A DNA stretch of 64,000 nt from an uncultured Bacteroidales bacterium (GTDB lineage: Bacteria; Bacteroidota; Bacteroidia; Bacteroidales; UBA932), in NCBI GenBank assembly GCA_900318015.1, contig ONJB01000015.1, positions 1 to 64,000 on the forward strand, written 5' to 3'. The notes beneath the pieces are model-generated. The model saw only the letters and a program-made list of their open reading frames with translations. It ran no database searches and was not told where the DNA came from. The position numbers were made by a program, and so were the translations under genes. Within the stretch, counting starts at the first letter, position 1; every line of letters starts with the position of its first letter. Positions 1 to 64,000 of this stretch are shown in pieces.

Positions 1-935
1 TCGAACAGGGAACCGAACTTCATGCCGATGATGTCGGAGCTGACGATCTGGTCCTCGGTGTAGCCGAAGGACTCGTTGGAGGCGGCCTTCATCGCGGCGT
101 TGATGCCCTCGACGGTGACGTCCTTGCCCTTCACGACGGCGATCAGGATGGTGGTGGAACCGGTCGGGGTGGGAACGCGCTGGGCGCTGCCGATGAGCTT
201 GCCGTTCAGTTCGGGGATGACGAGGCCGATCGCCTTGGCGGCGCCGGTGGAGTTCGGGACGATGTTGCAGGCACCCGCACGGCTGCGGCGGAGGTCACCC
301 TTGCGCTGAGGGCCGTCGAGGATCATCTGGTCGCCGGTGTAGGCGTGGATGGTGCTCATGATACCGCTCTGGATGGGCGCGAACTTGTTGAGGGCGTCGG
401 CCATCGGGGCGAGGCAGTTGGTGGTGCAGGAAGCGGCGCTGATCACGGTGTCAGCCGGGGTCAGGGTCTTGTGGTTGGTGTTGTAGACGATGGTGGGAAG
501 GTCCTTGCCCGCAGGAGCGGAGATGACAACCTTCTTCGCGCCGGCCTGGATGTGCGCAGAGGCCTTTTCCTTGGAGGTGTAGAAGCCGGTGCACTCGAGG
601 ACGACGTCGACATTGAGTTCGCCCCAAGGGAGCTCGGCCGCATTGGGCTTCGCATAGATGGTGATTTCCTTGCCGTCCACGATGATGGAACCGGGGGTGA
701 CAACCGTCTTGCCGTCTTCAGCGAGGACGGCGTCCTTGTAATCCACCGTGTGCTTTCCTTCACCGAACTTGCCGGCGAAGCCACCCTGGGCGGTGTCGTA
801 CTTCAGGAGGTGAGCAAGCATTTTGGGGCTGGTGAGATCATTGATGGCGACCACTTCGTAACCATCAGCCTCGAACATCTGACGGAACGCCAGACGACCG
901 ATACGGCCAAAACCGTTGATAGCAATTCTATTCAT
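1..935 (-). CDS. gapA: Glyceraldehyde-3-phosphate dehydrogenase, type I (partial, 3' end outside window)
   Basis: Glycolytic enzyme that oxidises glyceraldehyde-3-phosphate to 1,3-bisphosphoglycerate with NAD and phosphate in the cytoplasm. Read on the minus strand from the ATG at 933-935, the protein opens with the NAD-binding Rossmann motif NGFGRIGR (about residues 7-14) and carries the active-site motif SCTTNC, with the catalytic cysteine at residue 170. Later stretches such as [10 protein letters not shown] and the PTPTGS region are also typical. The frame is open to the window edge, giving 311 visible codons of roughly 335 expected. It is transcribed divergently from surE. A TAAATTTG -7 box (complement of 1002-1009) lies 66 nt upstream, so the mRNA has a leader of about 60 nt holding an imperfect hairpin at 975-997. 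Confidence 0.97.
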
Positions 936-1001
936 GTTGAACTTGGATAAAAGTTAAATGTTTTCCAATCAATCGCTTCGGCTATTTCTCCGAAGGCGAT
1001 G

Positions 1002-1039
1002 CAAATTTACGAAAAAAATGGGAGAATTCCGTATCTTTG
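1002..1039. promoter_or_regulatory. Divergent promoter pair gapA / surE
   Basis: Two Bacteroidetes -7 boxes (TAnnTTTG) point away from each other. TAAATTTG on the minus strand (1002-1009) serves gapA and TATCTTTG on the plus strand (1032-1039) serves surE. The boxes are 22 bp apart, so the upstream region of each promoter overlaps the other. Confidence 0.75.
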
Positions 1040-1075
1040 CAGAGAGAAATTAATAAATTTTTTAAGAAAAGTTTT

Positions 1076-1915
1076 ATGCGGATCCTGATCAGCAACGACG
1101 ACGGCTACAAGGCGGGCGGAATCCACGCCCTGGCCCGCATCATGGCGGAATTCGGCGAGGTGACCGTGGTCGCCCCCAAGTTTCACCAGAGCGCGATGTC
1201 GATGGCTGTCTCCCTGGGCATGAAGCGGTTGGCGCACAAGGCGCTGCCGGAAGAAGGCCCCGGAAACTGGTACTACCTGGACGCGACGCCGGCTTCCTGC
1301 GTGAAGTTCGGTTTGGAATACTTCTACGAGCGCCGGAACCCGGACCTCGTCATCTGTGGCATCAACCATGGCTCGAACGCGGCGACGGCCGCGAACTATT
1401 CCGCCACCATCGGCGCGACCGAGGAAGGCGCCCTGAACGGGTGCAAGGCCATCGGCGTATCCCTGTGCAATTTCCGTCCGGATGCGGATTTCACCCTCGT
1501 GGAGACGTATCTCCCGCGGATTCTCCATTTCCTGTTGGACAACTGGCCCGAAGGGAAGTACGGCCTCCTGTACAATATCAATTTCCCGGACGTCCCGGTG
1601 GACCGGGTCAAAGGAATCAGTTTCGCCCGCCAGGGCAAAGGCCACTGGGTACGCGAGTTCCAGGAATGGGACGTGGAGCGCCTGCAGGCCTATGAGGCCA
1701 CCGGCTTCCACCTGCAGGAGAACCTGCCGCCGCTGGAGGAAGGGGAGACGGCTTACATGATGATCGGCGATTTCGTCGATGACGAGGACGGCGCCATGGA
1801 CGCGGACCACGTGCTCAACGAGTCCAACTGGATCACCATCGTCCCCAATACCATCGACCGGACCGATTTCGAGGAACTGAAGCGGCTGAAGGGCCTGGAA
1901 GGAGCGACACTTTGA
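1076..1915 (+). CDS. surE: 5'/3'-nucleotidase SurE
   Basis: Metal-dependent phosphatase that removes phosphate from nucleoside monophosphates. The 279-residue protein opens with the SurE signature ISNDDGYKAGG, whose adjacent aspartates (residues 8-9) are metal ligands in the family, followed by APKFHQSAMS and GINHGSN, which complete the conserved site. The ATG at 1076 was chosen over an in-frame upstream ATG at 1037 because the latter overlaps the -7 box TATCTTTG at 1032-1039 and would add a poorly conserved N-terminus. lpxB follows after one base, so the two genes are probably co-transcribed. The length is slightly above the usual 250-260 residues. Confidence 0.95.
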   Translation: MRILISNDDGYKAGGIHALARIMAEFGEVTVVAPKFHQSAMSMAVSLGMKRLAHKALPEEGPGNWYYLDATPASCVKFGLEYFYERRNPDLVICGINHGSNAATAANYSATIGATEEGALNGCKAIGVSLCNFRPDADFTLVETYLPRILHFLLDNWPEGKYGLLYNINFPDVPVDRVKGISFARQGKGHWVREFQEWDVERLQAYEATGFHLQENLPPLEEGETAYMMIGDFVDDEDGAMDADHVLNESNWITIVPNTIDRTDFEELKRLKGLEGATL

Positions 1916-1916
1916 C

Positions 1917-3068
1917 ATGAAGTATTATCTGATAGCCGGCGAGGCTTCCGGCGACCTGCACGGTTCCAACCTGATGCGCGGCCTGTATGCGCGCGACCCC
2001 GAGGCGGACATCCGCTTCTGGGGCGGCGGGCTGATGGATGCGGTGTTCAAGGAGAACCAGCAGGGGAACGGCCTTGTGCGCGACTATCGGGAAGGGGCCG
2101 TCATGGGCATCTGGGAGGTGTTCGTCCAGGCGCGGAAGCTGCTCCAACGGGTCCGTTCCTGCGAGGAGGACATCCTGGCCTGGAAGCCGGACGTGGTGGT
2201 CCTTATCGACTATCCCGGCTTCAATTTCCGGATCGCCGAGTTCGCCCACAAGGCCGGCTTCAAGGTGTTCTGGTACATCGCCCCGAAGGTGTGGGCATCC
2301 CGCGAAAGCCGGATCAAGAAGCTGAAGGCCTATGTGGACCGGCTTTTCATCGTTTTCCCGTTCGAGATCGACTATTTCCGTCGGAAGGGCGTCGATTTCA
2401 TTTATAAGGGCAATCCGCTCATCGATGCGGTGGACCGCTCGCCGGCCCTGCAGGAGCCTCGGGAGGGATTCCTGACCCGCCACGGGCTTCCGGACAAGCC
2501 GTTCATCGCCCTCCTCGCCGGCTCCCGCAGCGGGGAGATCAAGACGATGATGCCAGTACTCTCGGACTTCGCCGCCCGGCTGCATCAGATGCCGCAATAC
2601 GCCGATTATCAGTTCGTCATCGCTGCGGCACCGGGGCGGACCCCGGCGGATTACGGCGAAGTGCCCGAGTATGTCCACTTGGTCTCCGGTGATACCTACG
2701 GCGTTCTCCGCCACGCACGGGCTGCCGTCATCAATTCCGGCACGGCCTCGCTGGAGGCCGCCCTCATCGGCACGCCCCAGGTCGTGGGGTACAAGATTGC
2801 CTGGCTTACCTATCTCGTCGGACGGATCATCCTCAAGATCAAGTACATCAGTCTCGCGAATCTCGTCATCGACCGGCCCGCCTTCAAGGAGCTGCTGCAG
2901 AATTATCTGACAGGGGAGAACCTTGTCGTGGAAGTGCAGCGCCTGCTGGAGGATGAAAACTATCGCGCCCGGATGCTGGCCGATTATGCCGAAGTCCGGG
3001 AAAAACTGGGCGGAACCGGGGCCTCTGACGCCGTCGCCGAGGCAATGATTGCGGAATTGAAGAAATAA
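1917..3068 (+). CDS. lpxB: Lipid-A-disaccharide synthase LpxB
   Basis: GT19 glycosyltransferase of lipid A synthesis. It joins UDP-2,3-diacylglucosamine to lipid X to form the beta-1,6 disaccharide at the inner face of the cytoplasmic membrane. The 383-residue product starts with YLIAGEASGDLHG, the family signature, and continues with DYPGFNFR, IAPKVWASRESR and the C-terminal nucleotide-sugar region GSRSGEIKTMMP and NSGTASLEAALIGTPQVVGY. It starts one base after the surE stop. The surE-lpxB pairing is common in Bacteroidetes. The length is normal and all key motifs are intact. Confidence 0.97.
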   Translation: MKYYLIAGEASGDLHGSNLMRGLYARDPEADIRFWGGGLMDAVFKENQQGNGLVRDYREGAVMGIWEVFVQARKLLQRVRSCEEDILAWKPDVVVLIDYPGFNFRIAEFAHKAGFKVFWYIAPKVWASRESRIKKLKAYVDRLFIVFPFEIDYFRRKGVDFIYKGNPLIDAVDRSPALQEPREGFLTRHGLPDKPFIALLAGSRSGEIKTMMPVLSDFAARLHQMPQYADYQFVIAAAPGRTPADYGEVPEYVHLVSGDTYGVLRHARAAVINSGTASLEAALIGTPQVVGYKIAWLTYLVGRIILKIKYISLANLVIDRPAFKELLQNYLTGENLVVEVQRLLEDENYRARMLADYAEVREKLGGTGASDAVAEAMIAELKK

Positions 3069-3085
3069 TCCGTTCACTTGTGCAA

Positions 3086-3093
3086 GATTTTTG
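3086..3093 (+). promoter_or_regulatory. Possible weak promoter of the rSAM/lipoprotein cluster
   Basis: GATTTTTG differs from the TAnnTTTG consensus at the first two positions and lies 26 bp before the ATG at 3120. Transcription may instead read through from lpxB, which ends at 3068. Confidence 0.3.
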
Positions 3094-3119
3094 CAAGACA
3101 AGGATTTAAAAGGCAGATT

Positions 3120-3365
3120 ATGAAAAAGGACCGTATCATAGGGATGTTGGCCATCGGGCTCCTGGGCCTGCTGGGTTTTTCGTCTTGCAGCCCCCGGCTG
3201 CGGCCGCGCCAGACGGCCGATCCGGTGGATACGCTCAAGGTGCATCTGCCTGACACCATCATTTTCAGGCAGAATCCGGATACGCCCATCAAACTGATGT
3301 ACGGGGTCCCGCCGGCGCGTTTCGAGAAGATGGAAGCGCCGGAGAAACAGTTAAAAACGGAGTAA
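3120..3365 (+). CDS. Short lipoprotein of the rSAM/lipoprotein cluster (81 aa)
   Basis: Predicted outer-membrane or periplasmic lipoprotein of unknown function. A lysine-containing N-terminus and hydrophobic stretch lead to the lipobox LLGFSSC with the lipidated cysteine at residue 23. The mature part is only about 58 residues, rich in Pro and charged residues, and carries YGVPPA at residues 61-66 near its end. The two larger lipoproteins of the cluster have the same YGxPxA motif soon after their lipid cysteine. It lacks the beta-sandwich-like region they share, so it looks like a reduced member of the family. It ends two bases before the next gene. The start is the ATG at 3120; an in-frame ATG at 3078 would place extra residues before the signal peptide. 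Confidence 0.8.
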   Translation: MKKDRIIGMLAIGLLGLLGFSSCSPRLRPRQTADPVDTLKVHLPDTIIFRQNPDTPIKLMYGVPPARFEKMEAPEKQLKTE

Positions 3366-3367
3366 CG

Positions 3368-3838
3368 ATGAAATCTGCACTGAAAAAAGGATGGAGGTAC
3401 CTGCTGGGTGGCGTCATGACGCTGCTCGGATTCGGTGGATGCAACAAGGAAGAAATCCTGGACAATGGCGGCGTCATGGTTATGTACGGCCAGCCGACCG
3501 CCCTTTATCGGGTGATTGGGACCGTGAAGGACTCCTCGAAGAAGCCGATACAAGGGATCCGGGTCGTCATCGCGCCCAGCAATTATTCCCAGGATAACGA
3601 TACGCTTTATACGGATGCCTCCGGCCGCTTCGAGAAAGATCAGCTCAAGTACAGCTGGCCGGATGAATTGAAGAACGTCACCGTGCGTTTTGAAGACGTG
3701 GACGGCGCCGAGAACGGTTCCTATCAAACGAAGGAATTGAAGCGGTCCGACATTCAGGTAAAGCAGGAGGACAAAGGAAAAGGGTGGTTCCAGGGTCGTT
3801 TCAACGTGACGGCCGATGCTGTCCTGGAGAAAAAATAA
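3368..3838 (+). CDS. Radical SAM-associated putative lipoprotein (copy 1, 156 aa)
   Basis: Lipoprotein of the kind found next to a dedicated radical SAM/SPASM enzyme in Bacteroidetes; its function is unknown. The signal peptide carries a Lys-Gly-Trp element (KKGWRYLLG) and the lipobox LLGFGGC, lipidated at Cys25. YGQPTA follows at residues 40-45. Next comes a region resembling a carboxypeptidase-regulatory-like beta-sandwich: GTVKD, PIQGIRVV, DTLYTDASGRFEKD, VRFEDVDG and NGSYQTK. The protein is clearly homologous to the lipoprotein at 4926 along its whole length. The stop codon shares one base with the start of the radical SAM gene (TAATG), which implies coupled translation. Confidence 0.88.
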   Translation: MKSALKKGWRYLLGGVMTLLGFGGCNKEEILDNGGVMVMYGQPTALYRVIGTVKDSSKKPIQGIRVVIAPSNYSQDNDTLYTDASGRFEKDQLKYSWPDELKNVTVRFEDVDGAENGSYQTKELKRSDIQVKQEDKGKGWFQGRFNVTADAVLEKK

Positions 3839-4923
3839 TGGAAGAAAGACTTTCGCTCAGGCGCCGTATCGCGCTGGATATCACGAAGAAGCTGCAGGAT
3901 GATGTGATTGCCTCACATCCGCTCCGGCAGCTTTTTTGGGAGTGTACCCTCCGCTGTAACCACCATTGCCGTCACTGCGGCAGCGATTGCAAGCAGACGG
4001 CCACCGTCAAGGATATGCCGATGGCAGATTTCGCCAAGGTCCTGGACAGTGTCCGTGCCGCGACGGATCCGCACAAAGTGATGATCAACGTCACCGGCGG
4101 CGAGCCGCTGATGCGTCCCGACCTGGAAGCCTGCGGCCGGATGATGTACGAGAAAGAGTTCCCCTGGGGCATGGTCACGAACGGTTGGGGCCTGACGCCG
4201 GAGCGCTATCAGCGCCTCCTGCAGAGCGGCCTCCGCGCGATGACCATCAGCCTGGACGGACTGGAAGCGGACCACGACTGGATGCGCGGCGTCCCCGGCT
4301 CCTTCAAGCGCGCCTCGGCCGCCATCAAGATGGTCATCGACTCCGGCGAAATCGAGTTCGACGTTGTCACTTGCGTCAACCGGCGGAATTACCCGCATCT
4401 GAATGAACTGAAAGAATACCTTATAGGCCTGGGCCTCAAGGAGTGGCGCCTGTTCACCGTATTTCCGGTCGGACGCGCCGCTCAGGATCCTGAACTGCAG
4501 CTTACCGGGGAGGAACTCCGGGGCCTGATGGAATTCATCAAGGCCACCCGGAAAGAGGGCCGCATCATGGCCGAATTCGCGTGCGAAGGCTTCCTGGGCA
4601 ATTACGAAGGCGATGTCCGGGGCCATTTCTACATGTGCCAGGCCGGCGTCTCCGTGGGCTCCGTCCTCGCCGACGGCTCCATCTCCGCCTGCGCCAGCAT
4701 CCGTGCGGACTACCACCAGGGCAACATCTATGAGGATGACTTCATGGAAGTCTGGAACACCCGCTTCCAGCCCTACCGCGACCGCTCCTGGATGTACAAG
4801 GACGACTGCGCCGCCTGCCGCTTCTGGAAATACTGCCGCGGCAACGGCATGCACCTCCGTGACGAAAACGGTCGCCTGATCCAGTGCCTCTTGAAGAATT
4901 TGACTATAAATACGGAGAAATAG
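3838..4923 (+). CDS. Radical SAM/SPASM enzyme of the rSAM/lipoprotein system (361 aa)
   Basis: Radical S-adenosylmethionine enzyme with the CX3CX2C cluster motif at Cys40-Cys44-Cys47, preceded by an extra Cys36 and followed by Cys51. The usual core motifs follow: NVTGGEPLMR (the GGE motif), the VTNGW strand and ISLDGLEADHDWMRG. The C-terminus is a SPASM-type auxiliary Fe-S region with scattered cysteines (MCQAG, ISACASI, DDCAACRFWKYCRGN, IQCLL). Such enzymes usually modify peptides or proteins, but no substrate is proven here. The neighbours suggest the adjacent lipoproteins are its targets or partners; that is inference. The ATG at 3838 overlaps the previous stop codon, and the next lipoprotein starts two bases after the end of this gene. 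I recall TIGRFAM models for an rSAM/lipoprotein system (TIGR04133/TIGR04134, numbers from memory). Confidence 0.93.
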   Translation: MEERLSLRRRIALDITKKLQDDVIASHPLRQLFWECTLRCNHHCRHCGSDCKQTATVKDMPMADFAKVLDSVRAATDPHKVMINVTGGEPLMRPDLEACGRMMYEKEFPWGMVTNGWGLTPERYQRLLQSGLRAMTISLDGLEADHDWMRGVPGSFKRASAAIKMVIDSGEIEFDVVTCVNRRNYPHLNELKEYLIGLGLKEWRLFTVFPVGRAAQDPELQLTGEELRGLMEFIKATRKEGRIMAEFACEGFLGNYEGDVRGHFYMCQAGVSVGSVLADGSISACASIRADYHQGNIYEDDFMEVWNTRFQPYRDRSWMYKDDCAACRFWKYCRGNGMHLRDENGRLIQCLLKNLTINTEK

Positions 4924-4925
4924 CG

Positions 4926-5384
4926 ATGAAAGCTGCACTTGGAAAAGGATGGAAATGGCTGCTGGGCATTTTCATGAGCCTGCTGGGATTCAGCGGATGC
5001 GGGAAGATCGGTATCTTCCGTGAAGAATATGGTTCTCCCTATGCCAATTTTAAACTGCTCGGCGACGTGAAAGACATGAAAGGGAATCCTATCCGAGGAA
5101 TCCGTGTCGTGTATGACCGTCTTCCGGAAGATGAAACCTGGGGAAAGGATACCTTGTACACCGACCCGCAGGGACACTTCGAGAAGGACTTGCCCGATTT
5201 CATGCGGATGACCGGTACGGTAGTGAGGTTCGACGATGTCGATGGTGAGGCTAACGGATCCTATCGATCCAAAGTCCTTACGGACCAGGAAATAGAGATT
5301 GTGCAGACGAAAAAGGGTGACAAGAAATGGTTCGAAGGCGCTTTCACCATCAAGGCTGATGCCGTCCTGGAAGAAGACAACTGA
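4926..5384 (+). CDS. Radical SAM-associated putative lipoprotein (copy 2, 152 aa)
   Basis: Paralogue of the lipoprotein at 3368. The signal peptide has the same Lys-Gly-Trp element (GKGWKWLLG) and lipobox LLGFSGC, with lipidated Cys25. YGSPYA lies at residues 35-40, followed by GDVKD, PIRGIRVV, DTLYTDPQGHFEKD, VRFDDVDG, NGSYRSK and a WFEG...ADAVLEE end. The two copies keep the same order of blocks but differ in loop lengths, which points to an old duplication held by selection. The ATG at 4926 is two bases after the radical SAM stop codon and starts the signal peptide directly; an upstream ATG at 4884 lies inside the enzyme gene. A convergent terminator follows at 5399-5435. Confidence 0.88.
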   Translation: MKAALGKGWKWLLGIFMSLLGFSGCGKIGIFREEYGSPYANFKLLGDVKDMKGNPIRGIRVVYDRLPEDETWGKDTLYTDPQGHFEKDLPDFMRMTGTVVRFDDVDGEANGSYRSKVLTDQEIEIVQTKKGDKKWFEGAFTIKADAVLEEDN

Positions 5385-5398
5385 GGATCGTGACATAC

Positions 5399-5435
5399 AA
5401 GAAGAAGGGTGACCCAATGGCCACCCTTTCTTCTT
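5399..5435. terminator. Bidirectional terminator between the lipoprotein cluster and the S9 peptidase
   Basis: Inverted repeat of a 13-nt left arm (5399-5411) and a 14-nt right arm (5422-5435) with one bulge and a loop of 10 nt. The outer stem is A/T-rich, so it can end transcripts from either side. It runs into the stop codon of the S9 peptidase. Confidence 0.7.
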
Positions 5436-8175
5436 ATTCTGCTTCCTCGTACCCGAAGTAGTAGTCCTTCTTGATCGTCGGGACGCCGTCGCGCATCCAG
5501 GCGGGTTCAGGGGCGCCCTTCAGGTAGTGGTCGAAGAACTGCTGGAGCCGGATGGTCAGGTCCTTGCGGTTGCGGCGCTCGCGGAGGTTGTGGGCCTCGT
5601 TGTTGTATTCCAGCAGCCAGGCGGGCTTGCCCAGGCGGCGCAGGCCCATGAACATCTCGATGCCCTGGTACCACGGCACGGCGCCGTCGTTGTCATTGTG
5701 CATGATCAAAACCGGCGTCTGGACGTTCGGGAGCCGGAAGAGGGCGGAGTTCTCCAGATAGAGTTCCAGCCCGTTCCAGAGGTCGCGGCCGATGCGGGAC
5801 TGCGTCTGCTCGTACTGGAACTGACGGCTCATGCCGGATTCCCAGCGGATGCCGCCGTAGGCCGATGTCATGTTGGACACCGGCGCCCCGGCGCCCGCCG
5901 CCTTGAACATGTTCGTCCGGGTGATGAGCCAGGCGACCTGGTAGCCGCCCCAGCTCTGGCCCTGGATGGCCATGTTGTCCTTGTCCACCCACGGGAACTT
6001 CGTCAGCGACTCCGCGCCGCTCACGATGCAGTTGTAGGCCGACTGGCCCGGCATACCGGGCGTATAGACGATATCCGGGACAAAAACGATGTAACCCCTG
6101 GACGCATAGAAGATCAGGTTCACCGTGGACCAGCTGGGCTGCACGATGATGTTCTTGTACAGGTTCTCGGAGTAGGTCTCGTAGAAATAGATCATCACGG
6201 GGTACTTCTTGGCGGGATCGAAGTCCTCCGGCTTGTACAGGAGACCGTCCAGCGCCCGGCCGTCGAACGCCGTCCAGTGATAGAGCTCGACGGTTCCCCA
6301 GTTGTAGTCCTTCTGCTGCGGGTTGATGGCGGTGAGTTTCTCCGTCGACTTGCCGAAGTCCGTCACGTACAGGTCCATCTGCTCCTGGAGATTGCCCTTC
6401 TGGTAGGCGAACACCGGCGCGTTCTTCGCTTTCCGGAGCCCGTCCCAGGTATACCCGCCGAAGGCCAGCAGCTTGAAGGAATCGGCCTTGTCCGCAAAAT
6501 GGATAGAGGCGAGCCCGTTCTCCTTGGTCGTTTCGTCGAATACACTCAGGAACACCTGCTCCCGGGTTCCGACGCCGGGATCGTCCTCCGCATCCTTGGT
6601 TCTCAGGTAGCGGTAGGTCAGTTTCTGCTCCCGGCCGCGGGTGATGCGGGAGGCGACCCCGTCGGAAAGACGGACCCGCCAGAGGTCGTACCGGTCGTTC
6701 AGGACGACCTCCGCGTCCTCCGCCGCCCAGAAGGCGATGCCATAGGATCCCGGCATCATCGGATGGTCGTCCTTCTCGTCCCAGAAGACCGTGTCGATGC
6801 CGCCGGTCAGGTTCCGGACCTGCTCCGCGGCCACGTCATAGACGAACCACGCGCGCTCGTTTAAATCCCACCAGATGGCGTATTTCCCCTTGGGGGAGAG
6901 CTGCACCGATTCGTAGGCGCCGCGGGCGATTTCCTGCCGGCGGCCGGAGCCGGGGAAGATGAGGGTAAGGACGGATTCTCCCTGCGTATTCCATTGTTCT
7001 TCAACGGTGTTGACCGGACTTACCTCAAGAATTACATCCGCATCATAGTTGTCGGTAAAAATGAGCCGGTCCGCCTTGTTGGTATTGAAGGGGATGAGGC
7101 CTTCGTCCTGGTACAGGCAAGGGAAAGTGCGCTGCTTGTCGCGGGCCAGGTTCGCCTTCATCCTAGGCGGAATCTCGTCGGCATCCCAAGTCCAGATGTC
7201 CAGGCCCGCTGTCTCGAAGGAGACGAGGTTGGTGTCCTTGACGGGAACATATTCCTGGATGCCCGCGTAAATGGACCCAAGCCGCTTGCTGAAGCGGTAG
7301 GAGCTGTTTTCCGTCAGACCCCAGTTCTCGGGCATGTTGCGGCGCTGGTCGGCGGCCACGAGTTCCCGCGCCTCGTCCCGGACGATGTCGTACAGCCACA
7401 GGGCGGCATGCTTGCTGCCGGTGGACGCCGTGTCTTTCGCCTGCAGGTACAGGGCTTCCGTACCTTCCTCGTTAAAGACGGGCACCGCATGGAAGGTGGC
7501 GGTATCCGTGAACATCCGCGCCTTGCCGTCAGCGTAGAAACCGACGACCGAGTGCTTCTTGTCCGTCTTCTGGATCAGGCCCAACGTGCGGCCGTCCTTC
7601 GAGAAGGCGAACTTGTCGATGCGGCGCAGGGTGTCCAGATTTCCGTCGGCAAAGCGATAGACGGCGACCGTAGTACCCTTGTCCTTATCCGCTTTTTTCA
7701 CGAAGGAGGTGTCGACGGTCGAGAAAGCGAACTGCTCCGTGCCGTGCAGACCCATTTGGAAGGACTTGACATTCGGGAACTTACGGACGACGGCTCCGGC
7801 GGTCAGGTCGATAACCGCCAGTGTATCCTGAGGCAGCTTGTCACCGGTCAGTTTCTTGATCTTCGCCCGGCGGGTTTTCTGGAACTCCGGCTTGATCAGA
7901 CATACGGCGTAGCGGTCATCGTCCGTGAGCCGGATCTGGTAGCCGCGGGGAATCTCCAGGGTGCGGGCTCCCTTTTTTCCGGAAATGCGGATGAACAGCG
8001 TTCCGTCTCCTTCCTGCGGATTGACGGCGTAGGAAATGACTTTCCCGGAAGGGGAGAGGACGGTTCCGCTGACGGCCTGCCAGCTGTCGTAGACGTCGTG
8101 GTCGAGGGGCTTCTTCTGGGCTGCCAGCGCGAGCGGCAGGGCAAGAAGCGCGATGATGAGTAAGATTCGTTTCAT
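5434..8175 (-). CDS. S9 family prolyl-oligopeptidase-like serine peptidase (secreted)
   Basis: Exported alpha/beta-hydrolase peptidase of 913 residues. The N-terminus (MKRILLIIALLALPLALAAQ) is a signal peptide, so the enzyme is probably periplasmic. A long beta-propeller-like middle part precedes the C-terminal hydrolase domain. That domain holds the nucleophile motif GQSWGGYQ (Ser741), the acid motif HNDNDGAVPW and the histidine region NNEAHNLRERRNR, so the triad is complete. The ATG at 8173-8175 was preferred to an in-frame upstream ATG at 8391 because it starts the signal peptide and lies one base after the stop codon of the GH25 gene, with which it forms an operon. The substrate is unknown; dipeptidyl- or acylaminoacyl-peptidase activity is likely. 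Confidence 0.92.
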   Translation of the reverse strand: MKRILLIIALLALPLALAAQKKPLDHDVYDSWQAVSGTVLSPSGKVISYAVNPQEGDGTLFIRISGKKGARTLEIPRGYQIRLTDDDRYAVCLIKPEFQKTRRAKIKKLTGDKLPQDTLAVIDLTAGAVVRKFPNVKSFQMGLHGTEQFAFSTVDTSFVKKADKDKGTTVAVYRFADGNLDTLRRIDKFAFSKDGRTLGLIQKTDKKHSVVGFYADGKARMFTDTATFHAVPVFNEEGTEALYLQAKDTASTGSKHAALWLYDIVRDEARELVAADQRRNMPENWGLTENSSYRFSKRLGSIYAGIQEYVPVKDTNLVSFETAGLDIWTWDADEIPPRMKANLARDKQRTFPCLYQDEGLIPFNTNKADRLIFTDNYDADVILEVSPVNTVEEQWNTQGESVLTLIFPGSGRRQEIARGAYESVQLSPKGKYAIWWDLNERAWFVYDVAAEQVRNLTGGIDTVFWDEKDDHPMMPGSYGIAFWAAEDAEVVLNDRYDLWRVRLSDGVASRITRGREQKLTYRYLRTKDAEDDPGVGTREQVFLSVFDETTKENGLASIHFADKADSFKLLAFGGYTWDGLRKAKNAPVFAYQKGNLQEQMDLYVTDFGKSTEKLTAINPQQKDYNWGTVELYHWTAFDGRALDGLLYKPEDFDPAKKYPVMIYFYETYSENLYKNIIVQPSWSTVNLIFYASRGYIVFVPDIVYTPGMPGQSAYNCIVSGAESLTKFPWVDKDNMAIQGQSWGGYQVAWLITRTNMFKAAGAGAPVSNMTSAYGGIRWESGMSRQFQYEQTQSRIGRDLWNGLELYLENSALFRLPNVQTPVLIMHNDNDGAVPWYQGIEMFMGLRRLGKPAWLLEYNNEAHNLRERRNRKDLTIRLQQFFDHYLKGAPEPAWMRDGVPTIKKDYYFGYEEAE

Positions 8176-8176
8176 A

Positions 8177-8989
8177 TCAGGGGTGTTGTTTGATGACGGA
8201 AAGGTCGACATAGCCCCCGTTGGCGCCGTACACGACGGCCTCTTCGGTGAACTGCCACATGGTCCAATCGGCAAAACGGGGTTCTTTCTTGTTATAGCGG
8301 GCGATCCACATGGGATAGTGCGCGGTAATGTCGGGAGAGAGGATGTCGCGGGCGAAGGAATCGGATGTATAGACGATGGGTTTCCGTCCATAATGCTTTT
8401 CCACGGCCTGCAGCCAGGCGAGCGCCTTCCGGTTCAGCTCCTCCTTGGAACAGCCTGCGTGCATGGTTTCTATGTCCAGGACGGGCGGGAGGTCCTTGTG
8501 GCGGAGCTTGACGGTCGCGATGAAGCGGTCGGCCTGCTTCTGCGGATCCTTGGAGGAGCGGAAGAAGTGGTAGGCACCGCGGGTGTATTCCCGTTTCCCG
8601 GCTTCTGTCCAGTATTCCTCGAACCGCTTGTCCACCATCCGTTCGCCTTCGGTCGCCTTGATGATAACGGTCGATACGGGGTAGATGTTCCTTGCATGGA
8701 GGAGGTCCTTGGTGGTATGGCCTGCCCGGTCCACGACGACTTTGAGGGAGTCCCAGACAATGCGGTCGTTGTGGTGGGAAAGGTCCACGCAGAACTGGCG
8801 GGCCCCCTCGGGGATCCGGGCGCCGGTCGATGCGAACCGGCCTTCGCGGAGGTAGGGGTAAAGGATACCCACGGCGACAAGCAGCAGTCCGGCGGCGACG
8901 AGCCACGGACTGACCTTCCACTTGCGCGTTTTCTTCCGCTTTTGGGGGGCTTTTTTCCCTTTTTTAGGGGTTAACTTTTTTGTTACCAC
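8177..8989 (-). CDS. GH25 family lysozyme, membrane-anchored
   Basis: Peptidoglycan hydrolase of the glycoside hydrolase 25 (Chalaropsis-type muramidase) family. A very basic cytoplasmic tail of about 25 residues rich in Lys/Arg precedes a transmembrane segment (WLVAAGLLLVAVGILY), so it is probably anchored in the inner membrane with the enzyme outside. The catalytic domain runs from about residue 65: GVDLSHH-like FCVDLSHHN, VIIKATEGE, GAYHFFR, the DIE motif in PVLDIET and the C-terminal WQF. The start is GTG at 8987-8989; I see no in-frame ATG before the membrane segment. It is upstream of and nearly joined to the S9 peptidase gene. Confidence 0.9.
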   Translation of the reverse strand: MVTKKLTPKKGKKAPQKRKKTRKWKVSPWLVAAGLLLVAVGILYPYLREGRFASTGARIPEGARQFCVDLSHHNDRIVWDSLKVVVDRAGHTTKDLLHARNIYPVSTVIIKATEGERMVDKRFEEYWTEAGKREYTRGAYHFFRSSKDPQKQADRFIATVKLRHKDLPPVLDIETMHAGCSKEELNRKALAWLQAVEKHYGRKPIVYTSDSFARDILSPDITAHYPMWIARYNKKEPRFADWTMWQFTEEAVVYGANGGYVDLSVIKQHP

Positions 8990-8994
8990 CTATA

Positions 8995-9009
8995 ACAAAA
9001 TAGTTTTGT
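8995..9009. repeat. 15-bp inverted repeat in the GH25 / rubrerythrin intergenic region
   Basis: Perfect palindrome with 6-bp arms ACAAAA and TTTTGT around TAG. It lies just upstream of the GH25 start and contains TAGTTTTG, which also fits the -7 consensus on the plus strand. It could be an operator or chance in an A/T-rich gap. Confidence 0.35.
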
Positions 9010-9083
9010 AGCCTAATTGATAGCAAATTACACGATTATTACGCTTTTTTGCTCCGGAACGTCGTTTCTGTCAGGAAAATGCG

Positions 9084-9091
9084 TAACTTTG
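9084..9091 (+). promoter_or_regulatory. Rubrerythrin promoter (-7 box)
   Basis: TAACTTTG matches TAnnTTTG and lies 39 bp before the rubrerythrin ATG. A TTTCTG element about 19 bp upstream could be the -33 region. This rules out the upstream in-frame ATG at 9017 as the start. Confidence 0.75.
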
Positions 9092-9130
9092 CATCAATCA
9101 GATACAAATATACAAACAATAAACGGAATT

Positions 9131-9670
9131 ATGGAACTGAAAGGAACAAAGACCGAGGCCAATCTCCAGACCGCCTTCGCCGGTGAGTCCCAGGCCCACA
9201 CCAAGTATCTCTATTATGCCGGAAAGGCCCGCAAGGACGGCTATGTCCAGATTGCGAACCTCTTCGAGGAAACCGCCAAGAATGAGAAGGAACATGCCAA
9301 GATCTGGTTCAAGTACCTGCATGGCGGCGAGGTCCCTGCGACGGAAGTGAACCTCGCGGACGCCGCCGACGGCGAGAACTTCGAATGGACGGACATGTAC
9401 GCCAAGTTCGCCGAGGAAGCGAAGGCAGAAGGGTTCAACGACATCGCCTTCCTGTTTGCGAAGGTCGGCGCCATCGAGAAGACGCACGAAGAGCGCTACC
9501 GCAAGCTCCTCGGCAACATCAAGGACGGCATCGTGTTCTCCCGGGAGGAGGATATGATCTGGGAATGCTCCAATTGCGGCCACATCGTGGTCGGCAAGAA
9601 GGCACCGGAGCTTTGCCCGGTGTGCAAGCACCCGAAGAGCTACTTCATGCTCCGCGCCGAAAACTATTGA
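9131..9670 (+). CDS. rbr: Rubrerythrin
   Basis: Non-haem diiron peroxidase that reduces hydrogen peroxide in anaerobes. The 179-residue protein has an N-terminal ferritin-like four-helix domain with the iron-ligand pairs in [25 protein letters not shown] and [15 protein letters not shown]-terminal rubredoxin-like domain has two CxxC knuckles (CSNC and CPVC) about 12 residues apart. The ATG at 9131 starts the conserved [12 protein letters not shown]. The last 26 bp overlap the 3' end of pssA on the other strand. Oxidative-stress control is usual for this family, but no known operator can be assigned here. Confidence 0.97.
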
Positions 9671-10361
9671 TCAGCGCGACGAAGAGGTTCTCGATGATAT
9701 AGACCGAGAACACCGCCAGGACGGCCAGGCTCCAGGGCTGCTTGAGCAGCACGACGGCCAGCACGCCGGCCACGGCCAGGATGAGAAAGGCTATACGCTT
9801 CGTATCTAGAAGCTTATGGCCTTTCTTGATTTTCATCCCGAACATCGGGATTTCGCTCACCAGGAGGAGGCCCAGGACGACGGCGATGGCGTCCAGGATC
9901 CAGACCTCGACCCCGGCCGGGATACCGCCCGCCACATACAGGAAAGTGGCCAGCGAGCCGCATACCATCGCGCAGGAAGGCGTGGGCAGGCCGAGGAAAT
10001 CCAGCGTCTGGCGGTCGTTCACATTGAACTTAGCCAGGCGGACGGCGGACATCACCGCGATGAACAGCGGGATGTACCGGAGGATGGCCGGCGCATCCGC
10101 CGGCATGACTTTGTACAGCATCAAGGACGGCAGGACGCCGAAACTGACGAGGTCCGCCAGGGAGTCCAGTTCGCCGCCGATGGGGGAATACGCGCCGAGG
10201 AGCCGGGCGGCCAGTCCGTCGCAAAAGTCGAAGACCGCCGCCAGGACCATCAGCGGGAGGGCCCACTCGAGGTGTCCCTCCAAAGTGAAGATCACTCCCA
10301 TGACCCCCGAGAGGAGGTTCATGGAAGTGATCGTGTTGGGAATGTGCTTGTAAAGCGCCAT
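9645..10361 (-). CDS. pssA: CDP-diacylglycerol--serine O-phosphatidyltransferase
   Basis: Integral membrane enzyme that forms phosphatidylserine from CDP-diacylglycerol and serine, the precursor of phosphatidylethanolamine. The CDP-alcohol phosphotransferase motif DGxxAR-x8-GxxxDxxxD is complete in [20 protein letters not shown] and the residues that follow. Several hydrophobic helices fill the remaining length (238 residues, normal). The ATG at 10359-10361 follows directly on the original TAA stop (10362-10364) of the upstream C1 peptidase gene, so the two were co-transcribed. The 3' end overlaps rubrerythrin by 26 bp in convergent orientation. Confidence 0.95.
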
Positions 10362-11458
10362 TTACTTGATACCGAGCTTCTTGGCGATGTGATCAGGTAG
10401 TACTTGGTGCCGTTCTGGTCCTTGGCGATGCCATAGAGGTGCATGCCGTGGTCGTCGGTGGAGGTCTTCTCGTCGAACCACTGCTGGCGGTTCTCCTGGG
10501 TCACCTCGATTTCCTTGGGGAGTTCCTTCTTGGGCTGCGGGGCGGCCTGCTGCTGGGCGGCGGGACCGACCCAGCGCTCCTGGTCGGAGCCGGTGGGCTT
10601 GACACTCGTGTCCACGAGGATGGCGAGGCCGTCGCGGGTGAATCCGGATTCGGAGACGTCACCGCCCCAGGCCACGGTGTAACCGTTGTTGATGGCATTG
10701 TCGATGACGGCCATGAACTCGTCGAGCGGCAGGTTGTAGCAGAGACCCCAGCGCCAGTTGTCTTCCACTTCGATGGCGAACTGGGAATAGAAGGGATGGT
10801 GCGTGAAGGAGGAGATGTTCACGTAGTCGTCCGGGTTGATGCCCAGGGCGTCGCGGTAGCTCTGCGGGGTGTAGGTGACACCGTTCTCCACGAAGGTCTC
10901 GGGAACCTCGCCCAGGTAGGCGTCCAGGATCCCGTCGAAGCCCTTGGTCCACACGGGAGTGAGCTTGCGGTTCGGGTTCTTCACCACGGCCTGCACATAG
11001 CCCTTGAGGACGGCGTCCAGTTCGCCTTGAGCCGGGAGCTCGGTGCCGTAGTGCATGCCGGTGTAGTCCTTCTGCGGCATGATGCCGTAGTCGCGGATGA
11101 CCTCGAGCACATCACCGAAGCCGGAGCCCTGGGCCATGTTCAGGAAACCGTTCAGGCGGACATACTTGAGGGCCCTGTCATGATAGGAATGACGGACGAC
11201 GAACATCTCGGACAGGTCCGGATAGGCATCGGCCTTGAGGTTCTTGGCCTTGATGATTTCGGATTCGAGGAAGGAGATGGCGGAGAAGCACCAGCAGGTG
11301 CCGCTGTTGGCCTGGTTCTTCATCGAGGTGATCGGAAGCTCCTTGACGGTGGTGAACTGGTAGTCACTGGCCCGGACGGGAGAGGGGGCAGCCTGGCGCT
11401 GCGCAGCGGCGGTCAGCGCGATGAGGGCCGCTGCCAAGAGAACGAAAGTTTTTTTCAT
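10319..11458 (-). CDS. C1 family (bleomycin-hydrolase-like) peptidase, C-terminus disrupted by an internal deletion
   Basis: Secreted papain-fold aminopeptidase. The signal peptide (MKKTFVLLAAALIALTAAAQ) is followed by the catalytic cysteine region NQANSGTCWCFS (Cys55) and the catalytic histidine in DDHGMHLYG (His337). In the family a KNSWG motif with the catalytic Asn should follow KYYLI. Here the frame continues after Ile356 into an unrelated 23-residue tail that runs over the pssA start to 10319. The expected C-terminus IAKKLGIK then TAA is present in another frame and ends at 10362, exactly one base before pssA. A segment of perhaps 35-45 codons with the Asn therefore seems deleted with a frameshift near 10385-10397. 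The product is probably inactive, unless this is an assembly error. Confidence 0.85.
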   Translation of the reverse strand: MKKTFVLLAAALIALTAAAQRQAAPSPVRASDYQFTTVKELPITSMKNQANSGTCWCFSAISFLESEIIKAKNLKADAYPDLSEMFVVRHSYHDRALKYVRLNGFLNMAQGSGFGDVLEVIRDYGIMPQKDYTGMHYGTELPAQGELDAVLKGYVQAVVKNPNRKLTPVWTKGFDGILDAYLGEVPETFVENGVTYTPQSYRDALGINPDDYVNISSFTHHPFYSQFAIEVEDNWRWGLCYNLPLDEFMAVIDNAINNGYTVAWGGDVSESGFTRDGLAILVDTSVKPTGSDQERWVGPAAQQQAAPQPKKELPKEIEVTQENRQQWFDEKTSTDDHGMHLYGIAKDQNGTKYYLITSPRSSVSSKWRFTSTFPTRSLP

Positions 11459-11491
11459 ATCGGTGTGATGTAGTTTTGTTTCTCTAACTGA

Positions 11492-11519
11492 CAAATTTAA
11501 GAATTTCATCGTATTTTTG
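11492..11519. promoter_or_regulatory. Divergent promoter pair C1 peptidase / alpha-beta hydrolase
   Basis: TAAATTTG on the minus strand (11492-11499) and TATTTTTG on the plus strand (11512-11519), 12 bp apart. The plus box ends four bases before the GTG at 11524, so that mRNA should have no leader. Confidence 0.75.
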
Positions 11520-11523
11520 CAAG

Positions 11524-12168
11524 GTGAAGACCATTTTATATATCCATGGCATGGGCGGGGGCGGCGACAGCCGGATTCCGCGGCTTCTGAGGGAGCGGTT
11601 CGAGGGAACGGACCTCCGCTGCATCGTCCGGACCTATGACTTCGACCCGGAAACCGGTCATGCGCAGATTGCCTCCTGGGTGGAGGAACTTCGTCCCGAC
11701 CTGGTCATCGGGGAATCCCTGGGGGCTATCCAGGCCCTGCGCGTACGGGGAATTCCGCATCTGTTCGTCTCGCCGTCGCTGGGGGCGCCCGACATCCTGG
11801 TCCGGCTGGCCTGGATCTGCAAGGTTCCCGGAGGAAAGGCCCTCCTGCACCGGATCTGGCGGGTCAAGGAAGGGGACCGGCAGCCGCTCCGATTCGAATA
11901 TGACATCCTGAAAAAGTATGCCCCGCATTGGGCCGATGCGAAAAAGGCCGCCACGGAAGGAGGGTATTATTATGCCTTCTTCGGTACAAAGGACCACTAC
12001 CGGAAATCCGGTGTCGTGAAGATCTCAACCTGGGAGGAAATGTTCGGGAAAACCTACACGGTCTACGAGGGAACGCACTTCATGGAAGAGGAGTACGTGT
12101 ATGCGCTCCTAATTCCGAAAATACACGAGGTCCTGGACGGCCCGGCGGATGTTCTCCCGGGCGAATGA
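11524..12168 (+). CDS. Small alpha/beta hydrolase (YqiA/esterase-like)
   Basis: Cytoplasmic hydrolase of 214 residues with a family-typical opening strand ILYIHGMGGGGDS (oxyanion region) and a nucleophile elbow GESLGA (Ser in G-x-S-x-G). An acidic residue in YAFFGTKDHY and a C-terminal histidine in YEGTHFMEEEY fit a catalytic triad. The substrate is unknown. The start is a GTG at 11524, because the conserved strand begins immediately after it and the promoter box ends at 11519; this should be a leaderless transcript. The 3' end overlaps glycerate kinase by 60 bp in convergent orientation. Confidence 0.82.
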   Translation: MKTILYIHGMGGGGDSRIPRLLRERFEGTDLRCIVRTYDFDPETGHAQIASWVEELRPDLVIGESLGAIQALRVRGIPHLFVSPSLGAPDILVRLAWICKVPGGKALLHRIWRVKEGDRQPLRFEYDILKKYAPHWADAKKAATEGGYYYAFFGTKDHYRKSGVVKISTWEEMFGKTYTVYEGTHFMEEEYVYALLIPKIHEVLDGPADVLPGE

Positions 12169-13140
12169 CTTGTTCAAATAGTTGTTTTTCAGGGATTCCT
12201 CAGGAGTCACTTGAATGATTGCATCAAATCCTGCCTCCCGCAGTGCATCGCGGTCCTCGACCTTTCCGGCGAGGAGGATGACGGGGATTCCCGGCGCATA
12301 TCGGCGCGTTGCCTGCAACACGCCGAAGGGAACTTTGCCGGTCAAAGTCTGCCGGTCAGCCTTGCCTTCGCCCGTGATGACAAGATCGCATTTCCGCACC
12401 CGATCCGCGAAATGGACGGCCTCCAGGACGGCCTCGATGCCGGCATGCATTTCCGCGCCCAGGCAGAGCGCGAGCGCAGCGCCGATACCGCCGGCTGCAC
12501 CGGCGCCGGGCAACTGGTCCGGGTCGATTCCGTATTGCGCTTTCCAGGCTTCCGCCTGCCGGCGGAACCGTCTTTCCAGTTCGGCGACGCCTTGCTCATC
12601 CGCCCCTTTCTGGGGACCGAATACAGCGGGCGCGCCGGCAGGGCCTGTGAGCGGGACATCCGCGTCATAGAAGGCATGGATCCGGATGCCGTCGGGAAGG
12701 GGAGCGAGGGCTTGGAGAAGACCGGCGCCGCAGTCCATGACCGCCGTCCCTCCAAGTCCGGTCCATATTTCAGCTACACCTTGATTTATCGCGTCTTGAA
12801 TCAATTCACCTGTACCGATGGATGAAGTAGAGAGCGGATCCAGTTCTTCGGGTTTCAAAAGGGTGATTCCACTGGCTGCGGCCGTCTCGATGACGGCGGT
12901 GCGGCCCTTTTCGAGAAGGGCGTACCGAGCCTTGACCGGCCGGCCCAGCGGGTCGTGCACGAGCACCGTCCGGAAGGTTCCGCCCAGGCACCCGACGAGG
13001 CACTCAGCGAATCCTTCGCCGCCGTCGGACAGCGGCATCCGGCAGACGTCGCATCCCGCCATCGCGGCGGCCACGGCGTCCACCGCCTCCGGGGCTGTCA
13101 GGCAGCCCTTGAACGAATCCAAGGCGAGGAGCGGGGTCAT
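12109..13140 (-). CDS. glxK: Glycerate kinase
   Basis: Phosphorylates D-glycerate, in this family usually to 2-phosphoglycerate, feeding glycolysis. The protein (343 residues) opens with LLALDSFKGCLTAPEA and has PLSDGGEGF, the family's signature, followed by VIETAAASG, STSSIGTGELI and GLGGTAVMDCGAG. A GEGKADRQTLTGKVPFGV block lies near the C-terminus. It is slightly shorter than the usual 370-380 residues but all recognisable blocks are present. The -7 box on the minus strand (13146-13153) ends five bases before the ATG, so a leaderless mRNA is likely. The last 60 bp overlap the convergent hydrolase gene. Confidence 0.92.
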   Translation of the reverse strand: MTPLLALDSFKGCLTAPEAVDAVAAAMAGCDVCRMPLSDGGEGFAECLVGCLGGTFRTVLVHDPLGRPVKARYALLEKGRTAVIETAAASGITLLKPEELDPLSTSSIGTGELIQDAINQGVAEIWTGLGGTAVMDCGAGLLQALAPLPDGIRIHAFYDADVPLTGPAGAPAVFGPQKGADEQGVAELERRFRRQAEAWKAQYGIDPDQLPGAGAAGGIGAALALCLGAEMHAGIEAVLEAVHFADRVRKCDLVITGEGKADRQTLTGKVPFGVLQATRRYAPGIPVILLAGKVEDRDALREAGFDAIIQVTPEESLKNNYLNKSFARENIRRAVQDLVYFRN

Positions 13141-13143
13141 CTT

Positions 13144-13175
13144 TGCAAATATACGGATATTTCCGTATTTTTGCA
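13144..13175. promoter_or_regulatory. Palindromic divergent promoter, glycerate kinase / lipoprotein
   Basis: A 32-bp near-palindrome (14 of 16 positions pair) contains both -7 boxes: TATATTTG on the minus strand (13146-13153) and TATTTTTG on the plus strand (13166-13173), 12 bp apart. Start codons lie 5 and 8 bases beyond the boxes. Confidence 0.75.
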
Positions 13176-13181
13176 GCGTCT

Positions 13182-14303
13182 ATGATCCGTATGAAGCACA
13201 TCCTGACCGTCCTCGCCCTCCTGGTGGCGTTCGTTTCCTGCAACGAGCGTCCGACCGTGGTCCGGGACACGATTCCTTACGTCAAGCAGCTTGCCGCTGA
13301 TACGACCGGCTCTTTCCGGCTCGTCCACACATACCGTACTGCCGGGACCAAAGGTTCCATCGCCGTCATCGGCGAGCCCGAGGCCGCTGTCCAGCTAGCA
13401 TCCGCCCTCCTGTCGGCGGACATGGTTGACAATATCGACGGACGTATTGCACCGGACCGCCTGCCGGACTTTGCCGGCGAGACCTTCGACATCCTGATGG
13501 ACCTGTACAACGCGCCGTATATCCGCCTGGCGGCCTCCAGCCCGGACAGCCTCCGGGAAGTGGCCGTCCGGAACGCCGTCATCGCCGTGGACTCCGTGGC
13601 CTTTTCCAATGCGTCTGACCCGCGCTCTCGTCTGACCAAGACCCGCGCCAAGGTGTTCGTCCTTGCGAATTCACTTTTGTCGGAATACGGAAAGTTCGAC
13701 GTGGACACCCTCTTCAAGATGGCCGGCCGCGAGGCGATTATCCTGACGCCCGTGGAAGCGATGCTCCTGGAAGCCAGGAGGTCCGGCTGCAAGAGCGTGG
13801 CCGTCTGGGCCCCCGCCGAGGCTCGTTCCGCCTATGAGAATGCGGCGAAGAGACTGACCCCCCAGATGGACGTAACGGTGGTTTCTACCACGGGAAACGG
13901 AATCCTGCGTCCCGCTTTCCGGGACATGCTGGGCATTTACCGGTCCCTAAAGCCGAACGGCAGCCTGGATGCTGTCCTCCTGGACAGTTTCACGGCTTCC
14001 CTGGAAGAGCTGAATGCCGAGAAGGAGCACATCCATCGCCAGATCACCGAGCAGGACATGGCTTTCGACCGCATCCTGACCCCGCATTTCCGTTTCATCG
14101 AGCCGACCGCCGCCCTGACGGGCGCCCTGTACCGCCTGCTACGGGAAAGGAACCTGTTCACACACGACATCGCCTATCCGGCTGTCCGCTACTACCAGAC
14201 GGAGGAGAACCTGGACGGCGAATTCGTGCCGGTCGAGGTCAGCGCTGCCTACCTCTCTTCCCAAACGAAGCCTGAACCCGCTTATGTTCCAGATATCGAT
14301 TAG
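13182..14303 (+). CDS. Putative lipoprotein of unknown function
   Basis: Predicted lipoprotein of 373 residues. The signal sequence MKHILTVLALLVAFVSC ends in a lipobox cysteine. The mature part shows alternating strands and helices (GSIAVIGEPEAAVQLASAL, KVFVLANSLLSEYG, SVAVWAPAE) that look like a Rossmann-type or periplasmic-binding fold, but I cannot assign a family. The start is ATG 13182 or the second ATG at 13191, both eight or more bases after the -7 box; the upstream ATG at 13143 lies inside the promoter. The 3' end overlaps the exonuclease gene by 20 bp, so the three genes 13182-16115 form an operon. Confidence 0.75.
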   Translation: MIRMKHILTVLALLVAFVSCNERPTVVRDTIPYVKQLAADTTGSFRLVHTYRTAGTKGSIAVIGEPEAAVQLASALLSADMVDNIDGRIAPDRLPDFAGETFDILMDLYNAPYIRLAASSPDSLREVAVRNAVIAVDSVAFSNASDPRSRLTKTRAKVFVLANSLLSEYGKFDVDTLFKMAGREAIILTPVEAMLLEARRSGCKSVAVWAPAEARSAYENAAKRLTPQMDVTVVSTTGNGILRPAFRDMLGIYRSLKPNGSLDAVLLDSFTASLEELNAEKEHIHRQITEQDMAFDRILTPHFRFIEPTAALTGALYRLLRERNLFTHDIAYPAVRYYQTEENLDGEFVPVEVSAAYLSSQTKPEPAYVPDID

Positions 14304-14922
14304 TCCGGAAGAGATCGGCCGCCTGGAACTGGCGTCCTTCCCCGGGGAGATCCATGTCATCGACTCGCTCGGAGAGGAGTTCGGGAAGGCCGTCAGCTAT
14401 CTCAAGCGTCAGAAAATCATCGGATTCGACACCGAAACCCGTCCCACCTTCTCCCCGGACCAGCGGTCCAATGGAACCGCCCTCCTGCAGCTCTCCGGCG
14501 CCGAAAAGGCCTATCTGTTCCGCATCAAGCTCATGGGCGGCATCCCGCGCCGGCTGTGCGCCATCCTGGCCAATCCCGCCATCCTCAAGGTGGGCGCCGC
14601 CATCCACGACGACGTCCACGGACTCCAGAAATTCGCTGGCTTCCAGCCGCAGAACTTCGTGGACCTGCAGAAGATCGTCTGGGAATACGGAATCCGGGAC
14701 AAGTCGGTCAAGAAGATGGCCGCCATCATCCTGGGCTTCAAGATCTCGAAGGCCCAGCAGCTTTCCAACTGGGAAGCCGAGAAGCTTTCCGAGTCCCAGC
14801 AGCGGTATGCGGCGACCGACGCCTGGGTGTGCCGGGAGATGTATCTCCGTCTGATGCAGTCCGAAAAAGCGCCCCTTACCCCCCAACAGCTCCATCCGGA
14901 GCTCTATCCCGAACAAGCCTGA
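14284..14922 (+). CDS. 3'-5' exonuclease (RNase D-like, DEDDy)
   Basis: Single-domain DEDD-superfamily exonuclease of 212 residues. The three exonuclease motifs are visible: Exo I in IIGFDTETRP, Exo II around VGAAIHDDVHGL and Exo III in YAATDAWVCREMY with the tyrosine of the DEDDy class. No HRDC domain is present, so it is shorter than RNase D and could act on RNA or DNA. Translation starts at ATG 14284 inside the end of the lipoprotein gene and stops at a TGA sharing two bases with the next ATG (TGATG). Confidence 0.9.
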   Translation: MFQISISPEEIGRLELASFPGEIHVIDSLGEEFGKAVSYLKRQKIIGFDTETRPTFSPDQRSNGTALLQLSGAEKAYLFRIKLMGGIPRRLCAILANPAILKVGAAIHDDVHGLQKFAGFQPQNFVDLQKIVWEYGIRDKSVKKMAAIILGFKISKAQQLSNWEAEKLSESQQRYAATDAWVCREMYLRLMQSEKAPLTPQQLHPELYPEQA

Positions 14923-16115
14923 TGGAAAAAGTCTATCTCCGTCCCCGCCGCGAGGATTCCATCCTCCGGTTCCATCCCTGGGTCTTTTCCGGAGCCATCG
15001 CCCAGATTACGGGCGATCCCGCCGAAGGGGACCTTGTGGCGGTCTATTCCTCCGACGGCCAGTATCTGGCCACGGGCCATTACCAGATCGGCTCCATCGC
15101 CGTCCGGATCCTCAGTTTCGACGAGGACCCCACGGCACCGGATTTCTGGGAGAAGATGGTGCGCAGGGCCTTCCAGGCCCGCGTGGCCTGCGGCCTGCAC
15201 GGGTCCGAATCGACCACCTGCTACCGGCTTGTCCACGGCGAAGGCGACGGCCTTCCCGGGCTGATCATCGACTACTATGACGGCGTGTGCGTCCTCCAGG
15301 CCCATTCCGTGGGCATGTTCAAGGCCAAGAACGCCATTTGCGAAGCCCTCAAGGCCGTTTACGGCGAAGCGTTGAAGGCCGTCTACGACAAGAGTTCCGG
15401 CACTGCCCCCTTCAAGGCCGGCCTGGAACTTATCGACGGCTATCTGTACAAGGCTCCCGGCTTCGACTCGGACGAATGTGTCGTCCTGGAGAACGGGAAC
15501 AAGTTCCATGTCAATTGGAACGAGGGCCAGAAGACGGGCTTCTTCCTGGACCAGCGCGAGAACCGCGCCGCCGTAGGCCGGCTTGCCAAAGGACGGAATG
15601 TCCTGAACCTGTTCTGCTATACGGGCGGTTTTTCCATTTATGCCCTGAACGGGGGAGCGGTCCATGTGGATTCCGTGGACAGTTCCCGCAAGGCGATGGA
15701 CATGGTCGACCGGAATGTGGCCCTGAACGGTTTTACGACGGAGCAGCATACCTCCTACTGTGCCGATGCCATCGAATTCCTCCGTGACGTCCCGGAAGGA
15801 AAGTATGACCTCATGATTGTCGATCCACCGGCTTTTGCCAAGCATCGCGGGGCGCTGAAGAACGCCCTCCGGGCGTACCAGCGCCTGAACGCGGCCGCCA
15901 TCGCGAAGGTTGCTCCGGGCGGCTTCGTGTTCACGTTCAGCTGTTCGCAAGTCGTGGACAAGGAGGCTTTCGCTCTCGCGGTCTTCTCCGCCGCCGCCCA
16001 GACCGGCCGCAGCGTCCGCATCCTGGACCGCCTCAACCAACCCGCCGACCACGCCGTGAACATCTACCATCCGGAAGGGGAATACCTGAAGGGTCTCCTG
16101 CTGTACGTGGAATAA
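14922..16115 (+). CDS. rlmI: Class I SAM-dependent rRNA methyltransferase (RlmI/RlmK-like)
   Basis: Probable 23S rRNA cytosine-5 methyltransferase. The N-terminal PUA-like domain (LRPRREDSILRFHPWVFSGAI) precedes an RlmI-type middle domain with CYRLVHGEGDGLPGLIIDYYDG. The Rossmann methyltransferase core follows with the SAM-binding NLFCYTGGFSIYA, the acidic VDSVDSS and the catalytic MIVDPPAFAK. FTFSCSQ in the last part carries a cysteine that fits the m5C mechanism. An 8-residue in-frame tandem duplication (15340-15363 and 15364-15387, differing at 4 of 24 bases) lies in the middle domain. The ATG at 14922 overlaps the exonuclease stop. Length 397. Confidence 0.93.
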   Translation: MEKVYLRPRREDSILRFHPWVFSGAIAQITGDPAEGDLVAVYSSDGQYLATGHYQIGSIAVRILSFDEDPTAPDFWEKMVRRAFQARVACGLHGSESTTCYRLVHGEGDGLPGLIIDYYDGVCVLQAHSVGMFKAKNAICEALKAVYGEALKAVYDKSSGTAPFKAGLELIDGYLYKAPGFDSDECVVLENGNKFHVNWNEGQKTGFFLDQRENRAAVGRLAKGRNVLNLFCYTGGFSIYALNGGAVHVDSVDSSRKAMDMVDRNVALNGFTTEQHTSYCADAIEFLRDVPEGKYDLMIVDPPAFAKHRGALKNALRAYQRLNAAAIAKVAPGGFVFTFSCSQVVDKEAFALAVFSAAAQTGRSVRILDRLNQPADHAVNIYHPEGEYLKGLLLYVE

Positions 16116-16139
16116 TTTTGCAAATCCAAAAAAACTGCA

Positions 16140-16147
16140 TATATTTG
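16140..16147 (+). promoter_or_regulatory. tRNA-Cys promoter (-7 box)
   Basis: TATATTTG, matching TAnnTTTG, ends ten bases before the mature 5' end of tRNA-Cys. Confidence 0.75.
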
Positions 16148-16157
16148 CAATCCCAAT

Positions 16158-16231
16158 GGTGCTATGGCCGAGCGGTTAGGCACAGGTCTGCAAAACCTGC
16201 TACAGCGGTTCGATTCCGCTTGGCACCTCCA
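16158..16231 (+). tRNA. tRNA-Cys (anticodon GCA), CCA encoded
   Basis: Cloverleaf read directly. The acceptor arm GGTGCTA pairs with TGGCACC with one G-T pair. The D-arm region is GCCGAGCGGTTAGGC. The anticodon stem CAGGT/ACCTG encloses loop CTGCAAA with anticodon GCA. The T-arm AGCGG-TTCGATT-CCGCT is standard, followed by discriminator T and an encoded CCA at 16229-16231. A terminator follows directly. Confidence 0.96.
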
Positions 16232-16260
16232 GAGTCCCCTGAACAGGAGGACTCTTTTTT
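16231..16260 (+). terminator. Intrinsic terminator after tRNA-Cys
   Basis: Stem AGAGTCC (16231-16237) pairs with GGACTCT (16249-16255), extended by CCTG/CAGG, followed by a run of six T. It begins within the CCA end of the tRNA. Confidence 0.85.
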
Positions 16261-16277
16261 ATTTAAAGATAAACCCG

Positions 16278-16559
16278 ATGAAAAGAATCCTTACCGCTTT
16301 ATCAGCCTGCCTGATCCTCTTTGCCTGCAATCAGTCCAAGGAGCAGAAAGACATCGCCCTGGTCGGTGACGGTTCCGACTTCAATCCCACTGCCAAGGCC
16401 ATCTTCGGCGACCGCTTCGATGCTTTCATGGCCCTCTATTCCAACGACGACGCCAAGAAAGCCGCCCGCGTGAAGTCCATCCTCGACTATGCTGAGGCTA
16501 ACGGCCTGGACATCTCCTGCTACCAGGACTTCGGCTGGCCTGCGGTCAGCATCAAGTAA
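16278..16559 (+). CDS. Small putative lipoprotein (93 aa)
   Basis: Predicted lipoprotein with signal MKRILTALSACLILFAC and a lipobox cysteine at residue 17. The mature part of about 76 residues is helical in appearance (AKAIFGDRFDAFMALYSNDDAKKAARVKSI is spread over two likely helices) and ends GWPAVSIK. I recognise no family. The ATG at 16278 starts the signal peptide; longer frames would begin inside tRNA-Cys. No clear -7 box is seen between the tRNA terminator and the ATG, so expression may rely on read-through from the tRNA promoter. Confidence 0.65.
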   Translation: MKRILTALSACLILFACNQSKEQKDIALVGDGSDFNPTAKAIFGDRFDAFMALYSNDDAKKAARVKSILDYAEANGLDISCYQDFGWPAVSIK

Positions 16560-16576
16560 GGTAGCGTTCATATTAC

Positions 16577-16602
16577 AAAAAACCTCCCCTGGAGGGGAGG
16601 TT
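16577..16602 (-). terminator. Terminator of the minus-strand structured RNA / DIP1984 transcript
   Basis: Perfect 10-bp inverted repeat AACCTCCCCT / AGGGGAGGTT (16581-16602). Read on the minus strand it is followed by six T in total, a standard intrinsic terminator. There is no T-run on the plus strand. Confidence 0.8.
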
Positions 16603-16775
16603 GCCTGGGCAGTCGGCACTCGGTAGTGATAAGTACGCCTTAAACTGTACGCCTGTGCGTAGTGCTGAGCCGGACAATACCGAACAATGGAATGGCTCCG
16701 TTTCCCGATCACCTAAGTGACAGATGGACGTTTTAACCTCCCGTCCGGAGGTGTGCCCGCCCTGCCTCGGCCAAG
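16581..16775 (-). ncRNA. Candidate structured RNA (possibly 6S-like) ending at an intrinsic terminator
   Basis: About 195 nt without a coding frame between the DIP1984-like stop (16776) and a strong minus-strand terminator. Read on the minus strand, the two ends pair (GGGC and GGCAC near the 5' end with GTGCC and GCCC near the 3' end). A 6-bp hairpin ACCTCC/GGAGGT follows, then a short CAC/GTG hairpin and a GAGCC/GGCTC stem, and the heptamer GGCGTAC occurs twice. A long rod with internal bubbles resembles 6S RNA in general form, but I could not confirm a family. No -7 box is seen just upstream, so it may be processed from the DIP1984 mRNA or simply be its structured 3' UTR. Confidence 0.4.
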
Positions 16776-17228
16776 CTACTTGAGGTCGGTCGTCCAGTTT
16801 GCCTGCTGGAGCTTGGAATCCAGGACCCGCAGGTCCCGGGACAGGTAATCGACCTTCTTCTGGAGGGCGTTCACGTCGATGGTGCGGACGAACTTGATCT
16901 CGTTGCGGGAATACCGGTCATTCCGGACATTGGTGGCGTCCAAGGTGGCGCGGAGGGCGGCGAGATGCATGGACAGGACGTCCTTCTCGGCGATGATCTC
17001 CGTCAGCGTCTTCCCCTCCCAAACCGTCTCCTGATTGGTCCGGTTAATGCTCACGATCAGGTCTTTCAATTGCTTCAGGGCCGCTTCCAGTTCCCTGAAC
17101 AGGTCTTCCGGCTTCTCCGCCGGCTGGTCGCCCTCCTGGACCTTGACGTTGTTGGAGAGACGTTCCCGGAGTTGGGCGATCCGTCGCTGCAGGTCCGCCC
17201 GCTGGTTCAATGCTTCTGCTAGTTTCAT
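16776..17228 (-). CDS. DIP1984/septicolysin-like family protein
   Basis: Cytoplasmic protein of 150 residues of a family named after DIP1984 and formerly labelled septicolysin-like; its biochemical role is unknown. It is almost wholly helical with heptad-like spacing: MKLAEALNQRADLQRRIAQL at the N-terminus, then LFRELEAALKQLKDLIVSINRTN, TLTEIIAEKDVL and KKVDYLSRDLRVLDSKLQ. The SINRTN and YSRNEIKFV stretches are the family-typical parts. It lies six bases after the GNAT gene in a two-gene operon, followed by the structured RNA region. Confidence 0.85.
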   Translation of the reverse strand: MKLAEALNQRADLQRRIAQLRERLSNNVKVQEGDQPAEKPEDLFRELEAALKQLKDLIVSINRTNQETVWEGKTLTEIIAEKDVLSMHLAALRATLDATNVRNDRYSRNEIKFVRTIDVNALQKKVDYLSRDLRVLDSKLQQANWTTDLK

Positions 17229-17234
17229 ATCCCT

Positions 17235-17684
17235 TTAATTTGATTCTTTCCAAGTCATCTTGATGTGCGGGATGCCGTCGAGCAGGAAAGGCTCGGAGGA
17301 CTGGCGGAAACCGACCTGCTCGTAGAAGCCTTTCGCGTATTCCTGGGCCTCGATGTCGATGACCTTTGCTCCGAAGCATTCCCGGGCCGCCGCGATGCCT
17401 TCCCGCATGATTCTCTTGCCGTATCCCTTTCCGCGCTCGGTGGTGATCACGCGTCCGATGGAAATCTCCTGCATGTGCGTCCCGGCAGGGCAGACCCGGC
17501 ACAGGGCGACGACCTTGTCCTCTTCCGTGAGCCACAGGTGGATGGACGCCTGGTCATCCCCGTCCATGTCCTGGTAGACGCAGTCCTGCTCGACGACGAA
17601 AACCTCGCTGCGGACCCGCAGGAGTTCGTAGAGCTCGTCCACCGTCAGTTCGGGAAACGTTTTCTTATGGAGTACGACAGCCAC
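17235..17684 (-). CDS. elaA: GNAT family N-acetyltransferase (ElaA-like)
   Basis: Acetyl-CoA-dependent N-acetyltransferase of 149 residues. ElaA features are VRSEVFVVEQDCVYQDMDG near the N-terminus, the strand IGRVITTERGKGYGKRIM with the acetyl-CoA binding RGKGYG loop, and the C-terminal YAKGFYEQVGF. The substrate is unknown. The start is GTG at 17682-17684. The -7 box TATCTTTG (complement of 17690-17697) ends five bases upstream, so the mRNA is probably leaderless. DIP1984 follows six bases downstream. Confidence 0.9.
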   Translation of the reverse strand: MAVVLHKKTFPELTVDELYELLRVRSEVFVVEQDCVYQDMDGDDQASIHLWLTEEDKVVALCRVCPAGTHMQEISIGRVITTERGKGYGKRIMREGIAAARECFGAKVIDIEAQEYAKGFYEQVGFRQSSEPFLLDGIPHIKMTWKESN

Positions 17685-17689
17685 AACCT

Positions 17690-17726
17690 CAAAGATAAGG
17701 ATTAATTCTTTTTTTTCGTACCTTTG
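17690..17726. promoter_or_regulatory. Divergent promoter pair GNAT / TonB-dependent receptor
   Basis: TATCTTTG on the minus strand (17690-17697) and TACCTTTG on the plus strand (17719-17726), 21 bp apart. Start codons follow 5 and 8 bases after the boxes. Confidence 0.75.
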
Positions 17727-17734
17727 TCGTCATT

Positions 17735-19771
17735 ATGCCCTGGAAAAGGCACATATTTGCCGCCCGTCTGCTGTCGGTCATCCTGCCGATGGTGTTCCTC
17801 TCCTTTCCGGAAGCGGCGGCGCAGGAGATCCATCCGGACTCCTCGGACGTGTTTTACAAGCACCTGGAGCTCGAGGAAACCGTGGTCACGGGTCTGGCCG
17901 GTGACACGAAAATGAAAGAAATGCCGGCCCCGGTCTCGGTGGTCCGTCCGGCCGATCTGGCCGCCCGCGCAGGGGGAAACATCATCAGCGCCATCGCCGC
18001 GGAGCCCGGCGTGAGCGAGATCACCACCGGCGGGGGCATCTCCAAGCCCGTCATCCGCGGCATGGGCTTCAACCGGGTCGTTGTGGTCAGCGACGGCCTC
18101 CGTCAGGAGGGACAGCAGTGGGGGGACGAGCACGGCATCGAAGTGGACGGTGCCGGGGTCCACTCCGTCGAAATCCTCAAGGGACCCGCGTCCCTGATGT
18201 ATGGCTCGGACGCCCTGGCCGGCATCCTCATCTTCCATCCGGAACCCGTCAGGGCCCCCGGCGAAATCGGCGGAACCCTCTCTTCCGAATATCAGACGAA
18301 CAACGGCCTCGCGACCTATTCCCTGGCCGCGGACGGCAACCTGGGGGGCTGGATCTGGAACGGCCGTTTCTCGGACAAGTATGTCCATGCCTACCGGAAT
18401 GCCGCCAACGGGCCGGTGGCCAACTCTGGATACCGGCAGCGGGCCGCCTCGGCCATGCTGGGCCGGAATGCCTCTTGGGGCTATTCGCGGCTCCGTTTCA
18501 GTTACTTCCACCTGACCCCGGGTATGATCGAAGGGGAGGGGGCGAATTTTGGCTACACGCCCGTCTTGCCATTCCAGCAAGTACGGCATTATAAAGTCGT
18601 TTCGGACAATACGTTCCATGCCGGTTCCGGGAACGTGAAGCTCCTGCTCGGCTGGCAACAGAACCGCCGGCAGGAATTCGAGGAGGAACCCGACGAGCCG
18701 GGTCTGGATTTCCGGCTCAACACCCTGAACTACGACCTCCGTTGGCAGGGAACCTTGGGCGAAGACTGGAAAACAGCTTTCGGCGTGGCCGGCATGGCCC
18801 AGCAGAGCGACAATCTGGGCGACGAGTACCTGATTCCGTCCTATGGCCTTCTGGATGCCGGTCTCTTTGCGACGACCTCCAAGCCTCTCGGCGCATGGAC
18901 GCTGTCGGGGGGTGTCCGGGCCGATGTCCGCTGGCTGCGGAGCGATGCGCTGGCAGGCCGGTTCGAGGCCTTCAACCGGCATTTCCCGGGCGTCAGCGCG
19001 AGCCTGGGCGCTGTCAGGCCCCTGGGTGACCATCTCACGTTCCGCGCCAACCTGGCCCGCGGTTTCCGGGCTCCGAATCTGGCCGAACTGGGCTCCAACG
19101 GCGAGCACGAAGGAACCTTCCGTTACGAGGTAGGAAACAAGGACCTGAAGCCCGAATACAGCCTGCAGGGGGATATCGGCCTGGATTTCAATGCCAAGCA
19201 TGTGTCGGTCCAGGCGGCCCTGTTCGCGAGCCGCATCGACAACTATATCTTCTCCGCCAGGAACGGTGCCCTCTCCGACGAAGGACTGCCGGTGTATGTG
19301 TTCCAGAGCGGTCTCGCGCATCTGCACGGGGGAGAAATCGGCTTCGACGTGCATCCCATCCACTCCCTGCACTTGAGCAGCGCCTTTTCCTGCGTTTTCG
19401 CCCGCGAGGCAGGCGGGGACAATCTGCCGTTGATTCCTGCGCCGCGCCTGTTCTCGGAAATCAAGTGGGAGATCTCGCACGACGGCCAGCTTTTCAACAA
19501 CTCCTTCCTCTCCCTGAATGTGGACTGGACCCTGCGTCAAGATCGTTTCTATGGGAAAGACGCGACGGAAACGGCTACACCGGGATATGTCCTTCTCGGC
19601 GCATCGGCCGGAACGGACGTGGTAATCCGGGGGAAGAAAAGGATGTCCCTGTACCTGATCGGCACCAATCTGACCGACGCCGTTTATGTGCCGCATCTGA
19701 GCCGGCTCAAGGACATCGGCATCTACAACATGGGGCGGAACGTCGCCCTCAAGCTGGAGATCCCGTTCTGA
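17735..19771 (+). CDS. TonB-dependent receptor (outer membrane)
   Basis: Outer-membrane active transporter of 678 residues. A signal peptide of about 29 residues is followed by a short linker and the TonB box-like LEETVVTGLA. The plug domain has SVVRPADLAARAG, PVIRGMGFNRVVVVSDG and VEILKGPASLMYGSDALAG. A 22-strand-type barrel follows with NLARGFRAPNLAELGSNGEHEGTFRY, YEVGNKDLKPEYS and a C-terminal aromatic ending EIPF. No carboxypeptidase-like N-terminal extension or SusD partner is present. The GEH...E region and the small plug look more like metal or haem receptors than glycan receptors, but the substrate is not determined. The stop is one base from the convergent second receptor. Confidence 0.92.
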   Translation: MPWKRHIFAARLLSVILPMVFLSFPEAAAQEIHPDSSDVFYKHLELEETVVTGLAGDTKMKEMPAPVSVVRPADLAARAGGNIISAIAAEPGVSEITTGGGISKPVIRGMGFNRVVVVSDGLRQEGQQWGDEHGIEVDGAGVHSVEILKGPASLMYGSDALAGILIFHPEPVRAPGEIGGTLSSEYQTNNGLATYSLAADGNLGGWIWNGRFSDKYVHAYRNAANGPVANSGYRQRAASAMLGRNASWGYSRLRFSYFHLTPGMIEGEGANFGYTPVLPFQQVRHYKVVSDNTFHAGSGNVKLLLGWQQNRRQEFEEEPDEPGLDFRLNTLNYDLRWQGTLGEDWKTAFGVAGMAQQSDNLGDEYLIPSYGLLDAGLFATTSKPLGAWTLSGGVRADVRWLRSDALAGRFEAFNRHFPGVSASLGAVRPLGDHLTFRANLARGFRAPNLAELGSNGEHEGTFRYEVGNKDLKPEYSLQGDIGLDFNAKHVSVQAALFASRIDNYIFSARNGALSDEGLPVYVFQSGLAHLHGGEIGFDVHPIHSLHLSSAFSCVFAREAGGDNLPLIPAPRLFSEIKWEISHDGQLFNNSFLSLNVDWTLRQDRFYGKDATETATPGYVLLGASAGTDVVIRGKKRMSLYLIGTNLTDAVYVPHLSRLKDIGIYNMGRNVALKLEIPF

Positions 19772-19772
19772 T

Positions 19773-21686
19773 TCAGTAGGGCAGCTTGCAGGAAACCCCG
19801 ACGATCAGCCACAGGCCCGGCTGGGGGATGTCCCCGAAATCGTACCAGGTCCGGTTCAGCAGGTTGTTGGCCCGGAGATAGAGATTCAGTCGCGGGAAAT
19901 CGTAGCCGACTTTGGCATCTAGGAGGGAATAGGGTTTCAGGAGTTCAGAACCGGTGTTCCGGTCCACATAGCGCCAGGAAAGGTCCAGGACCAGCTTGTC
20001 CCAGAAGCGGAAATCGGCCTGCGCAACCACCTTGTTCCGGATGTATTCCAGGGAATAGATGGAGCGGAGGTTCGCTTCCAGCGCCTTGTCCTGGGACTGG
20101 TGGCTGTAGCCGAGGCTCAGGGAGCGGAAAAAGAAACCGGGCCTCCCCAACATGTCCGGCCAGGACATCCGGAGCGATACTTCCTGACCGAGCGTGTTCA
20201 GCCGCGTATGGTTCACGGACGTCCAGGGCGCGTCATCCCCGGCGGAAGTGTCCATGATCCAGTCGATCAAGTCGTAACCCCGGTTGTAGTACACGGTGGC
20301 GGTGGCCCGGACGCCCCGGCCGAGGAATTTCAGGCCACCCTCCAGGGCGCGCAGTTTCTCGGCCTTCAGGTTGGGGTCCGCCAGGTGACCGCCCACGGAG
20401 TAGTACAGCTCCGTAAAGGTCGGCATCCGGTAGGACGTATTGTAGGAGGCATAGAGCCGCACGGCATCGGTAATCCGGAAATTGGCATCGATGCCCGGGA
20501 ACAGCCGGATTCCCTCCTTGTTTCCCGTGTTATAGACCGTCGTAAGACCGGCCGATGCGGACAGCCGCCCCAGGACGACATGATGTTCCAGGAACAGGTT
20601 GAAAGCCGTCCGGTCCAGGCCGCAGGCATAGACCCCCCGGGGCTCGGCCAGTTTCTCGCCGAGGTTCGTGCTGATGATCCGCTCGTGCCGGGCCTCGGCG
20701 CCGAAAGCCGTCTGTCCCAGGCGGCTCTCGACCCGGAAGTTCAGGTTCGCGCCGAAGACGTCGGTCTTGTGGTAGTTGAACGGATACTTGTCCGGGGCGC
20801 CGCGGAACAGCTCGAAACGGTCTTCGCCATGGTTCCAGTACAGGGCCGGGGTGAAGTGCAGGGCGCCTTTCCCTTCCGACTTGACGGAAGCGAAGGTCTT
20901 CAGCGTGTGCTCGAACTGGTCGTCGAACTTGGCGCTGTAGAAGGTGCTGGAGCCGAAATCTTTGTTGCTTACGCCGGCCTGCCAGCGGAGGTCTCGGCGC
21001 CCGAAGTCATGCGCGCCGTGCCAGAAGGCCTTGATGGCGCTAAAGTCGCTGTTCAGCCCACCGGCAGCATTCCGGCTGTAGCCGTCACTGCGCTGATACC
21101 CGGCCGAAATGCCGTTGAAACCGCCCCGGTGCTTGATTTCGGCCGATGCCGTGGCGCCCAGGGATCGGAAGGAACCGCCTTCCACGCTGGCGGTCACGGC
21201 GTTCTCCGGAGCCTTCCGCGTAACGATGTTGATGGCGCCCAGCAGGGACGAGGTGCCATAGACCCGCGCGGCGGGTCCTTCCAGGACCTCGATGCGCTCA
21301 ATGTCGCAGAGGTTCACCGGAAAGTCGAAGGAGTTGTGCCCCGTCTGCGGGTCGGTGATGTTGATCCCGTCCAGCAGGACGGCGACCTGGTTGTAGGTGC
21401 CGCCTCGGATGCTGATGTCCGTCTGCATGCCCATGGCGCCCCGCTGGCGCACATCGACGCCCAGGGCGTATTTGAGGAGGTCATTGACCGTCTCGGCCGG
21501 GGCAGAGGCGATGGTCATGCTGTCCAGGAGAGTGACAATGCGGGCGGTACTATGCAGGGCCACGGGCACGCGGGTCGCCGTGACGGTGATGCTGTCGATG
21601 GATTCGTGGCGGGATTGGGCGGAAGCAGTCCCGGCGGAAAGGCCTGCCACGAGGCAGGATAAGGTTAAGATGGTTCTTCTCTTCAT
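19773..21686 (-). CDS. TonB-dependent receptor, BtuB-like
   Basis: Outer-membrane receptor of 637 residues. The signal peptide ends near ASAQ, then comes the TonB box-like DSITVTATR, as in BtuB. The plug has DLLKYALGVDVRQRGAMGMQ, ISIRGGTYNQVAVLLDGINI and IERIEVLEGPAARVYGTSSLLGAINIV. The barrel contains SYNTSYRMPTFTELYYSVGG, NLKAEKL and the NNLLNRTWYDFGDIPQPG end with terminal aromatic Tyr. The BtuB likeness suggests a cobalamin or metal-complex substrate, but no cobalamin riboswitch fits in the five-base leader. The ATG at 21684-21686 starts the signal peptide just after the promoter box. Confidence 0.92.
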   Translation of the reverse strand: MKRRTILTLSCLVAGLSAGTASAQSRHESIDSITVTATRVPVALHSTARIVTLLDSMTIASAPAETVNDLLKYALGVDVRQRGAMGMQTDISIRGGTYNQVAVLLDGINITDPQTGHNSFDFPVNLCDIERIEVLEGPAARVYGTSSLLGAINIVTRKAPENAVTASVEGGSFRSLGATASAEIKHRGGFNGISAGYQRSDGYSRNAAGGLNSDFSAIKAFWHGAHDFGRRDLRWQAGVSNKDFGSSTFYSAKFDDQFEHTLKTFASVKSEGKGALHFTPALYWNHGEDRFELFRGAPDKYPFNYHKTDVFGANLNFRVESRLGQTAFGAEARHERIISTNLGEKLAEPRGVYACGLDRTAFNLFLEHHVVLGRLSASAGLTTVYNTGNKEGIRLFPGIDANFRITDAVRLYASYNTSYRMPTFTELYYSVGGHLADPNLKAEKLRALEGGLKFLGRGVRATATVYYNRGYDLIDWIMDTSAGDDAPWTSVNHTRLNTLGQEVSLRMSWPDMLGRPGFFFRSLSLGYSHQSQDKALEANLRSIYSLEYIRNKVVAQADFRFWDKLVLDLSWRYVDRNTGSELLKPYSLLDAKVGYDFPRLNLYLRANNLLNRTWYDFGDIPQPGLWLIVGVSCKLPY

Positions 21687-21695
21687 TTCGGAGAC

Positions 21696-21725
21696 CAAAG
21701 GTAGTAAATAAAAACCGTATCTTTG
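21696..21725. promoter_or_regulatory. Divergent promoter pair BtuB-like receptor / CDF transporter
   Basis: TACCTTTG on the minus strand (21696-21703) and TATCTTTG on the plus strand (21718-21725), 14 bp apart. The plus box ends four bases before the ATG of the CDF gene. Confidence 0.75.
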
Positions 21726-21729
21726 CAAC

Positions 21730-22833
21730 ATGAACCGTAGCGCGCAAATCATCCGGACCAGCATCGTGGGCATCGTCACGAATGTCCTGCTGGCCGCCTT
21801 CAAGGCCCTTGTGGGCTTCCTTTCCAGCAGCATCGCCATCGTGATGGATGCTGTCAACAACCTCAGTGATGCGCTTTCCAGCGTCATCACCATCATCGGC
21901 ACGAAGCTTTCGCTGCGTCCTGCGGACCGCAAGCATCCGTTCGGCTACGGGCGGGTGGAGTACTTCAGCGCCATCCTCATCGCCGTCATCGTCCTTTCGG
22001 CCGGACTCACCTCCCTGATCGAGTCCGTCAAGAAGATCATCGAACCGACCGAGCCCAGCTATACGACCACGACCCTCGTCGTGATCGTCGTGGCCATCGT
22101 CGTCAAGCTTCTGCTGGGATGGTATGTGAAGCGGCAGGGGACCCGGCTGAAGAGCGACGCGCTGACCGCCTCCGGGTCCGACGCGCTCTTCGATGCCGTC
22201 ATCACGCTCGCGACGCTCGTTTCGGCCGGGGTGATGCTCCTCTGGGGGGTCTCGCTGGATGGCATCTTGGGCACGCTGATATCGGCCGTCATCATCAAGG
22301 CGGGTATCGAGATGCTGGCCTCCCCGGTAGGGGAACTGCTGGGATCGCGCGTGTCTCCGGAACTGGTTGCTGAAATCAAGAAAGAAGTCATGGCCTATGA
22401 CGAGGTCCATGGCGTCTATGACATCATCCTGCACAACTACGGTCCCGAAGTGATGATCGGCTCGCTCCACGTGAGCGTGGACGACACTTTGACGGCCCAG
22501 GACATACATGAGCTCTCCCGCAAGATCTCCCTCCAGATGTACCGGGACCATGCCATCGTCATGACCGTCGGCGTCTATGCCGTCGCCACGGGCGAGAACC
22601 AGCGCGCGGAAATCCAGTCCCTGGTGCTGCGGACACTCACCGCCCGCAAGGACCTGGACCAGATCCACGGCTTCTTCTATGACGAGAAAGCGAACCTGGT
22701 GACCGTCGACGTGGTCCCGGACCTGTCGGTCCACGATGAGCCGGCGCTGTGTCAGGAAATCACCCGGGAACTGACCGCCCTCCTCCCCGGAAAAACGGTC
22801 CTTGTCACGGTCGACCACAACTATAGCGAATAG
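21730..22833 (+). CDS. Cation diffusion facilitator family transporter
   Basis: Inner-membrane exporter of divalent metal ions, usually zinc, iron or manganese, in exchange for protons. The 367-residue protein has six likely membrane helices in the first 200 residues. Metal-site acidic residues are visible in MDAVNNLSDALSS (helix 2) and SGSDALFDAVITL (helix 5), and HPFGYGRVEYF lies between. A C-terminal cytoplasmic ferredoxin-like domain follows (HGVYDIILHNYGPEVMIGSLHVSVD), and it extends longer than usual with a second similar block to the end. The -7 box ends four bases before ATG, so a leaderless transcript is expected. A strong hairpin follows the stop. Confidence 0.94.
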   Translation: MNRSAQIIRTSIVGIVTNVLLAAFKALVGFLSSSIAIVMDAVNNLSDALSSVITIIGTKLSLRPADRKHPFGYGRVEYFSAILIAVIVLSAGLTSLIESVKKIIEPTEPSYTTTTLVVIVVAIVVKLLLGWYVKRQGTRLKSDALTASGSDALFDAVITLATLVSAGVMLLWGVSLDGILGTLISAVIIKAGIEMLASPVGELLGSRVSPELVAEIKKEVMAYDEVHGVYDIILHNYGPEVMIGSLHVSVDDTLTAQDIHELSRKISLQMYRDHAIVMTVGVYAVATGENQRAEIQSLVLRTLTARKDLDQIHGFFYDEKANLVTVDVVPDLSVHDEPALCQEITRELTALLPGKTVLVTVDHNYSE

Positions 22834-22852
22834 CCCTCCCAATTCCCTGTAC

Positions 22853-22881
22853 AACCCTTTTTTCGTCCGGAAAAAAGGGTT
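22853..22881 (+). terminator. Hairpin after the CDF gene abutting the fprA promoter
   Basis: Perfect 11-bp inverted repeat: AACCCTTTTTT (22853-22863) and AAAAAAGGGTT (22871-22881) with a 7-nt loop. Its last base is the first base of the fprA -7 box. It probably ends CDF transcription, although there is no long T-run after it on the plus strand. Confidence 0.6.
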
Positions 22882-22888
22882 ATATTTG
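22881..22888 (+). promoter_or_regulatory. fprA promoter (-7 box)
   Basis: TATATTTG, 19 bp before the fprA ATG at 22908. It shares a base with the upstream hairpin, and it rules out the in-frame ATG at 22890 as start. Confidence 0.75.
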
Positions 22889-22907
22889 TGTGATAAATCG
22901 CAAAGTC

Positions 22908-24086
22908 ATGATCAAGAGCATTTCTCCCGAAATCCAGTACATCGGTGTCGACGATGTGGACCTCGACCTGTTTGAAAGCCAGTATGTCGTCCCCGAGGGG
23001 ATGGCGTACAATTCCTATGTCATCCTGGACGAAAAAGTGGCCGTGATGGATACGGTCGATGCCCGGAAGGGAGCGGAGTGGCTGGCGAACCTGGAACAGG
23101 CCCTGAACGGCCGGAAGCCCGACTACCTGGTGGTCCATCACATGGAACCGGACCACTCCGGATCCATCTTGGAAATCACCCGGAAGTATCCGGACATCCG
23201 GATTGTCGCCACGGCGAAGGCGCTCGTCTTCCTGGGACAGTTCTTCGATGGGGAGACGTTCAACACGCTGGCCGTCCAGGAAGGGGATACCCTGGAACTC
23301 GGCGCCCATACGCTACGGTTCATCATGGCCCCGATGGTGCATTGGCCGGAAGTGATGGTGAGCTTCGATAGCAAGGACAAGGTCCTCTTCGCGGCCGATG
23401 CGTTCGGCAAGTTCGGCGCCCTGTCCAAGTGCGGCTATTTCGGGGAAGAGGATGACGACTGGGCCTGCGAGGCCCGCCGCTATTACTTCAATATCTGCGG
23501 CAAGTACGGCGCTCCCGTGCAGGTGCTCCTCAAGAAGGTCCTGCCGCTCGCGCCGGCGGTCATCGCCCCGCTCCACGGCCCCATCCTCCGCGAGAACCTC
23601 GCCGAATATATCGACCTGTATCAGACCTGGAGCACGTATGGCGTGGAGACGGAAGGCGTCTTTGTCGCCTGCGCTTCCATCCACGGTGGTACGATGGTTG
23701 CAGCAGAGAAACTCAGAGAGATTCTGCTGGCCAAGGGCTGCCCGAAGGTGGCGCTTGCGGACCTGACCCGCGACGACCAGGCCGAGGCGGTGGAGGATGC
23801 GTTCCGCTACGGGAAGATGGTGCTTTGCGCCGCTTCCTACGACGGCGGCCTGTTCTCCCCGGCTTACAACTTCATCCACACCCTGCAGATGAAGTCCTGG
23901 CAGAAAAAGAAGGTCGCCTTGGTGGAGAACGGAACCTGGGCCCCGACGGCCGGAAAGGTGATGAAGGAGCTGTTCGGCGCCATGAAGGAGGTGGAGATCG
24001 TGGGCGAGACCGTCACCCTCCGCAGCCGGATGAAGGACAGCGACCTTCCTGCCCTGGAAGCCCTTGCCGATGCGATCCTCAAGTAA
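22908..24086 (+). CDS. fprA: FprA family A-type flavoprotein (flavodiiron protein)
   Basis: Cytoplasmic oxygen or nitric-oxide reductase of anaerobes. The N-terminal metallo-beta-lactamase-like domain carries the diiron ligands in HHMEPDHSGS, near APMVHWPEVM and FAADAFG, and in PLHGPILRE. The C-terminal flavodoxin-like FMN domain begins at about residue 250 with FVACASIHGGTMVAAEKL and ends with LVENGTWAPTAGKVM. Length 392 matches the family. The electron donor would be a rubredoxin or NADH:rubredoxin reductase, not encoded here. Together with rubrerythrin it indicates an oxygen-defence set of a strict anaerobe. Two lipoprotein genes follow closely. Confidence 0.96.
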   Translation: MIKSISPEIQYIGVDDVDLDLFESQYVVPEGMAYNSYVILDEKVAVMDTVDARKGAEWLANLEQALNGRKPDYLVVHHMEPDHSGSILEITRKYPDIRIVATAKALVFLGQFFDGETFNTLAVQEGDTLELGAHTLRFIMAPMVHWPEVMVSFDSKDKVLFAADAFGKFGALSKCGYFGEEDDDWACEARRYYFNICGKYGAPVQVLLKKVLPLAPAVIAPLHGPILRENLAEYIDLYQTWSTYGVETEGVFVACASIHGGTMVAAEKLREILLAKGCPKVALADLTRDDQAEAVEDAFRYGKMVLCAASYDGGLFSPAYNFIHTLQMKSWQKKKVALVENGTWAPTAGKVMKELFGAMKEVEIVGETVTLRSRMKDSDLPALEALADAILK

Positions 24087-24095
24087 TAGAACGAT

Positions 24096-24476
24096 ATGAA
24101 ACCCTTCCGCCTGGCTTTTTTCGCCCTCGCCGCCGCCGTCGTTTTCGGCAGCTGCGCGGGCCGTTCCGTCCAGCAAGTCAGCCTGCTTCCCGACGTGCAG
24201 AAGATCGGCAACCTCGAAGGCAGCTACTCGATGAAGTTCACCTCGGACGGGGAAACCCGGTACGCGACGGCCTCCGTGAAGAAGGTGGCTGAACGCCAGT
24301 ACCAGATTGCCCGGGTGACGGTGTACGGCCCCACGGTCTATTCCTTCATCGTCGCGGAGGACGGCACCGTCTCTTCCGACGAACTGGGTACCGGAAGCAT
24401 CTCCTACCGTTCCGACCTCAAACTCACGACCATCCGGTTCGAAAAGACGAATTTCCTATGCGAGCTCTCCCGATAA
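24096..24476 (+). CDS. Putative lipoprotein (126 aa)
   Basis: Predicted lipoprotein with a signal ending in VVFGSC (lipid cysteine near residue 20). The mature domain of about 105 residues is strand-rich (GSYSMKFTSDGETRYATASVKKV, QYQIARVTVYGPTVYSFIVAEDG), which suggests a small beta-barrel or sandwich. No family is recognised. The ATG is nine bases after the fprA stop, and the 3' end overlaps the next gene by 19 bp, so it is part of the fprA operon. Confidence 0.75.
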   Translation: MKPFRLAFFALAAAVVFGSCAGRSVQQVSLLPDVQKIGNLEGSYSMKFTSDGETRYATASVKKVAERQYQIARVTVYGPTVYSFIVAEDGTVSSDELGTGSISYRSDLKLTTIRFEKTNFLCELSR

Positions 24477-25225
24477 TCCTCGTTGCGGCAGCCCTGGCGA
24501 CTGCCTGTGAGTTCCCCCAGGGGACCACGGTTCCCAAGGAAGAATACGACGCCGTTGTCAATGCCTACAATGATTTGAAAGTCAGCGCCGAAGCGACGCG
24601 CGACAGCTATATCGAACAGGCGGCTGCCGTGGACAACATCCTTCAGGAGCTGTCCCAGATCTCCGGCTCGACGGCCGTTCTCCGTACGGACCTGGAGCAG
24701 GGGACTGCGCGGCTGAACCAGGTGGAGATGATCGAGAACAGCATCTCCGACATCAAGGGGAAACTGAGCCAGCTGGAGCGCCTCACGCAGGACAATGCCC
24801 AGTACAAGAAACTGGTGTCCAGCCTCCGGACGGTCATTGCCGAGAAGGAGAAGGAGATCGAGGACCTGAAGGCTGAAATCCAGGACAAGGACCGCACCAT
24901 CAACGAGCAGAACGAGATGATCTCGGCCCAGCACGGTACCATCGCCCAGCAGAACGAGACGATCAACGCCCAGCAGGAGAATCTCTCCAAGGCCGTACGG
25001 GAACAGGCCCGGATGCTCTTCCAGGCCGGTGTGGACTTCGAGGAACTGGGGGACGAATCGCCGTCGGTTTCCCGCCGGAAGGACAAGGCCAAGGTCAAGT
25101 CCCTGACCCTCGAAATGTACGAGAAGGCCCTCCTGTACTATTCCAAGGCGCAGGAGACGGGCTATCCGGAAGCGGCGGAACGGATCGCCGCCGTGAAGGA
25201 AAAGATGGCTACGCTTGCCCAGTAG
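24458..25225 (+). CDS. Coiled-coil putative lipoprotein (255 aa)
   Basis: Predicted lipoprotein: the short signal MRALPIILVAAALATAC ends in a lipobox cysteine at residue 17. Residues about 60-185 form a long coiled coil rich in Glu, Gln, Lys and Asn, with near-repeats of the form I-N-x-Q-x-E-x-I (TINEQNEMISAQ, TIAQQNETINAQ). The C-terminal 60 residues (KSLTLEMYEKALLYYSKAQETG) look like a single tetratricopeptide-type helical hairpin. The function is unknown; an envelope-spanning or scaffolding role is possible. It overlaps the upstream lipoprotein by 19 bp and the convergent HD gene by 17 bp. Confidence 0.78.
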   Translation: MRALPIILVAAALATACEFPQGTTVPKEEYDAVVNAYNDLKVSAEATRDSYIEQAAAVDNILQELSQISGSTAVLRTDLEQGTARLNQVEMIENSISDIKGKLSQLERLTQDNAQYKKLVSSLRTVIAEKEKEIEDLKAEIQDKDRTINEQNEMISAQHGTIAQQNETINAQQENLSKAVREQARMLFQAGVDFEELGDESPSVSRRKDKAKVKSLTLEMYEKALLYYSKAQETGYPEAAERIAAVKEKMATLAQ

Positions 25226-25841
25226 CGGTTTCTTCCGCAAAGAGTTTTTCAAAGATGCTCCGCAAGGTTTCCGGTTTCCGGATGATCTTGCGGAGTTCTT
25301 CGAGCCGGCCCGCATTGGGCGACTCTGGAATCCAGAGCTGCAGATAGCCTCCGTCGCCGTATTTCTCCCGCAGATGTTCCAGGGTGCGTTCCCAATGGCC
25401 CTCGGGATTCAGTTCCGGGTAATGCGACAGGCCGAACTGGATGGTCCGGCGGATGATGGTAAGCGGGTCGATGAGGCGATCTGCCTCGGCGATGAGACGG
25501 CCATAGATGCTTCTGGGGGCTGTTTTTGCGGAGGCGCGGTGGTCTTCCGCCGCCTGGGCGGCGACTTCGATCTCCTCCTCCGTGAACCAGTCGCGGAGCC
25601 GGGCGTCGGCCCGGATGATCTTCCCGGATTCCAGATGGTGGGTGGCGCGGTCCACGGCGAGGCCGGTGTCGTGATACGCTGCCGCCGTGTATACCAGGTC
25701 GGGGTCCACGTCATAGAAACGCGCCAGGTCCAACGCCTGGGCGATGACGCTCCGCGCGTGGTCCTCCTGGTGGGCTTTGTCAAAATGCCGGTAGCGGGGG
25801 ATGATTTCCGCTTCGATGTATGCCTGCAGTCCGTCTCGCAT
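25209..25841 (-). CDS. HD domain-containing metal-dependent phosphohydrolase
   Basis: Cytoplasmic protein of 210 residues with an HD domain. The metal-binding residues fit HQEDHARSV (first His), AAAYHDTGLAVD (the HD pair) and AAEDHRASA, followed by RLIAEADRLIDPLTII. The substrate (nucleotide or other phosphate ester) cannot be inferred. The start was set at ATG 25839-25841. A longer frame with TTG at 25859 would begin inside the -7 box TATCTTTG (complement of 25857-25864). The 3' end overlaps the lipoprotein gene by 17 bp in convergent orientation. Confidence 0.85.
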   Translation of the reverse strand: MRDGLQAYIEAEIIPRYRHFDKAHQEDHARSVIAQALDLARFYDVDPDLVYTAAAYHDTGLAVDRATHHLESGKIIRADARLRDWFTEEEIEVAAQAAEDHRASAKTAPRSIYGRLIAEADRLIDPLTIIRRTIQFGLSHYPELNPEGHWERTLEHLREKYGDGGYLQLWIPESPNAGRLEELRKIIRKPETLRSIFEKLFAEETATGQA

Positions 25842-25856
25842 CGTTGGTAATTTGGA

Positions 25857-25874
25857 CAAAGATAGCTAAATTTG
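25857..25874. promoter_or_regulatory. Back-to-back divergent promoters, HD protein / hddA
   Basis: TATCTTTG on the minus strand (25857-25864) and TAAATTTG on the plus strand (25867-25874) are only 2 bp apart around a TAGCTA centre, the tightest such pair in the window. Confidence 0.75.
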
Positions 25875-25894
25875 TAGGAATTGAACACGACCGT

Positions 25895-26947
25895 ATGATT
25901 ATCCGCAGCAAAGCACCGCTCCGGCTCGGCCTCGCCGGAGGAGGCAGTGACGTTTCGCCCTACAGCGACCTGTACGGGGGACAGATCCTCAATGCCACCA
26001 TCAACCTTTCCGCCTACTGCACCATCGAGACGCAGCCGGGGGAGACGGTCCGGATCGATGCGTACGACTGCGATACGCACGTCGAATGCCCGCTGGACGC
26101 GGCGCTTGCGCCGGCCCCGGACCTCATCCGGGGCGTTTACCGGCGTGTCGTGCAGGATTTCGGCCCCGTGCCGGGCGCCTTCCGGATCACGACGTACAAT
26201 GATGCGCCGGCCGGTTCCGGCCTGGGTACGTCCTCCACGATGGTGGTGTGTATCCTCAAGTGTTTCGCCGAATGGCTGAACCTGCCCCTGGGAGACTATG
26301 AAACGGCCCGGCTCGCCTATGAGATCGAGCGGAAGGACCTCGCCCTTGCCGGAGGCAAGCAGGACCAGTACGCGGCCGCTTTCGGCGGGTTCAACTTCAT
26401 GGAATTCCACCAGGACGACATCGTCATCGTCAACCCCCTCAAGATCAAGTCCTGGATCGTGGACGAACTGGAATCGTCCATGGTCCTGTACTATACCGGC
26501 CGCTCCCGGTCCAGCGCCGCCATCATCAGCGAGCAGCAGAAGAACACATCCTCCGGCAACGCCGTCGCCATCGAGGCGATGCACCGCATCCGGCAAAGTT
26601 CCACGGACATGAAGTTCGCCTTGCTGAAGGGGGACATGGCGGAATTTGGCCGGATCCTGGGACAGGCCTGGGAGGATAAGAAAAAGATGGCCGGCGCCAT
26701 CACCAATCCAGTCATCCAGGAAGCCTTCGACGCCGCGATGGCCGCCGGGGCCGTCGCCGGAAAGGTTTCCGGCGCGGGCGGCGGCGGTTTTATCATGCTG
26801 ATGGTGCCGCCAACCCGTAAAATGGCCGTTGTCCGGGCCCTGGAGGGTCTTCCGGGCAAGGTCGTGCCCTTCCAGTTCACGGAACGGGGCGCGCACGCCT
26901 GGCGGGTGTACGACACGGACAAAGTCCCCGAGCAATGGAAGCGGTAA
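25895..26947 (+). CDS. hddA: D-glycero-alpha-D-manno-heptose 7-phosphate kinase
   Basis: GHMP-family kinase that phosphorylates heptose 7-phosphate at the anomeric position on the route to GDP-heptose. Signatures are IIRSKAPLRLGLAGGGSDVSPY at the N-terminus (split as APLRLGLAGGGSD), the ATP loop DAPAGSGLGTSST, LAGGKQDQYAAAFGG and the C-terminal KVSGAGGGGFIML. Length 350 is normal. The ATG at 25895 follows the -7 box by 20 bp and begins the conserved MIIRSKAP. The last 13 bp overlap the fused HddC-GmhB gene, which supplies the next two steps. Confidence 0.93.
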   Translation: MIIRSKAPLRLGLAGGGSDVSPYSDLYGGQILNATINLSAYCTIETQPGETVRIDAYDCDTHVECPLDAALAPAPDLIRGVYRRVVQDFGPVPGAFRITTYNDAPAGSGLGTSSTMVVCILKCFAEWLNLPLGDYETARLAYEIERKDLALAGGKQDQYAAAFGGFNFMEFHQDDIVIVNPLKIKSWIVDELESSMVLYYTGRSRSSAAIISEQQKNTSSGNAVAIEAMHRIRQSSTDMKFALLKGDMAEFGRILGQAWEDKKKMAGAITNPVIQEAFDAAMAAGAVAGKVSGAGGGGFIMLMVPPTRKMAVVRALEGLPGKVVPFQFTERGAHAWRVYDTDKVPEQWKR

Positions 26948-28152
26948 TCCTCGCCGGCGGGCTGGGAACCCGTCTCCGCGGAGTCATCGGCGAAATCCCG
27001 AAATGCATGGCGCCCGTGGACGGAAAGCCTTTCCTGCAGTACCAGCTGGAATGGCTTTCCCGTTTCGATGTACGCCATGTGGTGTTTTCCGTCGGGTATC
27101 TCCGGGAACAGGTCATGGATTTCGTCAAGTCGCGGGAATGGCCCTTCGCCGTCAGTTTCGCCGTGGAGAAGGAACCCCTGGGCACCGGCGGCGGCATCCG
27201 CCTGGCCCTGCAGAAATGCAAGGAAAAGCAGGTGTTCGTCCTGAACGGCGACACTTTCTATAATGTCGATCTGGCTGCGCTTTCTTTTACCGCCCCCGTG
27301 ACCCTGGCGCTGAAGCCGATGCGGGATTTCGACCGCTACGGCACCGTGGAATGGGACGGTGACCTGATCACCGGATTCCGGGAGAAACAGCCCTGTGCCG
27401 AAGGCCTGATCAACGGCGGCGTCTATGCCATCGACCGCTCTCAGCTGGACATGACCCTGTTCCCGAAGTCTTTCTCCTTCGAACGGGAAGTCCTGGAGCC
27501 CCTGGCGGATTACGGCCTGGTCGCCGGCGAGGTGCAGGAAGGGTATTTCATCGATATCGGCGTTCCGGAAGACTATGCCCGTGCGCAGCGGGAACTTCCT
27601 GAGATCCAGTCTGTTCTGAAAGCATCGGATGCGGTTCTGGCAGCGGATGCGGACACCCTGTTCCTGGACCGGGACGGGGTCATCAACCGCTGGTTGCCGG
27701 GGGATTACGTCCGCACCTGGGACCAGTTCGCTTTCCTGCCGGGTATCCGGGAAAGCCTCCGGAAATGGGCGGCGAAGTTCCGGCATGTCATCGTGGTGAG
27801 CAACCAGCGGGGCGTGGGTAAAGGCAAGATGACGCAGATGGAATTGGAGTCGGTCCATGCCCGGATGCTGGCGGAGATCTCCGCCGCCGGTGGCCGTATC
27901 GATGCCATCTACACCTGCACGGAACTCGCACCGGAACATCCGATGCGGAAGCCCCAGACAGGCATGTTTCAGGCCGCCTGCAGGGATTTTCAGGGCATCA
28001 CCCCGGAGCAGAGCCTGATGCTGGGTGATTCGGAGTATGACCGGGCGTTCGCCGTGAACTGCGGCATGCCGTTTGTCCTGATGGAGACGGCAGACCTTAC
28101 TCTTCGATTTCAGGAAGCGGCTTCTTCGGATTCTTCGGGATCCCCAACTTGA
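26935..28152 (+). CDS. hddC-gmhB: Fused heptose-1-phosphate nucleotidyltransferase / heptose bisphosphate phosphatase (HddC-GmhB)
   Basis: Bifunctional protein of 405 residues. Residues 1 to about 225 are a sugar nucleotidyltransferase with the NTP loop AVILAGGLGTRLRGVIGEIPKCMAPV, divided as LAGGLGTRL and PKCMAPVDGKP, plus FVLNGDTF. Residues from about 238 form a HAD phosphatase of the GmhB type with DTLFLDRDGVIN, VVSNQRGVGKG and MLGDSEYDRAFA. With HddA it covers phosphorylation, dephosphorylation and guanylylation in synthesis of GDP-D-glycero-alpha-D-manno-heptose, used in capsule, O-antigen or glycoprotein glycans. The isomerase GmhA is not in the window. The zinc-binding cysteines typical of E. 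coli GmhB are not complete. The 3' end overlaps rmuC by 56 bp. Confidence 0.9.
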   Translation: MEAVILAGGLGTRLRGVIGEIPKCMAPVDGKPFLQYQLEWLSRFDVRHVVFSVGYLREQVMDFVKSREWPFAVSFAVEKEPLGTGGGIRLALQKCKEKQVFVLNGDTFYNVDLAALSFTAPVTLALKPMRDFDRYGTVEWDGDLITGFREKQPCAEGLINGGVYAIDRSQLDMTLFPKSFSFEREVLEPLADYGLVAGEVQEGYFIDIGVPEDYARAQRELPEIQSVLKASDAVLAADADTLFLDRDGVINRWLPGDYVRTWDQFAFLPGIRESLRKWAAKFRHVIVVSNQRGVGKGKMTQMELESVHARMLAEISAAGGRIDAIYTCTELAPEHPMRKPQTGMFQAACRDFQGITPEQSLMLGDSEYDRAFAVNCGMPFVLMETADLTLRFQEAASSDSSGSPT

Positions 28153-29332
28153 CGAGCTGGTGCGCCGACACCAGGATGCTCTGGCCGGACTCCCGGATCT
28201 TGGCGGAGCAGGCCTCGTATTCCTTCGTCGCCTCCTCCAGTTTCTTGCCCATGGCCGCGTGTGCCGCGGCGAAATCGGCGACGCGGTCGATCATCGCCTG
28301 CGCAGCCTTCACGATCTTTTCCTGGTTCCGGGCCTGGTCGTAGTTCGTCCAAGCGATGCGGATCATGCGCAGGAACGGCATGAGCGTCTCTTCCGTGGTC
28401 AGCAGCACTCCCTGGTTGTAAGCCTCGCGGAAAATGTCCGGAGCGAGCGTCTTCGCCAGTTGTAAAGCTCCGTAGTTGGGAATGAACATGATGACGTAGT
28501 CCAGCGTCTTGTACCCTTCCCGGATGTAATCCTGGTACCGCTTGGTGGCCAGGGACTTGACCTGGGTCCGGATGGCCGTGAGGTTGCGGACGGCTGCATC
28601 GTTCTTCAGCGTCTCGGAGTCCGCGGCCGCCCAGTCGGAATAGGCGTCCAGGGAGACTTTCGAGTCGATGATGACCTCCGTCCTGTCGGGGTAGTGGAGG
28701 ATGAAGTCCGGGCGCATCTTCTTGCCGCTGTCCTCGTTCAGAATGACGAGGCCCATCGCGTCGCGCAGCGTCTCCTCCTTGTCGAAATCACGTCCTTCCA
28801 CCATCCCTTCCTCCACGAGCATGTTGTACAGGATCGTCTCACCCCAGCAGCCGGCCATCTTGTTCTGGCCCTTCAGGGCAGAGGCCAGGTTGTCGGCCTT
28901 CTGGCCGATGTCGCGGGTTTGCGCCGCCAGGTTCCGGACGGCTCCTTCCAGCTGCTCCTTCAGGGAGGCGGAACTCTCGTTGGTACTTTTCTTCTGCGCC
29001 TCGAAGGCTTCCTTCATGCCCTTCATTTCCTTGTCCAGGCTGCCGGAAATGGTCTGGAAAGTCTCCTGCGCCTTCCGGGAAAGGGCTTCCTCGCGCTGCT
29101 GGAGCAGGCGCTCGGTCTCTGCCGTCATCTCGGCCCGGATGGCGGAAATCTGCTGCTGCAGGGCTGCTTCGTTCGCGGCCTTCAAGAGTTCCAGGGAGCG
29201 TTCATGGGCCCGAGCCTCGCTTTCCCGGAGCGCGTTCAGCGAGCGGGTCTTGACGATGAGCCAGGTGACGAGGATGGCGATGAAGAGGAGGGCGAGGGCG
29301 GCGGGGCCGACGACGAGGAGGATTTCTTTCAT
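28097..29332 (-). CDS. rmuC: DNA recombination protein RmuC
   Basis: Inner-membrane-anchored protein with a nuclease-like fold that limits sequence inversion at short repeats. A short N-terminal transmembrane segment (ILLVVGPAALALLFIAILVTWLI) is followed by a long coiled coil to about residue 165. The conserved core has NKMAGCWGETIL, DFILHYPDRTEVIIDSKVSLDAY and YVIMFIPNYGAL. Length 411 is typical. It is the last gene of an operon with the flavoprotein (4-bp ATGA overlap) and the CNNM protein. Its C-terminal 56 bp overlap the convergent heptose gene. Confidence 0.95.
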   Translation of the reverse strand: MKEILLVVGPAALALLFIAILVTWLIVKTRSLNALRESEARAHERSLELLKAANEAALQQQISAIRAEMTAETERLLQQREEALSRKAQETFQTISGSLDKEMKGMKEAFEAQKKSTNESSASLKEQLEGAVRNLAAQTRDIGQKADNLASALKGQNKMAGCWGETILYNMLVEEGMVEGRDFDKEETLRDAMGLVILNEDSGKKMRPDFILHYPDRTEVIIDSKVSLDAYSDWAAADSETLKNDAAVRNLTAIRTQVKSLATKRYQDYIREGYKTLDYVIMFIPNYGALQLAKTLAPDIFREAYNQGVLLTTEETLMPFLRMIRIAWTNYDQARNQEKIVKAAQAMIDRVADFAAAHAAMGKKLEEATKEYEACSAKIRESGQSILVSAHQLVKLGIPKNPKKPLPEIEE

Positions 29333-30519
29333 TTTGCAGCGATCGAACGGGCGACGGCGGCGCCGGAGCTCCAGGCCGCCTGCAGGTTGAATCCGCCGGT
29401 GATGGCGTCGATGTCCAGGACTTCACCGGCGAAGTACAGTCCGGGATGGCGTTTGGATTCCAGGGTGGAAGGGTCCAGGTTCCCCAGGGCCACGCCGCCG
29501 CAGGTCACGAATTCCTCCCGGAACCTCGTCTTGCCGGCGATGGTGTAGGTGTCCTGTGTGAGTGTAGAAACCAGGCGGTTCAACCCCTTGGAACCGAGTT
29601 CCGCCCAGCGGATGTCTTCCCGCAGTCCAGCCTTGGCTGTCAAGTAGTTCCACAACCGGGACTGGAGCCCTTCCACGGGCGTGTTGGATAGTTGCTTGCG
29701 GGGATTCCCGGCGGCGGTTTCCTGCAGGATTTCCCGTGCCTGCACCTCGTTCCGGGCCAGCCAGTTGACCGACAGGGGAGCCTGGTAGCCGACTTCGTGC
29801 AGATGCCGGGCCGCGTAGGAAGAAAGCTTGAGCACGGCGGGACCGCTCAGGCCCCAGTCGGTGATGAGGAGGGGACCGTCGGCCTTGAACGGGGTGCCCG
29901 GGATGGTCACGGAAGCGTCCACGACCAGCCCCATCAGGCTTCGCAGTCTCTCGTCCCGGATGGTGAATGTGAACAGCGAGGGCACCGTGGGAACCCATTC
30001 CTGGTCCAGGCCCTCGAGCATCGGCAGCCCCTTCGGGGCCCCGCCGGTGGTGACGACGACGGCATCATAAGCTTCGCCGTCGACAAGCAGATGCCCGGTC
30101 GAGGCTGTGGTGATTGCATGAACCGGGGTGCGCAGCAGGAGGTTTGCGCCGTCCATGCGCCGGAGAAGGGCATGGACGATGTCCATCGCATCCTGGGACT
30201 GCGGGAACACGCAGTGGTCCTCCTGGAGCACGAGCGGGACGCCGGCGGACTCGAACCAGCGCCAGGTGTCTTCCTGGGAGAACTGTTTCAGGAGCCGTTT
30301 CATCAGCCTTTCGCCGCGCGGATAGGCCTCGGCGAGACTTCGGATGCCTTCGAAGGAATTGGTGAGATTGCAACGCCCGCCGCCGGTGACGGCGACCTTC
30401 GCCAGGGCTTTCGGACCGGCCTCATAGACATCGATCCGGATATCCGGCCGCAGCCGCCTGAGTTCGGCGGCGCAGAAACAGCCGGCGGCACCGGCTCCTA
30501 TGACGGCGGTCCGTTTCAT
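29329..30519 (-). CDS. NAD(P)/FAD-dependent oxidoreductase (HI0933/YhiN family)
   Basis: Flavoprotein of 396 residues. It starts with the dinucleotide-binding VIGAGAAGCFCAAEL and the family block KVAVTGGGRCNLTN. VVVTTGGAPKGLPM is the second nucleotide motif, and ITDWGLSGPAVLKLSSY, the HI0933 landmark, lies in the middle. The C-terminus has FVTCGGVALGNLD, HPGLYFAGEVLDIDAITGGFN and QAAWSSGAAVA. The true reaction of the family is not known to me. It sits between the CNNM gene (15-bp gap upstream) and rmuC (4-bp overlap). Confidence 0.92.
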   Translation of the reverse strand: MKRTAVIGAGAAGCFCAAELRRLRPDIRIDVYEAGPKALAKVAVTGGGRCNLTNSFEGIRSLAEAYPRGERLMKRLLKQFSQEDTWRWFESAGVPLVLQEDHCVFPQSQDAMDIVHALLRRMDGANLLLRTPVHAITTASTGHLLVDGEAYDAVVVTTGGAPKGLPMLEGLDQEWVPTVPSLFTFTIRDERLRSLMGLVVDASVTIPGTPFKADGPLLITDWGLSGPAVLKLSSYAARHLHEVGYQAPLSVNWLARNEVQAREILQETAAGNPRKQLSNTPVEGLQSRLWNYLTAKAGLREDIRWAELGSKGLNRLVSTLTQDTYTIAGKTRFREEFVTCGGVALGNLDPSTLESKRHPGLYFAGEVLDIDAITGGFNLQAAWSSGAAVARSIAAK

Positions 30520-30534
30520 GGTATGTCCGTGGGG

Positions 30535-31599
30535 TTACGCTTCCGCATCCTCGTCGGGGAGCACGATCTGCTTGTACTGGTTCTTGCGCTTGAGCCAGCG
30601 TTCCTTCGCATACTGCTGCATGTCGGTGATCGTGTCGTTCTCGTCGATGATCTCCATCCCGAGGATGGTCTCGATGATGTCCTCGAGGGTGATGAGGCCC
30701 TGGAAGCAGCCGTAGTCGTCGATGATCAGGGCGATCTGGTCCTTGCTCTTGAGGAGGGCTTCCCAGATGTCGCTCACGGAGGTTTCCTCATGGAAGGCCG
30801 CGATCTTGCGCTTGATGCTCCGCAGGCGGGTGTCGAACTTGTCTTCGGCGAGGTTCTCCAGCACGTCGTAGCGGAGGATGTAGCCGGTGATAAATTCCGG
30901 GGAGTCCGCGTACACGGGGATGCGGGAATTATGCGAGAGTTCCTCCTGCTTGTAGAACTGCTTGAGGGTCATGTATTCCGGCGCGATGGCGGCGACCACG
31001 CGGGGGGTCATCACGTCATAGGCCTTGATGTCGTCCAGTTTCATGATGTTCTGGATGACCTTGTTCTCGGAGTTGTCGATCACGCCTTCCTCCTCGCCCA
31101 TATTGGCCATCGCGGACACCTCCTCACGGGAGATGCCGGTGTCCGGCTCGTCGCCGGCGATCCGCTTCCGGAGCTTTTCCACGAGCCACACGACCGGGTA
31201 CAGGATGACCATCAGGCCCTTCATGATGCGGGAAAGCCAGGTGAGGCTTTTCCAGTGATAGGAACCGATGGTCTTGGGGATGATTTCGGAGAAGACGAGG
31301 ATGAGGATCGTCATGATCGCGGAGACCAGTCCGAACCACTGGCTTCCGAAAAGTTCGGCGGCCTGCTGGCCGACGCCGGCGGCGCCCACCGTGTTCGCGA
31401 TCGTGTTCAGGGAAAGGATGGCTGTCAGGGGACGGTCCGGGTTGTCCTTGAGCTTGGAGAAGAGGATGGCGTTCCGGTCACCTTCTTCCTCTTTCATCGA
31501 GAGGTAGGAGATGGGGGTGGACAGAAGGGTGGACTCCAGCAGTGAACACAGGAAGGAGATCGCCATCGCCCCGAACAGGAATATGAGCAGCAGTCCCAT
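30535..31599 (-). CDS. CNNM/CorC-type hemolysin-like membrane protein with CBS domains
   Basis: Membrane protein of 354 residues of the CNNM (DUF21) family, linked to magnesium or cobalt efflux. The first 150 residues hold membrane helices with SLLESTLLSTP, LNTIANTVGAAGVG and LVFSEIIPKTIG. A CBS-pair domain follows (MTPRVVAAIAPEY, SRIPVYADSPEFITGYI, IALIIDDYGCFQGLITLEDIIETILG). The terminal CorC-HlyC domain seems absent. The ATG at 31597-31599 is favoured; a TTG four codons upstream at 31611 is also possible. The -7 box TATATTTG (complement of 31620-31627) lies 20 bp upstream. It heads a three-gene operon with the flavoprotein and rmuC. Confidence 0.9.
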   Translation of the reverse strand: MGLLLIFLFGAMAISFLCSLLESTLLSTPISYLSMKEEEGDRNAILFSKLKDNPDRPLTAILSLNTIANTVGAAGVGQQAAELFGSQWFGLVSAIMTILILVFSEIIPKTIGSYHWKSLTWLSRIMKGLMVILYPVVWLVEKLRKRIAGDEPDTGISREEVSAMANMGEEEGVIDNSENKVIQNIMKLDDIKAYDVMTPRVVAAIAPEYMTLKQFYKQEELSHNSRIPVYADSPEFITGYILRYDVLENLAEDKFDTRLRSIKRKIAAFHEETSVSDIWEALLKSKDQIALIIDDYGCFQGLITLEDIIETILGMEIIDENDTITDMQQYAKERWLKRKNQYKQIVLPDEDAEA

Positions 31600-31619
31600 A
31601 GGTTTCGCCAAACAACTTA

Positions 31620-31656
31620 CAAATATAGCGGTTTAGCCCGGAATTTACTAATTTTG
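31620..31656. promoter_or_regulatory. Divergent promoter pair CNNM / PCMD protein
   Basis: TATATTTG on the minus strand (31620-31627) and TAATTTTG on the plus strand (31649-31656), 21 bp apart. Confidence 0.7.
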
Positions 31657-31664
31657 CAAAGTAA

Positions 31665-32420
31665 ATGAAAAAGAAAGTTTTCGGGGCCCTCCTGGCCGTC
31701 CTCGCATCGCTGGCTCTCCAGGCCCAGCAAATCCCGGGCATGGACTTCGACACGTGGTCCAAGACCGGCGGGTCGTGGTTTCCGTATGCGAAAGACGCTC
31801 CGGCCAGCCAGCGGGTCTGGGATTCCGCCAATAAGGGTTTGAGCCTCCTGGGAGTCAACGGCACCGTCCCCGAGTATAAGCACCTGGCCGTGTCCGGGGC
31901 CGGGAAGGCGGCCGCCCGGATCGAGAGCAAGAAGGTCCTGTGGGCCTTCGTGGCCGGCAACCTGTACACCGGCAAGTTCCACCGGGTTATTGATTTTTCC
32001 GGGGCGGAAATGACGTATGGCGTACCCTTCACGGCTCGTCCCAAGAGCCTGTCGGGCTATGTGGACTATCTTCCCAAGACGGTCAATTATGCCAAGGAAC
32101 CCTACCTGTCCATGAAGGGAAAACAGGATCTCGGCACCATCGAGGTGATCCTCCTGGACTGGGATGAGGCGCCTCGGATGACGACCAACAAGGGCGAGTT
32201 CGTGGACGGAGTGAACGATCCCCATGTCGTAGGCCGCGGGGTCCTGGAACTGGACCGGACGACGGGTGGCTATATCCATTTCGAGATTCCCATCCTATAC
32301 CGCAACGGCAAGACGCCCAAATATGCCGTCATCCTCGTGGCGGCCAGCAAGTATGGCGCCTTTTTCACCGGCGCCAGCGGCAGTACGATGTATGTCGATG
32401 AGTTCCGCTTCCAGTATTAG
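31665..32420 (+). CDS. PCMD domain-containing secreted protein
   Basis: Exported protein of 251 residues resembling the putative carbohydrate-metabolism (PCMD) domain family of Bacteroidetes. A signal peptide ending near ALQAQ is followed by DFDTWSKTGGSWFPYAKDAP and RVWDSANKGLSLLG. The core holds ARIESKKV, AGNLYTGKF, GVPFTARPKSLSGYVDY and a C-terminal jelly-roll-like FEIPILYRNGKTPKYAVILVAASKYG with GSTMYVDEF. Such proteins are thought to bind glycans on the cell surface, but this is not demonstrated. It is followed four bases later by the M15 peptidase gene. No SusC/SusD pair is nearby. Confidence 0.8.
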   Translation: MKKKVFGALLAVLASLALQAQQIPGMDFDTWSKTGGSWFPYAKDAPASQRVWDSANKGLSLLGVNGTVPEYKHLAVSGAGKAAARIESKKVLWAFVAGNLYTGKFHRVIDFSGAEMTYGVPFTARPKSLSGYVDYLPKTVNYAKEPYLSMKGKQDLGTIEVILLDWDEAPRMTTNKGEFVDGVNDPHVVGRGVLELDRTTGGYIHFEIPILYRNGKTPKYAVILVAASKYGAFFTGASGSTMYVDEFRFQY

Positions 32421-32423
32421 CCG

Positions 32424-33104
32424 ATGAGAAAGTTCCTGTCCATAGCCGCCGCCTTGAGCCTGTTCGCCGGTTGTCAATGCCGGCAGGGGAGTGTGTCGCC
32501 CGAGCCCATTGCTGAGCCGGTCCCGGAAGAAGCACCAGGGGCGCCCGTCTTTACTGCCGAGCCCATTCCGTCGTCCGTCGAGGCGCGCATGCGGGGCGTC
32601 TCCTATCCGGAAGACGCGGAAGTCAAGCTCTCGGACCTTCGCTATCTGAGGCTCTCCTATGTCGATTTTGACGGCCAGGAGCAAGTAGGGGAGCTGGTCT
32701 GCAACAAAGCCATCGCCGAGGATCTCGTCGCGATTTTCCGGGATCTGTATGATGCCCGCTACCCGATCCGGAGCATCCGGCTCATCGACGATTACGGCGG
32801 GGACGACGAGGCTTCCATGGCGGCCGACAACACCTCCTGCTTCAACTACCGCAAAAAAACAGGTATGCGCGAGCTTTCCAAGCACGCCTTGGGACTCGCC
32901 ATCGACATCAACCCCTTCGAGAATCCCTACGTCCGTCCATCGCGTGTGCGTCCCGCCGGTGCCGCTGCCTATGCGGACCGTTCGAAGAATTTCCCGCACA
33001 AGATTGACAAGGAAGACCTGTGCTATCGGTTATTCCGCGCCCACGGCTTCTCCTGGGGCGGATCCTGGCGCTCCGTCCAGGATTACCAGCATTTCGAGAA
33101 ATAG
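32424..33104 (+). CDS. M15 family D-Ala-D-Ala carboxypeptidase-like lipoprotein
   Basis: Zinc peptidase that probably trims peptidoglycan stem peptides. The signal MRKFLSIAAALSLFAGC gives a lipidated cysteine at residue 17, followed by a Pro/Glu-rich linker. The VanY/M15 fold shows the zinc motif SKHALGLAIDINPFENPY (SxHxxGxAxD) and the last ligand in VQDYQHFEK at the end. Length 226. The C-terminal GFSWGGSWRSVQDYQHF is characteristic of M15C-like enzymes. It is co-transcribed with the PCMD gene. Confidence 0.9.
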   Translation: MRKFLSIAAALSLFAGCQCRQGSVSPEPIAEPVPEEAPGAPVFTAEPIPSSVEARMRGVSYPEDAEVKLSDLRYLRLSYVDFDGQEQVGELVCNKAIAEDLVAIFRDLYDARYPIRSIRLIDDYGGDDEASMAADNTSCFNYRKKTGMRELSKHALGLAIDINPFENPYVRPSRVRPAGAAAYADRSKNFPHKIDKEDLCYRLFRAHGFSWGGSWRSVQDYQHFEK

Positions 33105-33106
33105 TG

Positions 33107-33114
33107 TATCTTTG
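33107..33114 (+). promoter_or_regulatory. thrE promoter (-7 box)
   Basis: TATCTTTG overlaps the end of the M15 gene region and ends four bases before the ATG at 33119, so the transcript should be leaderless. Confidence 0.75.
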
Positions 33115-33118
33115 TAGC

Positions 33119-34399
33119 ATGGAACAGCAGCACGACTTTTCCGAAGTTCTGGAAGTGGCCTCGATCGCGGGGCACATCCTGCTCGAGAACGGGGCGGAGA
33201 TCTCCCGCGTGGAGGACATCATGGCCCGGATCTCCACCTATTTCGGCGTGGACCGAGGCAATTTCTTCGTCCTCTCGAACGGCATCTTCACCACCGGCAG
33301 CGCCGGGAAGGTGGAAAAGGCCGGCGGCCAGGCATCGACGTATGCCAATGTGGAGTTCATCCCCATCCGGCCCATCCAGCTGCAGAAAGTCGTGCAGGTG
33401 AACCAGCTCAGCTATGACATCTCCGCGGGCAAGTGCTCGCTGGAAGAGGCCCGGGCCCGCCTGGAAAAGATCCGGAGCACCCCGGCGAAGCCTATGTGGG
33501 AGCAGACGCTCGGCTCCGCCTTCGGGGCGGCTGGTTTCTGCGCTGTCTTCGGCGGCGGCTGGCTGGACTGCGGCGCCGCTTTCGTCGTGGGCCTGCTGCT
33601 GAACGTGTTCATCTTCCTGGTGAGCGGCCGGTATATGTCCCGCATCGTTGGCGGTATCTGCAATGCGCTGATAGCTACGCTACTATGTGTTGGATGCTAT
33701 CGCATCGGCTTCGGGAATAGCCTTGCCAACATCATTATTGGCGCCATCATGCCGCTCATCCCGGGCGTTCCTTTCGTGAACGGGGTCCGGGACCTCGCCA
33801 ACGCGGATTATCTCGCCGGGCTCACCCGGCTGACGGATGCCCTGCTGGGCTTCTTCTGCATCGCGATCGGCGTGAGTGTCGGCCTTATCCTGGACGGCGC
33901 CATGGCCGGCGGCCTGATCCAGCTGAACGGTGTCTGGGCAAATCCGGAGACGGCAGGTCTCTTGGTCCAGACCTTGGCCGCTTTCGTCGGTACGACCGCC
34001 TTTGCGGTTCTTTTCGGCGTTCCGCGGAAGCAATATGTCCCGTCAGGCATCGTCGGTGCGTTGGGCTGGCTGCTCTACCTGATCCTTTTCCGGAAAGCCG
34101 GGATGTCCGCCGCCATGGCGACGCTGGTTTCGACCGTATTCATCGGCATCCTTTCCCGTGTTTTCGCGGTCATCGAAAAGTGTCCTGCCGCCGTCTTCCT
34201 GCTGTGCGGCATTTTCCCGCTCGTTCCGGGAGCAGGTGTATTCTGGTGCACGTATTATCTGATTTCCAGTCAGTTGGAACAATCGAGCGCGGCGGGTTTC
34301 CTGGCCGGCAAGGTGGCCATCGCCATCGTGCTGGGCATCATCCTCGCGATGGAGCTGCCCCAGCGGTTCTTCTCCGGTCACCGGAGGCTATCCCATTAG
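33119..34399 (+). CDS. thrE: Threonine/serine exporter family protein (fused ThrE)
   Basis: Inner-membrane exporter of 426 residues joining both ThrE domains in one chain. Residues 1 to about 130 are cytoplasmic (ILLENGAEISRVEDIMARIS, FFVLSNGIFTT, ARLEKI), the typical ThrE N-domain. Then come about ten hydrophobic helices, with IIIGAIMPLIPGVPFVNGVRDLAN in the first half and LCGIFPLVPGAGVFWC in the second half as repeated landmark motifs. The ATG at 33119 was chosen because the -7 box at 33107-33114 precludes the longer frame starting at 33020, which lies inside the M15 gene. It overlaps the convergent DMT gene by 12 bp. Confidence 0.92.
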   Translation: MEQQHDFSEVLEVASIAGHILLENGAEISRVEDIMARISTYFGVDRGNFFVLSNGIFTTGSAGKVEKAGGQASTYANVEFIPIRPIQLQKVVQVNQLSYDISAGKCSLEEARARLEKIRSTPAKPMWEQTLGSAFGAAGFCAVFGGGWLDCGAAFVVGLLLNVFIFLVSGRYMSRIVGGICNALIATLLCVGCYRIGFGNSLANIIIGAIMPLIPGVPFVNGVRDLANADYLAGLTRLTDALLGFFCIAIGVSVGLILDGAMAGGLIQLNGVWANPETAGLLVQTLAAFVGTTAFAVLFGVPRKQYVPSGIVGALGWLLYLILFRKAGMSAAMATLVSTVFIGILSRVFAVIEKCPAAVFLLCGIFPLVPGAGVFWCTYYLISSQLEQSSAAGFLAGKVAIAIVLGIILAMELPQRFFSGHRRLSH

Positions 34400-35326
34400 G
34401 AAGAACATCGCCACACCCACCATACTTACCGTGACGCCGATGATTTCCTTCAGGCGGACTTTCTGCTTGTACAGGATGGCGTAAGGGAGGATGATCAGGA
34501 CGGGCGTCAGCGCCATGAGCGTGGATGCGATGCCGGCATCCGTATATTGGACGGCCATCAGGGAAAGGGAGACGCCCAGGGCGGGTCCGAAGAGGGTCAG
34601 GATGGCGACGTAGGTCAATCCCTTGCGGTCATGGAAGGCGGCCTTCAGCCGGGGCAGGTCTTTTTGGAGCGCCATCAGCGCGAGGAATCCGGCACCGCCG
34701 ATGAGGGCGCGGATCATCGTGGACGCGAAAGGCAGCATCGTGTCCATGAGTTCAGGCGCACCGGCCGGAACCGCCGCTTCGTAATGCTGCATGCCGATCT
34801 TGCTGAGGACGAGGCCGACACCCTGTCCGGCACCGGCGCCGAGGCCCAGCAGGACGCCTTTCAAGGGCAGCGACAGCTTCATCTTATGACCTTCTCCCTT
34901 GCTTAAGATGGAAATGGCGATACCGCTGAGGGTCACTACCATCGCGAGTATCGATTTCCAGGTAAGCGTCTCTCCGAGCATGGCCCATCCGGCGATGGCG
35001 GCCATCGGGGGAGCAAGGGTCATGAACAGCTGGCCAAAGCGCGCGCCGATGACCAGGTAGCTGTTGAACAGGCACCAGTCCCCGAATACGTAGCCTACCA
35101 GCGCGGAGAGCCCGAGCCAGAGCCAGGCCTTGCCGTCGGCATAGCGGGGATAGGGCAGGCCGATGGTGACCCAGAGCAGGACGGCGAGGAAGACGGAGGC
35201 CATCGTGAGGCGGAGGACATTGGTCGACATCGACCCGATCCGGTGGCTCGCCTTGTCGGCGAAGATAGCCGTCACCGTCCAGAAAACGGCGACCGCCAGC
35301 GAGATGATTTCACCCAGATGCTGCAT
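34388..35326 (-). CDS. DMT family (EamA) transporter
   Basis: Membrane transporter of 312 residues with two EamA repeats, about ten helices in total. Landmarks are the first-helix AVFWTVTAIFADKAS, LTLAPPMAAIAGWAMLGETLTWKS at the end of the first repeat and ALTPVLIILPYAILYKQKVRLKEIIG at the end of the second. The substrate is unknown. The ATG at 35324-35326 lies eight bases after a TATCTTTG box; longer frames cross that promoter. The stop overlaps thrE by 12 bp. Confidence 0.9.
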   Translation of the reverse strand: MQHLGEIISLAVAVFWTVTAIFADKASHRIGSMSTNVLRLTMASVFLAVLLWVTIGLPYPRYADGKAWLWLGLSALVGYVFGDWCLFNSYLVIGARFGQLFMTLAPPMAAIAGWAMLGETLTWKSILAMVVTLSGIAISILSKGEGHKMKLSLPLKGVLLGLGAGAGQGVGLVLSKIGMQHYEAAVPAGAPELMDTMLPFASTMIRALIGGAGFLALMALQKDLPRLKAAFHDRKGLTYVAILTLFGPALGVSLSLMAVQYTDAGIASTLMALTPVLIILPYAILYKQKVRLKEIIGVTVSMVGVAMFFLMG

Positions 35327-35334
35327 AGCGGGGG

Positions 35335-35372
35335 CAAAGATAATGCAAATTCGTGAAAATGTGTTATCTTTG
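35335..35372. promoter_or_regulatory. Divergent promoter pair DMT transporter / lipid acyltransferase
   Basis: TATCTTTG on both strands: minus at 35335-35342 and plus at 35365-35372, 22 bp apart. Start codons follow 8 and 9 bases beyond the boxes. Confidence 0.75.
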
Positions 35373-35381
35373 ATAATTCTA

Positions 35382-37229
35382 ATGATAAAAGAACGCGTTA
35401 CGAAAATCGAACCGAAGACCAAAACGACCGTCCTGGAAGTCGACGAACTGCAGAACCTCTTGGGAATCAAGGGGTGGCTGGGCCGTCGGATCGCCTCGGC
35501 CGCCTACCGGCTGCTGGAATTCAAGGAGGTGAACCGTATCCACCACAAGTTCCACGAATCTGTCGGCCCCGAATTCTCGGCCCATGTGCTCGAGGAGGTG
35601 GGTGTCCGGTATGAGATTCCGCAGGAACAGTTGGAACGTATCCCGACGGAGGGTGGTTTCATCACGGTCTCCAACCACCATTACGGCAGTCTGGACGGGA
35701 TGATCCTGAGCGCCGTGGTCGGTTCCCGCCGTCCGGACTACAAGATCCTGACGACCTTCTTCCTGTCGATGATTCCAAGCCTCAAGGACAGTTTCATCCC
35801 CGTGGACAATTTCTCCAGCGGCGGCGCCCGGAGCATCTCCGGCATCCGTGCGGCGCTGGGTCATATCGGTGACCAGCACCCCCTCGGCCTTTTCCCGGCC
35901 GGCGAAGTGGCTACTTGGCAGAAGGGAAAGAACAAGACGTCCCTCCGTGCGGGAAAGGTCGTGGAAGACATCCCCTGGGCGGAAAACATCATTAAACTGG
36001 TCCGGAAGTCCGGTTTCCCGGTCATCCCCATCTACTTCGAAGGCGGGAACTCGGAATCCTTCCATATCCTCGGGCGGATCCATCCCCGGCTCCGGACGGC
36101 GCGCCTCATCCACGAGGTATTCAACAAGCCCGGACAAGTGATCCGGGTGCGGATCGGCCAGCCCATACCGGCTGCTGAGATCGCGTCCATGGACGTGCCG
36201 GCCCTCGGCCGGTTCCTGCGTAACCGGACCTATGCCCTGGAAGGGCAGCTCCAGGAGGCCTCCAAACCCTCTTCCCAGGGAACGCCGGCTCCGGTTGCCG
36301 AAGCCGTTCCTGTCGACGCGATCCGCGCGGAAATGGAGAAACTCCGGCCGCACGTCCTGTTCGAGATCGGCGATTACCGGGCCTATCTGATTCCGGCACC
36401 GGAAGCCCCGCTGGTCATGCAGGAACTCTACCGCCTCCGTGAAGAGACGTTCCGCGCCATCGGTGAAGGCACAGGCCTCGCCTTCGATACGGACGAGTAT
36501 GACGCTTATTATAAGCAGATGGTGCTCTGGCATATCCCGAACCAGGAAATCGTCGGCGCCTACCGCCTCGGCTTCGGTCCGGAGATCATGGCTTCGCACG
36601 GCGGCCTGTCCGGTTTCTATTCGGACACTCTCGTGAAGTACGGGGAGAAGGCGGAGTCGCTCCTGTCCCGCTCCATGGAACTCGGCCGCTCCTTCATCGT
36701 CCAGAAATACCAGCGCGAGGTCCAGCCGCTGCGGCTGCTTCTGACCGGCCTGGCCGTCTCGGTGCTGAAGAATCCCGACCTCGAGTACTATTCCGGCCCC
36801 GTGAGCATCAGCAACGACATTCCGCACTTCTTCAAGAGCCTGATCGTGGATTACGTCACCCGGAATTATCCGATGCCCGATGCGGAGCGGATCGCTCTGC
36901 CTTCCCATCCCTTCGTGCCGGATTTCCTGAACGTGAATCCCGACGACCTGCGGATCGCCCCGGGGAACATCGATGCGCTGGACCGCGCCATCCAGACCCT
37001 GTCCGACGGGAAGTACCGCCTGCCCGTGCTTGTCCGGAAGTATTTCAGCTGCAGTGCCCGGCTCGTATGCTTCAATGTGGATCCGCTGTTCTGTGACTGT
37101 CTGGACGGCCTGATTTTCCTGCGTTACAGCGATTTCCCGAAGAACACGACCCGCGCCGTCCTGCGCGGCCTGCCGGACGAACTGCAGGATGCCGTCTGGA
37201 CCCGTTTCTACGGGGAGCCCCGGCCGTAA
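35382..37229 (+). CDS. Two-domain acyltransferase: PlsC-like O-acyltransferase plus GNAT N-acyltransferase (OlsF / GlsA-GlsB-like)
   Basis: Predicted bifunctional enzyme of 615 residues for amino-acid-containing membrane lipids such as glycine or ornithine lipids. The N-terminal half is a PlsC-type lysolipid acyltransferase with the HxxxxD motif in SNHHYGSLDGM, then FIPVDNFSSGGARS, GLFPAGEVATW and PVIPIYFEGGNSE. A linker at about 290-330 is Pro/Ala-rich. The C-terminal half is a hemolysin-type acyl-ACP N-acyltransferase: YRLREETFRAIGEG, DEYDAYYKQMVLWHIPNQEIVGAYRLGFG, ELGRSFIVQKYQ and a barrel-like ending. In Bacteroides the two activities (GlsB, GlsA) are separate genes as far as I know. A LAB_N gene follows by six bases. 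Confidence 0.88.
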   Translation: MIKERVTKIEPKTKTTVLEVDELQNLLGIKGWLGRRIASAAYRLLEFKEVNRIHHKFHESVGPEFSAHVLEEVGVRYEIPQEQLERIPTEGGFITVSNHHYGSLDGMILSAVVGSRRPDYKILTTFFLSMIPSLKDSFIPVDNFSSGGARSISGIRAALGHIGDQHPLGLFPAGEVATWQKGKNKTSLRAGKVVEDIPWAENIIKLVRKSGFPVIPIYFEGGNSESFHILGRIHPRLRTARLIHEVFNKPGQVIRVRIGQPIPAAEIASMDVPALGRFLRNRTYALEGQLQEASKPSSQGTPAPVAEAVPVDAIRAEMEKLRPHVLFEIGDYRAYLIPAPEAPLVMQELYRLREETFRAIGEGTGLAFDTDEYDAYYKQMVLWHIPNQEIVGAYRLGFGPEIMASHGGLSGFYSDTLVKYGEKAESLLSRSMELGRSFIVQKYQREVQPLRLLLTGLAVSVLKNPDLEYYSGPVSISNDIPHFFKSLIVDYVTRNYPMPDAERIALPSHPFVPDFLNVNPDDLRIAPGNIDALDRAIQTLSDGKYRLPVLVRKYFSCSARLVCFNVDPLFCDCLDGLIFLRYSDFPKNTTRAVLRGLPDELQDAVWTRFYGEPRP

Positions 37230-37235
37230 TCACGT

Positions 37236-37895
37236 ATGGACAGTCCTTTCTGGGTTTACCTCATCGGCTTTGCGGGGATGGCCGTCTACGGCGTGCGCAT
37301 CCTCATCCAGTGGTATCTCTCGGAGAAATCCCATTCGGTGGAGTCTCCGGGCATCTACTGGATCCTGAGCAGCATCGGCGCGGTCATCCTGTACGTATAT
37401 GGGTGGCTCCGGAAGGATTTCTCCATCATCTTCGGCGAAAGCGTCGGCTATTATATCTACATGTGGAATATCGGCGTGATGGGCCTGTACAAGAAGGTCC
37501 CGCGCATCGTGATCATTATCCAGGCCCTGTTCCCGGTCGTGATCCTGGCCCTCATCGCCAAGGATTTCCAATCGTTCGTGGACACGTTCCTGCATAACCA
37601 GGACGTCCCGCTGGGGCTGCTGCTCTTCGGTGTCCTGGGCCAGTTCACCTATGAGATGCGGACGGTGTACCAGCTTGTGTACAGCTACAAGCGGCACCGT
37701 TCCATCCTGCCGCTCGGGCATTGGGTGCTGGGTGTCGTGGGTTCGGTGATGATCATCGCGTACGGCCTCGTCCGGCACGACTGGGTGCTGGCCATCGGCC
37801 AGTTCTCCATCGTGTTCACCGTCCGGAACCTGATGCTGTCGATAGCGGAAACCCGGCGGGAGGGGCAGAAAGACGACGCGGAAGAAAAGTACTAG
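37236..37895 (+). CDS. Lipid-A-disaccharide synthase N-terminal-like (LAB_N) membrane protein
   Basis: Membrane protein of 219 residues with two copies of the LAB_N-type helical repeat: GMAVYGVRILIQWYLSEKSHSVESPGIYWILSS in the first half and GQFTYEMRTVYQLVYSYKRHRSILPLGHWVLG in the second, each described here by its landmark (RxxxQW..SE and RxxYQ..YS). Around seven helices are expected. Despite the name it is not the glycosyltransferase LpxB, which is encoded at 1917. Position six bases after the lipid acyltransferase suggests a role in membrane-lipid or lipid A work. It overlaps the convergent DUF1846 gene by 4 bp. Confidence 0.82.
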   Translation: MDSPFWVYLIGFAGMAVYGVRILIQWYLSEKSHSVESPGIYWILSSIGAVILYVYGWLRKDFSIIFGESVGYYIYMWNIGVMGLYKKVPRIVIIIQALFPVVILALIAKDFQSFVDTFLHNQDVPLGLLLFGVLGQFTYEMRTVYQLVYSYKRHRSILPLGHWVLGVVGSVMIIAYGLVRHDWVLAIGQFSIVFTVRNLMLSIAETRREGQKDDAEEKY

Positions 37896-39394
37896 GATTC
37901 CTCGTCCACGATCCGCTGCTGCTTCTTGATCTTGCGCACCGGATCGCATGTCAGGCCGATTCCGAGCTTCTGGAAGGTTTTGCGGTCCACTTCACTGAGC
38001 ATGACCGTGGAATGTACCTGGGCGCCCCGCAGCTTGGGCAGCTGCTCGAGCGCCAGCTTGCAGTTCTCGTCGATCAGGCTCATCATGGAGATGGCCACCA
38101 GCACCTCGTCCGTATGCAGGCGGGGGTTCCTGCCGTGCAGGTAGTCCACCTTGGTCTTCTGGATGGGGACGATCATGGTCTGGGGGATGAGCTTGACGTT
38201 GTGCTCGATGCCGGCGAGGTGTTTCAGGGAGTTCAGCAGCAGGGCGGCGCTGGGGCCGAGGAGGGGACTGCCCTCGGCGGTCAGGATGGTGCCGTCCTCG
38301 AGTTCGATGGCTGCCGTAGCCGTGCAGGTGCTGGAACGGTCCAGTCGGTCTTTCGCGGCGACCGTCGTCATGCGGTAGGAAGGGGAGATGCCCGCCCGCT
38401 TCATCAGGAGGGCGATCTTGTTCACTTCGGCTTCCGTCGCCTTGCCGTCGGCGAAGTTGCACAGGGCCGTGTAGTAGCGGCGGACAATCTCCTGCAGGGA
38501 GGCCTCACGGCATACTTCATCGTCGGAGATGCAATATCCGGCCATGTTCACGCCCATGTCCGTCGGGGACTTGTAGGGCGATTCGCCGTAGATATCCATG
38601 AAGAGGGCGTTCATCACGGGGAAGATCTCCACGTCACGGTTGTAATTCACCGCCGTCTTGCCGTAGGCTTCCAGGTGGAACGGGTCGATCATGTTCACGT
38701 CTTCGAGGTCCGCCGTGGCGGCTTCGTAGGCGAGGTTCACGGGATGGGTGAGGGATAGGTTCCAGATCGGGAAGGTCTCGAACTTGGCGTAACCGGCTTT
38801 GACCCCGCGTTTGTTCTCCTGGTACAGCTGGCTCAGGCATACGGCCATCTTGCCGCTGCCGGGACCGGGGGCTGTGATGACGACGAGGGGCTTCGTGGTC
38901 TCCACGTAGTCGTTCCGGCCGAATCCTTCGTCGGAGTCGATGAGGGCGACGTTGTGCGGATAGCCTTCGATGGTGTGGTGGTAATAGACCTTGATGCCCA
39001 TGTTTTCGAGCCGTTTGCGGTAGGCCACGGCGCTGGACTGGCCGCTGAAATGGGTGATGACGATGCTGTTCACGCTGAGTCCGCGCTCCATGAACTCGTC
39101 GCGGAGGCGGAGGACGTCCATGTCGTAGGTGATGCCGAGGTCCGTCCGGACTTTGTTCTTCTGGATATCCACGGCGCTGATGACGATGACGATCTCCGCG
39201 TCATCCTTCATCTGCATGAGCATCTTGAGCTTGCTGTCCGGCTCGAAGCCCGGAAGGACCCGGCTGGCGTGGTAATCGTCGAAAAGCTTGCCGCCGAACT
39301 CCATGTAGAGCTTGTCGCCGAACGTAGCGATGCGGTCCCTGATGTGTTCCGATTGGATCTTGAGATACTTAGCGTTGTCGAACCCGTATTTCAT
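37892..39394 (-). CDS. DUF1846 domain-containing protein
   Basis: Cytoplasmic protein of 500 residues, matching the usual length of the DUF1846 family, which is common in gut anaerobes and has no established function. Landmarks are KYGFDNAKYLKIQSEHI at the start, FGGKLFDDYHASRVLPGFEPDSKL, VVITAPGPGSGKMAVCLSQLY with a P-loop-like GPGSGK, and PVNLAYEAATADLEDVN. A C-terminal half with SPSYRMTTVAAKDRLDRSSTCTATAA, given as two parts, follows. The GPGSGK element suggests nucleotide binding. The ATG lies 25 bases after a TACCTTTG box. The 3' end overlaps the LAB_N gene by 4 bp. Confidence 0.92.
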   Translation of the reverse strand: MKYGFDNAKYLKIQSEHIRDRIATFGDKLYMEFGGKLFDDYHASRVLPGFEPDSKLKMLMQMKDDAEIVIVISAVDIQKNKVRTDLGITYDMDVLRLRDEFMERGLSVNSIVITHFSGQSSAVAYRKRLENMGIKVYYHHTIEGYPHNVALIDSDEGFGRNDYVETTKPLVVITAPGPGSGKMAVCLSQLYQENKRGVKAGYAKFETFPIWNLSLTHPVNLAYEAATADLEDVNMIDPFHLEAYGKTAVNYNRDVEIFPVMNALFMDIYGESPYKSPTDMGVNMAGYCISDDEVCREASLQEIVRRYYTALCNFADGKATEAEVNKIALLMKRAGISPSYRMTTVAAKDRLDRSSTCTATAAIELEDGTILTAEGSPLLGPSAALLLNSLKHLAGIEHNVKLIPQTMIVPIQKTKVDYLHGRNPRLHTDEVLVAISMMSLIDENCKLALEQLPKLRGAQVHSTVMLSEVDRKTFQKLGIGLTCDPVRKIKKQQRIVDEES

Positions 39395-39419
39395 AAGTCG
39401 TTTGCCTGAATACGGGATA

Positions 39420-39466
39420 CAAAGGTAGGAAATCCCCGCGGTTTTTCAAAGAAAAGGTTATCTTTG
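39420..39466. promoter_or_regulatory. Divergent promoter pair DUF1846 / GH106
   Basis: TACCTTTG on the minus strand (39420-39427) and TATCTTTG on the plus strand (39459-39466), 31 bp apart. The plus box ends five bases before the GH106 ATG. Confidence 0.75.
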
Positions 39467-39471
39467 CAAGT

Positions 39472-42400
39472 ATGAAAAAACGATTGTTTTTCCTCGTTTG
39501 CCTGCTTGTCTCGCAGGTGGCCGGCGCCCAGGGACTTTATGAACAGTTCGCGGATCCTCCGCAGGAAGCCCGGCCGCGCGTGTGGTGGCATTGGATGGAC
39601 GGGAACGTGTCCATCGACGGAATCACGAAGGATATCGAGTGGATGGAACGGGTCGGGATCGGCGGTTTCCACCAGTTCGATGCCGGCGGCATCGGCATGC
39701 TTCCCATCGTGGATGAAACCATGCCGTACCTGTCGCCGCAGTGGCAGGTAGCGGTCCGGTATGCCATGAACCTGGCGGCCGAGAAAGGTATGGAGACAGC
39801 TGTTGCGTCCGCTCCGGGCTGGAGTTCCACGGGAGGTCCGTGGGTGAAGCCGGCGGACGCCATGAAGAAACTGACTTGGCGGACGGCCGAAGTGACCGGT
39901 GGCAAGGTGCAGCTGATCCGCATGCCGGCGCATTTCGACACGCCCGGTACCTATCAGAATATCGCCGACGGCGGCGATGCGGAGCATTGGTACCAGCATG
40001 TGGCCACCCTGGCCGTGAAACTCCCCGATGCGGAAAAGTCCATGCAGGAAATGGGGGCCAGCGTCACCGCTTCCGGCGGCCATTTCACGGTCAGCGAGCT
40101 CACGGACGGGGATTTCAGCCAGGACCTGGAACTTCCCCTGCCCGCAGGCGGGGAGTATGCCTGGATCCAGTATTCTTTCGACCATCCCCAGATGATCCGC
40201 GCCCTGACGCTTTGCGGCGGCCAGCGGCGCAGCATCTGGCGTAATACGCCCCCTACCTATGAGAACCGCCTGGAAGCCAGCGACGATGGTGTCACCTGGC
40301 GTCGGGTGTGTGACATTCCGTCGGCCTGCAGCCAGGTCCTGACGATGGATATCCCGGCCACGCAGGCACGGCATTTCCGCCTTCTGGTCCGCCAGAAAAC
40401 GAGGATTCCGGAGTTTGTCCTGCACGGGGTCGTCAAGGTCAATCATGCCGAGGACAAGGCGGGCTTCGCCGCGCCGTTCGACTTCGCCGATTATGTGACG
40501 CCAGAAACCGGCGATCCGGTCCTGCAGGTCGAGGATCTCACCCTGGTTGACCAGGGCGGGAAACTGATCTGGAATGTTCCTCCGGGACGCTGGCGCATCT
40601 ACCGGTTCGGCGTTTCCCTGACCGGGAAGAAGAACCACCCGGCCCCGCCGGAGGCGACGGGCCTGGAGGTGGACAAGTTGGACCCGAAGGCCTGGGAAGC
40701 CTATTTCAAGGAGTTCTTCCGCATCTATCAGGGCGCTCCGGTCCAGTATGTCCTCACGGACAGCTACGAAGCCGGGCAGATGACCTGGACAGGGAACATG
40801 TTTCAGGAATTCAAGGAGCGGCGGGGCTATTCGCTGTTTCCGTGGCTACCGGCACTGACCGGGGAGATTCTCCGCAATACGACCGAGACGGAGCACTTCC
40901 TTTTCGATTGGCGGCGTACGCTCGGTGAACTGATGGCGGAGAATTACGACCGCCTGGGCGGCATCGCCCGCGCAGCCGGCCTGAAAGGACGCTATGCCGA
41001 ATCACACGAGAACGGGCATGTGTTCGTGGGGGACGGCATGGACCTCAAGCGGACGGCCGACATTCCGATGTCCGCCATCTGGATGGACAATGCCGGTGCC
41101 GGCTCCTCGATTCCGATGGCCATGGCCGACATCCGTGAATCGGCCTCCGTGGCCCATATCTATGGGCAGAACATCGTCGCGGCGGAATCTTTCACCACCA
41201 GCGGCGTAGGCGGCAAGAACTATTCCTACTGCCCCGAAAACATGAAGAATACGGCCGATATCGCCCTTTCCTGCGGCCTGAACCGCTTCGTCATCCATGA
41301 GACCTCCCACCAGCCGGACGACCGGCACAAGCCGGGCCTGGACCTCATCGGCTATGGTCAGTGGTTTAACCGCCACGATACCTGGGCGGAAGAGGCGCGC
41401 CCCTGGATGGATTACCTGGCCCGCAGCTCCTATCTGCTGCAGCAGGGCCATTTCAAGGCCGATATCCTCTATTATTACGGGGAGGATAACTGCATCACCG
41501 GGCTGTTCGGGAACCAGCTGCCGGACATCCCGGCTGGCTACGCGTACGATTTCGTGAATCCGTACGCACTGCAGCATGCCGTCTTTCCCCTCGACGGCCA
41601 CTTGGTCACGGAGTCGGGAATGAGCTACAAACTGCTGGTGCTCGGTCCCAACTGCAAGACCATGACCTATGCGCTCCTCAAGCGGATCCTGTATCTGGCA
41701 CAGGCCGGAATCCCGGTGTGCGGCACCCTGCCGGAACGTTGCGCCTCGCTGACGGACCACCAGGAAGCCTTCGACCTGCTGCTCATGCAGCTCAAGCCGC
41801 TCTTTCTGGACATGCCGGTGAAAGCGGCGCTGAACGCCCGGGGAATCGAGCCGGATTGCATGATTCCCGATGATTGGGCCTATGTCCACCGGGAGACGGA
41901 CCGGGAAGACATCTGGTGGATCCGGAACTTCTCCGGCGTCCCTGCCTCTTCCGTCGTCCTGCTCCGGGGCGGGGAAGGGCAGCCGCGGGTACTGGATCCT
42001 GTCACCGGGAAGGTGCAGAGAATCACGGCGTCCACCTCGCCGGACGGCTACAGGTACTTCAATCTGAATATGGAGGCGGATGATGCCCTGTTCGTCGTCA
42101 TCGGCAAGGCTCCGGAAGTGCAGGTTCCCGTCGCTCCGGTCCGGAAAGTGCCGGTCCTCACGATGAAAGGCTCCTGGAACCTTTCCTTTGATTCCGGCCT
42201 GGGCGCTCCTCCGACGGCGGTTTTCGACCAGCTGATGTCCTATACGGAATCGACGGATCCGGCCATCCGCTACTATTCAGGCACGGTTACGTACCGGAAA
42301 GCTTTCACCCTGAAAAAGAGACATCTCAGGAAGGCGGCGGCCTTTGAAATCGACCTGGGCAGCGTCAAGAACATCGCCCGCGTGAAGGTGAACGGATTTG

Positions 42401-42642
42401 ACGTGGGGGTCGCCTGGAAAGCGCCTTTCCGGTTGGAAATACCGACGGCTTATCTGCACTCCGGCCGGAATGATTTGGAAGTGAAGGTCATCAACCTCTG
42501 GCCGAACCGGATCATCGGCGACCTGCAGCCGGGCGCCGGCCGGAAATGGACCTATACCGCTTCGAACTGGTACACGGCCGATTCACCCTTGCTGCCTTCC
42601 GGCCTGCTGGGCCCGGTATCGGTGTCACGCATCCAGAAGTAA
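39472..42642 (+). CDS. GH106-like alpha-L-rhamnosidase (secreted glycoside hydrolase)
   Basis: Secreted glycoside hydrolase of 1056 residues. The signal peptide ends near VAGAQ, and the mature protein begins with the family landmark EARPRVWWHWMDGNVSIDGI. The (beta/alpha)8-type catalytic region continues with GIGGFHQFDAGG, ASAPGWSSTGGPWV, YVLTDSYEAGQMTW, YAESHENGHVF and HETSHQPDDRHKPG. The C-terminus has beta-sandwich domains (IARVKVNGFDVGVAWKAPF, a galactose-binding-type carbohydrate module). GH106 enzymes remove alpha-L-rhamnose from pectins such as RG-II. The gene stands alone, without SusC/SusD or a regulator. A hairpin terminator lies just beyond the stop, inside lplA. Confidence 0.88.
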   Translation: MKKRLFFLVCLLVSQVAGAQGLYEQFADPPQEARPRVWWHWMDGNVSIDGITKDIEWMERVGIGGFHQFDAGGIGMLPIVDETMPYLSPQWQVAVRYAMNLAAEKGMETAVASAPGWSSTGGPWVKPADAMKKLTWRTAEVTGGKVQLIRMPAHFDTPGTYQNIADGGDAEHWYQHVATLAVKLPDAEKSMQEMGASVTASGGHFTVSELTDGDFSQDLELPLPAGGEYAWIQYSFDHPQMIRALTLCGGQRRSIWRNTPPTYENRLEASDDGVTWRRVCDIPSACSQVLTMDIPATQARHFRLLVRQKTRIPEFVLHGVVKVNHAEDKAGFAAPFDFADYVTPETGDPVLQVEDLTLVDQGGKLIWNVPPGRWRIYRFGVSLTGKKNHPAPPEATGLEVDKLDPKAWEAYFKEFFRIYQGAPVQYVLTDSYEAGQMTWTGNMFQEFKERRGYSLFPWLPALTGEILRNTTETEHFLFDWRRTLGELMAENYDRLGGIARAAGLKGRYAESHENGHVFVGDGMDLKRTADIPMSAIWMDNAGAGSSIPMAMADIRESASVAHIYGQNIVAAESFTTSGVGGKNYSYCPENMKNTADIALSCGLNRFVIHETSHQPDDRHKPGLDLIGYGQWFNRHDTWAEEARPWMDYLARSSYLLQQGHFKADILYYYGEDNCITGLFGNQLPDIPAGYAYDFVNPYALQHAVFPLDGHLVTESGMSYKLLVLGPNCKTMTYALLKRILYLAQAGIPVCGTLPERCASLTDHQEAFDLLLMQLKPLFLDMPVKAALNARGIEPDCMIPDDWAYVHRETDREDIWWIRNFSGVPASSVVLLRGGEGQPRVLDPVTGKVQRITASTSPDGYRYFNLNMEADDALFVVIGKAPEVQVPVAPVRKVPVLTMKGSWNLSFDSGLGAPPTAVFDQLMSYTESTDPAIRYYSGTVTYRKAFTLKKRHLRKAAAFEIDLGSVKNIARVKVNGFDVGVAWKAPFRLEIPTAYLHSGRNDLEVKVINLWPNRIIGDLQPGAGRKWTYTASNWYTADSPLLPSGLLGPVSVSRIQK

Positions 42643-43608
42643 GGCGGTCAGTTCTTTTGGAGAGAGCCTGTCGAAACAGTTTTCGACGGGCTCTTTGCAT
42701 AAGACCGCCTCGATGGCTTCCCGCGTGAAGCGGCAGCCTTGCAAGGCTTCAGCGATGCGGTCCGCTGGAATGTTTCCCAGGAAATCGCCGCTGAAGCGGA
42801 GGCCGTCGATGCAGCCCGCCTTGAGGGAAAAGGAGGCTTCGACGCGGCCGCAGGCGAATTTCCTTCCGACACGGAAGGCTGCAACGGGGGAGTGTCCGTA
42901 GACCCATTCCCAAGTGCGGTATTTTGCGGTGGCATCGGCCTCGATTTGCGCGATTTGCGCTTCCGTCAGGCGGATCTCTCCGTCATCCCCTGCCAGAAGG
43001 GCCTGTAAAGCCGCCTGGAATGCATGAATGTCCTCGAACTGGGGAAGATACTCCTTGAGGTTTGCGACGCGGCTGCGGACCGAAGAAATGCCTGCGGCGG
43101 ACAGTTTGCTACCGGGGGTGGCCAGCACCTGCGTGAGCGTGTCGATGTCGACATCGTACATCAGCGTGCCGTGGATCATCAGCCGGTCCTTGGAGACGCG
43201 CTTGGCATAGCCGGAGCATTTGCGTCCGTCCACGAGGATGTCGTTCCGACCGCTGACTTCCGCAGGTACGCCCAAGGCGCGCAGAGCCCGGGCCATCGTC
43301 TCCACATAGGCGGGGTAGTCCGTCTCCAGGTCCCGGATGCGTCCGGTGATGGTGTAGTTGAGATTCTGGAGATCATGATAGACGGCGCCGCCGCCCGTCA
43401 CGCGCCGGGCCAGGACAATGCCCTTTTCCCGCAGGTAGGGGAGATTGACCTCGGCGTACGCGCTTTGGTTCAGGCCAATAATGACGGACGGCCGGTTCTG
43501 CCACAGGTAGAAAACCGGCTCGTCCGCCTTGAGTTGTTCCAGGCAGAACTCGTCGAACGCCATGTTGAAGTGCGGGTCCGTCGAGTAATTCTGGACGATG
43601 TATTTCAT
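42625..43608 (-). CDS. lplA: Lipoate--protein ligase A-like
   Basis: Attaches lipoate to 2-oxoacid dehydrogenase or glycine-cleavage carriers. The 327-residue protein has RPSVIIGLNQSAYAEVN, RRVTGGGAVYHDLQNLNYTI (the ligase signature), NDILVDGRKCSGYAKRV and MIHGTLMYDVD, then the C-terminal accessory domain of bacterial LplA. It starts three bases after the end of the decarboxylase beta-subunit gene, so it is the last gene of the biotin-dependent pump operon. Activity on lipoate is expected, though the context raises biotinylation as an alternative. The 3' end overlaps the GH106 gene by 18 bp. Confidence 0.9.
   Translation of the reverse strand: MKYIVQNYSTDPHFNMAFDEFCLEQLKADEPVFYLWQNRPSVIIGLNQSAYAEVNLPYLREKGIVLARRVTGGGAVYHDLQNLNYTITGRIRDLETDYPAYVETMARALRALGVPAEVSGRNDILVDGRKCSGYAKRVSKDRLMIHGTLMYDVDIDTLTQVLATPGSKLSAAGISSVRSRVANLKEYLPQFEDIHAFQAALQALLAGDDGEIRLTEAQIAQIEADATAKYRTWEWVYGHSPVAAFRVGRKFACGRVEASFSLKAGCIDGLRFSGDFLGNIPADRIAEALQGCRFTREAIEAVLCKEPVENCFDRLSPKELTALLLDA
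42664..42693. terminator. Hairpin inside the lplA 3' end, probably terminating GH106
   Basis: Arms GAGCCTGTCGAAA (42664-42676) and TTTCGACGGGCTC (42681-42693) pair over 13 positions with one G-T. TTT follows on the plus strand, 22 bp after the GH106 stop, inside lplA codons. Confidence 0.6.
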
Positions 43609-43611
43609 CTG

Positions 43612-44757
43612 TTATCCGAGGAAGGCCAGGAGGATACCGGCCGCCACGGCGGAACCGATCACGCCGGCCACGTTCGGGCCCATGGCGTGCATCAGCAGGT
43701 GGTTCTTCGGGTCGATCTCGCGGCCCACGACCTCGGACACACGGGCGCTGTCCGGCACGGCGGACACACCTGCGTTGCCGATGAGCGGGTTGATCTTCTT
43801 CGCCGGGTTCTTGATGAAGATGTTCATGATCTTCACGAAGCACACACCGCAAGTGGTGGCGATGACGAAGGAGAGGAGACCCAGACCGAAGATGAGGATG
43901 GACTTGGCGCTCAGGAACTTGTCGGCCTGCGTGGAAGCGCCCACGGTGAGACCGATCAGCATGGTCACGACATCGATCATCGGGCCGGCGGCGGTGTTCG
44001 CCAGACGGCGGGTCACGCCGCTTTCCTTCAGGAGGTTACCGAAGAACAGCATGCCCAGCAGCGGGAGACCGGACGGGACGATGAACGCGGTGGTGAGGAA
44101 GCCCACGATCGGGAAGATGATCTTCTCTTTCTGGGAAACGGAACGCGGGGCGGGCATCCGGATGAGGCGCTCCTTCTTGGTGGTCAGCAGGAGCATGATC
44201 GGCTTCTGGATCACCGGGACGAGGGCCATGTAGGAATAGGCCGACACGGCGATGGCGCCCATCAGGTCCGGGGCCAGCTTGGAGGACAGGAAGATGGCGG
44301 TCGGACCGTCCGCGCCGCCGATGATGCCGATGGCGCCGGCCTCGTTCGGGGCGAACCCGAACGCCAGGGCCAGGAGGTAGGCGCCGAAGATACCCATCTG
44401 CGCGGCGGCACCGATGAGGATGAGCCGCGGCTGGGAGATCAGCGCCGAGAAGTCGGTCATCGCGCCGATGCCGAGGAAGATCAGCGGCGGATACCAGCCC
44501 TGCCGCACACCCTGGTACAGGATGTTCAGGACCGATCCGTCCTCATAGATACCGATGTTCAGCCCCGGGAACATGGGGATGTTGCCGACGATCATGCCGA
44601 AGCCGATCGGAATCAGCAGCATCGGTTCCCACTCCTTCACGATGGCGAGCGTGATGAAGACCAGTCCGATGACGATCATCGCCACGTTCTGCCACGCGCA
44701 GTTGGCAAAACCGGTATATTCCCAGAACTGGGAGAGGGATTGGAAGATGTGCTCCAT
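43612..44757 (-). CDS. mmdB: Sodium-translocating decarboxylase beta subunit (MmdB/OadB)
   Basis: Membrane subunit of the biotin-dependent Na+ pump. It decarboxylates carboxybiotin and exports sodium. The 381-residue protein has about nine hydrophobic helices. Family landmarks are LIFLGIGAMTDFSALISQP, GIIGGADGPTAIFLSSKLAP with the aspartate of the Na+ site, and ISPLIGNAG-like KINPLIGNAGVSAVPDSAR and HAMGPNVAGVIGSAVAAG. The ATG at 44755-44757 is used; a TTG five codons earlier at 44772 is less likely. It is eight bases after the biotin carrier gene and three before lplA. Confidence 0.96.
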   Translation of the reverse strand: MEHIFQSLSQFWEYTGFANCAWQNVAMIVIGLVFITLAIVKEWEPMLLIPIGFGMIVGNIPMFPGLNIGIYEDGSVLNILYQGVRQGWYPPLIFLGIGAMTDFSALISQPRLILIGAAAQMGIFGAYLLALAFGFAPNEAGAIGIIGGADGPTAIFLSSKLAPDLMGAIAVSAYSYMALVPVIQKPIMLLLTTKKERLIRMPAPRSVSQKEKIIFPIVGFLTTAFIVPSGLPLLGMLFFGNLLKESGVTRRLANTAAGPMIDVVTMLIGLTVGASTQADKFLSAKSILIFGLGLLSFVIATTCGVCFVKIMNIFIKNPAKKINPLIGNAGVSAVPDSARVSEVVGREIDPKNHLLMHAMGPNVAGVIGSAVAAGILLAFLG

Positions 44758-44764
44758 ACGGGAA

Positions 44765-45190
44765 CTAGGCAATCGTTACGATCGGGTCGCCTTCCTGGAG
44801 GGTGTCTCCCTTATGCACGAGGATCTCCGTGACGGTGCCGTCCTTGGGGGCGGGGATCTCGTTCTCCATCTTCATGGCCTCGAGGATCACGAGCTTCTGG
44901 CCCTGCTTGACCTGCTGGCCTTCCTTGACGGAGATTTCGATGATGACGCCCGGAAGCGGGGAAGGAACCTTCTCGCCGGCGCCGGCGGGCTTCGCCGCGG
45001 GAGCGGCGGCTGCGGGCGCAGCCTGGGCCGGGGCGGCCGCCGGCTGGGGAGCCGGAGCGGCGACCGGCGCGTTCTCGGACTCCACCTCGTAGGTGGCGCC
45101 GTTCACGGTCACATCGAACAATTTGCCTTCCTTGGGATTGACGGTCACGTTATACTCCTTGCCGCCGATCTTGAACTTGTACTCTTTCAT
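44765..45190 (-). CDS. mmdC: Biotin carboxyl carrier subunit (MmdC-like)
   Basis: Biotinylated carrier of 141 residues. The N-terminus (KEYKFKIGGKEYNVTVN) is a small beta domain, followed by a flexible Ala/Pro-rich linker of about 35 residues (APQPAAAPAQAAPAAAAPAA region). The C-terminal biotinyl domain has PLPGVIIEISVKEGQQVKQG and the biotinylation motif EAMKMEN, with the target lysine between the methionines. It moves CO2 from the carboxyltransferase to the beta subunit. Confidence 0.96.
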   Translation of the reverse strand: MKEYKFKIGGKEYNVTVNPKEGKLFDVTVNGATYEVESENAPVAAPAPQPAAAPAQAAPAAAAPAAKPAGAGEKVPSPLPGVIIEISVKEGQQVKQGQKLVILEAMKMENEIPAPKDGTVTEILVHKGDTLQEGDPIVTIA

Positions 45191-45205
45191 ATCGCTGTAT
45201 TTGTT

Positions 45206-46171
45206 TTATCTGGGTAATTTTCTGAAAATCTGCTTCTTGTCGTTCCAGGCGGAACCTTCCTTGGGACGCATCGTCAAGACGAAGGACTCGTTGTCGTGCA
45301 CGGCGTCGGAGAAGTAAAGGTGCATGGCCATCGCGATGGCGGCATAGTCGTCGCCGCCCTGTTCCATGTCCATGGCAAGGGCGATGACGGCCGCGATCTC
45401 GTCGGTCGGAGCGCCGGCGGGCACTTCGGCCAGGCCGGCCTTCTTGCCTTTCTTTTCCTTCTTGGGTTTCGGAGGCTGGTTCTTCGCGGCGGCGGCCTTC
45501 TTGGCCGGGCGGTCGAAGAAGAGCCAGAACAGGAACCACAGGATGGCGAGGGCGCTGAACACGACCGTGACCGCGACGAGGGAGAGGATGCCGCCGTGCG
45601 GGTCCTTCTCCTTCATGGCTTCGGCCTTGGAGGCGGCGTTCAGGTCGCCGTTGAAGATGCCCGGGGAAGGAACCGTCGGGGTCGGGACGGGCTCGAATTC
45701 CCGCTGGCGCAGGTCGTGGGCCTCTTTCCGCATGGACATGCCGACCGGGATGTTGGCCGGGATGATCAAGGAGTCGATGACGGTGCGGCCGTCATTGGAG
45801 ACAAGATAGACGGTGCTGCCCGGGCGGACCTTGAAACTGGTATAGAAGGTGCCGTCGTCGCCGTTGCCGCTGGCATAGAACAGCGTGGTCTGGCGCGGGC
45901 CGATCTTGGTACGGAGGTCACCCTTGGGGATGATGCTCTTCTTGAGATTGGAGCGGTCGTCCGTCAGGAAGCACCCGGCGATGTTGACCGTCCCCTGGGA
46001 GGTGTTGAAGATCTCGATCCAGCCTCCCTGCCTTCCGTAGTCGTCCACGATGCCGGTGGAGTCCGGAACGGCCAGGGCCTCGGCGATGATGAGGTCGATG
46101 ACGTTCTGGGCGCGGAGGCTCGTGAAACTGACCGCGAGAAGGGCCAGGATGAGGAGAATGCGTTTTCTCAT
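45206..46171 (-). CDS. mmdD: OadG-like gamma/delta subunit with an exported lamin-tail domain
   Basis: Assembly subunit of the Na+ pump, 321 residues, far longer than the 85-120 residues of classical OadG. After a signal peptide (to about residue 21), residues 24-150 look like a lamin-tail (LTD) beta-sandwich: [24 protein letters not shown] and [13 protein letters not shown] single membrane helix follows at about 197-222 ([20 protein letters not shown]), then a Lys/Ala/Pro-rich cytoplasmic linker and a C-terminal segment [14 protein letters not shown] typical of OadG-like proteins. The start overlaps the mmdA stop by 4 bp (ATGA). Confidence 0.85.
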
Positions 46172-47703
46172 AACGGAAGGTTGTCGTGTTTCTTGGCAGG
46201 GACTTCCTGCTGCTTGTTCGCGAGCTGCTCGAGGGCGCGGATCACGCGGAAGCGGGTGTTCCGGGGCTCGATGATGTCGTCGATGTAGCCCTTCTGCGCG
46301 GCCTGGTAAGGGTTGGAGAAGAGTTCCTCGTATTCTTTCTTCTTCTCGTCGAAGATCTTCTGGGCGTTCTCGGGATCGTCCTTCATGTCCTTCGCGTAGA
46401 GGACGTTCACGGCGCCGTCGGCGCCCATGACGGCGATGTTGGCCGTCGGCCAGGCGTAGTTCACGTCGCCGCGGAGCTGCTTGCAGCTCATCACGATGTG
46501 CGCGCCGCCGTAGCCCTTGCGGAGGGTGACCGTCACCTTCGGGACGGTAGCCTCGCCATAGGCGTAGAGGAGCTTCGCACCGTTGGTGATGATGGCACCG
46601 TACTCCTGCTGCGTACCCGGCAGGAAGCCCGGGACGTCCACCAGGGTGACGAGCGGAATGTTGAAGGCGTCGCAGAAGCGGACGAAGCGCGCGGCCTTGC
46701 GGGACGCGTTGATGTCCAGCACGCCGGCCAGCACATCGGGCTGGTTCGCGACGATACCGACGCTGCGGCCGTTCATGTGCGCGAAGCCCACGATGATGTT
46801 CTTGGCGAAATCCTTGTGGACCTCGAAGAAACGGTTGTCGTCCACGATGCTGCGGATGACGCCGTACATGTCGTAGGCCTTGTTCGGATTGTCAGGGATG
46901 ATGTCGTTCAGGGCGTCGTCCGTGCGGCTCACCGGGTCGTTCGTGGCGGCCACGGGGGCTTCCTCCCGGTTGTTCTGCGGCAGGAAGGAAAGGAGTTCCT
47001 TGATGGTGGCGATGCCTTCTTCCTCGCTGGCGGCGGCGAAATGCGCGACACCGCTCTTGGAGGCATGGACGGATGCGCCGCCCAGGGACTCGTGGTCCAC
47101 GTCCTCGCCGGTGACGCTCTTGACGACCGCCGGTCCGGTGAGATACATGTAAGAGGTATTCTTGACCATCAGGGTGAAGTCCGTGAGGGCGGGGGAGTAC
47201 ACCGCGCCGCCGGCGCAGGGACCGAAGATGCCGCTGATCTGCGGCACCACGCCCGAAGCGAGGATGTTGCGCTCGAAGATCTCGCCGAAGCCGGCGAGGG
47301 CGTCGATGCCTTCCTGGATGCGGGCGCCGCCGGAATCATTCAGGCCGATGACGGGGGCGCCGGCGCGGACCGCCAGGTCCATCACCTTGCAGATCTTCTC
47401 GGACATGGTCTTGGAGAGGGATCCCCCGGCCACCGTGAAGTCCTGGGCGAACACGTACACCAGGCGGCCGTCCACCGTGCCGCAGCCGGTCACTACGCCG
47501 TCGCCGTCGAAGTGCTGCTGGTCCATGCCGAAGTTCGTGCAGCGATGCTGGACGAACATATCGTACTCCTCGAAGCTGCCTTCGTCGAGAAGGAGCGCAA
47601 TCCGCTCGCGGGCGGTCAGCTTGCCCTTGGCATGCTGGGCCTCGATGCGTGCCTTCGCCCGCCGCTCGACCAGCTTCTGGATGTTGTCTGTCTGAATGCT
47701 CAT
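46168..47703 (-). CDS. mmdA: Methylmalonyl-CoA decarboxylase alpha / acyl-CoA carboxylase carboxyltransferase subunit
   Basis: Carboxyltransferase of 511 residues that moves the carboxyl group of methylmalonyl-CoA to biotin. Landmarks are [20 protein letters not shown], the acyl-CoA pocket [52 protein letters not shown] and the second-half [17 protein letters not shown] and [11 protein letters not shown]. With the subunits downstream it forms a Na+-pumping decarboxylase that makes propionyl-CoA in the succinate-to-propionate route. The ATG at 47701-47703 is used; an in-frame ATG at 47724 abuts the -7 box TATCTTTG (complement of 47726-47733). Confidence 0.96.
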
Positions 47704-47725
47704 GGTAGAATGGTTAAAAATCACA

Positions 47726-47733
47726 CAAAGATA
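47726..47733 (-). promoter_or_regulatory. Promoter of the methylmalonyl-CoA decarboxylase operon
   Basis: TATCTTTG on the minus strand, 22 bases upstream of the mmdA ATG and just downstream of the yebC terminator. Confidence 0.75.
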
Positions 47734-47753
47734 GTGATTCTTCAGCGAAAGGA

Positions 47754-47790
47754 CAAAAAAAAATCGCCGGAGCGACAGGGGCTCCGGCGA
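47754..47790 (-). terminator. Terminator after yebC
   Basis: A 10-bp stem TCGCCGGAGC (47764-47773) / GCTCCGGCGA (47781-47790). On the minus strand a run of nine T follows (47754-47762). On the plus strand CTTTTT follows, so it may act both ways. Confidence 0.88.
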
Positions 47791-47810
47791 CTTTTTCCGA
47801 GGCTGAAAGA

Positions 47811-48569
47811 TTACTCTTCAGCAGGCTTCATGGTGGTGTACACATTGGTAACGTCTTCGTCGTCCTCCAGGAGGCCGGTGAGCTTCTCGAGGGTGGCGCG
47901 CTGGTCGTCCGTGACCTCCTTGAGCTCCACGTTCGGGATCTGCTCGAAACCGCCGGAAGCGAGTTCGTAGCCGTTCTCCTCGATGTACTTCTGGATCTGG
48001 CCGTAGGAAGTGTAGTCGCCGTAGATGACGATCTCGCTGGTCACGTTCTCGTCCTCGTCCTCGATTTCCTGGCGGAAAACCTCGTCGGCGCCGAAGTCGA
48101 TCAGTTCGAGCTCCAGCTCGTCCAGGTCGATGGGCTTCGCGGGATCCTCCTTGATGCGGAAGACGCACTTGTGGTCGAACATGAAGGCGACGCTGCCGCT
48201 GGTCTGCAGGGAACCGCCGCACTTGGTGAAGTAGCTGCGGACATTCGCGACGGTGCGGGTGTTGTTGTCGGTCGCGGCCTCCACGAGGTAGGCGATGCCG
48301 AACGGGCCGAAGCCTTCGTAGATGATCTCCTTGAAGTCACCGGACTTGGCCTCGGTGGCTTTCTTGATAGCGCGCTCGATGTTCTCCTTGGGCATCTGCT
48401 CGGACTTCGCCTCGGCGATGAGGGCGCGGAGGCGGGGGTTGCCCGTCACCTCGGCGCCGCCCTGCTTGACGGCGATGGTGATTTCCTTGCCCAGCTTGGT
48501 GAAGGTCTTGGCCATGTGGCCCCAGCGCTTCATCTTGCGCTCCTTGCGGAATTCAAACGCTCTTCCCAT
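47811..48569 (-). CDS. yebC: YebC/PmpR family protein
   Basis: Cytoplasmic protein of 252 residues of the YebC/PmpR family, variously described as transcription regulators and as factors that relieve ribosome stalling at proline stretches. Landmarks are [26 protein letters not shown], given as [17 protein letters not shown], then [39 protein letters not shown] and [18 protein letters not shown]. The acidic end [14 protein letters not shown] is typical. It starts two bases after the TPR gene stop, so both are co-transcribed. Confidence 0.95.
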
Positions 48570-48571
48570 GA

Positions 48572-49243
48572 CTAGAATTCGATGCGGGTGATGTACTTGT
48601 CGATATCGGCGGCTTCGACAGCCTGCGGGTACTGGTCCTTGATCTTCTTGTAGCAGGCGAGGGCCTTGTCCTTGTCCCCGAGTTCCTCGGCGACCTGGCC
48701 GGCCTTCAGGAGGTAACCGGCGGCGAACAGGTTGTCCGCGGTCGCGGCGGCCTTCTCATAGGCGGCGAGGGCATTCTTGTAGTCCTCGAGACCCACATAG
48801 GCGTCACCGATGCCGGCCTGGGCGCGGGAGAGGAGGATCTTGTCCTCACCGGCGTACTTCTTGAAATACTTGACGGCCTTCTCGAAGTCGCCCAGCTGGA
48901 GGGCGCTGCCACCGGCATAGAGGTACACGGCTTCGCCGGCTTTCTTGCCATAGGTGCTGATGATCTCTTCGAAGCCCATGTTGTTGTCGTCACCGTTCAG
49001 GGCGAGTTCGAAGTCGCCGGCGGCGAACTTCTGCTCGGCCTTGAACATTTCCTTCTGGGCCTCCGCCTTCTTGGGCTGGTAGATGAAACGGTTGTAAGCG
49101 AGGATCGCGAGGGCGATCACGAGGACGGCTGCCACGCAGCCATAGATGAGTTTGGCGTTCTTCTGGAAGAACAGCTCGGTCTTGGAAACGGCTTCAGCGG
49201 TCTTCTGCTGACGGAGTTCCTGCTCGGTAGGTTTGTTTGCCAT
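48572..49243 (-). CDS. Membrane-anchored tetratricopeptide repeat protein (YfgM-like)
   Basis: Protein of 223 residues with a cytoplasmic N-terminal region (to about residue 32), one membrane helix (LIYGCVAAVLVIALAILAY) and an extracytoplasmic part with three to four tetratricopeptide repeats (EAVYLYAGGSALQLGDFEKAVKYFKKY, described by the LGDFEKAVKYFKK and LEDYKNALAAYEKA repeats, LGDKDKALACYKKI). The topology matches YfgM, a partner of the Sec translocon and periplasmic chaperones in E. coli; this assignment is inference. The -7 box TATTTTTG (complement of 49301-49308) gives a leader of about 54 nt. Confidence 0.87.
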   Translation of the reverse strand: MANKPTEQELRQQKTAEAVSKTELFFQKNAKLIYGCVAAVLVIALAILAYNRFIYQPKKAEAQKEMFKAEQKFAAGDFELALNGDDNNMGFEEIISTYGKKAGEAVYLYAGGSALQLGDFEKAVKYFKKYAGEDKILLSRAQAGIGDAYVGLEDYKNALAAYEKAAATADNLFAAGYLLKAGQVAEELGDKDKALACYKKIKDQYPQAVEAADIDKYITRIEF

Positions 49244-49300
49244 ATCTTTTCGTTTGTTATTAAATCAATGTAACTGCCCCCTATGGGCACATTCAGCCTG

Positions 49301-49328
49301 CAAAAATAGTAAAAAAATGTTATATTTG
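49301..49328. promoter_or_regulatory. Divergent promoter pair TPR protein / recF
   Basis: TATTTTTG on the minus strand (49301-49308) and TATATTTG on the plus strand (49321-49328), 12 bp apart. Confidence 0.75.
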
Positions 49329-49347
49329 CAATCAAGAACGCATTGCC

Positions 49348-50445
49348 ATGCCTACGCTCAAGAAAATCGTCGTCCAGGATTTCCGGAACATCGCCTTCCA
49401 GGAGCTGTCGTTCTCGCCGAATGTGAACTGCATCAGCGGGAACAACGGCGAGGGAAAGACGAACCTCCTGGATGCGATCTACTACCTGTCCATGACCAAG
49501 AGCGCCTTTCCCGCCCCCGACCGCTATAACTGGCGGTTCGGCACGGAAGGCTTCACCATCGGCGGTACATACCTGATGGACAACGGGCTGGAATCACGTT
49601 TTTCCATCCGCGTGGGGGAAGGGGAGAAGAAACTGGTCCGGGACGAAAAACCCTGCACCCGTATCTCCGAGCACATCGGTGTCCTGCCGGTCGTGATGGT
49701 CTCTCCCGGCGACATCGCCCTTGTAAGCGAGTCCGGCGAGGAGCGTCGCCGGTTCGTCAACGGCGTCCTCTCGCAGATGGACCGCAGCTATCTCGCGGCT
49801 GTCCAGACGTATAACCGCCTCCTGGCGCAGCGCAACAAGATGCTCAAGGACGGTAACGTGGACTGGGAACTGATGGACGTGTTCGACGCCCGGATGGCGG
49901 CCGCCGCGCAGCCCGCCTTCGAGGCCCGGAAACGTTTCTCGGAGGAGCTCCGTCCTGTCGTCCAGTCCTATTATAAACTCATCTCCGGAGGCAGCGAAGA
50001 AGTCTCCGTCGAATACCGGTCGGATCTTGCCAAGGCTCCGCTCGAGGAACTCCTCCGGGCCGGCCGCGAGCGGGACCAGGTTCTCCGGTTCACCGGCTCC
50101 GGCATCCAGCGGGATGATTTCCTTTTCACCCTGGACGGCCATCCCATCCGTCGCTGCGGCTCCCAGGGGCAGCAGAAGTCCTTCCTCGTCTCGCTCAAGT
50201 TCGCCCAGTATGAAATCATGCGGGAAGGCTATGGATATGCACCGATCCTGCTGCTGGACGATGTCTTCGACAAACTGGACATGACTCGGATCGGCAACCT
50301 CATCGGGATGGTCGCCGGCAGCGGGTTCGGCCAGATCTTCATCACCGACTGCAACAAGGTCCGCCTGTCCGGCATCGTGGACCGCATCACCGACGACCGC
50401 GCCTATTTCGATACGGCGGCCGGCGTCTTCACGAAAGTGGAGTAA
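49348..50445 (+). CDS. recF: DNA replication and repair protein RecF
   Basis: SMC-like ATPase that helps load RecA at gapped DNA. The 365-residue protein has the Walker A loop GNNGEGKTN (residues 31-39), the N-terminal landmark VQDFRNIAFQELSFSPNVN, the signature motif GSQGQQKSFLVSLKFAQ and the Walker B ILLLDDVFDKLD. The C-terminal IFITDCNKV is also typical. The ATG is 19 bases after the -7 box. The stop codon overlaps the dciA start (TAATG). Confidence 0.96.
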   Translation: MPTLKKIVVQDFRNIAFQELSFSPNVNCISGNNGEGKTNLLDAIYYLSMTKSAFPAPDRYNWRFGTEGFTIGGTYLMDNGLESRFSIRVGEGEKKLVRDEKPCTRISEHIGVLPVVMVSPGDIALVSESGEERRRFVNGVLSQMDRSYLAAVQTYNRLLAQRNKMLKDGNVDWELMDVFDARMAAAAQPAFEARKRFSEELRPVVQSYYKLISGGSEEVSVEYRSDLAKAPLEELLRAGRERDQVLRFTGSGIQRDDFLFTLDGHPIRRCGSQGQQKSFLVSLKFAQYEIMREGYGYAPILLLDDVFDKLDMTRIGNLIGMVAGSGFGQIFITDCNKVRLSGIVDRITDDRAYFDTAAGVFTKVE

Positions 50446-50792
50446 TGGCCGAGCACAAGAAACGCAACTACTTCATCCGCCGGAAAGAGGCGCTGACCAT
50501 GGAGGAAGTGATCGAGGAGTACATCAAGTCCGCGAAACTGGCCTCCGGACTCAATACGCAGCGTATTTTTGCCGCCTGGGACGCGTGCTCCGGCGCCGGT
50601 CCATTTACCTTGAAACGCTATTTCCGGAGCGGCACCCTCTATATCACCCTCAATTCCTCCGTCATCCGGAACCAACTCTCCTTCCAGAAAACGGAGCTTA
50701 TCGAAAAGATGAACGCCACGCTGGCTGGGGACCGGCTCTTCACTGCCGACAACCGGACGGTCGGCTACATCCAGGAACTGGTGCTCAAATGA
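50445..50792 (+). CDS. dciA: DUF721 / DciA-like protein
   Basis: Small protein of 115 residues of the DUF721 family. DciA members help load the replicative helicase in bacteria that lack DnaC. The core is MEEVIEEYIKSAKLASGLNTQRIFAAWDACSG, seen here as EEVIEEYIKSAKL and RIFAAWDACSGAG, followed by LYITLNSSVIRNQLSFQKTEL with the strand-helix pattern of the KH-like domain. The recF-dciA arrangement is common in Bacteroidetes. The ATG shares a base with the recF stop. The TGA stop lies at the edge of a terminator hairpin. Confidence 0.88.
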   Translation: MAEHKKRNYFIRRKEALTMEEVIEEYIKSAKLASGLNTQRIFAAWDACSGAGPFTLKRYFRSGTLYITLNSSVIRNQLSFQKTELIEKMNATLAGDRLFTADNRTVGYIQELVLK

Positions 50793-50820
50793 AAAAGCCG
50801 TGATCCTACGGAATCACGAC
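50792..50820 (-). terminator. Terminator at the end of the lytic transglycosylase gene
   Basis: An 8-bp stem GCCGTGAT (50797-50804) / ATCACGAC (50813-50820) with one G-T pair, followed on the minus strand by five T (50792-50796). The TAG stop of the transglycosylase (50806-50808) is in the loop. Confidence 0.75.
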
Positions 50821-51675
50821 TTTGTAGGTCTTGTTGCCCTTGTTTGTCAGTTTTTCGTCCCGGAGCCAGAGATTGGCTTCCTTCAGCCGCGCATAGGTGG
50901 TTCCGTGCTCGAGGGCGAAGTCCACGAGGCTGGGGACGGGATAGTTCACGGTCAGGACATCTTTCGGCTCGATGTACGGATAGCGTTCGGCCATCGGTAC
51001 ATTGAAACCGAAGGAAGCTGGATTCTCGAAGAACATCTTCACGGCCAGGAGGCGGAACATATAACGGGCCGTCTCCTCGGGCAGCCACAGTTCCAGGGCC
51101 GAGGTCTGCTTCTGAGCCTCCCGGCGCTTGGAAATCCCGCCCTGGCCGGCGTTGTAGCTGGCCGCGACAGTCATCCAGTCCCCGTATTTCCGGTAGGCGT
51201 CCTTGAGGAACTTGCAGGCCGCGACGGTTTCCTTCTCGATGTTGTAGCGCTCGTCCACCTCCGGGGACACCTCCAGCCCGTAGGTCTGGGCCGTGGCCTT
51301 GGTGAACTGCCAAAGGCCGGCCGCGCCTGCCACGGACAGGGCTTTCGGATCCAGGCTGCTCTCGATGGCCATGAGGTATTTCAGGTCCTCCGGGACGCCC
51401 TGCTGCCGCAGGATTGGGACGATCTGCGCGAAATACCGGCGCGAACGCTTGAGCATCAGCGTCGTATTCGTGTGCATGTACGTAAATGAAATGAGCTCCC
51501 GGTCCATGCGCTCATAGAAGTCGGTGCGGTCGAAGCGGATGGTGTCGCCGGCGAAGGCGACGTATTCCGGGACGGCCGGCGCCTGGGGGTGGAGGATCTG
51601 CGTCCAGGCCGGCTGGGCGTGGAGGACGGGCGCGGTGGCAAGCGCCAGGAGGAGGGGGAGGAGAATTCTTCTCAT
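50806..51675 (-). CDS. Lytic transglycosylase (MltD-like, SLT domain)
   Basis: Periplasmic peptidoglycan-cleaving enzyme of 289 residues. The signal peptide ends near VLHAQ. The SLT domain has LKYLMAIESSLDPKALSVAGAAGLWQF with the catalytic glutamate in IESSLDP, then SYNAGQGG and EETARYMFRLLAVK. The last 60 residues (YIEPKDVLTVNYPVPSLVDFA, TTYARLKEANLWL) resemble the linker that precedes LysM repeats in MltD, but no full LysM is present. The start overlaps the stop of the acyl-CoA synthetase gene by 4 bp. Confidence 0.92.
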   Translation of the reverse strand: MRRILLPLLLALATAPVLHAQPAWTQILHPQAPAVPEYVAFAGDTIRFDRTDFYERMDRELISFTYMHTNTTLMLKRSRRYFAQIVPILRQQGVPEDLKYLMAIESSLDPKALSVAGAAGLWQFTKATAQTYGLEVSPEVDERYNIEKETVAACKFLKDAYRKYGDWMTVAASYNAGQGGISKRREAQKQTSALELWLPEETARYMFRLLAVKMFFENPASFGFNVPMAERYPYIEPKDVLTVNYPVPSLVDFALEHGTTYARLKEANLWLRDEKLTNKGNKTYKVVIP

Positions 51676-53288
51676 GAGGGCCGGTTGCGCTGGTACAGAT
51701 AGCGTTTGATGCTGCCCTTGGGGGTCATCTCGAAGTCTTCCGGCATCAGTTCCAGATGGGTGATGTGGGAGTAATTCGGGAAGAGATGGTTCACATCTTC
51801 CAGGTTCGCCTGGATCAGTTCGTCCAGTTCCTTGACGCGGAGCCCGTCCAGGTTCGCCTGCTTGTAGTCCGGATAGATCAGGCCCACCAGCTTGCCGTTA
51901 TCTTCGATGACGAGGGAATGGACCACGTACGGGATATTGTTCAGGGCCGCCTCGATCTCTTCCGGGTAGATGTTCTGGCCGTTGGCGCCGAGAATCATGC
52001 ATTTCGTACGCCCGCGCAGGTACAGATAGCCGTCATTGTCCAGGATGCCGACGTCGCCGGTGCGGAACCATCCGTCCTGCGTGAAGGCTTCGGAGGTCGC
52101 GTCGGCGTTCTTGTAGTAACCCAGGAACACGTTCATGCCCTTGACCTGGACCTCGCCCGGAATCAGGTGCGGCGCCTTGGAATCGACCCGGATCTCGATG
52201 TTGGGTGCCGTCAGGCCGCAGGAATACATCCGGCCCTTGAACCAGCGGGAATAGGTGATGATGGGAGCGCACTCCGTCATGCCGTAGCCGACGGTGAAGG
52301 GGAACTTGATCCGGCGGAGGGCCCGTTCGACCTCGGGATTGAGGGCCGCGCCGCCGATGATGACTTCCTCGAAGTCGCCGCCGAAGAAGTCTTTCAAGGC
52401 CTTGCACAGGTCTTCGCCTTCGGGAATGCTCCGCTTCATGGCCTTGTACACCTTTTCGACGATGAGCGGGACGGCATAGACGACGTTGGGACGGATGTCG
52501 GCGAACGCTTCGGCAAGGACTTTAGGGCTCGGTGCCTTCGTGAGGAAATGGATGTGGCAGCCCATCACCATCTCGAAGAAGAACTCGAACATCATCCCGT
52601 ACATGTGCGCGGAAGGGAGGATGACCACCACGTTGGAGGTGTTGTCGATCATCGGGAGGTTTTCGTGCATGAAGGACACGTTGGACCAGACAGCCCGGTA
52701 GGGGATCATGACGCCCTTGGAGAATCCGGAAGTGCCGGACGTATAGCTCAGGATGGCCAGTTCATCGGGCTCGTCCTGGTGATAATTGAGGTCTTCGGGG
52801 CGGATTCCGCGAGGGAAGGCCTTCTTGTACATCTTCTCCAACTGCGGCCGGGCCGCTTCAGAGGCGCCTTCCTTCAAGTGCAGGACTTCGTAATCCTCGA
52901 TCTGGATGACGGCGGTCAGGCCGGGCATGTCCTCGGCGCTCAGGCCGTCCCAGATGGTATGTTCGACGAAGAGGATCTTCGCGTCGGAATGGTTCACGAG
53001 GTAATGGATGTTCCCGGGCTTGAATTCATGCAGGAGGGGGACCGGGACGGCCCCATAGGTCATCGCGGCGAGGAAACACACCGCCCAATGGGTCTGGTTC
53101 CGGGAGCAGATGACGACCTTGTCGCCGGGGATGATTCCGTAATGCGCGTAGGCGATGTGCATCTTGGCGATGCTGCGCGCGAGGTCGCTGTACAGGAGCG
53201 TTTCACCCTTGAAGTTGGAAAGGGCCGGACGCTTCCAGTTGAGACGGAAACTCTTTTCGAGGAGCTTATTGACGGACGTTGCTTTCAA
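51672..53288 (-). CDS. AMP-binding long-chain fatty acid--CoA ligase-like
   Basis: Adenylate-forming enzyme of 538 residues that activates fatty acids as acyl-AMP and then acyl-CoA or acyl-ACP. The AMP motif ILSYTSGTSGFSKGVMIPY is present with VGYGMTECAPII, GWFRTGDVGILDNDGYLYLRGR and a C-terminal lysine in TPKGSIKRYLY. The start is TTG at 53286-53288, as no in-frame ATG precedes the conserved region and an in-frame stop lies just upstream. A near-consensus -7 box CATATTTG (complement of 53307-53314) is 18 bases upstream. The substrate chain length is unknown. Confidence 0.92.
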   Translation of the reverse strand: MKATSVNKLLEKSFRLNWKRPALSNFKGETLLYSDLARSIAKMHIAYAHYGIIPGDKVVICSRNQTHWAVCFLAAMTYGAVPVPLLHEFKPGNIHYLVNHSDAKILFVEHTIWDGLSAEDMPGLTAVIQIEDYEVLHLKEGASEAARPQLEKMYKKAFPRGIRPEDLNYHQDEPDELAILSYTSGTSGFSKGVMIPYRAVWSNVSFMHENLPMIDNTSNVVVILPSAHMYGMMFEFFFEMVMGCHIHFLTKAPSPKVLAEAFADIRPNVVYAVPLIVEKVYKAMKRSIPEGEDLCKALKDFFGGDFEEVIIGGAALNPEVERALRRIKFPFTVGYGMTECAPIITYSRWFKGRMYSCGLTAPNIEIRVDSKAPHLIPGEVQVKGMNVFLGYYKNADATSEAFTQDGWFRTGDVGILDNDGYLYLRGRTKCMILGANGQNIYPEEIEAALNNIPYVVHSLVIEDNGKLVGLIYPDYKQANLDGLRVKELDELIQANLEDVNHLFPNYSHITHLELMPEDFEMTPKGSIKRYLYQRNRPS

Positions 53289-53306
53289 TTCACAATGTTT
53301 AGACTA

Positions 53307-53314
53307 CAAATATG
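53307..53314 (-). promoter_or_regulatory. Near-consensus promoter of the acyl-CoA ligase / transglycosylase operon
   Basis: CATATTTG on the minus strand differs from TAnnTTTG only at the first base, 18 bases before the TTG start. Confidence 0.5.
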
Positions 53315-53391
53315 GGGATTTTTTACCGAAATACCGCCGTTCATCGTTCAAAAATCATACCTCTTTCCGGACGAAGGAACCGTATTTTTTA

Positions 53392-53399
53392 TACCTTTG
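53392..53399 (+). promoter_or_regulatory. Promoter of the outer-membrane barrel gene
   Basis: TACCTTTG, 19 bases before the ATG at 53419. Confidence 0.7.
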
Positions 53400-53418
53400 T
53401 GACAGATAACCCCTTGAA

Positions 53419-55203
53419 ATGCGTCCCCTGGTCCTGCTGCTCTCCGTATGGGTGCTCCTTCTTTCCGGATGGAGCGCGGCGGCGCAGCCCTCTTCCGACC
53501 AAGGAAAATGGTCGGGCCGGGCTTCCCTCACCGCCGGCTACGGCTGGTCGATGCCGGACGAGGAATTGGCCTTGACAGACACGCTGAGCCGCTTCCGCCA
53601 GACGGCCGAAGTCGTGCTCCGGTATGAACGGAAGAAGTTTTTTGTGTCCACACGCCTCTCGCAGATGCAGGATCGGAACCACACCGACGGGACGAAGATC
53701 GTTTTCTCCGGGACGAACGACCTGGATGAGCTGACCCGCTTCGACATGATCACCCGCCATTCGAGACCGGCCCAAAAACGCTACGAGGCGCGCACAGACA
53801 TCCGCTGGACGCCGTCCGAACGGGCTTCGTTCTCGGGATACGTCGGCTATGTGGACGGGCATAACACGGGGGAGAACACGGTGGGACAGTTCAAAGTGGT
53901 TGCGGAGCAGCTGGCCTTCAGCCTCGAAACCGTGGACGTGCGGCAGCGGATGGCCCTGTCCGGCTTTCGGGGAAACCTCCTCCTTCCTGACCATAAGATC
54001 CTCCTGGGCGGCTTCGACTGGACCCGTGAATGGAACCGGCGGCAGTCGCAGTGGGACGGGATCGACACGAACCTTGCCGAGCTGTACCGCGCCTACCGCC
54101 TGACGCCGTTCTTCATCCGGGACCGGTCCAACGCCTTTCTTACATACCGGGATTCCACGCTGTTCGGCGTCCCCCGCCTGCGCTTCGAGGCCGGCGGCCG
54201 GTTGACTGTGAACCGGGATAACGACCGGTACGGCGGTGAGAATCTCGGCCGGGACGGCAACTGGAAGGACAGCTTGCGGATCAAGGAGCATTTCGATTTC
54301 ATCGCGGCGCAGCTGGAACCCTATGTCCGGCTGGACTGGAGTCGGGAAAACCTGTCCGTCTATGTGGAAACGGGCCTCCAGCTCTATGGAACGCGTCTGG
54401 ACAACGACACGCTGCACCAGGCTCTGTCGGTACGGCCAGCGGTCGTGGTGGGAGCCCTGGGCGGACGCTGGCATCCCGGTACGATGCACACGGTCACCTG
54501 GTCGGGGTCCTGGAACGTCCAGCGACCTACCTACCAGAACATCTGCTGGTACCAGCGGCAGGGACGGTATGACAACCAGTTCTATCAGGGGAATCCGGAA
54601 CTCAGTCCGACCCGGACGCTGAACGCGCAGATCGGCTATGGGTTCGTCTACCAGAAGTTCCATGCGGATTTCACCTCCACCTATTCCCGCCGGGACGACG
54701 AGGTGGTCCAGACCTTCTGGCACCAGAAAGTTGACAACCGGAACTTCACCATCTTCAGCTGGGTCAATGCGGCCCGCACCCGGACCTTTGTCGAACGGCT
54801 GGGCGTCGGCTGGAGAGGAACGATGCTGACGGCGAATCTGTCCTGCCTCTACCACGACCTGTATCAGCGGAAGGACCTCGATGACAAGGACAAGGAAAAC
54901 CGTTACTGGGAATTTGCCGGGGAGGTTCAGCTCCGCCTGCCCAGGCAATGGACGATGAGCGTGAACGGGAACTACCATACGACCATCCGGACGCTGTATC
55001 AAATCGTCGACCCGTACTTCCGGTTGGATGCACGGGTCGAAAAGGCCTTCGGAAAGGCCTGGATGGTGTTCCTGGACGGGCGTGACCTGCTGGACCGGCC
55101 GATCGGCAACGGCATCATCTCCGACATCGAGCAGCAGAACTGGTACGAGGAGACCCGGAGCAACCGGCGCCTCGTCCAGGTGGGCGTCACCTATCAGTTC
55201 TGA
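53419..55203 (+). CDS. Outer-membrane beta-barrel family protein
   Basis: Predicted outer-membrane protein of 594 residues. The signal peptide (MRPLVLLLSVWVLLLSGWSAAAQ, about 23 residues) is followed directly by alternating amphipathic strands; there is no plug domain or TonB box. The region YQRQGRYDNQFYQGNPELSPTRTLNAQIGY, seen here as FYQGNPELSPTRT, is the landmark of the OMP_b-brl_3 barrel that forms the C-terminus of many Bacteroidetes TonB-linked proteins. The end VQVGVTYQF has the terminal phenylalanine used for barrel assembly. Its ligand is unknown. It stops one base before the convergent pyrB stop. Confidence 0.83.
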   Translation: MRPLVLLLSVWVLLLSGWSAAAQPSSDQGKWSGRASLTAGYGWSMPDEELALTDTLSRFRQTAEVVLRYERKKFFVSTRLSQMQDRNHTDGTKIVFSGTNDLDELTRFDMITRHSRPAQKRYEARTDIRWTPSERASFSGYVGYVDGHNTGENTVGQFKVVAEQLAFSLETVDVRQRMALSGFRGNLLLPDHKILLGGFDWTREWNRRQSQWDGIDTNLAELYRAYRLTPFFIRDRSNAFLTYRDSTLFGVPRLRFEAGGRLTVNRDNDRYGGENLGRDGNWKDSLRIKEHFDFIAAQLEPYVRLDWSRENLSVYVETGLQLYGTRLDNDTLHQALSVRPAVVVGALGGRWHPGTMHTVTWSGSWNVQRPTYQNICWYQRQGRYDNQFYQGNPELSPTRTLNAQIGYGFVYQKFHADFTSTYSRRDDEVVQTFWHQKVDNRNFTIFSWVNAARTRTFVERLGVGWRGTMLTANLSCLYHDLYQRKDLDDKDKENRYWEFAGEVQLRLPRQWTMSVNGNYHTTIRTLYQIVDPYFRLDARVEKAFGKAWMVFLDGRDLLDRPIGNGIISDIEQQNWYEETRSNRRLVQVGVTYQF

Positions 55204-55204
55204 T

Positions 55205-56284
55205 CTACCGGACCTTGGAGTCGCAGTACCAGCAGCGGAGGACGCCGTTTTCGGTGCGGCGGAAACGGTGCGGTGCGTGCTCGTTGTTGCAGATGCACTT
55301 CTTGTTCGGGCAGCGGAGTTCCGGGTCTTCCACCGGGGTCTCGTCGGTAGGCATGCCGTGCTCGGGATCGTCCTTCCATTCCAACAGCTTGACAATCAGC
55401 GCTTCGCGCACGAATTTCCCGTTCTCTACCTGGCGGAAATAGGCGGCGCGCGGGTCGGCATCCACTTCGGTCAGGATCTCGTTCACGCGGGGGAGCGGGT
55501 GCAGGACGGCCATCTTCTTCTTGGCTAGCGCCATGCGCGCCGCATCCAGCACGAAGCTGTCCTTCACACGGTCGAATTCGTCCTCGTCCAGGAAGCGCTC
55601 CTTCTGCACGCGGGTCATGTACAGCACATCCAGTTCGCCCATCACTTCTTCCATTGTCGTCACTTCGCGGTAGGGGATCCCGGTGCGTTCGCACACGTCC
55701 TGCTTGATGTAGTCCGGGAGCTTGAGTTCGTCCGGAGCGATGAGGATGACCTTGATGTCCTTGTACCGGGACAGGGCCTTGATCAGGGAATGGACGGTCC
55801 GGCCGAAACGGAGGTCGCCGCAGAAACCGATGGTGATCCCGTCGATATGACCGAGCTCCCGCTGGATCGTCAGCAGGTCCGTCAAGGTCTGCGTCGGGTG
55901 GCTGTGGGAACCGTCACCGGCGTTGATGATCGGCACGGTCGAGACTTCCGTGGCATACAGCTGGGCGCCTTCGATATGGTGTCGCATGGCGATCACATCG
56001 GCGAAGCAGCCCACCACGCGGACGGTGTCCTGCACGCTCTCGCCCTTGGAGACGGAGCTGCTGCGGGCATCGGAGAAACCGAGCACGTTGCCGCCGAGTT
56101 CCATCATGGCGGAAGTGAAGCTCAGCCGCGTACGGGTGCTGGGCTCATAGAAGAGGGTGGCGAGTTTCTTGTGGGACATGCTGCCCTGGTAGCGTTCGCG
56201 GTGGGCGATGATATCCTGGGCCAGGGAGATGATTTCGTCAATCTCGGGCTTGGTCAGGTCGGTCGGGTCGATGAGGTGTTTCAT
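55205..56284 (-). CDS. pyrB: Aspartate carbamoyltransferase with a C-terminal PyrI-like zinc-binding tail
   Basis: Second step of pyrimidine synthesis: carbamoyl phosphate plus aspartate gives carbamoyl-aspartate. The catalytic chain has the carbamoyl-phosphate motif FYEPSTRTRLSFTSAM, MRHHIEGA, NAGDGSHSHPTQTLTDL and the HPLPR motif near residue 265. Unlike a plain PyrB (about 305 residues) it has 359. The extra C-terminus carries four cysteines in CPNKKCIC (325, 330) and CWYC (351, 354), the pattern of the zinc domain of the regulatory chain PyrI, but no allosteric nucleotide domain is present. It is the last gene of the pyr operon, 14 bases after pyrE. Confidence 0.94.
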   Translation of the reverse strand: MKHLIDPTDLTKPEIDEIISLAQDIIAHRERYQGSMSHKKLATLFYEPSTRTRLSFTSAMMELGGNVLGFSDARSSSVSKGESVQDTVRVVGCFADVIAMRHHIEGAQLYATEVSTVPIINAGDGSHSHPTQTLTDLLTIQRELGHIDGITIGFCGDLRFGRTVHSLIKALSRYKDIKVILIAPDELKLPDYIKQDVCERTGIPYREVTTMEEVMGELDVLYMTRVQKERFLDEDEFDRVKDSFVLDAARMALAKKKMAVLHPLPRVNEILTEVDADPRAAYFRQVENGKFVREALIVKLLEWKDDPEHGMPTDETPVEDPELRCPNKKCICNNEHAPHRFRRTENGVLRCWYCDSKVR

Positions 56285-56298
56285 GTTCGTGTATACGG

Positions 56299-56931
56299 TT
56301 ATTCTTTGATCCAGCTTTCATCCGAAGGGTTGTCGCGGAAGGCGAGGATGCGCTCCTTCCAGCCCGGTCCGATGCGGCCCTCTTCCTCGGCCACGTCCAC
56401 AAGGACGTCCAGGTTGCAGAGGGAATGGTTCTCGGTATTCGCGGCGGCGATGCGCTCCAGGCCGCGCTTCATCCCGTAGGTGAAGATGCTCACGATGCCC
56501 AGCACTTCGGCGCCGGCCTCCCGGAGCGCTTCCACCACCTCGATGGCGCTGCCGCCGGTGGAGATCAGGTCCTCGATGACGACGACCTTCGTGCCCGGGT
56601 CCATCTTGCCTTCGATCCGGTTCGTCCGGCCGTGGGTCTTGGCCTCGCCCCGGACATAGCCCATGGGAAGGTCCAGGATCGTAGCCGTGATGGCGGCGTG
56701 GGCGATGCCGGCCGTGGACGTGCCCATCAGCATCTCGCAGTCGGGATAATGGCGCTGCACGAGCTTGGCCAGTCCGTTTTCCACCTGCTCCCGCACGCGG
56801 GGCGCGGACAGCGTCAGGCGGTTGTCACAGTAGATCGGGCTCTTGATGCCGCTGGCCCAGGTAAAGGGCTGCTCGGGCCGCAGGAACACGGCGCCGATGG
56901 AGAGGAGGGAGGATGCAATCTGTCTTTCCAT
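56299..56931 (-). CDS. pyrE: Orotate phosphoribosyltransferase
   Basis: Joins orotate with PRPP to give OMP. The 210-residue protein has AVFLRPEQPFTWASGIKSPIYCDNR, visible as FTWASGIKSPIYCDNR near the N-terminus, the GTSTAGIAHA loop, YVRGEAKTHGRTNRIEG (mobile loop with catalytic lysines) and the PRPP-binding motif VVVIEDLISTGGSA. The start abuts the pyrF stop with no gap, so the genes are co-transcribed. Confidence 0.96.
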   Translation of the reverse strand: MERQIASSLLSIGAVFLRPEQPFTWASGIKSPIYCDNRLTLSAPRVREQVENGLAKLVQRHYPDCEMLMGTSTAGIAHAAITATILDLPMGYVRGEAKTHGRTNRIEGKMDPGTKVVVIEDLISTGGSAIEVVEALREAGAEVLGIVSIFTYGMKRGLERIAAANTENHSLCNLDVLVDVAEEEGRIGPGWKERILAFRDNPSDESWIKE

Positions 56932-57633
56932 TTATACAAACTCTTTGATACAACGCTCATAAGCGGCCACCGGGTCTTCGGCGGCGGTGATGGGACGGCC
57001 GACGACGATGAAGTCGGAGCCGATTTCGCGGGCGCGGGCCGGGGTAGTGATGCGTACCTGGTCGTCCTTCCCGGCATCGGCGAAGCGGATGCCCGGAGTG
57101 ACGGTCAGGAAACCCTCCCCGCAGGCCTGCTTGACCATGCCGGCCTCCAAGGGGGAACACACAACGCCGTCAAGGCCCGCTTCACGGGCGTTCTGTGCGT
57201 ATTTGACGATCGTGTCATTGATGGAGGCACCGATCAGGAGTTCATTCTGCATGACTTCCTGGGAGGTGGAGGTAAGCTGCGTGACGGCGATCAGCAGGGG
57301 ACGCGTCCCGTCCGGCCGGGTGAGGCCTTCCAAGGCCGCCTGCATCATCGCGACGGTCCCGGACGCGTGGACATTGACCATGTCCACATCCAGCGCGGAG
57401 AGCACCCGCATGGCTTTCTTGACGGTGTTGGGAATGTCGTGGAGCTTGAGGTCCAGGAAAATCTTGTGTCCGCGGGCCTTGATGTCGCGGACGATGGAAG
57501 GTCCTTCGGCATAGAAGAGTTCCATGCCGATCTTCACGAAAGGTTTGCGCCCCTCGGGGAAACGGTCCAGGAATTCCAAGGTGGCTTCGCGACTGCTGAA
57601 GTCGCAGGCGATAATGACGTCTCTATTCATCAT
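56932..57633 (-). CDS. pyrF: Orotidine 5'-phosphate decarboxylase
   Basis: Last step of UMP synthesis. The 233-residue TIM-barrel protein has [31 protein letters not shown], the catalytic [18 protein letters not shown] with the D-K-x-x-D set, VTPGIRFAD and [14 protein letters not shown] with the phosphate-binding arginine. The start is ATG at 57631-57633 or the adjacent ATG at 57628-57630. The first overlaps the pyrD stop (ATGATGA context), which suggests translational coupling. Confidence 0.96.
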
Positions 57634-58541
57634 ACGGTTCCGATAATCTCTTGTAAAGTATTGATTCCCAATTCGTCCATCAGAACTGGAAGTTCAGCGA
57701 CAATCTCCGGGCAGGCGAAGGGATTGCGGATGTTCTCCGCGCCCACCTGCACCGCCGTGGCTCCGGCCATCATCATTTCGACGACGTCCCGGGCGGAAGC
57801 CACGCCGCCGCATCCCATCACGGGAATCCGGCAGGCGTGCGCGACCTGGTAAACCATTCTCAAGGCAACGGGGAAGACGGCCCGGCCGGAAAAGCCGCCC
57901 ATCTTGTTGGCGATCACGGGCTTGCGGCGAGCGATGTCGATCCGCATCCCGAGGAAGGTGTTCACGAGCGTGAGGCCGTCTGCCCCGGCCTCCTCGCAGG
58001 CGCGGGCGATGGAGACGATGTCCGTCACGTTCGGGCTCAGTTTCAGGAAAACCGGCTTGCGGCAGACGGCCTTCACGGCAGCGGTCACTTCCGCCGCCGA
58101 AGCGGCCGAAGTTCCGAAGGCCATGCCGCCGTTGTGCACGTTCGGGCAGGAGACATTGACCTCGATGATGTCGATGCCGTCGCAGGCATCGGCCTTGGCG
58201 CAGCACTCCTTGTATTCGTCCATCGAGAAGCCGCTGATGTTTGCGACGACGCAGCCGGCATAGACCTTCCGGAGGGCGGGCACTTTTTCGCCCACCAGCA
58301 CCTCGATGCCCGGGTTCTGCAGGCCGACGGAATTGATCATCCCGCCTTCGCATTCAGCGATCCGGGGCGTCGGATTGCCGTAGCGCGCTTCCCGGGTGGT
58401 CCCCTTGAGGGAGATTCCGCCAAGGACGTTCAGGTCCATGTCCCCGGCGAGTTCCAGCCCGAACCCGAAGGTCCCGCTGGCCGGAACGACCGGATTCTTG
58501 AGGCGGATGCCGCAGAGGTCGACAGACAGATCCTTTACCAT
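57630..58541 (-). CDS. pyrD: Dihydroorotate dehydrogenase B, catalytic subunit
   Basis: FMN enzyme of class 1B that oxidises dihydroorotate to orotate, passing electrons through PyrK to NAD. The 303-residue protein has [22 protein letters not shown], split here as [15 protein letters not shown], then [23 protein letters not shown] with the class 1 catalytic cysteine, [11 protein letters not shown] and [22 protein letters not shown]. The ATG at 58539-58541 begins the conserved MVKDLSV; longer frames run into pyrK. It overlaps pyrK by 7 bp. Confidence 0.96.
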
Positions 58542-59263
58542 ATCAGTTCCTCCTTCTTGAACACCGGACCGTCCTTGCAGACGCGCCGGGGGCCGTTTTT
58601 CGTTTGGATGCTGCAACCGTAGCAGAAGCCTGCGCCGCAGCCCATCCGCTCTTCAAGCGAGGCTTCGCCGGGGCCGTCCAACGCCTGGCAGACCACCTTC
58701 ATCATCACCATGGGGCCACAGGTGTAGAAATAGTCGAACGAAGGTTGAGCGGCTGCAATCGCATCGGTCACAAATCCTTTCACACCGACCGAACCGTCGA
58801 CGGTGGAAATGAGCACCTCGTCGCAGATGGCCCGGAACTCGTCGGCAAGAATGATCTCGTCGGCCTTGTTGAATCCCAGCACCGCCGTGACGCGCTTCCC
58901 TTGCGCCTTCAGCCGCTTGGCCAGCAAGAGCAGGGGAGGCACCCCCAGTCCGCCGCCAACCAGCAACGCCTGCTCCCGGCAAGCAGCCGGATCGAACCCC
59001 CTTCCAAGTCCCGTCAAAACCTCCAATTCACTTCCTACGGGCATTTCCGACAGCACCTTCGTCCCTTCTCCCACCACCTTGTAAACCAAGGTCAAGCGCC
59101 CCTCCTCCCTGTCGCACACCGACAACGGTCTCCGCAGGAAATACCCCGGAATCCCGATGTCCACGAACTCTCCCTCCTCAACCCCATCACCTTCCAGAAC
59201 CATTTGATAGGTTTTGGTTGCTATGAGGGAATTCTCTGCAATTGTGTATAAACTCTTATTCAT
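58535..59263 (-). CDS. pyrK: Dihydroorotate dehydrogenase B, electron transfer subunit
   Basis: FAD and [2Fe-2S] subunit that links PyrD to NAD. The 242-residue protein has the FAD-binding FLRRPLSVCD, the NAD-binding loop LLVGGGLGVPPLLLLAK and YTCGPMVMM. The C-terminal cluster motif has four cysteines in MGCGAGFCYGCSIQ and RRVCKDGPVF. No -7 box precedes it; upstream lie a 121-bp inverted-repeat element and carB. Expression therefore depends on read-through from the operon. Confidence 0.96.
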   Translation of the reverse strand: MNKSLYTIAENSLIATKTYQMVLEGDGVEEGEFVDIGIPGYFLRRPLSVCDREEGRLTLVYKVVGEGTKVLSEMPVGSELEVLTGLGRGFDPAACREQALLVGGGLGVPPLLLLAKRLKAQGKRVTAVLGFNKADEIILADEFRAICDEVLISTVDGSVGVKGFVTDAIAAAQPSFDYFYTCGPMVMMKVVCQALDGPGEASLEERMGCGAGFCYGCSIQTKNGPRRVCKDGPVFKKEELIW

Positions 59264-59277
59264 AAGTTTACGCTCTA

Positions 59278-59398
59278 GACAGTCGGTTGTTGTCTCCCAA
59301 ACCTATGGCCGCCCGTGGCCATATGAACGGGAGGGGCCCGCCGCTTGCGGTGGGAGGGATGAGCGAAGCGAAGGTTTGGGAGATAATAACCGACTGTC
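59278..59398. repeat. 121-bp element with 27-bp inverted arms between carB and pyrK
   Basis: Left arm 59278-59304 and right arm 59372-59398 are reverse complements at 25 of 27 positions; the two differences still allow G-U pairs in RNA. The inner 67 bp hold two smaller hairpins (TATGGCC/GGCCATA near 59304-59322 and a CCGC/GCGG stem near 59340-59352) and a GGGAGGGATGAGCGAAGCG stretch. There is no coding frame and no T-run. It looks like a small mobile or REP-type extragenic element, or an intercistronic RNA structure. Confidence 0.7.
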
Positions 59399-59408
59399 CC
59401 ATTGCCAT

Positions 59409-62400
59409 TTACTTATATTCTTCGTCAATGGTGGAGATACCGAGGGTGATCTCCTCCAGCACGTCCAGCAGCACGCGCACGGTCTCGAGGGCCGTGAAGA
59501 TAGTCACGTTGTTTTCCACTGCGCAGCGGCGGATGCCGTAACCGTCCAGGTGGCTGGACTTCTGGTTCAGGTCGATGGTGTTGATCACGTACTTCACATG
59601 TCCCTTGCGGAGGGCCTGGTAGATCTCATCGCTGCCTTCGCGGAGCTTTTTCAGCGTCTTGGTGCGGATGCCGTGCTCCTTGAGGAACTCGGCGGTGCCC
59701 TTGGTGGCCTCGATGTTGAAGCCCAGGTTGTAGAAGCGGCGGATCAGCGGCAGGGCCTCTTCCTTGTCCTTGTCGGCGATGGTGGCGAAGACGGTCCCGT
59801 AGGACTTGATGTCCATGCCGGAGGCCTGCAGGGACTTGTACAGGGCGCGGTTCAGGGACTTGTCATAGCCGATGGCCTCGCCCGTGGACTTCATCTCGGG
59901 GGAAAGGTAGGTGTCGATGCCCTTGATCTTGCCGAAGGAGAAGGCCGGCGTCTTCACAAAGTGCTTCTTCCGCTCCGGGAAGTACACCTCCGTGATGCCC
60001 TGGTCTTTCAGCGACTCTCCCAGCATCACCCGCGTGGCGATCTTCGCCATCGGGATGCCCGTGCTCTTGGAGATGAACGGAACCGTGCGGGAACTCCGCG
60101 GATTGACCTCGATCACATAGACATCCTCGTTCTGGTCCACGATGAACTGGATGTTGAACAGGCCCACGATGCCGATTTCCTTGCCCAGCTTGACTGTGTC
60201 GTCGATGATTTCCTGCTTCACCTTCGGGCTCAGCGAGAAGGACGGATACACGCTGATGCTGTCGCCGGAATGGATGCCCGTGCGCTCCACGTGTTCCATG
60301 ATGGCCGGGATGAAGACATTCTCGCCGTCGCAGATGGCATCGACCTCCGTCTCCTTGCCTTGGATGTACTTGTCCACGAGCACCGGAGATTTCTCGTTGA
60401 TTTCCACCGCGTTATGGAGATAGTGCCGGAGGGTGGCCTCATTGCCGACGATCATCATCGCGCGGCCTCCCAGCACGAAGCTCGGGCGCACGAGGACGGG
60501 ATAGCCGATGTCCTCGGCCGCCTTCACGCCGTCTTCCACGTTCGTGACGGCATGGGCCTTGGGCTGACGGATACCGGTCTTCCGCATGATTTCCTCGAAG
60601 AGCTTGCGGTCCTCGGCGTTGTCGATGGCCTGGAGGCCCGTGCCGATGAGCGGGACGTCGAACTCTTCCAGCGGACCGGCCAGGTTGATGGCCGTCTGGC
60701 CGCCGAGGGTGACGATGACTCCGTCCGGCTTCTCGAGGTGGATCACGTTCATCACGTCCTCCGGGGTGAGCGGCTCGAAGTACAGTTTGTCGGAGATGGT
60801 ATAGTCCGTGGACACGGTCTCCGGGTTGTTGTTGATGATGATGGCCTCATAACCGGCTTCCCGGATGGCCCAGATGGCATGCACGGTGGAGTAGTCGAAC
60901 TCGACGCCCTGGCCGATGCGGATCGGGCCGGAACCCAGCACGAGGATCTTCTTGCGGCTCGAAGGGATGGACTCGTTCTCCTGCTCGTAGGTGGAGTAGA
61001 AGTAGGGGACATAGGTGTCGTGCTCGGCGCAGCAGGAATCGATCATCTTGTACACCGGTACGATGTCGTTCGCGAAACGGAGCCGGATGACATCGGCCTC
61101 CGTCCAGCCCCAGAGCTGTCCGATGAACTGGTCGCCGAAGCCCATGCGCTTGGCCTCCTTCAGGATCTCCACGTCACCCGGGGCCGCCTTGACCCGGCGC
61201 TCCATCCGGACGATATTGTAGATCTTCTCCAGGAAGAGCATGTCGATCTTCGTGCGGTCGTAGATGCGGGACAGGTCGATCCTCAGGCGCAGGAGCTGCG
61301 CGATGGCGTGGATGCGGTCGTCGGTCGGGGTGGAGATGTACTCCAGGAGTTTCTCCTCCGACCAGTCGTCGAACTTCTTCTTGTGGATGTGGCAGCAGCC
61401 GGATTCCAGTGAGCGCATGGCCTTGAGGATGCTCTCCTCCAGGGTGCGGCCGATGGACATGACTTCGCCCGTGGCCTTCATCTGGGTGCCCAGCTCGTTG
61501 GACGCCTCGCTGAACTTGTCGAAGGGGAAGCGGGCGACCTTCGCCACGACATAGTCGATGGCGGGCTCGCAGCAGGCGGGGGCGCCTGCCACGGTGATCT
61601 CGTCCAGGGTGAGGCCCACGGCGATCTTCGCCGTCACGCGGGCGATCGGGAAACCGCTGGCCTTGGAAGCCAGGGCGGAAGAACGCGACACGCGGGGATT
61701 GACTTCGATGATGTAATACTTGAAGGACAGCGGGTCCAGGGCGAACTGGACGTTGCAGCCACCGGCGATGTCCAGGGCGCGGATCAGGCGCAGGGCGCTG
61801 TCGCGGAGCATCTGGTATTCCTTGTCCGTAAGGGTCAGTGCGGGGGCCACGACCATCGAGTCGCCCGTGTGGATGCCCACCGGGTCGATGTTCTCCATCG
61901 AGCAGATGGCGATGGCGGTGTCGTTCGCGTCGCGCATCACCTCGAACTCGATCTCCTTGTAGCCCTTGATGCTCTTCTCGACCAGCACCTCATGGACAGG
62001 GGAGAGGTACAGGGCATTCCGCATCATGTCCTCCATCTCCTCCGGATTGTTGACGAAGCCGCCGCCGGTGCCGCCCAGGGTGAACGCCGGGCGCAGGATG
62101 ACCGGATAGCCGATCCGTTCGGCCGCCGCGAGGCCTTCCTCGAGGCTGTAGCAGATCTCGGAAGGGATCACCGGCTCGTTGATGGACAGGCACAGCTCCT
62201 TGAAGAGCTCGCGGTCCTCCGCCTTCTCGATGTTCTGGAAGGAAGTGCCCAGGATCTCCACGCCGCACTCCTCCAGCACGCCTTTCTTCGCGAGCTGGAC
62301 GGCGAGGTTCAGGCCGGTCTGGCCGCCGAGGCCGGGTACCAGCGCATCCGGACGCTCATAGCGGATGATCTTCGCCACATATTCCAGCGTGAGGGGCTCC

Positions 62401-62597
62401 ATGTACACCTTGTCGGCGATGTTGGGGTCCGTCATGATGGTGGCGGGGTTGGAGTTGACCAGGATCACCTGGTAGCCCTCTTCCTTGAGGGCGAGGCACG
62501 CCTGCGTGCCCGCATAGTCGAATTCCGCGGCCTGGCCGATCACGATCGGGCCGGAACCGATGACCATCACTTTCTTGATATCCGTTCTCCTAGGCAT
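59409..62597 (-). CDS. carB: Carbamoyl-phosphate synthase large subunit
   Basis: Makes carbamoyl phosphate from bicarbonate, ammonia and two ATP. The 1062-residue protein has the duplicated ATP-grasp architecture: first half with VMVIGSGPIVIGQAAEFDYAGTQA (read as GSGPIVIGQAAEFDYAG), LVPGLGGQTGLNLA and VEVNPRVSRSSALASKA-like EVNPRVSRSSALAS; second half with LVLGSGPIRIGQGVEFDY, VTLGGQTAINLAGPL and EVNPRSSRTVPFISK. The MGS-like allosteric domain closes the chain. All main motifs look intact, including the halves that pass ammonia and carbamate. It overlaps carA by 8 bp. Confidence 0.97.
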   Translation of the reverse strand: MPRRTDIKKVMVIGSGPIVIGQAAEFDYAGTQACLALKEEGYQVILVNSNPATIMTDPNIADKVYMEPLTLEYVAKIIRYERPDALVPGLGGQTGLNLAVQLAKKGVLEECGVEILGTSFQNIEKAEDRELFKELCLSINEPVIPSEICYSLEEGLAAAERIGYPVILRPAFTLGGTGGGFVNNPEEMEDMMRNALYLSPVHEVLVEKSIKGYKEIEFEVMRDANDTAIAICSMENIDPVGIHTGDSMVVAPALTLTDKEYQMLRDSALRLIRALDIAGGCNVQFALDPLSFKYYIIEVNPRVSRSSALASKASGFPIARVTAKIAVGLTLDEITVAGAPACCEPAIDYVVAKVARFPFDKFSEASNELGTQMKATGEVMSIGRTLEESILKAMRSLESGCCHIHKKKFDDWSEEKLLEYISTPTDDRIHAIAQLLRLRIDLSRIYDRTKIDMLFLEKIYNIVRMERRVKAAPGDVEILKEAKRMGFGDQFIGQLWGWTEADVIRLRFANDIVPVYKMIDSCCAEHDTYVPYFYSTYEQENESIPSSRKKILVLGSGPIRIGQGVEFDYSTVHAIWAIREAGYEAIIINNNPETVSTDYTISDKLYFEPLTPEDVMNVIHLEKPDGVIVTLGGQTAINLAGPLEEFDVPLIGTGLQAIDNAEDRKLFEEIMRKTGIRQPKAHAVTNVEDGVKAAEDIGYPVLVRPSFVLGGRAMMIVGNEATLRHYLHNAVEINEKSPVLVDKYIQGKETEVDAICDGENVFIPAIMEHVERTGIHSGDSISVYPSFSLSPKVKQEIIDDTVKLGKEIGIVGLFNIQFIVDQNEDVYVIEVNPRSSRTVPFISKSTGIPMAKIATRVMLGESLKDQGITEVYFPERKKHFVKTPAFSFGKIKGIDTYLSPEMKSTGEAIGYDKSLNRALYKSLQASGMDIKSYGTVFATIADKDKEEALPLIRRFYNLGFNIEATKGTAEFLKEHGIRTKTLKKLREGSDEIYQALRKGHVKYVINTIDLNQKSSHLDGYGIRRCAVENNVTIFTALETVRVLLDVLEEITLGISTIDEEYK

Positions 62598-63672
62598 GGC
62601 GCTGCTCCTCCATCATTTGAATGAACTTGTCGAAAAGATACACGAAATCCTGCGGGCCGGGGGCCGACTCCAGGTGGAACTGGACGCCGGAGATCCGGTC
62701 CGCCTTGTTTTCAAATCCTAGCACATATCCTTCGGGGACCAGGACATGCGTGGGGGTGAGGCCGGTTCCCTCGACGGTGTCGAACCGGTAAGTCTGGTTC
62801 AGGACCGCGATGTTGATGCGGCCGGAAACCAGGTCGCGGACGGGATAGTCACCGTGCTTGCCGCAGCCCATCGGCACGAGCTTCGCACCGTAGGAAAGGC
62901 CGATGGCTTCCATGCCGAGGCCGATGCCGAACACCGGGACGCGGCCTTTCAGTTCCTGGACCAGGGCGAGGATTTCCGGGGCCTCCAGGGCCGAAACCGG
63001 GCCGTTGGAGAGCAGGACTCCGTCCGGATTGAAGGCGAGGATGTCCTTCGCGGGGGTGTTGAACGGGACGATGGTCACGTTGCAGCCGCGCTCCTTGAGC
63101 CGGGAAAGGATGCTCTGCTTGATGCCGCAGTCCACTGCCACCACGTGGTACAGGTGGTTGGAAGTGCGGGTGACCCAGCGCTTGCGGCAGCCTACGCGGC
63201 GGACGAGGTCCGTCGGACGCGGCGTGGCCGCGATGAGGGCAAGCGCCTCTTCCTTGGGCATGTCCGCCTCCACGATGGCGGCCATGGGCCGGCCCGTGTC
63301 GCGGATGATCTTGGTGAGCATCCGGGTGTCCACGCCGCTCAGGCAGGGGATTCCGTGCTCTTCCAGTTCTTCTTCCAGGGTCTTGGTGTAGCGGAAGTTG
63401 CTGGGGGTGTCGCAGCATTCCCGGACCACCAGGCCGCCGATGTCCGTGCCGTGGGACTCGAAGTCTTCGTCCGTGATGCCGTAGTTCCCGATCAGGGGAT
63501 AGGTCATCACGACGATCTGCTCGGCATAGGAGGGATCCGAGATGATCTCCTGATAGCCGACGACCGAGGTGTTGAAGACGATTTCGCAGACTTTGCGGCA
63601 GTCCGCCCCGAACCCCGTTCCGTAGAACTCCTGTCCGGTTTCCAGCACCAGTTTCTTTGCGGGTCTGATCAT
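62590..63672 (-). CDS. carA: Carbamoyl-phosphate synthase small subunit with a degenerate glutaminase site
   Basis: Normally hydrolyses glutamine and feeds ammonia to CarB. The 360-residue chain has the usual N-terminal domain (ETGQEFYGTGFGA, NTSVVGYQEIISDPSYA, YPLIGNYGI, SGVDTRMLTKIIRDTG) and a recognisable GATase fold. The catalytic motif CLGHQ is replaced by GLGME: Gly251 (codon GGC at 62920-62922) stands where the nucleophilic cysteine should be. The oxyanion loop SNGPGDP reads SNGPVSA. The GGNHPV and QNHG glutamine-binding motifs read HGDYPV and NQTY. His333 and Glu335 remain in VQFHLESAPGP. The open frame and intact remainder suggest a working but ammonia-dependent synthase, as in animal CPS1. 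Confidence 0.95.
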   Translation of the reverse strand: MIRPAKKLVLETGQEFYGTGFGADCRKVCEIVFNTSVVGYQEIISDPSYAEQIVVMTYPLIGNYGITDEDFESHGTDIGGLVVRECCDTPSNFRYTKTLEEELEEHGIPCLSGVDTRMLTKIIRDTGRPMAAIVEADMPKEEALALIAATPRPTDLVRRVGCRKRWVTRTSNHLYHVVAVDCGIKQSILSRLKERGCNVTIVPFNTPAKDILAFNPDGVLLSNGPVSALEAPEILALVQELKGRVPVFGIGLGMEAIGLSYGAKLVPMGCGKHGDYPVRDLVSGRINIAVLNQTYRFDTVEGTGLTPTHVLVPEGYVLGFENKADRISGVQFHLESAPGPQDFVYLFDKFIQMMEEQRHA

Positions 63673-64000
63673 TTTGTCAAGCTGTTATATACTGTTTTTC
63701 CTTCCAATACGGTCTTGAGGATCCGCCCATACACCTCGGCTCCCTCGAAGGGGGTGGCCCGTCCCATGGACGCGAATTCGCTGCTGCGGATGATATAGGG
63801 CGTGTCCAGGTCCACTTCGACCCAGTCGTCGGGCGCTTCCGGGAGCCGGAAGATGCGACGGGGGGCGGCGGACAGGGCTTCCACCAGGCGCTCCATGCTG
63901 ATGCGGCCGGTTTTTACCAGGCGGGTGTAGAGGACGGGGAATGCCGTTTCCAGGCCCACGATACCCATGGCGCTGCCAGCAAGGCCTTTGGCTTTCTCTT
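63669..64000 (-). CDS. pyrC: Dihydroorotase (partial, N-terminal part outside window)
   Basis: C-terminal 109 residues of a class I dihydroorotase, which closes carbamoyl-aspartate to dihydroorotate. The frame runs in from the window edge; visible are a GSAMGIVGLETAFPVLYTRLV stretch (family landmark GIVGLETAFP), RISMERLVEALSAAPRRIF, DWVEVDLDTPYII and the end FEGAEVYGRILKTVLEGKTVYN. The in-frame ATG at 63968 is internal, not the start. It overlaps carA by 4 bp and is the most upstream visible gene of the pyr operon. Confidence 0.93.
   Translation of the reverse strand, partial: EKAKGLAGSAMGIVGLETAFPVLYTRLVKTGRISMERLVEALSAAPRRIFRLPEAPDDWVEVDLDTPYIIRSSEFASMGRATPFEGAEVYGRILKTVLEGKTVYNSLTK

Follow-up and report, generated by a model that had tools for sequence, protein, structure and literature searches.

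A radical SAM/SPASM enzyme of Bacteroidales proposed to edit its neighboring lipoproteins at a shared Tyr-Gly motif

What does a radical SAM/SPASM enzyme do when its gene is packed in between genes for lipoproteins? Such a locus is present in the window, the whole analyzed stretch of 64,000 nucleotides of DNA from an uncultured Bacteroidales bacterium, where four tightly packed genes, all on the forward strand, occupy positions 3120-5384. The first lipoprotein, lipo0 (3120..3365, ATG at 3120, 81 aa), has the lipobox LGFSSC with Cys23, and a gap of 2 bp separates it from lipo1 (3368..3838, 156 aa, lipobox Cys25). The stop codon of lipo1 and the ATG of the enzyme overlap by one base (TAATG at 3836-3840). 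The gene of the enzyme, a proposed splicease (3838..4923, 361 aa), is followed after another 2 bp by lipo2 (4926..5384, 152 aa, lipobox Cys25); all lipoboxes were assigned by eye. These gaps and the overlap, together with the enzyme's cysteine motifs, bore out the original prediction of a compact locus with three lipoproteins. The genes 5' of the cluster are, as we read their sequences, presumably surE-like and lpxB-like, and the large ORF on the opposite strand 3' of it is taken, likewise by reading, to resemble an S9 peptidase. Reading the ORFs by eye, we saw no transporter or exporter, no maturation protease and no leader-type precursor in the cluster, in agreement with the prediction, and the cluster thus does not have the makeup of a RiPP natural-product locus, with its leader peptide, exporter and maturation protease.

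The enzyme matched PF04055 and PF13186 and is a member of the radical SAM/SPASM proteins. Its SAM 4Fe-4S site, CX3CX2C-Gly-Ser from C40 to S49 (3955..3984, +; C40-C44-C47), contains an HCGS signature that is common to the YG-associated enzymes described below. The SPASM domain (4636..4887, +; PF13186, 2.4e-7) comprises C267, G280, C285, C324, C327, C333 and C350. Across 56 aligned enzymes the CX3CX2C and SPASM residues were invariant, with C350 present in at least 90%. A PDB sequence search returned 9 distant radical SAM proteins, and the AlphaFold2 model of the enzyme (mean pLDDT 62.2, much of the SPASM part below 50) was left out of the analysis.

Profile searches placed the enzyme in TIGR04133 (562.2 bits, cut-off 425), and lipo1 (96.6 bits) and lipo2 (92.9 bits) in TIGR04134 (cut-off 39.8). 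These NCBIfam models, 'rSAM_w_lipo' and 'lipo_with_rSAM', are hypothetical equivalogs without a function. As all three proteins score above the curated cut-offs, the pairing is not due to chance. In contrast, lipo0 was rejected as a TIGR04134 member, since it reached 16.3 bits against the cut-off of 39.8 and matched in the signal peptide only; the expectation that family models exist for this pairing held for the enzyme, lipo1 and lipo2 and failed for lipo0. No literature on TIGR04133 or TIGR04134 was found by name, and the earlier statement that no function is established stood in the searchable literature, a scope to which the main splicease survey (Scott 2022) does not belong.

The pairing was also evident in the 294 sampled genomes of the order. 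TIGR04134 was above cut-off in 38 of them and TIGR04133 in 61, about a fifth, or in 68 at E<=1e-60. Of the 38 TIGR04134-bearing genomes, 36 also had TIGR04133 at the latter threshold (8.8 expected), so the lipoproteins do not occur widely without the enzyme and the two form a real unit, as predicted. Genomes G124 and G165 held no TIGR04134-like protein.

The lipoproteins themselves differ in build. A CarboxypepD_reg-like beta domain is present in lipo1 (PF13620, 1.5e-6, under the gathering score; no match under E 0.14 in a PDB sequence search) and in lipo2, where AlphaFold2 placed a beta-strand domain at residues 40-148 after a low-confidence linker at 22-36. No Pfam family matched lipo0, which has no known domain, and its own genome contained no paralogue beyond two weak matches in long frames. 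All three (3/3) carry an X-Tyr-Gly motif. The predicted sites, all on the forward strand, are Met60-Tyr61-Gly62 of lipo0 (3297..3305, in LMYGVPPARF), Met39-Tyr40-Gly41 of lipo1 (3482..3490, MYGQPTALY) and Glu34-Tyr35-Gly36 of lipo2 (5025..5033, EYGSPYANF), the last also located on the AlphaFold2 model. Both lipo1 and lipo2 are candidate substrates, and so is lipo0; of the 13 relatives listed, 11 have a short lipoprotein with its LMYGVPP (L009-L019, not L020 and L021).

The new observation is that this Tyr-Gly, mostly as Y-G-x-P, links lipoproteins across several unrelated scaffolds. Many neighbors of the enzyme elsewhere fall outside TIGR04134 just as lipo0 does, and YG unites them. A YG lipoprotein adjoined 89 of the 99 enzyme ORFs examined; here and in the YG and YGxP neighbor counts close relatives were counted separately, so the counts are not independent events, and the sole non-Bacteroidales locus (L024) was excluded from the scripted counts. 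YGxP was present in 82 of 92 family neighbors of the enzyme (1.97 expected from shuffles), with family meaning our own iterated profile of 113 members, wider than the NCBI cut-off, and in 27 of 46 non-family neighbors (0.33 expected). Among control lipoproteins, encoded at distances above 1.5 kb or on the opposite strand, it occurred in 1 of 96. The actual test of YG came from family members that have a lipobox and lie near the enzyme: of these 80, 78 had YG and 73 YGxP; the two exceptions carried CYAS (L158) and KGAP (L161). An alignment of 41 lipoproteins showed invariant Gly21, Cys25, Tyr35, Gly36 and Gly83, but as its members were picked for YG it is no test of the motif. A blind gapped-pair search on 37 clusters of non-family neighbors, in which close relatives were clustered, ranked YG first (29 observed, 6.4 expected), and the top four pairs were YG, Y..P, G.P and P...Y. 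The scaffold can be swapped: in four relatives (L012, L015, L016 and L017) the gene directly before the enzyme encodes a domain-less lipoprotein, 76-80 aa long, in which YGPP occurs 2-3 times, and other loci encode YG-bearing lipoproteins that are very short or, by eye, coiled-coil-like; one neighbor (L151) carries CYGTP.

The motif shared by unrelated lipoproteins supports the predicted role of these proteins as putative substrates. YG could instead be a mere docking or export element, the enzyme acting on another residue of the lipoprotein or on another molecule. Three HCGS enzymes, at L111, L115 and L135, had no YG lipoprotein within reach, as this alternative would allow. We nevertheless regard it as improbable, since YG and its proline are the leading feature common to unrelated scaffolds and several small proteins contain 2-3 YG copies, as expected of modified sites. 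YG lipoproteins were found beside 89 of the 95 enzyme ORFs with HCGS and beside none of the three intact ones without it, in favor of the splicease reading proposed below.

The relationship of the enzyme to other SPASM enzymes was analyzed in trees, which are unrooted splits of hand-chosen sequences with one Nostoc representative standing for the PlpX family and PlpX itself absent. In the first, 19 TIGR04133 and 12 PlpX, GDL or YG-type enzymes split from 10 others, including MftC, PqqE, NirJ and TIGR04053, with support of 98/99. A second tree without five long sequences, PqqE and NirJ among those dropped, gave the same split (100/99), and the window enzyme thus grouped with the PlpX-family enzyme rather than with other SPASM enzymes. 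HCGS occurred in 18 of the 19 TIGR04133 sequences, 10 of the 12 relatives and 0 of the 10 others. The mycofactocin enzyme MftC, a SPASM enzyme acting on a peptide tyrosine, fell outside the group, and its single representative reads HCLS rather than HCGS. Two members of the same clade, L186 and L192, had no convincing YG neighbor; L192 had none at all, and the YG in 185-aa, 38-aa and 26-aa ORFs of L186 was taken as chance. The TIGR03913 'GDL motif' maturases, which are paired with DUF1843 mini-proteins, share the tree group with TIGR04133. Six of the eight mini-proteins listed from three plasmid loci contain YG, four of them at an N-terminal position, and both translated mini-proteins of locus L188 contain it; unlike the window proteins, they have no signal peptide by eye and are not lipoproteins.

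The Nostoc PlpX-family enzyme is 28% identical to the window enzyme over 330 aa, and one of the three precursors at its locus carries ALYGLPPELF. The end of this precursor, LYGLPPELF, and MYGVPPARF of lipo0 form a near-identical extended motif. Given this motif and the tree grouping, the claim of a locus distinct from peptide natural-product systems was not upheld. A search with one query for the small partner protein PlpY found no similar ORF outside the Nostoc locus, a point against the splicease reading. By model score, the window enzyme reached 131.3 bits with TIGR04053, 129.7 with TIGR04103 (the PlpX family), in second place and far below the cut-off of 725, so that it is not filed as a member, and 124.2 with AhbD, close behind. 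Across 158 genomes from the phylum, just 4 TIGR04103 members reached E<=1e-40.

The AhbD and NirJ2 models score near or above TIGR04103 for some members, and heme-type families outscore it for the enzymes of L131, L154 and L163, which would fit a product that is a small cofactor or heme-like, the lipoproteins then being partners or regulators. We consider this very improbable: TIGR04133 was separate from NirJ, PqqE and MftC in the tree (in which no confirmed AhbD was included), no tetrapyrrole gene was seen by eye adjoining the cluster, and the motif recurs on unrelated proteins.

The PlpXY splicease and its spliceotides (TIGR04103-type) were reportedly described by Morinaka in 2018 and Scott in 2022. 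PlpXY removes tyramine at X-Y-G, its natural sites being MYG and LYG (PMC10533398). Splice tags taken from the PlpA2 core read (L/G)YGLPI, a leader is not required, and in tagged FtsZ just two tag placements were accepted, so by that account YG alone is insufficient for PlpXY in FtsZ (PMC10533398). The window system shares with PlpXY a radical SAM/SPASM enzyme and an X-Y-G substrate motif (PMC10533398, PMC11002830), to which the tree group and the extended motif can be added. In contrast to the nif11/NHLP leader peptides of PlpXY, the substrates here would be lipoproteins with a signal peptide, and many of them have a folded domain.

The shared Tyr-Gly signature suggests that the enzyme excises a backbone piece and leaves a reactive group. 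We propose, with a probability of about two in three, that it is a splicease-type radical SAM/SPASM protein which edits the lipoproteins at X-Tyr-Gly, the resulting ketoamide being displayed on the envelope. The chemistry is inferred, as are its place ahead of export and its biological use. The enzyme would act in the cytoplasm on the unprocessed lipoproteins, excising tyramine (C8H9NO) and rejoining the chain by analogy with PlpXY, at a site that in lipo1 and lipo2 is predicted to lie in the linker that follows the signal peptide. Export and lipidation would then place a ketoamide electrophile near the membrane anchor, where its most likely use would be the covalent capture of nucleophilic partners, for instance serine or cysteine proteases.

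SPASM enzymes form many types of link. The enzyme may act on YG by other means than splicing and cross-link the tyrosine (as a cyclophane or an ether), epimerize a residue or oxidize the tyrosine. Tyr belongs to the conserved pair, 56 of 126 distinct YG sites in the family and 21 of 50 outside it have Tyr or Phe at +7, and the TIGR04133 stem is long (1.61 changes per column), so that its reaction may differ. On balance we find this unlikely, because +1 is always Gly while X varies, a pattern that X-Y-G splice sites share, and the 41 aligned lipoproteins have no conserved Cys except the lipid one. The latter also led us to reject a thioether (sactipeptide-like) chemistry. A three-residue cyclophane requires a side chain at Y+2; since some sites have Gly there (KYGGPTADY, KYGGPPVDY), we rejected it as a general product.

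The proposed splicing gives the TIGR04133/TIGR04134 pair a concrete, testable site and reaction, which the existing models do not provide. If true, backbone splicing is not limited to leader-peptide products and extends to membrane-anchored, often folded proteins, and bacteria of the digestive tract carry reactive ketoamides at the cell surface. Being stand-alone and directed by a short motif, such an enzyme would also be useful for labeling proteins. It is conceivable, if doubtful, that Bacteroidales envelope lipoproteins are edited to alpha-keto-beta-amino acids before export and that residue X sets the protease trapped, forming a cell-bound, genetically tunable array of covalent protease inhibitors in rumen and gut bacteria.

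Searches with two further models mainly recovered TIGR04133 itself (12 of 16 rows for TIGR04545, 12 of 14 for TIGR04053). Orphan lipoproteins of at least 60 bits were counted by hand: YG was retained in 11 of 12 with the enzyme in the genome and in 2 of 4 from genomes in which no enzyme was found (p=0.14), with L177 (three), L178 and L180 in neither group, and they do not prove that YG depends on the enzyme. Two suggestive single cases are the orphan of G286, where no enzyme was found and GNGSPYAKF replaces the YGSPYAKF of others, and that of G081, which has MYYEPSNY.

The original prediction of a compact arrangement of one radical SAM/SPASM enzyme and three small lipoproteins was borne out at positions 3120-5384, where four genes on one strand, in the order lipo0, lipo1, enzyme and lipo2, followed one another with gaps of 2 bp in two places and a stop/start overlap in the third. 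The 361-aa enzyme matched the NCBIfam model TIGR04133 (562.2 bits, cut-off 425), and lipo1 (156 aa) and lipo2 (152 aa) matched the paired lipoprotein model TIGR04134 with 96.6 and 92.9 bits (cut-off 39.8), while the 81-aa lipo0 scored 16.3 bits and was not assigned to it. Both lipo1 and lipo2 showed a weak CarboxypepD_reg-like domain, scoring below the gathering threshold. In the predicted structure of lipo2 (mean pLDDT 77.0 and pTM 0.64 for the whole model), Tyr35-Gly36 closed a low-confidence linker (residues 22-36, pLDDT <50) that was followed by a beta-strand domain (40-148).

The Tyr-Gly (YG) and Tyr-Gly-x-Pro (YGxP) motifs were counted in the first 12 kb of the window and in L009-L023 and L084-L183, 116 stretches in all, which comprised the surroundings of enzyme hits and unlinked lipoprotein hits and held 99 enzyme ORFs, one of them (L181) truncated by a contig end. 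Lipoproteins were called with a simple lipobox rule of our own, and family membership was defined by our own iterated profile. Among family lipoproteins no more than 1.5 kb from the enzyme, 78/80 carried YG and 73/80 YGxP; for those elsewhere the counts were 12/15 and 7/15. Non-family lipoproteins on the same strand and within 300 bases of the enzyme had YG in 29/34 and YGxP in 20/34 cases, at 300-1500 bases the counts were 17/27 and 8/27, and farther off or on the opposite strand they were 46/96 and 1/96 (16/55 and 0/55 for the subset of at most 300 aa). In a wider set, YGxP was found in 82 of 92 family neighbours vs 1.97 expected from shuffles, and in 27 of 46 non-family neighbours vs 0.33 expected. 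A motif-blind search of 37 non-family clusters returned YG, Y..P, G.P and P...Y as top patterns, together Y-G-x-P-x-x-x-Y; in 74 family clusters Y..P ranked first and YG sixth, amid domain patterns such as W..G. At distinct YG sites, proline stood at +3 in 89/126 family and 35/50 non-family cases and tyrosine or phenylalanine at +7 in 56/126 and 21/50, and the position before YG was unconstrained, with Cys, Glu, Met, Gln, Lys and Val among the residues there.

The motif is borne by different scaffolds. In four loci (L012, L015, L016 and L017), a domain-less lipoprotein of 76-80 aa with 2-3 YGPP copies lay immediately before the enzyme, in the slot of the window's domain-bearing lipoprotein. 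Lipoproteins that appeared coiled-coil-like by eye carried 1-3 YG.PE copies (L099, L102, L104, L107, L116, L117 and L121), and very short ones also occurred (53 aa in L124, with TKYGVPTSGF). In some lipoproteins YG directly followed the lipid cysteine (CYGTP type), and in the AQYGAPPSKF type, which had no called lipobox, it followed the likely signal-peptide end. At L185:5004-7147 (genome G155), a radical SAM enzyme carrying a long extension at its C-terminus adjoined a 214-aa protein ending in six KYGYP repeats (five KYGYPC, then KYGYPGC), which is likely a multi-site substrate.

The relationships of the enzyme were investigated with unrooted trees of rows that we selected. The first comprised 41 enzymes and 344 columns; one of its splits, supported at 98/99, placed 19 TIGR04133 members together with 12 PlpX-, GDL- or YG-type enzymes; on the other side were MftC, PqqE, NirJ, two TIGR04053 proteins, one Rhizobium protein and four other Bacteroidales SPASM proteins. 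The same split was recovered (100/99) in a second tree that left out the long rows Rhizobium, NirJ, PqqE, L163 and L215. Among 18950 models, TIGR04133 ranked third for four of five PlpX-like enzymes tested (L186, L187, L188 and L191) and fourth for L185. In the reverse direction, the PlpX-type model TIGR04103, which we take to be IPR026482, came first behind the own model for L105, was outranked by heme-type families for L131, L154 and L163, and was second to TIGR04053 for the window enzyme, whose score was far below the TIGR04103 cut-off, so that membership was not assigned.

A Gly-Ser following CX3CX2C (HCGS) was present in 18/19 TIGR04133 members, 10/12 tree relatives and 0/10 others. With YG counted anywhere in the mature part, a YG lipoprotein adjoined 89 of the 95 HCGS enzymes among the 99 ORFs. 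Three of the remaining six (L108, L105 and L159) lay at contig ends; L111, L115 and L135 were real exceptions. Of the four ORFs lacking HCGS, three (L162, L163 and L182) were intact and had no YG lipoprotein; two small lipobox-less ORFs with YG lay near L162. The fourth, L181, is cut, yet has a YG lipoprotein. HCGS was also absent from L186 and L192; a YG neighbour was not found for L192, and the YG in three ORFs near L186 was taken for chance.

PMC11002830 describes PlpX as a SPASM radical SAM protein (IPR026482) and PlpY as a truncated RRE. According to PMC10533398, PlpXY excises tyramine at X-Y-G (natural sites MYG and LYG), the leader is dispensable, PlpA2-core tags are (L/G)YGLPI and only two tag placements were accepted in FtsZ. 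One query for PlpY gave no match outside the Nostoc locus described below. When plasmids were searched with the window enzyme, the best among the matches listed (50 of 194 records) after three TIGR04133 records were a protein from Agathobacter (143 bits), a "nif11-class peptide radical SAM maturase 3" from Nostoc (132 bits) and Azospirillum GDL-motif maturases (119 and 116 bits), with TIGR04053 (98 bits) and MftC (96 bits) lower. The Nostoc PlpX-type enzyme was 28% identical to the window enzyme over 330 aa. Three precursors, two of nif11 and one of NHLP type, were encoded in its locus, together with a 72-codon ORF behind the enzyme; YG was present in a single one of these precursors, whose C-terminus, GGRGSIALYGLPPELF, resembles LMYGVPPARF of lipo0. 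On the Agathobacter rectalis plasmid NZ_CP143948.1 (L233:3809-3916), a radical SAM gene from the PlpX/TIGR04133 tree group was preceded, at a distance of ~80 bases, by an unannotated 35-aa ORF with the C-terminus FGPVMYGTGVRM, a candidate tiny precursor. GDL-motif (TIGR03913) maturases in L237, L239, L240 and L188 clustered with the PlpX type and adjoined DUF1843 mini-proteins. YG lay close to the N-terminus in 4/8 of those in the three plasmid loci and in 2/2 translated from L188; the DUF1843 family may comprise splice substrates.

The simplest reading is that the enzyme would be a stand-alone splicease modifying the lipoproteins. It would act before export, since no signal peptide was found in the window enzyme and radical SAM chemistry requires the cytoplasm. 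Beta-residues make such peptides potent protease inhibitors, as stated in the review PMC10373908, citing Scott 2022, and therefore the likeliest use of a modified lipoprotein would be as a membrane-bound covalent inhibitor. The TIGR04133 family may be among the 939 predicted systems mentioned in PMC10533398.

The window enzyme retrieved 16 loci. Fifteen came from MAGs of Bacteroidales or Bacteroidia, for many of which the titles point to the digestive tract of ruminants, and one from a deltaproteobacterial MAG (23% identity). Among 294 genomes of the order, TIGR04133 was present in 68 at E<=1e-60 (above cut-off in 61) and TIGR04134 was above cut-off in 38. Enzyme and lipoprotein co-occurred, with TIGR04133 in 36 of these 38 genomes (all except G215 and G286) vs 8.8 expected (p=7e-25); a TIGR04134 match at E<=1e-5 was absent from 22 of the 68 TIGR04133 genomes. 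When 392 genomes were drawn evenly across the phylum, three were above cut-off for each model and two, both from the window's order, for both models. Given the counts in the order and the sparse matches in the draw, the pair is a trait mainly of this order within the phylum. A spirochaete pair on Treponema saccharophilum plasmid pTS1 (L234) adjoined a gene annotated as DNA invertase and likely reflects horizontal transfer. The second TIGR04133 gene of the window genome (G000:C64:54828-55715, L105) was close to a contig end, with an open frame lacking the C-terminal SPASM cysteines and their traces in another frame, and is read as a decayed gene or an assembly error. A TIGR04134 match in another genome (G106:C5:112958-113386, L066) held one in-frame TGA. 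Elsewhere in the window, positions 39472-42642 encode a GH106 alpha-L-rhamnosidase (PF17132, 827 bits) with a C-terminal GH2-type sugar-binding domain (PF02837).
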